This document shows, one piece after another, positions 1 through 36,198 of a stretch of 36,198 bases of DNA. How positions within the stretch are numbered: the first letter of the stretch is position 1; each line of letters begins with the position of its first letter. The DNA comes from an uncultured Flavobacteriales bacterium (GTDB lineage Bacteria; Bacteroidota; Bacteroidia; Flavobacteriales_D; Crocinitomicaceae). The position numbers and the translations under genes were made by a program. The notes under the pieces are model-generated. The model had not been told where the DNA came from, made no database searches, and worked only from the letters and a program-made list of their open reading frames with translations. The stretch is from positions 1-36,198 of the forward strand of contig CAIRMS010000019.1 in assembly GCA_903879765.1 (NCBI GenBank), written 5' to 3'.

Positions 1-7
1 ATAGAAC

Positions 8-760
8 ATGGCAGCAACGGCAACAAAAAAAGAGGTGACCATCGCACAAAAATTGGACGCGCTTTTTGAGCTTCAAAAAATTGATTCTGAAATCGACCGC
101 ATTCGTACGATCCGTGGTGAGCTTCCATTAGAAGTTCAGGACTTGGAAGATGAGATCAGCGGACTTACCACGCGAGTTGGAAAAATCAATGACGAGATGC
201 AAGAGTTAGAAACAGAAATTTCTGACCGTAAAATCGCTTCTAAAGATTCAGAAGCAGCTATTGGAAAGTATAAAGAACAACAAAATAACGTTCGTAACAA
301 CCGAGAGTTTGAATCTCTATCTAAAGAAATTGAATTCCAAGAATTGGAAATTAAATTACACGAGAAAAAAACAAAGGAAGCACGTTATAAAATCGACTTG
401 AAAAACGAAACGTTGACAGAAGCAACGGATCGTTTGAATTCAAAACAAGCAGATTTAGACTTGAAACAATCTGAACTTGATGCAATCATTAGTGAAACGC
501 AGAAAGATGAAGATCGTTTGATGAAAGCTTCAGATGACGCTAAAAAGAAAATTGAAACACGTTTGGTATTTGCTTATGATCGTTTGCGCGAAAATGCAAA
601 AAATGGTTTAGCAGTAGTTCAAGTAATGCGTGGTTCATGTGGTGGTTGTTTTAATAAAATCCCACCTCAACGTCAACTTGACATCGTAACGAAAAAGAAA
701 ATTATTGTATGTGAGCACTGTGGACGTATCCTTGTTCCAGTTGAAGGTACAGAAGAATAA
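8..760 (+). CDS. Coiled-coil protein with C-terminal C4-type zinc ribbon (DUF164/CdsZ-like)
   Basis: 250-aa ORF; long coiled coil followed by CGGCFNKIPPQ...CEHCGRIL zinc ribbon. Confidence 0.9.
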   Translation: MAATATKKEVTIAQKLDALFELQKIDSEIDRIRTIRGELPLEVQDLEDEISGLTTRVGKINDEMQELETEISDRKIASKDSEAAIGKYKEQQNNVRNNREFESLSKEIEFQELEIKLHEKKTKEARYKIDLKNETLTEATDRLNSKQADLDLKQSELDAIISETQKDEDRLMKASDDAKKKIETRLVFAYDRLRENAKNGLAVVQVMRGSCGGCFNKIPPQRQLDIVTKKKIIVCEHCGRILVPVEGTEE

Positions 761-778
761 CACAAATGATCTGATTAC

Positions 779-809
779 AAAAAAAGCTTCCAATTGGAAG
801 CTTTTTTTT
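779..809. terminator. Bidirectional intrinsic terminator between zinc-ribbon gene and dnaE
   Basis: Perfect palindrome aaaaagcttccaattggaagcttttt flanked by A-run/T-run, between convergent stops at 760 and 816. Confidence 0.85.
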
Positions 810-815
810 TGTGCT

Positions 816-3800
816 TTAGTTTAACCTAAACTCCACATCTAACTTTGCGAGTTCTTTAAACAAACTCGATGATGGTTGAATTTTTACAGATCGTGATTGT
901 AGGTTTTCCTCATATCCTTCAATTGGATCGAATACAGTAAAATGCAACTGACAATTTCCTTGATTCTGGTTAAACAATTCATTTAATTTATCAATCATCA
1001 TATGGTCAACTTCCTTTGAGGAAAATTTCAAATGAAGACTTTTCGTTCGTTTCTCTCGCAAATCTTGCAATAAATCGATGCTGTGCACCACAAATTCTGC
1101 TTGCTGACGATAGCGCGGAACTTCGATTCTACCTTTCATGGTAATAAATGTTCCTGGCTCCATGAAATGCTTAAACTTCAAATAATTTTCTTTGAATAAA
1201 TTTAATCGAAATGCATCTTGGTAATCTTCTACAGTTAAGGTGCCAAATCCATCACCATGTTTCGTAAAACGATGCTCTGCATTGGTCACAATTGCAGCAA
1301 TTAGAATATCTCGCCCCATATATTGACTTAAATCATTCAACATCGCAATATTCCCTGTACAAAAGGAGTCAATTTCAATTTTAAAATCATCAAGAGGATG
1401 GCCAGATATAAAGATCCCAACTACTTCCTTCTCTCGATTCAATTTATAAATTGCCGGCCATTCCTCACATCGTGGAACTTGTGGTTCTGGCATACTTGTT
1501 CCCGTTGATTCCCCAAACATGGAAGCTTGTGCGGAATTTTCCTGTTCTTGGAAACTTGCCCCATATCGAACAGCATTCTCCAGAAAACTTCTTCCACTTG
1601 GGTCATTCGCAAAATATTGAGCGCGATGTACTCCTGGAAAGGAATCAAATCCACCGGCATAAGCCAAACTTTCGAATGCTCGTTTATTGCAAATGCGCAG
1701 ACTAACACGTTTTGTCATGTCAAAAATCGATGTAAACGCACCGTTTTTACGTTCATCAACAATGGCTTCAACTGGTGCTGAACCAAGTCCTTTAACCGCA
1801 CCTAAACCAAAGCGAATCGCACCAGCTTGATTCACCGCAAACGTAAAACTAGATTCATTTACATCCGGTCCTAAAACAGGAACACCCATTCTACGGCATT
1901 CTTCCATAAAGAAAGAAACCTGTTTAATATCACTCATGTTATTACTCAAAACTGAAGCCATGTATTCCGCTGGGTAATTTGCCTTTAAGTAAGCTGTTTG
2001 GTAAGCAATCCATGCATAGCATGTCGAGTGCGATTTATTGAAGGCATACGAAGCAAATGCTTCCCAGTCCTTCCAGATTTTTTCCAACGTTTCGGATTTG
2101 TGTCCTTTTCCACTTGCGCGTTCAATAAACGTCGGCTTCATTTTATCTAGTACCTTTCGGTCCTTTTTACCCATCGCTTTTCGCAATGTATCCGCTTCAC
2201 CTTTGGTAAAATCAGCTAACTTTTGCGACAGAAGCATTACTTGCTCCTGATAAACTGTAATTCCGTAAGTTTCTTTTAAGTACTCTTCACAATCATCTAA
2301 GTCATAAATGATTTCCTCTTCGCCATGCTTGCGTTTACAGTATGAAGGAATATATTCCATCGGACCTGGACGATACAAGGCATTCATGGCAATTAAATCG
2401 GCAAAAGCGGTCGGTTTTAATTCCTTTAAGTGTTTCTGCATTCCCGGAGACTCATATTGGAATATTCCAACTGTTTCACCACGCTGAAACAAGCCATAGG
2501 TTAATGCATCATCAATCGGGAATTCATCTGGATCTAATTCAATCCCTTTATTCTCCTTCACTAAACGAACGGCATCCTTGATTAGCGTCAAGGTTTTCAA
2601 TCCCAAAAAGTCCATTTTCAATAATCCAGCAGATTCAGCCACTGAGTTATCGTATTGTGTACAGACCATTTCTGAATCCTTTGCCGTGGCAACAGGAACA
2701 AAATTGGTCAAGTCGTCTGGGGTAATAATAACGCCACATGCGTGGATTCCAGTATTTCTAACGGAACCTTCAATTTCTGTGGCTTTCTGTAAAACACGAC
2801 CCTGTAAATCGGAACCTGCAGCGATGCGTCTCAGTTCTTTTGCGTTGGCAACCGCTTCTTGATTCTTCAGTTTATCGATTAATTCCGTTTCCGAAAAAGA
2901 AAACAATTTCTTCAGTGAGATATCTGGAATTAATTTGGCTAATCGATCAGCTTCTGGTAGTGGTAAATTCATCACACGAGCTGTATCGCGAATTGCTGAT
3001 TTTGCCGCCATCGTACCATAGGTGATGATTTGTGCTACCTGATTTGCTCCGTATTTATTTATCACATAATCGATCACACGTCCTCGACCTTCATCATCAA
3101 AGTCAATATCAATATCTGGCATAGAAACACGATCTGGATTCAAGAAACGCTCAAAGAGCAGGTCATACTTGATGGGGTCAACATTGGTGATCTGAATGCA
3201 ATATGCCACAGCAGATCCCGCTGCAGATCCACGTCCGGGTCCGACAGACACGTTCATTGCTCGTGCAGCGTGACAAAAATCTTGCACAATCAAGAAGTAT
3301 CCTGGATATCCCGTTTTCTCAATTGTTGCTAATTCAAAATCAATTCGCTCTTGAATTTCCGGTGTTATTTCTTTGTACCGCTTTTTCGATCCTTCATAGG
3401 TAAGGTGACGTAAAAAGGCATTTTCTCCGCGCTTTCCTCCATCCAATGCATCCTCAGGTGAAATAAACTCTGTTGGGATATCGAAGGCCGGCAAGAGTAC
3501 TTCCCGTGCCAAAGGATAAGGCTCACATTTCTCGATGATTTCTTCAACATTTAAAATGGCTTCCGGAAGATCTGAAAAGAGCTCCACCATTTCCTCAGTG
3601 GACTTAAAATAATACTGATCATTATCTAATCCATATCTAAATCCGCGTCCTTTACCTTTTGGCGTTTCCACCAATTCGTTGTCTTTCACACACAATAAAA
3701 CATCGTGCGCTTGAGAATCCCCTTGATTCAGGTAATACGTATTGTTTGTTGCAACAATTTTCACCTCGTGTTTACGTGCCAATTGAACCAAAATTGGATT

Positions 3801-5171
3801 CACACGCTCCTCTGTCTCTAATTGGTGACGACTTAACTCGATGTAAAAATCTTCTCCGAATTGCTCTTTCCACCAAACTAGAGCTTCTTCCGCTTGCTTC
3901 TCCCCTACATTTAAAATCAAATTAGGGATTTCACCGTATAAATTTCCTGATAGAACAATCAGATCCTCTTTGTACTGTTCTATGGCCGCTTTATCGATTC
4001 TTGGAACATAGTACATTCCTTTGGTGTAGGCAATCGATGCAAGTTTAATGATGTTCTGATAGCCTTTTTTATTCTTCGCGAGTAAGACAATTTGATACCC
4101 ATTATCCTTCACACTTTTGTCTGACAAGTTTCGACAGACGTTGAATTCACACCCAATGATGGGGATGATTTCTTCTTTATCGAATGGCTCTCCGTTCTCC
4201 TCGGCTAATTTTCGTTCTTCTCGTACTTTAGCATTATATCCGCTCGCCGCTTTTTCAAAATGAAAGGCAGCCATCATATTTCCTGTATCTGTTAATGCTA
4301 CTGCTTGCTGCCCGTGCTTTGCGGCCATTTGAATCAATTGTCCAACTTCCGCTGTCGACTGTAGAATAGAATATTGTGTATGGTTATGTAAATGCGCAAA
4401 TTTAACACCAGATAATTTTTCCGTGGATTCAGGAGAAATCGGGGCTTTCACCACCTCTTTTTCCTTTTGTGCTCCTCTTATTTTATCACTTTCCGCCTTT
4501 AAGTTGACGTGTTGCAATCCAATGGTTTGAATCTCTGAAGGATTTGCCGTTCTATATGATTCGAAATATCCCGGCTCTTGAAGAAGTTGCTCTAAAGTGT
4601 AATGTTCTTTACGAATTAGCTCCAAGAAACAACGCGTAGTGGACTCGACATCCGCAGTGGCGTTGTGTGCCTCATTGAATCCAACGTGGAAAAGAAAATG
4701 ATGAAGTTCCGTTAACGTGGGCAATTTAAATTTTCCACCACGTCCACCTGGTAACTGACATAATTCAGCTGTACGCTCCGTACATGTGTCTAAAATTGGA
4801 AGTGTGAGCGGTGTCTCCTCATTGTTGCGGACATATTCGCAACCCATCACATTGATGTCGAATCGCACATTGTGTCCAACGATGAAATCAGCCTTTTCGA
4901 GTGCTTTTTTGAACAAGTATAAAACATCACCTAAATCTTCGCCAGCCAAACTTGCTAATTCCGTTGAAATCCCATGAATTTGCTCAGATTGAAAAGGAAT
5001 ATTGAATCCATCCGGACGAATTAAAAAGTCCTTTTGCTCGACTAATGTCCCGTCTGCCTCATGTAATTGCCATGCCAATTGCACGACACGTGGCCAATTC
5101 GATGTATCCGTAATTGGAGCGTTATAATCTCTTGGTAATCCAGTGGTTTCGGTGTCAAAAATCAGGTACAT
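816..5171 (-). CDS. dnaE: DNA polymerase III subunit alpha with N-terminal DEDDh 3'-5' exonuclease domain
   Basis: 1451 aa; N-term FDTETTG / HNVRFD / HNATAD exonuclease motifs, then PHP-like region HLHNHTQYS, C-family polymerase motifs PDIDIDFDD and KMDFLGLKTL. Confidence 0.96.
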   Translation of the reverse strand: MYLIFDTETTGLPRDYNAPITDTSNWPRVVQLAWQLHEADGTLVEQKDFLIRPDGFNIPFQSEQIHGISTELASLAGEDLGDVLYLFKKALEKADFIVGHNVRFDINVMGCEYVRNNEETPLTLPILDTCTERTAELCQLPGGRGGKFKLPTLTELHHFLFHVGFNEAHNATADVESTTRCFLELIRKEHYTLEQLLQEPGYFESYRTANPSEIQTIGLQHVNLKAESDKIRGAQKEKEVVKAPISPESTEKLSGVKFAHLHNHTQYSILQSTAEVGQLIQMAAKHGQQAVALTDTGNMMAAFHFEKAASGYNAKVREERKLAEENGEPFDKEEIIPIIGCEFNVCRNLSDKSVKDNGYQIVLLAKNKKGYQNIIKLASIAYTKGMYYVPRIDKAAIEQYKEDLIVLSGNLYGEIPNLILNVGEKQAEEALVWWKEQFGEDFYIELSRHQLETEERVNPILVQLARKHEVKIVATNNTYYLNQGDSQAHDVLLCVKDNELVETPKGKGRGFRYGLDNDQYYFKSTEEMVELFSDLPEAILNVEEIIEKCEPYPLAREVLLPAFDIPTEFISPEDALDGGKRGENAFLRHLTYEGSKKRYKEITPEIQERIDFELATIEKTGYPGYFLIVQDFCHAARAMNVSVGPGRGSAAGSAVAYCIQITNVDPIKYDLLFERFLNPDRVSMPDIDIDFDDEGRGRVIDYVINKYGANQVAQIITYGTMAAKSAIRDTARVMNLPLPEADRLAKLIPDISLKKLFSFSETELIDKLKNQEAVANAKELRRIAAGSDLQGRVLQKATEIEGSVRNTGIHACGVIITPDDLTNFVPVATAKDSEMVCTQYDNSVAESAGLLKMDFLGLKTLTLIKDAVRLVKENKGIELDPDEFPIDDALTYGLFQRGETVGIFQYESPGMQKHLKELKPTAFADLIAMNALYRPGPMEYIPSYCKRKHGEEEIIYDLDDCEEYLKETYGITVYQEQVMLLSQKLADFTKGEADTLRKAMGKKDRKVLDKMKPTFIERASGKGHKSETLEKIWKDWEAFASYAFNKSHSTCYAWIAYQTAYLKANYPAEYMASVLSNNMSDIKQVSFFMEECRRMGVPVLGPDVNESSFTFAVNQAGAIRFGLGAVKGLGSAPVEAIVDERKNGAFTSIFDMTKRVSLRICNKRAFESLAYAGGFDSFPGVHRAQYFANDPSGRSFLENAVRYGASFQEQENSAQASMFGESTGTSMPEPQVPRCEEWPAIYKLNREKEVVGIFISGHPLDDFKIEIDSFCTGNIAMLNDLSQYMGRDILIAAIVTNAEHRFTKHGDGFGTLTVEDYQDAFRLNLFKENYLKFKHFMEPGTFITMKGRIEVPRYRQQAEFVVHSIDLLQDLREKRTKSLHLKFSSKEVDHMMIDKLNELFNQNQGNCQLHFTVFDPIEGYEENLQSRSVKIQPSSSLFKELAKLDVEFRLN

Positions 5172-5278
5172 GGGCTGTCTAAAAAAGGAACTTTAAAGTT
5201 AGGGATTTGTCTACCAATTTCTCTCGATTGTTGAAAACTATTCTTAAGGATTTTATTAGATTTACTCAAAACTCAAGG

Positions 5279-5956
5279 ATGAAAGTTTGTCTACTGTTCT
5301 GTTTTCTCTTGGAGACCTTGTTGTGCGTCGCACAGTTCAAGGAATCAGACTTTCACTGCCACCGAGATTCCATTATTTCTCATACTCCTTATGGAAGTGT
5401 CTACCTAACCAAGGACCATCAATGCGAGCTATATGATTGGCTTTGTCCAAATCCAGAGGAATGGATGAAAGAAAATGGAATCATTAAAAATTCCCCAGAA
5501 TTAGCTAATGCTTGTGCACCAAAAAAATCGATTGGAAGCATTTCTCGTTATTGGAATTCCCTTTATGAATATAAAGGTCAATATTATGTTTATGGTCCAA
5601 GTGATTGGATGTCTAATCGTCCCGAATTCATTTCAGACTCCTATCTCATCGAAATCGCATCGGATTTCTCCTTCTTTTCGATTAGCAAACAAGAATTAGT
5701 CAATCCTCATGAACTTCGCTTAACACTTGATTTATACGGAGAAGAAGCACAATTGCGGATTCGTATGTTAAGCTATCCAAAAGGAGCCTCATTGTGGGAA
5801 TATTCCATTAAAGGTGAATCTTGGTCGGAATTAAAAGTTTCTAGCGAATTCATTCGAGCATACGACCTCATCAACAACGATTGTGTCAATCAAAAGTGCT
5901 TTCAAGAATTTCAATTTGAAACAAACGATTTGAGTCGCTTGACGTTTATGGATTAA
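5279..5956 (+). CDS. Hypothetical secreted protein
   Basis: ORF track starts at 5207; the internal in-frame ATG at 5279 gives a signal peptide MKVCLLFCFLLETLLCVAQ, so it is the more likely start. Confidence 0.65.
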   Translation: MKVCLLFCFLLETLLCVAQFKESDFHCHRDSIISHTPYGSVYLTKDHQCELYDWLCPNPEEWMKENGIIKNSPELANACAPKKSIGSISRYWNSLYEYKGQYYVYGPSDWMSNRPEFISDSYLIEIASDFSFFSISKQELVNPHELRLTLDLYGEEAQLRIRMLSYPKGASLWEYSIKGESWSELKVSSEFIRAYDLINNDCVNQKCFQEFQFETNDLSRLTFMD

Positions 5957-6813
5957 AATCCCAATTGTTTTTCCCAATGATCGTTGAGCAATACGACTAA
6001 TTTTCGTGCCATATTGTTTTGGAAACGCTTTGTGCGGTAACCGCCTATCCAATTGATTCCACGAATCGCATTTGTTACTATAATCTCATCTGCTGCAAGA
6101 ATATTTTGAGGGAGTATGGAACACTCATATACTTTGATTCCATTGGCCAAAGCGATGTTGATGATTTGCATGCGCATGGTTCCTGCCAAGCATCCTTCCT
6201 CTAATCCTGGTGTATACAAAACGCCATTACTAACAATGAAAATATTGCAAGATGACGTCTCTAAAATATTTCCGCGTTCATTCACCAAAAACAAATCATC
6301 CAATCCTTTTTCCTGCGCTGAAATTGCTGCCATGACGTAAGTCAAGCCTGATTTTGTTTTGTAATTCGACAAAAAGTTTTTCACCAGCTTGATGTCTTGA
6401 TAAATGTCCACTTCAAGTCCCTTCGCATTTAGTTCAAAATGATTCACATCATATGGATAAACTTCAATGTAGAAGGTACATTCATTGGATTCAGGTAAAT
6501 ATGCCCCACCGGATACTCGGTCTAAAGATAAGCGACAGCGTCCACCTACCATAATAGATGACCGCGTGCAAAGCTCCAACACTTTTGACTCAAAAAATTC
6601 AGTGGTATAATAAGATGGGGTTCTCATTTTGATGACTTTAGCGCCATCTAACATGCGTTTTACATGATTCTCCATGTTTAATGGCTTACCATTAATCAAT
6701 CGAATGCTTTCAAAAACACCGTCACCATATAAATGTCCGCGATTTCCAGGATGGATTGTCGGGGCATCGTTCGATAAAATTGTGCCGTTATTATTTATGT
6801 ATAGTAAAGCCAT
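5953..6813 (-). CDS. Aminotransferase class IV (branched-chain aminotransferase / aminodeoxychorismate lyase-like)
   Basis: GDGVFESIRLINGKPLNMENHVKRM, SNYKTKSGLTYVMAA (PLP Lys region), GNILETSSCNIF. Confidence 0.88.
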   Translation of the reverse strand: MALLYINNNGTILSNDAPTIHPGNRGHLYGDGVFESIRLINGKPLNMENHVKRMLDGAKVIKMRTPSYYTTEFFESKVLELCTRSSIMVGGRCRLSLDRVSGGAYLPESNECTFYIEVYPYDVNHFELNAKGLEVDIYQDIKLVKNFLSNYKTKSGLTYVMAAISAQEKGLDDLFLVNERGNILETSSCNIFIVSNGVLYTPGLEEGCLAGTMRMQIINIALANGIKVYECSILPQNILAADEIIVTNAIRGINWIGGYRTKRFQNNMARKLVVLLNDHWEKQLGF

Positions 6814-6831
6814 TATTCCTTTTTTTACCGA

Positions 6832-7434
6832 TTATATAAACAAATTTACAAATTGCATTCCTTTGGAAGGATCCAACATAAGCACAAATAAAATCCCGAA
6901 AATTGCTCCGCCTATGTGTGCGTCATGTGCGATCCCTGTATTGCCTTTTTTTAAGGAATAATATTCGAAAATTAAATACAGTGGACCAAACACATATGCG
7001 GGGATTGGAATCGGAATAAACATCAAAGAAAGCGATAATGTTGGATTCCATAAGATGACAGCGAATAACACCGCAGAGACAGCTCCAGAGGCACCTAAAC
7101 TGCGGTATCCAGGTTGGTCTTGATGTTTCAACATGGGTAAAAATGTCGCTGCAATCATTCCAGCAAAATACAACACGCAAAAATAGACAATGCCGGCATT
7201 TCCATATAGATTCATCCATTCGATGTAGAGGAATTCCCCCATGAAGTATAAGGTCATCATGTTGAATGCTAAATGCGGAAAGTCTGCATGAATGAATGCG
7301 TGAGAAATAAACCGATAGTACTCGTTTTGGTGCTTAATCCGATAAGGAATAAACAACATGCGCTCTTTCACTTCCAAATTTTTATCTGCCCAAAGAGAAA
7401 CGACGATGGTCGCAATAAGTATGATTAACAACAT
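6832..7434 (-). CDS. Rhomboid family intramembrane serine protease
   Basis: Multi-TM 200 aa; HAFIHADFPHLAFNM, GASGAV catalytic Ser motif, HDAHIGGAIFG catalytic His motif. Confidence 0.92.
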   Translation of the reverse strand: MLLIILIATIVVSLWADKNLEVKERMLFIPYRIKHQNEYYRFISHAFIHADFPHLAFNMMTLYFMGEFLYIEWMNLYGNAGIVYFCVLYFAGMIAATFLPMLKHQDQPGYRSLGASGAVSAVLFAVILWNPTLSLSLMFIPIPIPAYVFGPLYLIFEYYSLKKGNTGIAHDAHIGGAIFGILFVLMLDPSKGMQFVNLFI

Positions 7435-7616
7435 AATTGGATCTTAAAGTTTCGTTTTGCTTTTCAACGAACTACCGAAGTTAATGATATTCCGTTTAGT
7501 CTTGAAAGTAATCAAATTGATTTTGTTACGCATTCATGGATTTTAACGAAATGAAATCATGCTTGGCTCTCACATTTAACTAAAAACTACTTGAATCACA
7601 CTAGCTAAATAATCCC

Positions 7617-7624
7617 TAAATTTG
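7617..7624 (+). promoter_or_regulatory. Candidate Bacteroidota -7 promoter element (TAnnTTTG) for rpe
   Basis: TAAATTTG, 13 nt before the rpe ATG, in a 203-nt divergent intergenic region. Confidence 0.5.
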
Positions 7625-7637
7625 TACAAAAAAAATT

Positions 7638-8282
7638 ATGATCGTTTCACCATCTGTATTATCCTGTGATTTTGGTAACATTCAACGCGACACAGAGATG
7701 TTGGATCAATCTCAAGCAGATTGGTTGCACATTGACGTAATGGATGGCGTTTTTGTGCCGAATATTTCTTTTGGTTTTCCTGTGCTCGAAGCCATTCGCA
7801 AGCACACAAATAAAACCTTAGATGTTCACATCATGATTGAAAATCCAGATGACTTTTTAGAGCAATTTAAGAAATCAGGAACAGATATCCTTACTGTGCA
7901 TTACGAAGCATGTAGACATTTACACAGAACTGTTTCTCGCATTAAAGAATTAGGAATGAAGGCTGGTGTCGCCTTGAATCCGCATACTCCCGTGAGTGTT
8001 TTGGAAGAAATTGCTACTGAATTGGATTTGGTTTTAATTATGTCCGTAAACCCTGGTTTTGGTGGGCAGAAATTCATTCAAAACAGTGTTGAGAAAGTTA
8101 AATCCTTGGTCGAATTAAGAACAAAGAAAAACGCTCATTTTATCATTGAAGTAGACGGAGGCGTAAACTTAGAAACAGGAAAACAACTTGCGGATGCCGG
8201 AGCGGATGCACTTGTTGCCGGAAGTTTCGTTTTCAACTCTGTTTCTCCACAAGAAACCATCACAAGCTTAAAATCGCTTTAA
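7638..8282 (+). CDS. rpe: Ribulose-phosphate 3-epimerase
   Basis: SPSVLSCDFGNI, HIDVMDGVFVPNISFG, MSVNPGFGGQKFI, EVDGGVNLETG. Confidence 0.97.
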   Translation: MIVSPSVLSCDFGNIQRDTEMLDQSQADWLHIDVMDGVFVPNISFGFPVLEAIRKHTNKTLDVHIMIENPDDFLEQFKKSGTDILTVHYEACRHLHRTVSRIKELGMKAGVALNPHTPVSVLEEIATELDLVLIMSVNPGFGGQKFIQNSVEKVKSLVELRTKKNAHFIIEVDGGVNLETGKQLADAGADALVAGSFVFNSVSPQETITSLKSL

Positions 8283-8321
8283 GCGTAACAATAAACGGTT
8301 CTCAACGTTAATAAACCTTGT

Positions 8322-9419
8322 ATGAAACTCGTTTCACTTTTCCTTTTATCATTTTTCGCCTCGTTGGGATTTGCTCAAACGGAATTACAGCGTATGGAAG
8401 AAGCCTTAAACGAACATTTATTGACTTTTCGCGGTGCAAAAACAGATGAAGAAATGGACCGTTTAAACGGTGTTTTCAAAAAAGAGATGGAAGCCTTTCT
8501 TAAAAAGGATGGCGCTTTTGAGTATCCATTTACCCTTTTAAAAACAGTTGCTGTATTAGATAGCGATGATAAACTTGTTCGGATCATCAACTGGAACATT
8601 GAATACACCGATTATTCTTACAGTTACGGCGGATTTGTTTTGAAAAAAGAAGAAGGGAAAGAAAAAGTAACAGTTACTGAATTAATCGATAAACTCGATC
8701 CTTACACTCCTAAGCCGGAGGGAATTATTGATGCGAAAAATTGGTACGGAGCTCTTTATTACAAGATAATTCCATTCGGACACCACGGTAAAACAGAGTA
8801 TTTATTGGTGGGATGGGATGGCGGAACAACCGGAAGTAACTTTAAGTTAATCGATGTGCTCACCTTTTCAGGTAACACCCCGAAATTTGGTAGTCCTGTC
8901 TTTAAGTCGAACCGAACAACCTTAAAACGAGTGGTCTTTGAATATTCAAATCTTTCGAACATGAGTTTGAGATTCGACCCAAAAAAAAGCCGAATTGTTT
9001 TTGACCATTTGTCCCCTGAATCACCTGCTTTGGAAGGAGTTTATTCCTACTATATTCCTGATATGAGTTACGATGCATACCGCTATGATTTCGACGCGGA
9101 AAATTGGGTGCTTCAAGAAGATGTTATCATGACAAATCCTGATGAGGGAAAGGAGGACAAATCGTTCTACACCTTAAATACAAGAACAGGAAAAGTTGAG
9201 AAAAACCGAATGAATGCCAATTGGATAAGTCCGCAAGATTCCGAAGTTGAATCGAATGGCACACATGTAGCACGTACGGAAGATCCCCAACAAGAACAGA
9301 GCAATCCAGAAGTTTTAAACTTTCCGAAAGTGTCGCGTTTGAAAAGAAGACGGTACCATAATCCTGAAATGATGACAGATGATCGGGACAAAAAAAACAA
9401 AAAAACCACAAAAAACTAA
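8322..9419 (+). CDS. Hypothetical secreted protein, 365 aa
   Basis: N-terminal signal peptide MKLVSLFLLSFFASLGFAQ; charged C-terminal tail; family not recognised. Confidence 0.8.
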   Translation: MKLVSLFLLSFFASLGFAQTELQRMEEALNEHLLTFRGAKTDEEMDRLNGVFKKEMEAFLKKDGAFEYPFTLLKTVAVLDSDDKLVRIINWNIEYTDYSYSYGGFVLKKEEGKEKVTVTELIDKLDPYTPKPEGIIDAKNWYGALYYKIIPFGHHGKTEYLLVGWDGGTTGSNFKLIDVLTFSGNTPKFGSPVFKSNRTTLKRVVFEYSNLSNMSLRFDPKKSRIVFDHLSPESPALEGVYSYYIPDMSYDAYRYDFDAENWVLQEDVIMTNPDEGKEDKSFYTLNTRTGKVEKNRMNANWISPQDSEVESNGTHVARTEDPQQEQSNPEVLNFPKVSRLKRRRYHNPEMMTDDRDKKNKKTTKN

Positions 9420-10246
9420 TGCAATTAGGAAGAATCAATCAATTGACGATTAAACGTTTTGCCCCTCCTGGTGCATACTTAATCGACTTGCAAGACAACG
9501 AAGTTTTATTGCCGAATAAATACATTTTACCTGAACACGAGGAAGGCAGTATTGTCGATGTTTTTGTGATGAAGGATTCTGAAAACCGCATTGTCTGCAC
9601 GACAGAGGTTCCCTACATCTTATTGGGTGAATGCCGGTACTTGGAAGTGATTCATGTCAATCCATATGGTGCCTTTGTTGACTGGGGATTGGACAAAGAC
9701 TTACTTGTCCCTTTCAGTGAGCAACTTCATCGATTGGAGCAAGAAGAGAAATACTTATTCACCTTACGTTACGATTTTGAAACGGATCGTCTTTTTGGCA
9801 GCATGAAAGTGCGCAAAGTATTGGACTTGTGTGAGGACCAAGAAATGGTGGGTCAGGCTGTTGATTTGTTAATCTGCGAAGAAGGTCAACTCGGACGAAA
9901 TGTGATTGTGAACAATCGCTACGAAGGCTTGATTTTCAAGAATCAGCAAACGAAGATTCTCGAGCGCGGACAAGAAACCAAAGGTTATGTTAGTGTTGTT
10001 CGACCGGATGGAAAATTAGACATTCGTCTCGAGCCGATTACATTTGAAAAATACGACGAAGCATCCCAATTTATCTTGGATGAATTGACGAAAGTGAAAA
10101 TTCTTCCCTTGTGTGACAGCTCCTCACCAGAAGAAATCAGAGCACAATTAGGAATGAGTAAAAAAACGTTCAAACAAGCCATCGGAAAATTATACCGATG
10201 GAAAAAAATCATCATCAAGGATGATTCCATTGAACTAATAGGCTAG
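9419..10246 (+). CDS. S1-like RNA-binding protein, CvfB family
   Basis: MQLGRINQLTIKRFAPPGAYLID, EVIHVNPYGAFVDWGLDKDLLVPFSEQ, C-terminal winged-helix-like GMSKKTFKQAIGKLYRWKKI. Confidence 0.88.
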   Translation: MQLGRINQLTIKRFAPPGAYLIDLQDNEVLLPNKYILPEHEEGSIVDVFVMKDSENRIVCTTEVPYILLGECRYLEVIHVNPYGAFVDWGLDKDLLVPFSEQLHRLEQEEKYLFTLRYDFETDRLFGSMKVRKVLDLCEDQEMVGQAVDLLICEEGQLGRNVIVNNRYEGLIFKNQQTKILERGQETKGYVSVVRPDGKLDIRLEPITFEKYDEASQFILDELTKVKILPLCDSSSPEEIRAQLGMSKKTFKQAIGKLYRWKKIIIKDDSIELIG

Positions 10247-11017
10247 TTAAACGCCCAGTCTTCCTAATATACTTCCCTCCTCTTTACGTGGCCCTACTCC
10301 GTATGATAAAATACGTGAAGCCAATCGTGAAATCGGCAAAGTTTGTAACCATACCTCTCCTGGACCTTTCAGCGTAGCGAAGAACATTCCTTCACCACCG
10401 AATAAAGTATTTTTTACTCCTCCGACAAACTGAATATCGTAATCAATGCTTTTGGTGTACGCGACAATACATCCAGTGTCTACGCGAAGAACTTCACCTG
10501 GACTCAAGGTTTTTTTCATCACGTGTCCACCAGCGTGACAAAACGCCATTCCGTCGCCTTCTAATTTCTGCATGATAAATCCTTCGCCACCGAATAAACC
10601 TGTTCCCAATTTCCTTTGGAATTCAATCCCAATTGCCACTCCTTTTGCCGCACACAAAAAGGCATCTTTCTGACAAATGATTTTACCATCGTATTGCGCT
10701 AAATCAATCGGGATGATTTTTCCGGGATAAGGTGAAGCAAAGGCAACTTTTGCTTTTCCAAATCCTTCATGTGTAAAAGCGGTCATAAATAGACTCTCTC
10801 CCGTTAGTAAGCGTTTTCCAGCATTAAATAACTTTCCCATGAATCCATTCTGATGTTCAGAACCATCTCCGAAAATGGTTTCCATTTTAATTCCATCACT
10901 CATGTACATAAATGCTCCCGCTTCTGCAATGGCTGTTTCTAGAGGATCAAGTTCAATTTCAACGTATTGCATTTCTTCTCCGTGGATGTAATAGTCAATT
11001 TCGTGATTCGTTTTCAT
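10247..11017 (-). CDS. TIGR00266 / AIM24-like family protein
   Basis: [46 protein letters not shown], glycine-rich beta repeats. Confidence 0.88.
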
Positions 11018-11031
11018 GGTGATTTTTTTAT

Positions 11032-11039
11032 CAAAATTA
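11032..11039 (-). promoter_or_regulatory. Candidate -7 element (TAnnTTTG) for the TIGR00266-family gene
   Basis: TAATTTTG on the minus strand, 14 nt before the ATG at 11017. Confidence 0.45.
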
Positions 11040-11125
11040 ATCGGATTTCAGGAAAGAAAAATGAAAACAATAAAATGTTACTCGGATTATAATATTGTTT
11101 ACTTTTATCGTAAGAGGCAAAGCAT

Positions 11126-11479
11126 ATGGAAGACTTTCACGAACAACAAGGAGCACTAGATAGAGAATTAGAGCGATTCATTGAATTGCTTCATCAATTG
11201 TTACCGAAATACCATTCCCTTTTGAAGAAGGAAGCACTGGAACAACACGAACTTGTTCGTTTAGGAGAAATCGAATCCTATTTGTTAAGTGTCAATTCTA
11301 AAATAATGAAAATCAAGGGTGAACTGGAACAAAATTTATTCGGAAAATCGTTGGACACCTATTACAAACTAAAAAATCAAGCGATTGAAGGAGATCCTCA
11401 ATCACGCCTAAAAATGGAAAAAATGCGGGATGCTTTCTCAGAAGCGCTGCAAGCTGGTGACATCATCAACTTGAACTAG
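11126..11479 (+). CDS. Hypothetical small helical protein, 117 aa
   Basis: Isolated ORF with ATG start; charged helical composition; between a divergent gene and gpsA. Confidence 0.7.
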   Translation: MEDFHEQQGALDRELERFIELLHQLLPKYHSLLKKEALEQHELVRLGEIESYLLSVNSKIMKIKGELEQNLFGKSLDTYYKLKNQAIEGDPQSRLKMEKMRDAFSEALQAGDIINLN

Positions 11480-11514
11480 TTCGATTAATGGCAATCTTTT
11501 CCATCAAACTTTTC

Positions 11515-11522
11515 TATTTTTG
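11515..11522 (+). promoter_or_regulatory. Candidate -7 element (TAnnTTTG) for gpsA
   Basis: TATTTTTG, 5 nt before the gpsA ATG at 11528. Confidence 0.5.
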
Positions 11523-11527
11523 CAGCG

Positions 11528-12526
11528 ATGAACACATCTAAACGAATTGCCGTAATTGGCGGAGGTAGCTGGGCAACAGCCATTGTAAAATTACTCTGCA
11601 ACACACAAGAAAAAGTAAACTGGTGGATGAGAGGCGAAGAATCTGTTTCTCACATCCTTCAGTATAAACACAATCCAAAATATTTACAATCTGTTGAATT
11701 GAATTTATCTAGGTTGCATGTCTCAACCGATTTAACGGATATCATTCAATCTTCGGATGTTGTTATTATCGCTACGCCATCTGCATTTTTAACCGAAACT
11801 TTCGCGCATATTTCGGATGATTTATTTCATGATAAAATCGTTTTTTCTGCGGTTAAAGGAATCATTCCAGAATTCAATGCCATTCCTGCTCGTTTTATTC
11901 ATAAAACACTTGGTGTTCCTTATGAAAAAATAGGGATTATTTGCGGTCCGTGTCATGCAGAAGAAGTTGCACTTGAACGCTTATCCTACCTAACAATTGC
12001 GTGTAGCGATCAATCCATTGCAGGACACATGGCTGAAGCGTTGTCTTGTCGCTACATTAAAACCACACTATCCGACGACTTATTCGGAACGGAAATTTCT
12101 GCCGTATTAAAAAACGTATATGCCCTTGCCGCTGGAATTTGTCACGGTGTAGGATACGGCGACAACTTTCAAGCTGTTTTAATCTCGAATGCGATTCAAG
12201 AAATTGAACGATTTATTGATGTAGTGAGTCCAGTTCACCGAGACACCAAGTCGAGTGCCTATTTAGGAGATTTGTTAGTGACCGCTTATTCTAATTTCTC
12301 CCGTAACCGAACTTTCGGATTCATGATAGGAAAAGGATATTCTGTTAAATCCGCACAATTAGAGATGAATATGATTGCAGAAGGATATTATGCGACGAAT
12401 AGTTTAAGCGAAATAAATAAGAAATTTGACGTTGATATGCCCATCTTAAATGCCGTCTATCGTATTTTGTATGAAGGAAAAACTCCTGCTATTGAAATGA
12501 ATTTACTTGCTGAAAAATTATCTTAA
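11528..12526 (+). CDS. gpsA: NAD(P)H-dependent glycerol-3-phosphate dehydrogenase
   Basis: IAVIGGGSWATAIVKLL, GPCHAEEVALE, AVLKNVYALAAGICHGVGYGDN. Confidence 0.95.
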   Translation: MNTSKRIAVIGGGSWATAIVKLLCNTQEKVNWWMRGEESVSHILQYKHNPKYLQSVELNLSRLHVSTDLTDIIQSSDVVIIATPSAFLTETFAHISDDLFHDKIVFSAVKGIIPEFNAIPARFIHKTLGVPYEKIGIICGPCHAEEVALERLSYLTIACSDQSIAGHMAEALSCRYIKTTLSDDLFGTEISAVLKNVYALAAGICHGVGYGDNFQAVLISNAIQEIERFIDVVSPVHRDTKSSAYLGDLLVTAYSNFSRNRTFGFMIGKGYSVKSAQLEMNMIAEGYYATNSLSEINKKFDVDMPILNAVYRILYEGKTPAIEMNLLAEKLS

Positions 12527-12537
12527 AATCAGACCCA

Positions 12538-13803
12538 ATGCTTGTTTTTAAATTTGGAGGAGCATCCGTGAAAGATGCCGATGCTATTCGAAATGTTGCT
12601 TCCATTCTATCACTTTATCCCGGAAAGAAACTCACTGTCGTTGTTTCTGCGATGGGCAAATCAACGAATAAACTAGAAGAAATCGTTGATGCATTGGAAA
12701 GTAAAAACCATAAATTATTTGTTGGATTAGTCGATGAATTAGAATCCTTTCACATGGACATCATGGCTGCATTGTTTCCGGAAAGACATTTTAAAATCTA
12801 TCAAACCATTGAGGAACTTTTCGAATCATTAAGAACGCGTTTTGAAGCTGTTTTTTCGGAGAATAAGAGTTTTGAGTACGATCAAATTGTTTCCCTAGGA
12901 GAAGTATTGTCCTCTCAAATTGTTAGTGCCTATTTAATCGATCAAGATTTTTCTGTGAAATGGATGGATGCCAGGAAATTGATTCGTACCGATCACACCT
13001 ATCAGGAAGGAAAAGTGGATTGGAAGAAGACGGAACAGCTGGTAAAAGAAAGAATGTTACCAGCTTTCGACGAAGCAGACATCCTTTTAACACAAGGATT
13101 CATGGGTCATACTCCCGAAGGATTCACCACCACCTTAGGACGAGAGGGTTCTGATTACACGGCAGGCATTCTTGCTTATTGCGGTCTGGCGGATAGCGTT
13201 ACTATTTGGAAAGATGTTCCGGGCATGTTAAATGCTGATCCGAAATACTTTTCGAACACGAAAAAATTAGAAGCGATTTCATTCAAAGAAGCAATTGAAT
13301 TGTCATATTATGGCGCAAGTGTCATCCATCCGAAAACAATTCAACCGTTGCAAAATCGGAACATTCCATTGTTTGTGAAATCATTTCTTGATCCGAAAGC
13401 AGATGGGACGGCCATTCAAGCATCTTCGAGTTATGACCATTTGATTCCGTCATATATTTTTAAATTTGACCAAGTCTTATACTCCTTTACACCGAAAGAT
13501 TTTTCATTTATTGTTGAAGAAAATTTGAGTGTGATCTTCGGAAAACTCTCTGCAATGAATGTTAAAATTAACCTCATGCAAAATTCAGCTTTAAGTTTCT
13601 CGATATTAACGGATCAGAAAAAATTGAAAAAAGATGAACTTCTTGCTTTGTTTCAAGATGACTATGAAGTGAAGTACAACGAAAACCTTAGTTTGGTGAC
13701 GATTCGTCATTACGATGAACAAACCATCGAGCAAGTCACGGAAGGAAAAGAAATCATCCTTCAACAGCGGACCAGACACACAGCCCGATTTGTGCTAAAA
13801 TAA
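12538..13803 (+). CDS. lysC: Aspartate kinase
   Basis: VFKFGGASVKDADAIRNVA, TLGREGSDYTAGILAYC, WKDVPGMLNADP, ELSYYGASVIHPKTIQPL. Confidence 0.93.
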   Translation: MLVFKFGGASVKDADAIRNVASILSLYPGKKLTVVVSAMGKSTNKLEEIVDALESKNHKLFVGLVDELESFHMDIMAALFPERHFKIYQTIEELFESLRTRFEAVFSENKSFEYDQIVSLGEVLSSQIVSAYLIDQDFSVKWMDARKLIRTDHTYQEGKVDWKKTEQLVKERMLPAFDEADILLTQGFMGHTPEGFTTTLGREGSDYTAGILAYCGLADSVTIWKDVPGMLNADPKYFSNTKKLEAISFKEAIELSYYGASVIHPKTIQPLQNRNIPLFVKSFLDPKADGTAIQASSSYDHLIPSYIFKFDQVLYSFTPKDFSFIVEENLSVIFGKLSAMNVKINLMQNSALSFSILTDQKKLKKDELLALFQDDYEVKYNENLSLVTIRHYDEQTIEQVTEGKEIILQQRTRHTARFVLK

Positions 13804-13807
13804 GTGG

Positions 13808-13839
13808 TAAATACCCTAAAAGCGGTATTCCTATTTTTC
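13808..13839 (+). terminator. Weak candidate terminator after aspartate kinase
   Basis: aatacc...ggtatt inverted repeat followed by a T-rich stretch (cctatttttct). Confidence 0.3.
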
Positions 13840-13850
13840 TAAAATGAATG

Positions 13851-13858
13851 TAATTTTG
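13851..13858 (+). promoter_or_regulatory. Candidate -7 element (TAnnTTTG) for feoA
   Basis: TAATTTTG, 4 nt before the ATG at 13863 (7 nt before the ATG at 13866). Confidence 0.5.
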
Positions 13859-13862
13859 TCGC

Positions 13863-14087
13863 ATGATGAATACATTGAATCATGTTGAATTGCGTCAAGT
13901 TGTGGAAATTGTTTCCGTTGACCACTCACCTATTTCCTCTAAGTTAACGGAAATGGGACTGGTTGCAGGACAACTAATCACTACCTTATTCCGGGCTCCA
14001 TTTGGAGATCCTATTGCAATTGAACTGAATGGAACGGTTCTTTCCCTTCGTTTGGAGGAAGCGCAATTTATTGAAGTAAAAGCGTAA
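13863..14087 (+). CDS. feoA: Ferrous iron transport protein A (SH3-like FeoA)
   Basis: 74 aa; LTEMGLVAGQLITTLFRAPFGDPIAIELNGTVLSLRLEEA, followed by feoB. Confidence 0.92.
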   Translation: MMNTLNHVELRQVVEIVSVDHSPISSKLTEMGLVAGQLITTLFRAPFGDPIAIELNGTVLSLRLEEAQFIEVKA

Positions 14088-14106
14088 TGCTTTGACTCAA
14101 AATTAA

Positions 14107-14114
14107 TAAGTTTG
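14107..14114 (+). promoter_or_regulatory. Candidate -7 element (TAnnTTTG) for feoB
   Basis: TAAGTTTG, 6 nt before the ATG at 14121. Confidence 0.45.
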
Positions 14115-14120
14115 CAAACC

Positions 14121-16073
14121 ATGAAAATTGCGTTACTCGGCAACCCGAATACAGGTAAAAGCTCCGTATTTAATCTCTTGACAGGTTTGCGTCAGCAAGT
14201 TGGGAATTTCCCGGGTGTTACAGTAGACAAACGCAGTGGTTTTATTCAAATCAATCAAGTACAACACGAACTCATCGATTTTCCAGGAACGTATAGTATT
14301 TATCCACGTTCTAAAGAGGAAACAGTTGTTTTTGATGTACTATCTGACACGAAACATTCTCAGCACCCTGATCAAATTATCTTTGTTGTAGATGCGAGTA
14401 ACTTGCAACGTAATTTACTCTTCTTTACTCAAGTTTTTGATTTAGGAATTCCCTGTGTTTTGGTTTTAAATATGTGGGACCTTGCACAAAAAAAAGGCAT
14501 TACTATTTCCATCGAAGCATTAGAGAAATTGTTTCCAGGTGTTCCCATCGTTCAGTCGAATGCACGAGTTGGTCTTGGAAAGGATCGGATTCTGAAAGCC
14601 ATCGATTCGACTAAAGTTAAAGATTTAACATTCAAACCGTTTCTCGATTCGTTTCACTTATGTGAAATCGAAGATGTTCAATGCCAAAAACTGGAAGCAG
14701 AAAACCGTCTTCAAAAAATTAAAACTTCATTAACAAAAGTGGTTGAGACAAAAGTATTGGAGGGAGAAAACTTTTCTCGAAAAATTGATCGAATTTTAAT
14801 TCACCCTGTTTTTGGATACTTGATTTTTGCACTTGTCTTGATGGTCATTTTTCAGTTCATCTTTTCGTTTGCAAATGCACCGATGAATTGGATTGACAAT
14901 TTATTTTCACACTTTTCTATTTGGAGTAGTGACTTAATTCCTGAGGGAATGGTGAATGATTTAATTTCACAAGGGATAATCCCAGGAATTGGGGGAGTCG
15001 TTGTGTTTGTTCCTCAGATTGCCATGCTTTTCTTTTTCATTTCTATATTGGAGGAAAGCGGTTATTTGTCGCGCGTGGTCTTCATCATGGACCGACTGAT
15101 GCGTCCCTTTGGATTGAACGGAAAAAGTGTCGTTCCATTAATGTCGAGTGTTGCATGTGCGATACCAGGAATTATGGCCACACGGACGATTTCCAATTGG
15201 AAAGAACGACTCATTACCATCCTAGTTGCGCCATTTATGAGTTGTAGCGCACGAATCCCCGTGTATACCTTGCTCATTTCTTTGGTGATTCCGAAAATGT
15301 ATTTATTTGGATTTATCAACCTTCAAGGAATCGTTCTCTTTGGATTATACAGTTTAGGAATTGTATTTGCTCTTTTGGTTTCTTTCCTTTTAAAGTTGTT
15401 CATCAAACAAAAAGAAAAAGGATTTCTCTTGTTAGAGCTACCTGACTACAAGAATCCACGCTGGGGAAATGTGTTCATCAACGTACTTGAAAAGGTGAAA
15501 ATATTTATTCTTGATGCCGGAAAAATCATTTTAGCGATTTCCATTATACTATGGTTTCTTGCGAGTTTTGGACCAGATATGGATGGAGCAGCACACGGAC
15601 TTAGTAAAACGCGCGCTTATCAGTCCATGTCGAAACAGGAACAGACGATTGCCATGGATGCATGTAAACTTTCCAATTCTTACATTGGCATTCTAGGAAA
15701 AGGAATGGAACCCATCATTGCTCCATTAGGATATGATTGGAAAATTGGTATTTCATTGATTACCTCGTTTGCCGCTAGGGAAGTTTTTGTTGGATCATTG
15801 GCAACTATTTATGCTGTGCAAGATGACGGCGGAAAGCAAACGTTGTTAATTGACAGAATGCGAAACGAAGTGAAAGCGGATGGGTCTCCGGTATTTACTT
15901 TGGCAAGTGGTGTTTCCTTAATGGTATTTTATGTATTCGCCATGCAATGTATGGCAACAATGGCTGTCGTAAAACGCGAAACGAATTCGTGGAAATGGCC
16001 GCTCATTCAACTCGCCTTTATGGGTGTATTGGCTTACTTCACTGCTTGGTTGACTTTCATCATCCTTTCTTAA
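14121..16073 (+). CDS. feoB: Ferrous iron transport protein B (GTPase-permease)
   Basis: G1 motif GNPNTGKSSVFNLLTG, GNFPGVTVDKRSG, FPGTYS, CSARIPVYTLLIS, FAAREVFVGSLATIY; ATG at 14121 preferred over the TTG at 14112 in the ORF track. Confidence 0.96.
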   Translation: MKIALLGNPNTGKSSVFNLLTGLRQQVGNFPGVTVDKRSGFIQINQVQHELIDFPGTYSIYPRSKEETVVFDVLSDTKHSQHPDQIIFVVDASNLQRNLLFFTQVFDLGIPCVLVLNMWDLAQKKGITISIEALEKLFPGVPIVQSNARVGLGKDRILKAIDSTKVKDLTFKPFLDSFHLCEIEDVQCQKLEAENRLQKIKTSLTKVVETKVLEGENFSRKIDRILIHPVFGYLIFALVLMVIFQFIFSFANAPMNWIDNLFSHFSIWSSDLIPEGMVNDLISQGIIPGIGGVVVFVPQIAMLFFFISILEESGYLSRVVFIMDRLMRPFGLNGKSVVPLMSSVACAIPGIMATRTISNWKERLITILVAPFMSCSARIPVYTLLISLVIPKMYLFGFINLQGIVLFGLYSLGIVFALLVSFLLKLFIKQKEKGFLLLELPDYKNPRWGNVFINVLEKVKIFILDAGKIILAISIILWFLASFGPDMDGAAHGLSKTRAYQSMSKQEQTIAMDACKLSNSYIGILGKGMEPIIAPLGYDWKIGISLITSFAAREVFVGSLATIYAVQDDGGKQTLLIDRMRNEVKADGSPVFTLASGVSLMVFYVFAMQCMATMAVVKRETNSWKWPLIQLAFMGVLAYFTAWLTFIILS

Positions 16074-16103
16074 TTCGCGGATAAATCTTAAATTCGTTCA
16101 GAT

Positions 16104-16238
16104 ATGCAGCTATTAATCATTTTCCTTGCGCTTGGACTTTCTCTATTTTACATAGTAAGAAGGATTTGGAAACAATTTTCCAAAAAGAATTCCACGTGTG
16201 AAGGTTGCGCGTTGCATCAAACGATGACTAAAGAGTAA
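16104..16238 (+). CDS. 44-aa membrane microprotein with CxxC, FeoB-associated Cys-rich membrane protein-like
   Basis: Below the ORF-track cutoff; ATG to TAA gives MQLLIIFLALGLSLFYIVRRIWKQFSKKNSTCEGCALHQTMTKE; one TM segment, basic stretch, CEGC; 30 nt downstream of feoB and 7 nt upstream of corA. Confidence 0.72.
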   Translation: MQLLIIFLALGLSLFYIVRRIWKQFSKKNSTCEGCALHQTMTKE

Positions 16239-16245
16239 CAAGACT

Positions 16246-17247
16246 ATGGCAAATGTTCAACTTTATAAGTACAATGCTACTTTTTATTCCATAAAACAAG
16301 AAACAGCGGCCTATTTCGCCAACGAATTTTTAGAGACTGAACTCGATGCAGATCATGTGGCATGGTTAAATTTTCATGGAATTGAGGATGCCGAATCGAT
16401 CGAACATTTATGTCAGAAACTAGGCATTGATAAATTATCCATTGAAAACATTCACCACCAAGTTCGACGACCTAAAATTGAGGAGTATAGCAAATACATG
16501 TCGTTTTACGTGATGTCTGCATTACCCAAGGAAGTGGGAAACACCTATTTACATCAAGACCAAATCTCCTTTTTAATGGGAGCAAATTACTTGATTTCCT
16601 TTCAGGACAAACCTTCTGATCACTTTACCGATGTTAGAAACCGGATTGAAAAAGACAGAGGGAAAATTCGGAAAAAAGGCAGTGATTTTTTAATGTTTCG
16701 CATGTTGGAAGCGATTATCGATAATTACTTTGAAGTTCTGGAGGACATTTCTGTTCAAATCGAATCGATTGATGCAAAGCTTCATATTGTACAGGACAAA
16801 TCCATTCTAACGAGTATCGAATTAGAAAAACGCAAGCTCATCGAATTGCGTAAAATTGCCCAGCCGATGCGGGATATCACCAACCAATTAGAAAACAGTG
16901 AGAGTCCGTTTATTCAAAGCAGCAACCTTCATTATTTCCGGAGTTTACGATCCTCCTGCTTGAGTGTATTGGAGGAAATTGATGCCAACAAACAAATTTT
17001 AGAAGGAATGGCCAATCTATATTACGCCGCTCAAGGACAACGAATGAATGAAATCATGCGTGTCTTAACAGTAGTCAGTGCCATATTTATTCCTTTAACA
17101 TTTATAGTTGGCGTGTACGGAATGAATTTTGAACACATGCCTGAATTAAAGTATACATATGGATACTATACTGTTGTTGGGATTATGTTTGCACTTGGAG
17201 TTGGATTATTGGCATACTTTCGAAAAAGAGGATGGTTAAAAAAATAG
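16246..17247 (+). CDS. corA: CorA family magnesium/cobalt transporter
   Basis: Two C-terminal TM segments with YGMNF signature; IEDISVQIESIDAKL helical region. Confidence 0.95.
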   Translation: MANVQLYKYNATFYSIKQETAAYFANEFLETELDADHVAWLNFHGIEDAESIEHLCQKLGIDKLSIENIHHQVRRPKIEEYSKYMSFYVMSALPKEVGNTYLHQDQISFLMGANYLISFQDKPSDHFTDVRNRIEKDRGKIRKKGSDFLMFRMLEAIIDNYFEVLEDISVQIESIDAKLHIVQDKSILTSIELEKRKLIELRKIAQPMRDITNQLENSESPFIQSSNLHYFRSLRSSCLSVLEEIDANKQILEGMANLYYAAQGQRMNEIMRVLTVVSAIFIPLTFIVGVYGMNFEHMPELKYTYGYYTVVGIMFALGVGLLAYFRKRGWLKK

Positions 17248-17335
17248 GGAATCAACCTGTCTTTTCATCAGAGTATGCCCAAACTAAAATCTGTTAACAT
17301 TTAGTTAAATAAAAATTTACCAAAAGAATCGTCCG

Positions 17336-17343
17336 TAAGTTTG
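17336..17343 (+). promoter_or_regulatory. Candidate -7 element (TAnnTTTG) for the DUF1573 gene
   Basis: TAAGTTTG, 19 nt before the ATG at 17363. Confidence 0.5.
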
Positions 17344-17362
17344 ATTCATAAAATTAACGACT

Positions 17363-17806
17363 ATGAAAAATTTATTTTTATCCCTTGGGATTATGTTCAT
17401 CGCAGTATTGGGAATGAACACAGTAAATGCACAAATTGAGAAAGGTGCTAAAATCGAATTCAGCAAAGAAACGCATGACTATGGAAACATCAAATACGGT
17501 GGTGAGCCATATTGTAATTTTGAGTTCAAAAACACAGGAGACGAGCCTTTAATTATTTCAAATGCAAAAGGATCATGTGGTTGTACAGTTCCTGAATGGC
17601 CGAAAGAACCAATTGCACCAGGAGCAAAAGGAGTAATTCGTGTTAAATACGATACAAACCGTCCAGGTCCAATCAACAAAAACGTAACCATCACTTCAAA
17701 TGCAATCAACGAGCCTAACAAGGTGATTCGTATCAAAGGTGAAGTTGGACCAGCTCCAGAAGTTGGAACACCAGTAAACAACGCAGGTGCACCAACGAAT
17801 AACTAA
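17363..17806 (+). CDS. DUF1573 domain-containing secreted protein
   Basis: Signal peptide; HDYGNIKYGGEPYCNFEFKNTGDEPLIISNAKGSCGCTVPEWPKEPIAPG is typical DUF1573. Confidence 0.92.
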   Translation: MKNLFLSLGIMFIAVLGMNTVNAQIEKGAKIEFSKETHDYGNIKYGGEPYCNFEFKNTGDEPLIISNAKGSCGCTVPEWPKEPIAPGAKGVIRVKYDTNRPGPINKNVTITSNAINEPNKVIRIKGEVGPAPEVGTPVNNAGAPTNN

Positions 17807-17827
17807 GATAACACACTAAAATAGAAA

Positions 17828-17857
17828 AGCCGATCAAGTTCTTGATCGGCTTTTTTT
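17828..17857 (+). terminator. Intrinsic terminator of the DUF1573 gene
   Basis: agccgatcaag-tt-cttgatcggct stem followed by a run of T. Confidence 0.88.
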
Positions 17858-17888
17858 ATGCCTTTGATTTTCACTTTAACTCCAATAC

Positions 17889-18572
17889 TTAGATTTCATT
17901 GAAATTAGCAGCTGTATTTTTCCAATCTCCTGTTGTACCAGGTCGAACAAGTTGAATCGTTTGATAACCAACCATATCAGCAGCTGTTAACTCCTCCTTG
18001 ATGTCCGATAAAAACAGTATTTGATTTGGTTCTAAATCTAATATTTCAGCAATGGCTTTATACGTTTCTGAATCTCGTTTTGCCCCTGTCTTTGTATCAA
18101 AGTAATTCGACAGGTGTTTACTCAAATCACCGTAGCAACTAAATTGAAATAATAATTTTTGTGCATGAATGGAACCGGAAGAAAAGATTCCAATTTTCAA
18201 TCCATTCGTTCTCCATTTATTGAAACAGGTAGGAACATCATCGTACACGTGTCCTTTGATGTCTCCATCTTCATATGCTTTTTTCCAAACAAAACCTTGA
18301 AGGGTTTTCAAAGGAGTCACCTTTCTATCCGCACGACTCCATTCGTCGAGGTAAGCGATGACTTCTTCCGTTGTCGTAATGCTTTTACCTTCTTCCTCTT
18401 TTACCAATTTGATGACTTGAGCAAAAGATTCTTTCACCTCACTAACTTGTGCCATTTTAGGCAATACTTGAATGTGCTCTCTAAAATATGGGAACAATTC
18501 ATCCACAACAAAAGAGATAGAAGTTGTGGTTCCTTCTATATCACATAAAATATACTTAATTTGATTATCCAC
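17889..18572 (-). CDS. mtnC: Acireductone synthase (enolase-phosphatase E1)
   Basis: HAD family; ILCDIEGTTTSISFVVDELFPYFREH, GIFSSGSIHAQKLLF, FLSDIKEELTAA. Confidence 0.94.
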   Translation of the reverse strand: MDNQIKYILCDIEGTTTSISFVVDELFPYFREHIQVLPKMAQVSEVKESFAQVIKLVKEEEGKSITTTEEVIAYLDEWSRADRKVTPLKTLQGFVWKKAYEDGDIKGHVYDDVPTCFNKWRTNGLKIGIFSSGSIHAQKLLFQFSCYGDLSKHLSNYFDTKTGAKRDSETYKAIAEILDLEPNQILFLSDIKEELTAADMVGYQTIQLVRPGTTGDWKNTAANFNEI

Positions 18573-19110
18573 GATTTGGAAAATTAAACGCTAAAAACTC
18601 ATTTTCTTTGCCAGAGCCGGTGTATTCAGGCACCCACCCAGACATGTCTATAAAAATACGGATGGCTTTTACAAATGGATTTAATTCACCTGCATCAAAC
18701 CAATGTTTTGTTCCGGCAGGGACAGAGATTAAATCACCCCGCTCGCACAATAAATTAAAAACCTCTTCATTTTCAAGATGAAACCAAAATAGTCCTTGTC
18801 CATCGACGAAGAACCTAATTTCATCCTCTGAATGCGTATGTTCCGCTAAAAACTTTGCGCGTATTGCCGCATAATTCTCCGTAGAGGAATTGATGGAAAT
18901 GACATCTGCCGTTTGATATCCCCCGCTTTTCATAAATGGATCAAGATCGGAATGATAGGCTTGAAGTATTTCTTCTGAACTTGCTGAATCATCAAATACA
19001 GTAGCACAAAACCACTGATCAAAGAAAATTCCACGTTGGTTCATGAAAGACCTGATTTCTTGCGGATCCGTCAACTGAACGTGTTTATTTGGTATGGATA
19101 AAATTGCCAT
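18565..19110 (-). CDS. mtnD: Acireductone dioxygenase (cupin)
   Basis: EHTHSEDEIRFFVDGQGLFWFH, VPAGTKHWFD; 8-nt overlap with mtnC. Confidence 0.94.
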   Translation of the reverse strand: MAILSIPNKHVQLTDPQEIRSFMNQRGIFFDQWFCATVFDDSASSEEILQAYHSDLDPFMKSGGYQTADVISINSSTENYAAIRAKFLAEHTHSEDEIRFFVDGQGLFWFHLENEEVFNLLCERGDLISVPAGTKHWFDAGELNPFVKAIRIFIDMSGWVPEYTGSGKENEFLAFNFPNRG

Positions 19111-19691
19111 CAGATTTGTTCTAATTCACATTCACAAAGATAATCCAAGGTTTCCAAATGTCGTTTCGCTGAAAACAAATTTTCTCCCCAGGCATAGGTT
19201 CCATGTTGACGAATAATGAAACAATGCTGCTTCATTTCCGACAATCGTTGAGGAAGTATTTGTTCAAAATAACTCATTTCCTGTGCGTTTTCAAAAATTG
19301 GGATTTGAAGCGTACAGTCGTGTGTAGTAACTCCTGAAAATCCTTTCTGTAATTCATAATTCCCTACAGTGAAAACTTTATCATTTTTCATTGAAATCAA
19401 TACTGGATTTTTAGAATGGCTATGCAGAATAACTTGAGCTTCAGGAAAAAGGCGATAGATAAGCACATGAATCATTGTTTCATCCGATGGTTTCACACCG
19501 ATGTATGGCGCTTGAACACATCCATTTTCATCAATCGCAATAAAATCCTCTGCTTGGAAGGTTGATTTATCCACTCCAGAACGGGAAACCCAAATTTGAC
19601 CATTCTCCCTAAATGAATAATTCGTTGAAGTAGCAGGTGACCATCCCTTCACATGATATGCTCGAATTGTTTCAGCTAATTTAACTTTCAT
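19110..19691 (-). CDS. mtnB: Methylthioribulose-1-phosphate dehydratase
   Basis: Class II aldolase-like; GWSPATSTNYSFR, VSRSGVDKSTF, ILHSHSKNPVLIS, IRQHGTYAWG. Confidence 0.94.
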   Translation of the reverse strand: MKVKLAETIRAYHVKGWSPATSTNYSFRENGQIWVSRSGVDKSTFQAEDFIAIDENGCVQAPYIGVKPSDETMIHVLIYRLFPEAQVILHSHSKNPVLISMKNDKVFTVGNYELQKGFSGVTTHDCTLQIPIFENAQEMSYFEQILPQRLSEMKQHCFIIRQHGTYAWGENLFSAKRHLETLDYLCECELEQI

Positions 19692-19707
19692 TTTTTATGA
19701 GATATAA

Positions 19708-19742
19708 ACAAAGAAAACGCACCAATGATGCGTTTTCTTTGT
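19708..19742 (-). terminator. Terminator at the end of the dcw cluster, between yqeY and mtnB
   Basis: acaaagaaaacgca-ccaatga-tgcgttttctttgt hairpin just downstream of the yqeY stop (minus strand). Confidence 0.7.
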
Positions 19743-19757
19743 TTGTTGTTTGATCTA

Positions 19758-20204
19758 TTAATTCGCTAACATCTCTTTTACTAAAGTGGCAATTAATTTT
19801 CCATCAGCCTTTCCAGCCAATTTTCCACTAAGAACACCCATTACTTTACCCATATCTTGTGGACCTTGAGCACCTACAGATTGAATGGCAGCTTTTACCT
19901 CTTCACTTACTTCTTCCTCACTCATCATTTTCGGCAAGTATGCTTCGATGATTTTTGCTTGAAACAATTCTTCATCTGCTAGATCCTGACGGTTTTGAGC
20001 AATATATAACTCATACGTCTCCATGCGCTGTTTGTGCAACTTCATGCAGATTTTGATACCCGCTTCATTGCTCACCTCGCCACTTCCTGAAGTAGCTTCT
20101 AACAGTAATTTGGATTTAATATCTCTAAGCGCCGCTAACTTTTCTTTTTCTCGAGCGAGCATTGCTTTTTTGATGTCCTCGTTGATTATTTCAGTAAATC
20201 CCAT
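19758..20204 (-). CDS. GatB/YqeY domain-containing protein
   Basis: 148 aa; ALRDIKSKLLLEA, QNRQDLADEELFQAKIIEAYLPKMMSEEE, GKVMGVLSGKLAGKADGKLIATLVKEML. Confidence 0.93.
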   Translation of the reverse strand: MGFTEIINEDIKKAMLAREKEKLAALRDIKSKLLLEATSGSGEVSNEAGIKICMKLHKQRMETYELYIAQNRQDLADEELFQAKIIEAYLPKMMSEEEVSEEVKAAIQSVGAQGPQDMGKVMGVLSGKLAGKADGKLIATLVKEMLAN

Positions 20205-21973
20205 TAGTCTACGTTATCGTGTAAGAAATTATTGCTTGTTCTCAATCCAACTCGTCCATCTTCATCTTGCGACAAACCGAAACGTGAAAAACGCTCTTCT
20301 ACACTAGGCGTAGAATGATTGATACTGATGTTTCTACGAACAAAAGCCGGTTCATTCTCAAATTCTACAATTCCCTCCGCTTTTTTCAACTTTGCTGTAA
20401 ATTCTTGAATACGAGAAACACGTTCCTGTGATTTACGTTGCTGTTCTTCTGGAGAAAGAATGCGTTGTAGAGGTTCGATACTGATGCGTTGTTCAGTATC
20501 ATCCTCCAACATGTGACGCACGATTGTTTCTGGTTCTTTAACTTGAGAAACTTGTTGAATTGGTGTTTGAGAAACAATTTCTTCTTCCTCAACAAATGAA
20601 CTTGCTTCTACCGTTGAACTTGCATCGATTACGTCCCAAGTAAATGCATTTTCATTTTCTTGAAAATTTGAATCTGACGCTTCTACATCTAATGCTGGCA
20701 TATCAGCGACAGAACTTGTCGTTTCTTCAAAGCGGTAGCTGATTGGTTCGCTAGCGCTTGGTTCTTCCAATGCATAGCGAGTTGGCTCAACAATTGGCGT
20801 TTCGATCACATTTACCGGTCTTACAGCTGTTGTATCCACACTATCTTCAGCTTTCAAGAAAGGCTCCTGACTTATTTCACTCTGGATCGTTGTGTGTTGA
20901 ACAGGAGATTCTAGCGGACTAACAATCTCTTTTCGTTGATCTTCCTCCAGCGCGACGATCTTGCGCTCTGGAGCTCTCTCAAAACCCGTGATTGGAGATG
21001 AAGAGAAGCCTGTTGCTATTAATGTGATGCTCAGTTTATCACCTAGAGTGGCATCAAAACCATGTCCCCAAATGACGTCAGCAGTTGCACCTGCTGCATC
21101 TTGAATATAATCCGTGATTTCGGTGATTTCATCCATCATCACTTCTTTATCACCATAAGTGATGTTGAGTAATACATAGCTTGCACCGTTGATATCGTTG
21201 TCGTTCAATAAAGGAGAAGTCAAGGCTTCTTTCACCGCAACAATTGCGCGGTCTTCACCTTCCGCAACTGCACTTCCCATAATTGCTTGACCACTGTTGC
21301 GAAGCACCGTATTTACATCGTTGAAATCCACATTGATTGTCCCTGTAACCGAAATTACTTCTGCAATTCCTTTTGCTGCAACCGTTAATACATTGTCAGC
21401 ATGTGAAAACGCACTTGAAAGGGACATGTTTTTTCCAAATTCACGCAAGCGCTCATTGTTAATGATCAATAATGTATCCACATTTTGACGCATTTTATCT
21501 AATCCTTCTTCCGCTTGTTGGCGACGTTTTCTTCCTTCGAAATTAAAAGGAACCGTCACAATACCAACAGTTAATATTCCAAGGTCTTTTGCTACTTGCG
21601 CAATAACAGGAGCTGCACCTGTTCCGGTACCACCACCCATTCCAGCCGTAACAAACACCATTTTCGTGTTTTTGGAAAGAATTTCACGAATTTCTTCGAT
21701 GTTTTCAATTGCCGCATTCATTCCCATTTCAGGAATCATTCCTGCTCCTCTTCCTTCGGTCAAGTTTGGACCTAGCTGAATTTTGTGTGGTACAGGGGAA
21801 ATATCCAATGCTTGTCGGTCAGTGTTACATACAATAAAATCAACCCCAACAATTCCTTGCAAGAACATGTGATTTACCGCATTTGATCCACCGCCACCAA
21901 CTCCAATAACTTTGATAATTGAGTTTGCGTTGCTCACTGCCGCTGCTCCCATTTTAGGTAAGTCAAATTCCAT
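20204..21973 (-). CDS. ftsZ: Cell division protein FtsZ
   Basis: GGGGSNAVNHM, AGMGGGTGTGAAPVIA tubulin signature, NFEGRKRRQQAEEGL; C-terminal peptide RTSNNFLHDNVD. Confidence 0.98.
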   Translation of the reverse strand: MEFDLPKMGAAAVSNANSIIKVIGVGGGGSNAVNHMFLQGIVGVDFIVCNTDRQALDISPVPHKIQLGPNLTEGRGAGMIPEMGMNAAIENIEEIREILSKNTKMVFVTAGMGGGTGTGAAPVIAQVAKDLGILTVGIVTVPFNFEGRKRRQQAEEGLDKMRQNVDTLLIINNERLREFGKNMSLSSAFSHADNVLTVAAKGIAEVISVTGTINVDFNDVNTVLRNSGQAIMGSAVAEGEDRAIVAVKEALTSPLLNDNDINGASYVLLNITYGDKEVMMDEITEITDYIQDAAGATADVIWGHGFDATLGDKLSITLIATGFSSSPITGFERAPERKIVALEEDQRKEIVSPLESPVQHTTIQSEISQEPFLKAEDSVDTTAVRPVNVIETPIVEPTRYALEEPSASEPISYRFEETTSSVADMPALDVEASDSNFQENENAFTWDVIDASSTVEASSFVEEEEIVSQTPIQQVSQVKEPETIVRHMLEDDTEQRISIEPLQRILSPEEQQRKSQERVSRIQEFTAKLKKAEGIVEFENEPAFVRRNISINHSTPSVEERFSRFGLSQDEDGRVGLRTSNNFLHDNVD

Positions 21974-21991
21974 ATCTTTTATATTTTTCTA

Positions 21992-23344
21992 TTAATCTTT
22001 ATCGTCAAAAAAATCACCTACTGATTGTCTGATTTTATCAAAAAATCCACCATCTCTTTTCGGATTTGAGTGCGTAATTGCTTTAGCTTTTCCAACAGGT
22101 ATTTCCTCTGTTTTTTGCACAAAATCCAATCCAGATTTCTCTGCAGCTTCGAATCCTTTCAAAACCAATCCAATACCCGTTGAAAACATTGGACTCGCCA
22201 ATTTTTCTAAATCATTTGTGTTTGCCAAATGTTCTGTTGGATAACCGATACGCGTATCCAATCCTGTCATGTATTCAAACAACTGCGTTAAGTGTTTCAA
22301 TTGAGCTCCACCACCTGTAACAACGATTCCACCGATTATCTTTTTAGAATAACCAGAACTTTTAATTTCAAAGTTGACCAATTCGATGATCTCTTCCATT
22401 CGCGCTTGAATGATACTTGCTAAGTTCTTAAGCGTAATTTCCTTTGGATCGCGTCCACGTAAACCTGGTATACACACCACTTCGTTTTCTTTGCTTTCAG
22501 AAGCCAATGCGCTACCAAATCTCACTTTCAACGATTCAGCATGTCGCTGCATGATGCGACATCCTTCTTTGATGTCTTCCGTAATGACATTTCCGCCAAA
22601 TGGAATCACGGCCGTATGACGAATTAATCCGTCTTGGAAAATGGCCACATCTGTTGTACCACCACCTATATCGACTAAAACAACTCCAGCCTCTTTCTCT
22701 TCGTCACTTAACACTGCTTCAGCAGATGCAATTGGTTCCAAGATAATTTCTTTTACGTTCAAACCAGCACGATCAACACAACGTTTGATGTTCTTTACAT
22801 TATTCACTTGACCAGTAATAATGTGGAAATTTGCCTCCAAACGCACACCACCCATTCCAATTGGATCTTTAATCTCCGGTTCATTATCTACGATGTATTC
22901 TTGTGGAATAACCGTAATAATTTCTTCTCCGGGAACCATCACCAACTGATACATGTCGTCAACCAAAGCATCGATATCAGTTTGCGTTATTTCTCCTTGC
23001 GCATCACGACGTATAATCATACCTCTGTGCTGAATACTGCTAATGTGTTGACCAGCAATACCAACATTCACGTTTTTCACTCTCAAATCTCCATCAACGG
23101 AAGCTTGAGTCAATTCGACAGCTGCATTAATGGATTGAACCGTACGTTCTATATTGGAAACTACACCACGCATCACACCAAGGGATTCACTTTTCCCTAA
23201 GGCAATGATTTCAATTTTATTATGTTCGTTTTTGCGCCCAACGAAACAAGCGATTTTTGTTGTCCCAATATCGAGACCAACAACAACTTTACTACGCTTT
23301 ACTTCGCTAGTTGGCTCTTTTTCTACAAACGATTTGTCCTTCAT
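21992..23344 (-). CDS. ftsA: Cell division protein FtsA
   Basis: VVGLDIGTTKIACFVG, VLVDIGGGTTDVAIF, IVVTGGGAQLKHL, C-terminal amphipathic DKIRQSVGDFFDD. Confidence 0.96.
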   Translation of the reverse strand: MKDKSFVEKEPTSEVKRSKVVVGLDIGTTKIACFVGRKNEHNKIEIIALGKSESLGVMRGVVSNIERTVQSINAAVELTQASVDGDLRVKNVNVGIAGQHISSIQHRGMIIRRDAQGEITQTDIDALVDDMYQLVMVPGEEIITVIPQEYIVDNEPEIKDPIGMGGVRLEANFHIITGQVNNVKNIKRCVDRAGLNVKEIILEPIASAEAVLSDEEKEAGVVLVDIGGGTTDVAIFQDGLIRHTAVIPFGGNVITEDIKEGCRIMQRHAESLKVRFGSALASESKENEVVCIPGLRGRDPKEITLKNLASIIQARMEEIIELVNFEIKSSGYSKKIIGGIVVTGGGAQLKHLTQLFEYMTGLDTRIGYPTEHLANTNDLEKLASPMFSTGIGLVLKGFEAAEKSGLDFVQKTEEIPVGKAKAITHSNPKRDGGFFDKIRQSVGDFFDDKD

Positions 23345-24122
23345 ACTTTACACTTATTTCGCTATACTTATTCCAACCTTCGTAAGGCATGGCTTCTTTG
23401 TAAAATTCCAAAATACGATCAAACTTATCTTTCACATCTTCATCCGAATTGGCTGTTCCGAGAATGATTTTTTGATCGCCTACAATAGGAATTAGTACAA
23501 AATCACCGTTCTTTTCGCGGTAAACTTGACCAATCATTTTATGCAATATTGGATCATTACAAACATAATTTGAAATTCGATAGATATCATCTAAATTTCG
23601 AATACTTTTCAAGGAATCGTTGTTAATAATTTCAGTGAGCGAGTTTGGCGAAAAACGATCCTTAATTGCGCCAGAAAACACGAGTACACGTGCTGTGTGT
23701 AAACTAGATCGATTCATCAAAAATCCGTCTTCATCCATGTAAAAACTTTGTCCATATTTATTAAAGATTCGAGCAATGGGTTTGCGAAGATTAAGTCGAA
23801 TATTCCATTGATTTCCAATGGGTTTAAAGACATCCACATTCTTCACTTCCGGCATTAGTGAAATCACGTATTCCATTTTGCGAATATTGAGTTTCTCAAC
23901 TTGATCGTTTTCTTGAATAAGGCGATGTAGTTCCAAGCGGTCAATGAGTTCTTCCTCCGTTAGAAAAACATCACGATCTCCATTCACATGAATGGAAATT
24001 TCTGGTTTATCGTATTTCTTTCCCGCTTCGGCTTTATTCGCGAAAACCAAAATGGTAAGCACACTTGCCGCGACAATAATCCATAAACTAATTTTCATCC
24101 ATTTTTTCATGTCAATCAGCAA
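23307..24122 (-). CDS. ftsQ: Cell division protein FtsQ
   Basis: Single N-terminal TM, POTRA-like region (VEKLNIRKMEYVISLMPEVKNVDVFKPIGNQWNIRLNLRKPIARIFN); between murC and ftsA. Alternative start at 24110. Confidence 0.88.
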   Translation of the reverse strand: MLIDMKKWMKISLWIIVAASVLTILVFANKAEAGKKYDKPEISIHVNGDRDVFLTEEELIDRLELHRLIQENDQVEKLNIRKMEYVISLMPEVKNVDVFKPIGNQWNIRLNLRKPIARIFNKYGQSFYMDEDGFLMNRSSLHTARVLVFSGAIKDRFSPNSLTEIINNDSLKSIRNLDDIYRISNYVCNDPILHKMIGQVYREKNGDFVLIPIVGDQKIILGTANSDEDVKDKFDRILEFYKEAMPYEGWNKYSEISVKYEGQIVCRKRAN

Positions 24123-25488
24123 GATTTATTGTTAATAATTCTTTCAGGGAAGGTACAATGCGATCAATATCACCCGCGCCAATAGTCAATAGAATACCAT
24201 CGGAATAATTGCTTAAATAGGACAGTACCTCACTTGGTCTTTTAATTGATTTTTTCTCGTTCTTACACATGGAAAGCAACCATTCACTCGTGACTCCTTG
24301 AATCGGTTCTTCTCGTGCTGGATAGATTGGCAAAAGAATTAATTCGTCTAATTCAGAAAGCTCTTTTGCAAAATCTTCCACAAAATCTTTGGTTCTTGAA
24401 AATAGGTGTGGTTGAAAGATGCCCATAATTTTCTTTCCTGGATACAAAAGGCGTATCGAGCCAATTAAGGCGTTTATTTCCTTTGGATGATGTGCGTAAT
24501 CGTCTACATAAACAAGATTTTCTGTCCGAATGATGTATTCAAAGCGACGTTTGACCCCAAGAAAATCCTTTATTCCTGTTCGAATTTGAACTTCATCCAT
24601 TCCCAATTCATGCAATAGACCTAAACAGGCCAATGCATTTTCGGCGTTATGAATTCCTGGCAATCCAAACTCTACTTCGCGCCACCACGTGTTTTTTAAC
24701 CTGACATTTCCACAAAGGAATCCATTCTTCCATTGAATATTGCATACAGAATAATCGGCGCTTTCCGACTCTACGGCATACGTAAAGCTAGTTCCTAAGG
24801 TTGGTAAATTGAGTCCTTCCTTTTGCATGCAGATTCCTTTCGGGTCCAATTTCATTGCGAATTGACGAAATCCCTCTTTAAACTGTTCAGCAGTTCCATA
24901 GATATCCAAGTGGTCTGGATCAACGGAAGTGATGATAGAGGCAAATGGAGACAAATGCAAAAACGACCGATCAAATTCGTCCGCTTCAATCACCGTGTAG
25001 GAACTGTCTTGGCTTAAAACTAAATTAGATTGAAAGTTCGTGGCAATTCCGCCAAGGAAAGCGTTACACTTCCAACTTGATTGATCGAGCATAAACGCCA
25101 GCATGCTGCTCGTTGTTGTTTTACCATGTGTTCCAGCAACGCACAATCCTTTTGACTGCCGTGTCAACATACCAAGAACCTCTGCCCGCTTCAACAATGT
25201 AAATCCATGTTGTTTGAAGAAGTTGATTTCATCCAATTGCTTAATCGCTGGAGTATAAACAACAAGGGTATCATTTTTATTTGTGAACGTTTCTGGGACT
25301 TGATCTCCCAAGTCATCAAAATGAATCAAACACCCTTCGTTTTCCAATTGTTTTGTCAATGGTGATGGTGTTTTATCATAGCCCCCGACATTCAATCCAT
25401 TCTGTTTGAAATAGCGCGCTAATGCCGACATTCCAATACCACCGATACCGATGAAATACACATTTATATAGTGGATGAATTGCTGCAT
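24112..25488 (-). CDS. murC: UDP-N-acetylmuramate--L-alanine ligase
   Basis: YFIGIGGIGMSALARYF, VAGTHGKTTTSSML, DDYAHHPKEINA, FQPHLFSRT. Confidence 0.97.
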   Translation of the reverse strand: MQQFIHYINVYFIGIGGIGMSALARYFKQNGLNVGGYDKTPSPLTKQLENEGCLIHFDDLGDQVPETFTNKNDTLVVYTPAIKQLDEINFFKQHGFTLLKRAEVLGMLTRQSKGLCVAGTHGKTTTSSMLAFMLDQSSWKCNAFLGGIATNFQSNLVLSQDSSYTVIEADEFDRSFLHLSPFASIITSVDPDHLDIYGTAEQFKEGFRQFAMKLDPKGICMQKEGLNLPTLGTSFTYAVESESADYSVCNIQWKNGFLCGNVRLKNTWWREVEFGLPGIHNAENALACLGLLHELGMDEVQIRTGIKDFLGVKRRFEYIIRTENLVYVDDYAHHPKEINALIGSIRLLYPGKKIMGIFQPHLFSRTKDFVEDFAKELSELDELILLPIYPAREEPIQGVTSEWLLSMCKNEKKSIKRPSEVLSYLSNYSDGILLTIGAGDIDRIVPSLKELLTINLAD

Positions 25489-25493
25489 TTTTT

Positions 25494-26591
25494 TTAAATA
25501 ATTGATTCACATACATCGACAATTTCGCTGCATGCATTTGGTTTAGCCAAACGTGAAATGGCACTTCTTAATTGATCACAGCGCTCTGAATTCTCAAGTA
25601 AATCGATTGTGCTAGAAATCAAGGTTTCTTTTGCTTCGTGATCTCGGATGAGTACAGCAGCATCTTCACGCACCAATGCCATTGCATTTTTTGTTTGATG
25701 GTCTTCCGCAACATTCGGTGAAGGAACCAATACACATGGTTTTCCAATTAATGTGAGTTCTGAAACAGATAAGGCTCCCGCACGAGAAATAACGACATCT
25801 GCGGCCGCATACGCTAAATCCATACGTTGCATAAACGCATGAACTTGAATGTTCTCTTTCCATGAATCTTCGAAGTTCGCTTCTATTTGCGAGAGGTAAT
25901 TTTTCCCACATTGCCAAATAATTTGGACATTCGAAGAACCAATTAAAGAAACATGATGCAATACACTTTCATTAAGTGTACGCGCACCTAAACTGCCTCC
26001 AATGATTAGAATCGTTTTCTTTGATGGATTTAGCTTAAAAAAAGAATGTGCCTCAGCGATTAATTCGAAATGTTGTGACACCAAATTCCTTACTGGATTA
26101 CCCGTTTGAATGATTTTCGAAGGCGGAAAAAACTGTTCCATACCACTGTATGCGGTACAGATCTTTGCTGCTTTTTTCGCTAATAATTTATTTGTTTTTC
26201 CTGGGTAGGAATTTTGTTCTTGGATCAAGGTCGGTATTCCCAAAAGATTTGCCATTTGCAGAGTTGGTCCACTTGCGTAACCACCCACACCAATCACCAA
26301 TTGCGGATTAAATTTTTTAACGATTGTTCGAGCAAGTAATAAACTTTTTAAAATCTTAAATGGCAACAAAAAGTTTGATAAAGTTAATTTTCGTTGGAAT
26401 CCAGCAATTGGAAGTCCAACAATTTCATATCCAGCTTGTGGAACTTTTTCCATTTCCATCTTTCCAATTGCTCCAACAAAAAGAATGGCAGCAGATGGAT
26501 TTCTTCGTTTGATTTCATCCGCAATAGCTACTGCTGGGAAAATATGCCCCCCTGTACCACCACCAGAAATTATTACCCGTTGAATACTCAT
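25494..26591 (-). CDS. murG: UDP-N-acetylglucosamine--N-acetylmuramyl-(pentapeptide) pyrophosphoryl-undecaprenol GlcNAc transferase
   Basis: ISGGGTGGHIFPAVAIADE, GVGGYASGP, QEQNSYPGKTNK, GGSLGARTLNE. Confidence 0.97.
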   Translation of the reverse strand: MSIQRVIISGGGTGGHIFPAVAIADEIKRRNPSAAILFVGAIGKMEMEKVPQAGYEIVGLPIAGFQRKLTLSNFLLPFKILKSLLLARTIVKKFNPQLVIGVGGYASGPTLQMANLLGIPTLIQEQNSYPGKTNKLLAKKAAKICTAYSGMEQFFPPSKIIQTGNPVRNLVSQHFELIAEAHSFFKLNPSKKTILIIGGSLGARTLNESVLHHVSLIGSSNVQIIWQCGKNYLSQIEANFEDSWKENIQVHAFMQRMDLAYAAADVVISRAGALSVSELTLIGKPCVLVPSPNVAEDHQTKNAMALVREDAAVLIRDHEAKETLISSTIDLLENSERCDQLRSAISRLAKPNACSEIVDVCESII

Positions 26592-26603
26592 GAATCTTTC
26601 TAT

Positions 26604-27779
26604 TTATGCTTGCTCAAAGGAAGCTTCTTCTTTATCTTTTTCTAAATCTTTTGCAAAGGCTTGTATTACCCCAATCGAAACGCAAGCCATAATTAATGCG
26701 GATCCACCCATTGCTAAAAACGGCATGTTTTGACCTGTTACTGGAAAGACACCTGTACAGACCAACATGTTGATACTTGCCTGTGTCAAGAGATGAATGC
26801 CAATTCCGAGTGAAACATACGATTGAAAAAGGTCTGTTGTTTTTAAGGCGATTTTGATGATTCTAAATAACAAAATCATATACAAAAGAGCTAAAAACGC
26901 TGCCATTAAGAAGCCAAATTCTTCCACGAACGTTGCGTAATAAAAATCGGCATACGCTTCCGGAAGGTATTCTTTCAATTTTCCGTCACCCACTCCCTGT
27001 CCGAAAAAAGAACCCACATGAATCGCTAATTGCGCATTTTTTGCTTGTGCATTCGCTTGAGCGGTTTTGATATCCTGAGAATCGCTATCCATGCGATTTG
27101 TTAGGCGGTTTTTCCAGGTGTCGAATCGCGGCAAGAGTCCTACTTCCGGAAAGGACATATGGAAAACCACTGCTAGTGTAATCATAAGAATTCCAGCTCC
27201 GCCCATGGTTAATAATTTCCCCCAAGGAACACGTCCTATGTATAACATTGCCATACACAACATGAATAACATGGCTGATGTTGAGAAGTTATCTTTTAAA
27301 ATCAAGGAACAGATAACCACAATTGGAATCATCAAGGGAAGAATTCCATCTTTCCAACTTGATAACTTATCTTTCTTTTTAACTAGGATTCTACTGACAT
27401 AGATAATCAAAGCCAATTTGGCGAAATCCGAGGATTGAAAGGTAAGTTTCACAAACGGAATTCGAATCCACCGTCCGGCACCATTGACCTCTGTTCCAAA
27501 AAACAAGGTAAACACTAACAATGCGATGGCGACGTAATAGGAGAATTTTGCTAATTGACTAATGTATTTTGAGTTGACGCGGTGAATGGCAAACATGGAA
27601 GCGAAGCCAAGTACCACGTAGATTAAATGTTTTAATAGGTATTGAAACGGTGATCCACCATCGATTTTCACCAAAATTGGAACAAAACTATAAACAGTCA
27701 CAAGAGAAAAAGACATCATGAGGATGGTAATTATCCAAATAACAGGATCGCCTTTCAGGTATTTTAAATAATCTCTCAT
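26604..27779 (-). CDS. ftsW: SEDS-family peptidoglycan glycosyltransferase FtsW
   Basis: Multi-TM; GAGRWIRIPFVKLTFQSSDFAKLALI, LPEAYADFYYATFVEEFGFL, TGQNMPFLAMGGSALI. Confidence 0.95.
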   Translation of the reverse strand: MRDYLKYLKGDPVIWIITILMMSFSLVTVYSFVPILVKIDGGSPFQYLLKHLIYVVLGFASMFAIHRVNSKYISQLAKFSYYVAIALLVFTLFFGTEVNGAGRWIRIPFVKLTFQSSDFAKLALIIYVSRILVKKKDKLSSWKDGILPLMIPIVVICSLILKDNFSTSAMLFMLCMAMLYIGRVPWGKLLTMGGAGILMITLAVVFHMSFPEVGLLPRFDTWKNRLTNRMDSDSQDIKTAQANAQAKNAQLAIHVGSFFGQGVGDGKLKEYLPEAYADFYYATFVEEFGFLMAAFLALLYMILLFRIIKIALKTTDLFQSYVSLGIGIHLLTQASINMLVCTGVFPVTGQNMPFLAMGGSALIMACVSIGVIQAFAKDLEKDKEEASFEQA

Positions 27780-28216
27780 AGCAATTGAACCAAATTTAGG
27801 TAAGCTGCAATTTTCAAGGAAACATATTCACTATCGTTTTCCGTACAGGTAAACAGCAAGGTTCCCGGTGATTTTAATTCTGTCATTAGTCCGTTCAGCA
27901 CATCTTGGATGTCAGCAAACTCGTTTTCCAACATAAAACCAGTTCGATTCTCTCCGAATGAAAAAATGCTTTGAAACTTTCTTGAAAAAAGTGGATTGGA
28001 ACTTAAGACAGCTTCGATTTCTGCAGGATTCCCAACCCAAATGATTTCAGTAGGGATTGAATTGATAAAATTAACCAGCGCATTTTGCTCGGGCTGCATC
28101 CATGTAAACACATCAATTCCTTTCAATTTTCCATGTGCACGCATGCTTGAATTCTCGACTTTACGTGAAAATTCATTGGTTGAAATGGATTCAATATGAC
28201 TGTGTTTATCCTGCAT
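27776..28216 (-). CDS. Uncharacterised 146-aa protein inside the dcw cluster; possible degenerate MurD C-terminal-domain-like protein
   Basis: ORF packed 15 nt after the murD stop with a 4-nt overlap into ftsW; no catalytic motif recognised; weak by-eye alignment to the C-terminal domain of the adjacent MurD. Confidence 0.8.
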   Translation of the reverse strand: MQDKHSHIESISTNEFSRKVENSSMRAHGKLKGIDVFTWMQPEQNALVNFINSIPTEIIWVGNPAEIEAVLSSNPLFSRKFQSIFSFGENRTGFMLENEFADIQDVLNGLMTELKSPGTLLFTCTENDSEYVSLKIAAYLNLVQLL

Positions 28217-28231
28217 TCTCTCCCTGATAAA

Positions 28232-29575
28232 TTATAACATTCGGACCGCTTGCTTAAACTGATTTCCTCTGTCTTCGTAGTTTTCGAATAAATCAAAACT
28301 TGCACAAGCAGGAGAAAGCAAAACCGTTTCGTCTTTTTTAGCCAAGCGGTAACCAAAAGCAACTGCTTCCATTGCTGATTTTGCTTCAACAATCGTTTCC
28401 ACAACTCCAGAGAATGCTTCAATAATTTTATGATTATCCTCGCCCAAGCAAACGATTGCTTTCACTTTATCGCGCACAAGTTGTGTCAATTCAGCATAAT
28501 CATTTCCTTTATCAACTCCACCTACAATCCAAACGGTTGGATTTTCCATGCTTTCCAAAGCAAACCACGCAGAATTGATATTCGTTGCTTTCGAATCGTT
28601 AATAAACTCGATTCCATTCACTTTTGCAACGAACTCCAAACGGTGTTCCACATTCGTAAAGTCCTCTAAACTTTCGCGAACAATATCCTTACGGATTTCT
28701 ACTAATCTTGCTGCGATCCCTGCGGCAAGAGCGTTTTGGGTATTGTGCTTACCCTTTAAAGCTAATTCATGTATTGACATGGCGAATTGTTGGTTTATAT
28801 TGATTATTAGTTGTTTGTCTATTGCATATGCTCCAGGATTTTGTTCTTCCTTCAAAGAGAAGGGAGCAAGATTTACTGGAGGATTTCTTTTTTTCATTTC
28901 ACTTGAAATAAGGGTGTCATCCGCATTGTAGATGAACCAATCTTCGTTTGTTTGATTTTGAACAATGCGAAATTTCGAGTTCACGTAATTTTGCATGTCG
29001 TAATCGTATCGATCTAAATGATCGGGTGTGATGTTCGTCAGAACAGAAATATTGGCATGAAAATCATGCATATCATCGAGTTGAAAAGAACTCAATTCAA
29101 TCACGTACCACTCATGGTCGCCTTCCGCCACTTGTTTCGCAAAGCTGTATCCAACATTTCCTGCTAATCCAACATCTAAACCTGCTTTTTTCAGAATGTG
29201 ATGTGTTAACATTGATGTAGTGGTTTTGCCATTACTTCCGGTAATACAAATTGTTTTACCCGTCGAATAGTATCCTCCAAATTCAATTTCCGAAATAACT
29301 TTTATTCCCTTTTCACGAATGGCCTTCATGACGGGTGTTTTTTCAGGAATTCCCGGAGATTTTATAATTAAATCAGCACTTAAAATTCGCTCCATAGAAT
29401 GTTTCTCTTGTTCCCATTCTACATTGAGTTTATTTAATTCATTCTGAAAAACACCTTTAATCACTGAAAAATCAGAAACAAAAACATTCCATCCTTTTTG
29501 GACAGCCAACACAGCTGCGCCAACACCGGATTCACCAGCGCCAAGAATGACCATATTTTTATTTTGACCGTTCAC
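28232..29575 (-). CDS. murD: UDP-N-acetylmuramoylalanine--D-glutamate ligase
   Basis: VILGAGESGVGAAVLA, ITGSNGKTTTSML, EFINDSKATNINSAWFAL, LLSPACASFDLFENYEDRGNQF. Confidence 0.97.
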   Translation of the reverse strand: MNGQNKNMVILGAGESGVGAAVLAVQKGWNVFVSDFSVIKGVFQNELNKLNVEWEQEKHSMERILSADLIIKSPGIPEKTPVMKAIREKGIKVISEIEFGGYYSTGKTICITGSNGKTTTSMLTHHILKKAGLDVGLAGNVGYSFAKQVAEGDHEWYVIELSSFQLDDMHDFHANISVLTNITPDHLDRYDYDMQNYVNSKFRIVQNQTNEDWFIYNADDTLISSEMKKRNPPVNLAPFSLKEEQNPGAYAIDKQLIININQQFAMSIHELALKGKHNTQNALAAGIAARLVEIRKDIVRESLEDFTNVEHRLEFVAKVNGIEFINDSKATNINSAWFALESMENPTVWIVGGVDKGNDYAELTQLVRDKVKAIVCLGEDNHKIIEAFSGVVETIVEAKSAMEAVAFGYRLAKKDETVLLSPACASFDLFENYEDRGNQFKQAVRML

Positions 29576-29577
29576 TT

Positions 29578-30822
29578 CTATCTTAATTTTAGGGTTACAA
29601 TGGTGACAACTGCTAGTAACACAGCGACGATCCAGAAACGTGAAACAATCTTCGCTTCATGGATTCCTTTTTTCTGATAATGGTGATGTAAAGGAGCCAT
29701 TAAGAATATTCTACGACCCTCACCGAAGCGTTTTTTAGTAAACTTAAAGTACCCAACCTGCATGATGACGGATAGGTTCTCTATTAGAAAAATTCCACAC
29801 AAAACAGGTATTAATAATTCCTTGCGGATAGCGATTGCGAATACCGCAATGATTCCACCAAGTGCTAAGCTTCCAGTGTCCCCCATGAACACTTGAGCTG
29901 GAAAAGAATTGTACCATAAAAAACCGATACAGGCTCCCACAAAGGCAGCAATGAAAATCACCAATTCCTCTGCATTTGGAATGTACATAACACCGAGGTA
30001 ATCAGCAAAATTCGCATGTGAACTGATATAGGCAAGTATGGCTAAAGCCATACCCACAATGGCGGAAGTTCCTGTTGCAAGCCCATCGAGGCCGTCCGTC
30101 ATATTAGCACCATTTGAAACGGCAATGACGATAAAAATGACTATTGGAATGAAAAGCAACCAACCGTAAGATTTATGCAAGTCACCGATCAACCAATTGT
30201 AGTTAAATTCATTCCCGCGGATGAATGGAATCGTGGTCGTCATATCATCGGTCTTGATCCATTTGAAATGTTCACCTTGATTTTGCACGTGTAAATGCGT
30301 CACGAATTGTTCATCCTGTTGCAATTGGTACGTAGCTGAAACACGTTTGTGAACAACCACATCATCCGAGAAGTATAAAATACATCCAACGATTAAACCA
30401 ACTCCAATTTGACCAATTACTTTAAATGTTCCTTTTAATCCTTCTTTGTTCTTTTTAAATACTTTGATGTAATCATCTAGGAATCCAATTAGTCCGAGCC
30501 AAATTGTAGCAAGAATCATGGTGATTACATAGATGTTATGAAGCTTCGCGAATAAAAGAACCGGGATCAAAATGGCTGCAAGAATGATGATTCCGCCCAT
30601 CGTTGGTGTTCCCGATTTTTCAATTTGTCCGGCTAGACCTAAATCGCGAACCGTTTCGCCAATTTGTTGCTGACGCAGTTTGTTAATGATTTTCTTTCCG
30701 ATAACAATGGATACGATCAGTGAGAAAATCAAGGCTAGTCCTGCTCTAAACGAAATGTACTGGAACAATCCTGCTCCGGGGAAATCTAAAGAATCGAGGT
30801 AGTCAAATAAGTAGTATAGCAT
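29578..30822 (-). CDS. mraY: Phospho-N-acetylmuramoyl-pentapeptide transferase
   Basis: [57 protein letters not shown]. Confidence 0.97.
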
Positions 30823-30826
30823 CTGA

Positions 30827-32287
30827 TTATTTTTTCAAATGGTTAAAAAATTCTTCTGTCAGTTTAAAATCATCAAAGTCATACTTCACTCCGTTGATTT
30901 CTTGGTATTTTTCATGTCCTTTGCCTGCGATTAGAACAATATCTCCTTCTTGCGCGAGCATGATGGCTGTTTTGATGGCTTGAGCGCGATCGACGATTGT
31001 AAGAGCGTTTTGACTTCCATCCGTTGAAAGTCCAGCTTCCATATCTTTCAGGATTGATTGAGGATCTTCGGTGCGTGGGTTATCAGAAGTTAAAATCACT
31101 TGCTGACTTTTTTTCGCTGCGATACTGGCCATCACTGGACGTTTTTCTCTATCTCGATCTCCACCACAACCGACAACTGAAATGACTTTTTGTCCATCCT
31201 TTCGAATGGCAGCAATTGTATTTAACACGTTTTCTAACGCATCTGGTGTGTGAGCATAATCGATGATTGCTGTTATCCCGCCTTGACTTCTTAGGTATTG
31301 GAATCTCCCTTCAACAGAGCCCAAATTGCTCATGCCCCTGAGAACATCAAATGAATCTAATCCAAGTAGCGTACTTACACCATACACAGCCAAAAGATTG
31401 AGTGCATTAAACTCACCGACCAAGCGAGAACAAAGTTCAATACCATTGATGGTCAAGGTTAATCCTGAAATTTCGTTTTCCAAGACTTTGCCTTTAAAAT
31501 CCGCTGGTGTTTTTAATGCAAAGCTTCTTTTCTCGGCTTTTGTATTTTGCAACATAACCGATCCATTTCGGTCATCACCATTTATAAGTGAGAAGGAATT
31601 GACATCCAATCCATCAAAAAACTGCTTTTTCACACGAATGTATTCTGCAAATGTTTTGTGGTAATCCAGGTGATCGTGCGTGATATTCGTAAAAACGGCA
31701 CCAGTATATGAAATCCCGTGGATTCTTTGTTGATGGATGGCATGTGAACTCACCTCCATGAAACAATACGCACAACCTTGTTCCACCATTTCACGCAACA
31801 ACGCATTTAAGCGAATGGGATCTGGCGTTGTATGTGTCGAAGGACTTGTCTTAGAACCAATTTTGTTCACAACGGTAGAAATCAATCCACTTTTATGACC
31901 TAGACTCATAAATAAATCATAAAGCAAGGTCGTCGTCGTGGTTTTTCCATTCGTGCCAGTGATTCCAACTAATTTTAATTCCTGCGATGGATTGCCATAA
32001 AATGCACACGCTAACTCCGCAAGTGCTGTATCTGTTTTTGAGACAAGAATAATAGTCGCATCCGATGGAAGACTTACATTTTTTTCTACCACAAAAGCTC
32101 GGCAACCTAATTCATATGCAGATTGAACAAATTGATGTCCGTCATTAAGCGTTCCAACTATAGCAATAAACAGACTTCTTTCCTTTGCACTTCTTGAATC
32201 AAACGTCAAGGAAGAAATTTCCATAGCAAGATTTCCTTGAAGAACTTCAAAGGAACTATTCTTAAGAAGGGTGGAAAGTACTTGCAT
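30827..32287 (-). CDS. murE: UDP-N-acetylmuramoyl-L-alanyl-D-glutamate--2,6-diaminopimelate ligase
   Basis: [52 protein letters not shown] (DNPR, typical of meso-DAP-adding MurE). Confidence 0.97.
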
Positions 32288-32288
32288 G

Positions 32289-34400
32289 TTATTTTAAAGA
32301 AATTTTAATTAATTGACCTTTTACCAATGGATTTCCAGCAGGAACAGATTGAGATTTCACCACTCCTTTACCGGACATTTGAACGATTAATCCAGCAGAT
32401 TCCAAGAGATATACCGCATCCTTCGCCGTTAGTCCAGTGACGTCTGGCACTAATTTTTTATGAATTTTCTTTGCATTAATGTGAATTGAACCTTTTAATG
32501 TATCAGACTGAATCCACTCGTTATCGTTATTCAATTGGTATCGTAAATTGAATGACTTTAATATTTGAGTAACATCACGGCTTGCTGCTGCTTTCACTTT
32601 TGGAAGGTCCGGTGATTTAGTGGCACGTTTTGAATTCACAGCCTTGTGATATTGCAAAGCAGACGCATAAACTTTATTAGCGATTTCAGCGAAAACAGTT
32701 CCTGACACACGTGCTCCGTAATACTCTCTCTTTGGTTTCGAAATAACCACAATACAAGAGTAGATTGGTTTGTTTGCAGGGAAATAACCGACAAAAGAAG
32801 CTTGGTAAAAACTCATTTTCTCGTCATTAAATTTTTTGTTGTCGCCCAAAAGTTTCGCGGTTCCCGTCTTACCTGCAATAGTAAAAAAGGAACTTTTCAA
32901 ATCCCGCCCTGTACCATTTGTCATTACACCTTCTAAACAAGATCTCATGATTGCAAGAGTGCTTTTAGAACAGATTTGATCTTTAATGATGATAGGTTTA
33001 TACGTTTTAATGACGTTCCCTGATCGCTTAATTTGTTGCACAAACTGTGGTCGAACTAGTGTCCCGTTATTTGCGACAGCGTTATAAAAAGCCAGTGTTT
33101 GAATTGGAGATTGTTTTAACTCGTATCCGATAGACATCCATGGAATGGACATTGCAGACCAGCCAGTCATCCCTGGTTTACGAACAAATGGTTTTTTCTC
33201 ACCTTCTATATCGATTCCCAACTTTTCAGTCAAGCCAAAAGTCGCTAAGCGTTCAATAAATTTTTCAGGTTCTGAACGGTAGGCTTTGTAACAAATTTGA
33301 GCAATAACATTCGAGGATTTCTCAAATGCTTTTTTAATGGTAATTGTGCCATAACCCATTCCATGGTTGGAATCAGATAATTTCCCACCAGCGATGGAAT
33401 ACCTTCCACTCGCATTAACTTTGTCCGTAATCTTAAACTTTTTATCTTCAAGTCCAGCCATTACCGATGCCAATTTATACGTAGACCCTGGGACTTCTGC
33501 ATTCCCGATGGCGAAATTGTATGATTCGGCGTATCCTCCCTTTTCTTGCTTTGACAAATTCGCAATCGCACGAACGAAGCCTGTTTTTACATCCATCACA
33601 ATGACACAACCCTCTTGAGCGTTCATGTAAATCATTTGCTTTTCTAGTTCAGAATGTGCTACTTCTTGAATTTCCTTATCAATCGAAGTAATAACCGTTG
33701 CGCCCTCTACAGCATCCTTAATGATTTTACCGGTTTTTTTCCAACCGGATGAAATGCGTTGTTCAAGTTCGATTCCATCTTCCCCTTTCAAGTAATGATG
33801 AAAAGCACCTTCAATCCCAACTTTGTATTCTTTTTTATCAAATTTGTAATAACCAAGGGTCCTACTTAACATGTTACCGTATGGTTTTTTACGTAAAATA
33901 GTTTCCTCATTATCAATGATTCCGCCCTTCATTTGACCTTCTTTGAAGATGGGTAACTTGTTTAACATTTTTCGCTCGTCGTTTGTAACGCGTTTACGAA
34001 TTAAGAGGTAACGTGATTTGCGTTCACGTGCACTGCGGATTTCGTTTTCATATTCACGCGCAGACTTTTCGGGATACATGCGATGCAATCCAGCTGTTAA
34101 TCCAGCTATTTCTGCGTCGAATAACTTTTGGTCTACTACAGTTGCATCCATGTGGATGTCGTAAAAAGTAACGGAAGTAACAAGTGGAATTCCATTCATG
34201 TCTAGAATCTCTCCCATTCTAGGAACCCTTTTCACTGTTTGAACAGGTAATTTCTTATCAACAGAACCAAACAGCGATTCTCTTCCCTCGAGCTGCAAAG
34301 AGATGGTCGTGTAAAGCACCACAAGTATTAAAAACACAAATGTGAAGTAAATCGTATAGGCACGATGTTTCAAGAATTTTTTATCCAAGTCCTTACTCAT
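32289..34400 (-). CDS. ftsI: Penicillin-binding protein, FtsI-type transpeptidase, with C-terminal PASTA domain
   Basis: PBP dimer + transpeptidase; STYK (SxxK), SSN (SxN), KTGT motifs; C-term VPDVTGLTAKDAVYLLESAGLIVQMSGKGVV PASTA. Confidence 0.95.
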   Translation of the reverse strand: MSKDLDKKFLKHRAYTIYFTFVFLILVVLYTTISLQLEGRESLFGSVDKKLPVQTVKRVPRMGEILDMNGIPLVTSVTFYDIHMDATVVDQKLFDAEIAGLTAGLHRMYPEKSAREYENEIRSARERKSRYLLIRKRVTNDERKMLNKLPIFKEGQMKGGIIDNEETILRKKPYGNMLSRTLGYYKFDKKEYKVGIEGAFHHYLKGEDGIELEQRISSGWKKTGKIIKDAVEGATVITSIDKEIQEVAHSELEKQMIYMNAQEGCVIVMDVKTGFVRAIANLSKQEKGGYAESYNFAIGNAEVPGSTYKLASVMAGLEDKKFKITDKVNASGRYSIAGGKLSDSNHGMGYGTITIKKAFEKSSNVIAQICYKAYRSEPEKFIERLATFGLTEKLGIDIEGEKKPFVRKPGMTGWSAMSIPWMSIGYELKQSPIQTLAFYNAVANNGTLVRPQFVQQIKRSGNVIKTYKPIIIKDQICSKSTLAIMRSCLEGVMTNGTGRDLKSSFFTIAGKTGTAKLLGDNKKFNDEKMSFYQASFVGYFPANKPIYSCIVVISKPKREYYGARVSGTVFAEIANKVYASALQYHKAVNSKRATKSPDLPKVKAAASRDVTQILKSFNLRYQLNNDNEWIQSDTLKGSIHINAKKIHKKLVPDVTGLTAKDAVYLLESAGLIVQMSGKGVVKSQSVPAGNPLVKGQLIKISLK

Positions 34401-34860
34401 TGTTTTTTCGTTTCAAACGAATGACTTTCGTTGCGTTTTTTGTTTCCTTTATTTCTCTTGACTCTAACTTTTCTGCTAGCTTGTATCTTCTCGTTCTCAA
34501 TTCGAGTCTTGCTTTTGCCTCAATGTATTCTGCGGCATTTTGATCTAATTCTTTTTGGGCGTTATCCAAGTCTTTATTCACTTGTTTCCCGTAATATCCT
34601 TTCGCTACGAGTAGAATCAGTAGAAACATGATGAAGAATATGTAATTCAAATTATTCAAGACAAATTCTTTCGTGAGAAAGTCGCCATTCAATATTTGGG
34701 TAAAGGCAGATGCTTTCGATGTGCTTTTTTCGCTTTTCGAAGGCTTCGGCTTTTCCGACTTTGGTGCTTTCGCGCCTGTTATGTATTCATCTTCATGCAT
34801 TCTTCTCTGCAATTCTAAGTTTCGCGCTACGTGCTCGTGGATTTCGTTCATTCTCTTCAT
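34393..34860 (-). CDS. ftsL: FtsL-like cell division protein
   Basis: Single TM (LNYIFFIMFLLILLVAKGYYG) plus coiled-coil tail, located between rsmH and ftsI; alternative start at 34800 would shorten the rsmH overlap. Confidence 0.8.
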   Translation of the reverse strand: MKRMNEIHEHVARNLELQRRMHEDEYITGAKAPKSEKPKPSKSEKSTSKASAFTQILNGDFLTKEFVLNNLNYIFFIMFLLILLVAKGYYGKQVNKDLDNAQKELDQNAAEYIEAKARLELRTRRYKLAEKLESREIKETKNATKVIRLKRKNNE

Positions 34861-35719
34861 CAGAGGAAACTATAGGGTGTCGAACGATTTCCGTTAAAGG
34901 TTTTTGAACATTGCCAAAAAAGTCTTTTTCAATTTCACCGGAGAAAGAACCACGTTTCATGAAGTTTTTCACTGGACGATCCTCTAATGAGTGATAGGAG
35001 ATCACTACTAACCTTCCGCCAGGCGCTAAAACGTCCGCAGCTTGAGTCAACATATCTTCTAAAACCTGTAATTCTTGATTTACCTCTATGCGAATGGCTT
35101 GAAATACTTGGGCATAGAATTTATGATCCTTAAATTTCGGAGCGAAACGTTTTAACATGTGCATTAAATCACCTGTTGTTGCAATTACACCATCTGCTCT
35201 TTTTCGGATGATTTCCGAAGCAATTCCTCTGGCATTTTTCAATTCGCCGTAATTTCTAAAGATGCGAATGAGCTCGTGTTCTTCGTATTCGTTTACCACA
35301 TGAAAGGCTGACTTACCCGACTGTTGATTCATGCGCATATCTAAAGGTGCGCTTTCACGTATTGAGAATCCACGTTCTCCTGTATCGAATTGATGAGACG
35401 AAACGCCTAAATCAGCAAGGATGCCATCCACGTGATTCACGCGTAATAACTGCAAGTGATTTTTAAGGAACGCAAAATTCGCTGCGACAAAATGAAAGTT
35501 TGGAGCTTCCCACGCATTTTTCTTCGCGTCGGAATCTTGATCAAAGACAATGAGTTTACCCTCCGGATTTAATTGTTCAAAGATGGCACGTGCGTGTCCA
35601 CCCCCGCCAAAAGTCACATCGACATACGTACCGTTAGGTTTAATAACCAAGGCATCTATGCTTTCTTGAAAAAGAACCGGTATGTGATAGTTAGTATTAT
35701 TCTCCATTGTCCAAATCAC
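34793..35719 (-). CDS. rsmH: 16S rRNA (cytosine(1402)-N(4))-methyltransferase
   Basis: HIPVLFQESIDAL, YVDVTFGGGGHARAI, GILADLGVSSHQFD, ISYHSLEDRPVKNFM. Confidence 0.97.
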   Translation of the reverse strand: MIWTMENNTNYHIPVLFQESIDALVIKPNGTYVDVTFGGGGHARAIFEQLNPEGKLIVFDQDSDAKKNAWEAPNFHFVAANFAFLKNHLQLLRVNHVDGILADLGVSSHQFDTGERGFSIRESAPLDMRMNQQSGKSAFHVVNEYEEHELIRIFRNYGELKNARGIASEIIRKRADGVIATTGDLMHMLKRFAPKFKDHKFYAQVFQAIRIEVNQELQVLEDMLTQAADVLAPGGRLVVISYHSLEDRPVKNFMKRGSFSGEIEKDFFGNVQKPLTEIVRHPIVSSDEENERNPRARSAKLRIAEKNA

Positions 35720-36155
35720 CCATTACTTCATCCGCCAAATCAGCGAAATCAGCCATGTTTCCTTCAATCATATTGAAGTATTTGGATTTGTCCCAGATTT
35801 CAATTCTGTCGTTGTATGCGATAAGCATCACTTCAGAAACTAATCCCACGCGCTCCATATGAGCGATTGGAATTAATAAACGTCCCGCGTTATCTAATGC
35901 CAATTGTTTTGCCCCTTGATGGAACAAACGATAGAACATACGATTTTGCGGTTTAAACAAATTCAATTTAGAAAGTTTCGCGCTTATTTGCTCCCAATCG
36001 GTAAGCGGGTAAAGCGTCAAACAGTCTTCAAATCCTTTGTTCAACATGAAATCTCGCTGGGACGCAGGAGGAAGTTGCTTCCGTAATCCGGAAGGCAAAA
36101 GAAATCGGCCTTTTTCATCCAATTTCACTTCAAATTCTCCTACTAATCCTGCCAT
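35697..36155 (-). CDS. mraZ: Transcriptional regulator / division protein MraZ
   Basis: AbrB-like repeats; KLDEKGRFLLPSGLRKQLP, LALDNAGRLLIPIAHMERVGL; first gene of the dcw cluster. Confidence 0.95.
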   Translation of the reverse strand: MAGLVGEFEVKLDEKGRFLLPSGLRKQLPPASQRDFMLNKGFEDCLTLYPLTDWEQISAKLSKLNLFKPQNRMFYRLFHQGAKQLALDNAGRLLIPIAHMERVGLVSEVMLIAYNDRIEIWDKSKYFNMIEGNMADFADLADEVMGDLDNGE

Positions 36156-36198
36156 AGCTTTATAATGGGTAAAATTAGTGGATTTCTACCACTTTTTA

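Follow-up and report, generated by a model that had tools for sequence, protein, structure and literature searches.

The dcw cluster is among the best-studied bacterial gene clusters, yet in the stretch of DNA analyzed here (the window, 36,198 nucleotides from an uncultured member of the Crocinitomicaceae) it holds, between murD and ftsW, an extra gene for a 146-residue protein. The gene is apparently undescribed; no account of a gene in this slot was found in the literature searched (open-licence PMC papers). A first-pass annotation, made from the sequence alone, regarded it as an orphan, possibly a paralogue of the MurD C-terminal domain without catalytic function, derived from the adjacent murD by partial tandem duplication and coupling MurD with the SEDS/FtsW machinery. 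What is this gene, where did it come from, and what might its product do? The features that bear on these questions are as follows.

26604..27779, minus strand: ftsW, 391 aa, with a start codon that overlaps the stop of the ORF (ATGA)
27776..27779, minus strand: ATGA junction of ORF stop and ftsW start, kept in 55/60 genomes of the genus
27776..28216, minus strand: 146-aa ORF, very probably a degenerate stand-alone MurD domain-3 paralogue (ORF call, conservation, predicted fold, profile homology)
28100..28132, minus strand: ORF residues 29-39, GKLKGIDVFTW, the most conserved stretch in the Crocinitomicaceae family
28217..28231, minus strand: spacer between murD stop and ORF start, 15 nt, in frame (5 codons)
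28232..29575, minus strand: murD, 447 aa, with every tested catalytic residue present
28235..28684, minus strand: MurD C-terminal (third) domain, approximately residues 298-447, the paralogous region

A conserved gene in the murD-ftsW slot

As the first-pass annotation described, the ORF is real and packed as a gene of the cluster. It begins 15 nt after the murD stop codon, which ends at 28232, and at its other end a 4-nt overlap joins its TGA to the ftsW ATG; the plus strand offers no open frame for it, with stops throughout 27776-28216. Pfam yields no match to the protein, even at an E value of 10, and neither does NCBIfam; the curated Mur ligase C-terminal profile PF02875 is among those that do not match. 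Elsewhere in the window, a minus-strand trio of genes outside the cluster on its ftsZ side (17889-19691) appears by eye to be of methionine-salvage type (enolase-phosphatase, acireductone dioxygenase, and dehydratase).

The slot was readable in 81 of 86 genomes of the genus, the other five being affected by contig ends or a murD that was not found. A slot gene of mostly 140-156 aa is present in 60 of the 81, and in 21 murD and ftsW are adjacent without it, mostly 5-29 nt apart (one of these ftsW genes is called from an early start). Because a slot gene of similar length is conserved in 60 genomes, the ORF is not a chance frame. Its dN/dS in 23 close pairs is 0.04-0.51 with a median of approximately 0.15, higher than for MurD (approximately 0.07) and FtsW (approximately 0.03) yet far below neutral; the ORF is under purifying selection. 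The comparison with close relatives proposed by the first-pass annotation thus finds the gene open, conserved, and constrained. Genomes lacking it fall in three subclades of a MurD and FtsW tree (FastTree, rooted with other genera of the family, the outgroup being chosen from carriers), for which the simplest reading is that the gene was apparently lost three times.

Beyond the genus, the ORF family turned up in about a dozen Crocinitomicaceae genera when 299 genomes of the order were searched with an HMM. In loci fetched from other genera of the family it lies directly before ftsW in 18/18 and has murD directly upstream in 16/18. It is absent from many Crocinitomicaceae genera in the loci read; given this and its absence from three subclades of the genus, the ORF is dispensable and its role not essential. 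One genus (g28) has a 146-151 aa slot gene (L277-L279) whose best match to the family is not significant (E 0.007, a value obtained without shuffled controls), though it has a similar N-terminal AR motif. Close relatives of the ORF are also encoded on two MAG contigs titled Chryseobacterium gleum and Polynucleobacter meluiroseus (L147, L148), which are probably mislabelled.

Fold and homology

The AlphaFold model of the ORF protein, based on a 57-member alignment, has a pLDDT of 83 and a pTM of 0.77. Among PDB entries, Foldseek ranks the isolated Mpl C-terminal domain first (3mvn, E 6e-4) and MurE second (7d27); MurC and FolC structures follow, mixed with isocitrate and isopropylmalate dehydrogenases at weaker E values. 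The structure search that the first-pass annotation had suggested therefore returns Mur ligase third domains as its top two matches, and the predicted fold is that of Mur ligase domain 3.

Single-sequence searches with the ORF protein gave no convincing match beyond the genus, and alignment-based searches were needed; a single-protein locus search returned close relatives and one doubtful 36-residue match in a Bdellovibrionaceae MAG. In profile comparisons, also proposed earlier, the Crocinitomicaceae family aligns with MurD colinearly with its third domain (score 34.9, E 1.5e-4; maximum of shuffled controls 18.8). The probability of this direct match is modest (14 to 52), so the relationship leans on intermediates. 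One such intermediate, L142, is a 169-aa protein from another family whose gene adjoins ftsW, and it is hit by the ORF family HMM at E 1e-5 and also aligns with MurD residues 290-444 at E 2e-31 and 34% identity. As a query, it opened the search for stand-alone genes of the MurD C-terminal domain (MurD-C). These copies match MurD with a probability of 100, and the Crocinitomicaceae family matches them with a probability of 96.4 (E 1.2e-9, score 58.9; maximum 17.3 among 30 column-shuffled versions). The ORF family and the stand-alone copies appear, from these profiles, to share common descent. With fold, profile scores, colinearity, and same-slot intermediates in agreement, the suspected kinship with the MurD C-terminal domain is borne out, and the ORF is almost certainly a MurD domain-3 paralogue.

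Stand-alone copies across Bacteroidia

Seven other families of the order (f2, f3, f4, f5, f8, f10, and f11) have stand-alone MurD-C genes of approximately 160-176 aa in the murD-ftsW slot, which is what a survey of Flavobacteriales dcw clusters, as the first-pass annotation recommended, was to look for. A further 15 Bacteroidia families have such a gene in the slot, in 19 of 20 fetched loci that were chosen for having extra MurD-C matches. At the class level, at least two MurD-C matches were found in approximately 69 of 286 matching genomes, a count that does not include eroded copies like the window ORF. No stand-alone copy was present in the loci read from families f9, f13, f15, f28, f40, f47, f52, f57, and f65, and no extra copy in approximately 60 genomes of the phylum outside class Bacteroidia; the one double match there appears to be a single MurD divided between two contigs. 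The window ORF belongs to this set of single-domain MurD-C genes between murD and ftsW, and the label of orphan does not fit a gene whose closest kin, in other families, are genes for the MurD C-terminal domain alone.

The murD model TIGR01087 matches the stand-alone copies only at positions 292-441, its last third, with E values down to 2e-37, and the most eroded f5 copy still matches at 5e-6. Against PF02875, for which the cut-off is 28.4 bits, f3 homologues score 32.2 and 25.6 bits. Two tandem stand-alone genes occur between murD and ftsW in f2, f4, f5, and f8 (L185, L186-L189, L190-L191, L192-L194), and the second f5 tandem copy, with 145-146 aa, approaches the window ORF in its degree of erosion. 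In G173 the copy is split into two ORFs of 72 and 87 aa (L217, 1779-2279), reflecting decay or a sequencing error. Short slot ORFs in family f45 (coding-strand coordinates L287 538-909, 123 aa; L292 430-876, 148 aa, with a start called inside murD) resemble the copies marginally, with a best E of 0.0014 obtained without shuffled controls.

Erosion of the active site

Residues are numbered as in E. coli MurD, taken from a PDB alignment. MurD keeps Arg302, Asp317, Lys319, Thr321, Lys348, Ser415, and the aromatic residue at 422 almost throughout the genomes read; position 348 is His in one case, and position 322 is Thr in another. We take the tested residues, from Arg302 to the aromatic 422, to contact ATP and D-Glu. 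The order's stand-alone copies retain Arg302 (36/43), Asp317 (42/43), Thr321 (36/43), and the SP motif; Lys348 is mostly lost, and Asn322 is replaced by Asp in 29/43. Among the copies the catalytic site is anything from almost whole to eroded, whereas that of MurD itself remains intact.

Erosion has gone furthest in the Crocinitomicaceae family, for which residue positions hinge on a merged alignment: Asp317 is replaced by Trp in 74/78 sequences, Thr321 and Phe422 align to gaps in 78/78, and the 422-426 segment and the ERG segment are gapped. Arg302, Lys348, and Ser415 are not among the commonest residues at their positions, and that of Lys319 is mostly Asn or Gln, with Lys in four sequences. 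Other residues are conserved in the family (Gly29, Lys30, Gly33, Asp35, Phe37, Trp39, and Pro55). ORF residues 29-39 align with the MurD strand that runs into NDSKATN, and Trp39 takes the place of Asp317. At 146 aa the ORF corresponds to domain 3 only and does not have the three-domain MurD architecture with its ATPase domain. With a conserved Trp in place of Asp317 and further active-site positions gone, the ORF protein cannot be a ligase alone and is, judged from these positions, non-catalytic. The first-pass annotation had noted that the DSKATN and SPACASFD motifs are missing and considered catalysis unlikely; the family alignment confirms the former, and the Trp at 317 and the gap at 321 uphold the latter.

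Origin of the copy

In a 93-row tree that left out the Crocinitomicaceae genes, the window ORF included, nearly all stand-alone copies fall together, apart from the MurD of the genome that carries them, and two changes are needed between MurD and copy; the copies evolve fast and the E. coli branch is long, so that long-branch artefacts are possible. This separation of copy from resident MurD makes the duplication look old rather than recent, with later losses. Only the f24 copies fall among MurDs, possibly through a separate, younger duplication. These copies (coding-strand coordinates L261 1776-2324, L262 1751-2299) have a near-full set of MurD catalytic motifs, with one listed position differing. 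The profile scores and the common slot suggest that the Crocinitomicaceae genes descend from stand-alone copies. A local tandem duplication of the window murD, as envisaged by the first-pass annotation, therefore does not fit the gene: the nearest relatives lie elsewhere, and the tree separates copies from own-genome MurDs.

Function and alternative explanations

The full explanation that we prefer, a stand-alone, catalytically dead MurD domain-3 paralogue with an accessory role, we hold to be about evenly balanced between right and wrong. Long ago in Bacteroidia the 3′ third of murD would have been copied, along with the linker ahead of HRLE, and the copy would have stayed between murD and ftsW. 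Copies would mostly have lost the lysine of GGxDKG (Lys348 in E. coli), with DSKATN often becoming DSKATD, and in Crocinitomicaceae the entire active site would have gone while a new conserved patch, GKxxGxDVFxW...P, was gained. The ORF protein, whose translation is probably coupled to that of FtsW, may then act as an accessory by binding other proteins: it would dock on the precursor enzymes of the cytoplasm, MurD or else MurG/FtsW, and so adjust or localize the supply of precursor. That it is a non-catalytic accessory of the MurD/MurG/FtsW machinery is plausible but slightly short of an even chance.

In genus g48 the copy remains beside ftsW although other genes separate it from murD (the contig ends before ftsW in G157, and murD is on another contig in G199). 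Genes of a lipoprotein-like family (VVHNGFLQKRKYKKGY) adjoin the copy there on the murD side (L142, L206, L211, L213, L224). The slot, the ATGA junction, and the g48 gene order point to a putative link that involves FtsW no less than MurD. The coupling of MurD to SEDS/FtsW suggested by the first-pass annotation would be compatible with this gene linkage. A model of a read-through MurD-ORF fusion has a pTM of 0.51, with the MurD third domain itself poorly modelled and parts of it below 50 pLDDT, and shows no confident interface. It is tempting to speculate, more tentatively still, that the copies form an undescribed, class-wide Bacteroidia wall component, a MurD third domain retained in this slot from early in the history of the class and repurposed as a non-catalytic subunit that would tie precursor synthesis to the polymerase FtsW.

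Other roles for the domain have to be weighed against an accessory one. Part of the nucleotide or amino-acid site could serve as a small-molecule sensor that reports levels of ATP, D-Glu, or UDP-MurNAc-peptide to MurD or FtsW. The less eroded copies, which keep Arg302, Asp317, Thr321, and the SP motif while losing Lys348, would suit such a sensor, but the Crocinitomicaceae family has lost these positions, with Trp at 317 and both Thr321 and the ERG segment gapped, and we regard this role as unlikely. The domain might instead replace the third domain of MurD in trans during catalysis, for which the nearly full motif set of the f24 copies could be cited; MurD, however, retains the tested residues nearly everywhere, with two single-position exceptions, and the window family does not have them. 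This idea was dropped on account of MurD keeping its own catalytic residues and has next to no weight.

The gene may also be a decaying remnant without current function that is leaving the operon, as the three losses in the genus, the absence from many genera, the split copy in L217, and the fast sequence divergence would allow. Against this stand dN/dS values mostly of 0.1-0.2 in close pairs, a frame open in 60 genomes, newly near-invariant residues (Gly29, Lys30, Phe37, Trp39, and Pro55), and carriage by about a dozen genera, which make it improbable. An explanation in which the ORF serves solely to couple the translation of murD to that of ftsW, its protein being irrelevant, accords with the ATGA overlap in 55/60 genomes. 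Genomes without the ORF nevertheless have murD and ftsW directly adjacent, with mostly 5-29 nt between them, and selection acts on the amino-acid sequence of a protein whose predicted fold is kept; this explanation is very improbable. Scarcely credible, finally, is an unrelated Rossmann-like protein whose likeness to MurD is coincidental: the weak direct family-to-MurD match and the want of a Pfam match would agree with it, but same-slot intermediates, a profile E of 1e-9 to them with shuffled controls far lower, and Mur ligase domains as the best structural matches of the model do not.

Comparison with known systems

Among described systems, the ORF protein resembles MurD (E. coli structures 1uag and 2jff), being homologous to its C-terminal domain, with the same predicted fold and an adjacent gene. 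It differs in the absence of domains 1 and 2, of the tested catalytic and D-Glu residues, and of the C-terminal ERG segment. The Mur ligase C-terminal domain (PF02875), represented by 3mvn of Mpl, is the best structural match of the model, and some intermediates pass the PF02875 cut-off; the ORF, in contrast, has no PF02875 match and is a natural single-domain gene rather than part of a ligase. MurG as a Mur ligase scaffold provides a precedent for cytoplasmic Mur enzymes assembling into a complex close to the membrane (PMC6420597), although MurG is a glycosyltransferase and the passages on it describe no MurD-domain paralogue. A precedent for inhibition of MurD by a binding protein is MigC of Acinetobacter baumannii, a MurD-inhibiting GTPase that binds MurD and lowers its activity; unlike the ORF protein, it is a zinc-binding COG0523 GTPase rather than a Mur ligase domain (PMC12208494). 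Less worn copies in the same slot across much of Bacteroidia suggest an overlooked accessory part of the wall-building machinery. The series from near-intact to dead, with position retained, offers a testbed for whether pseudo-ligase domains regulate peptidoglycan precursor supply, and its members are candidates for a link between MurD and FtsW.
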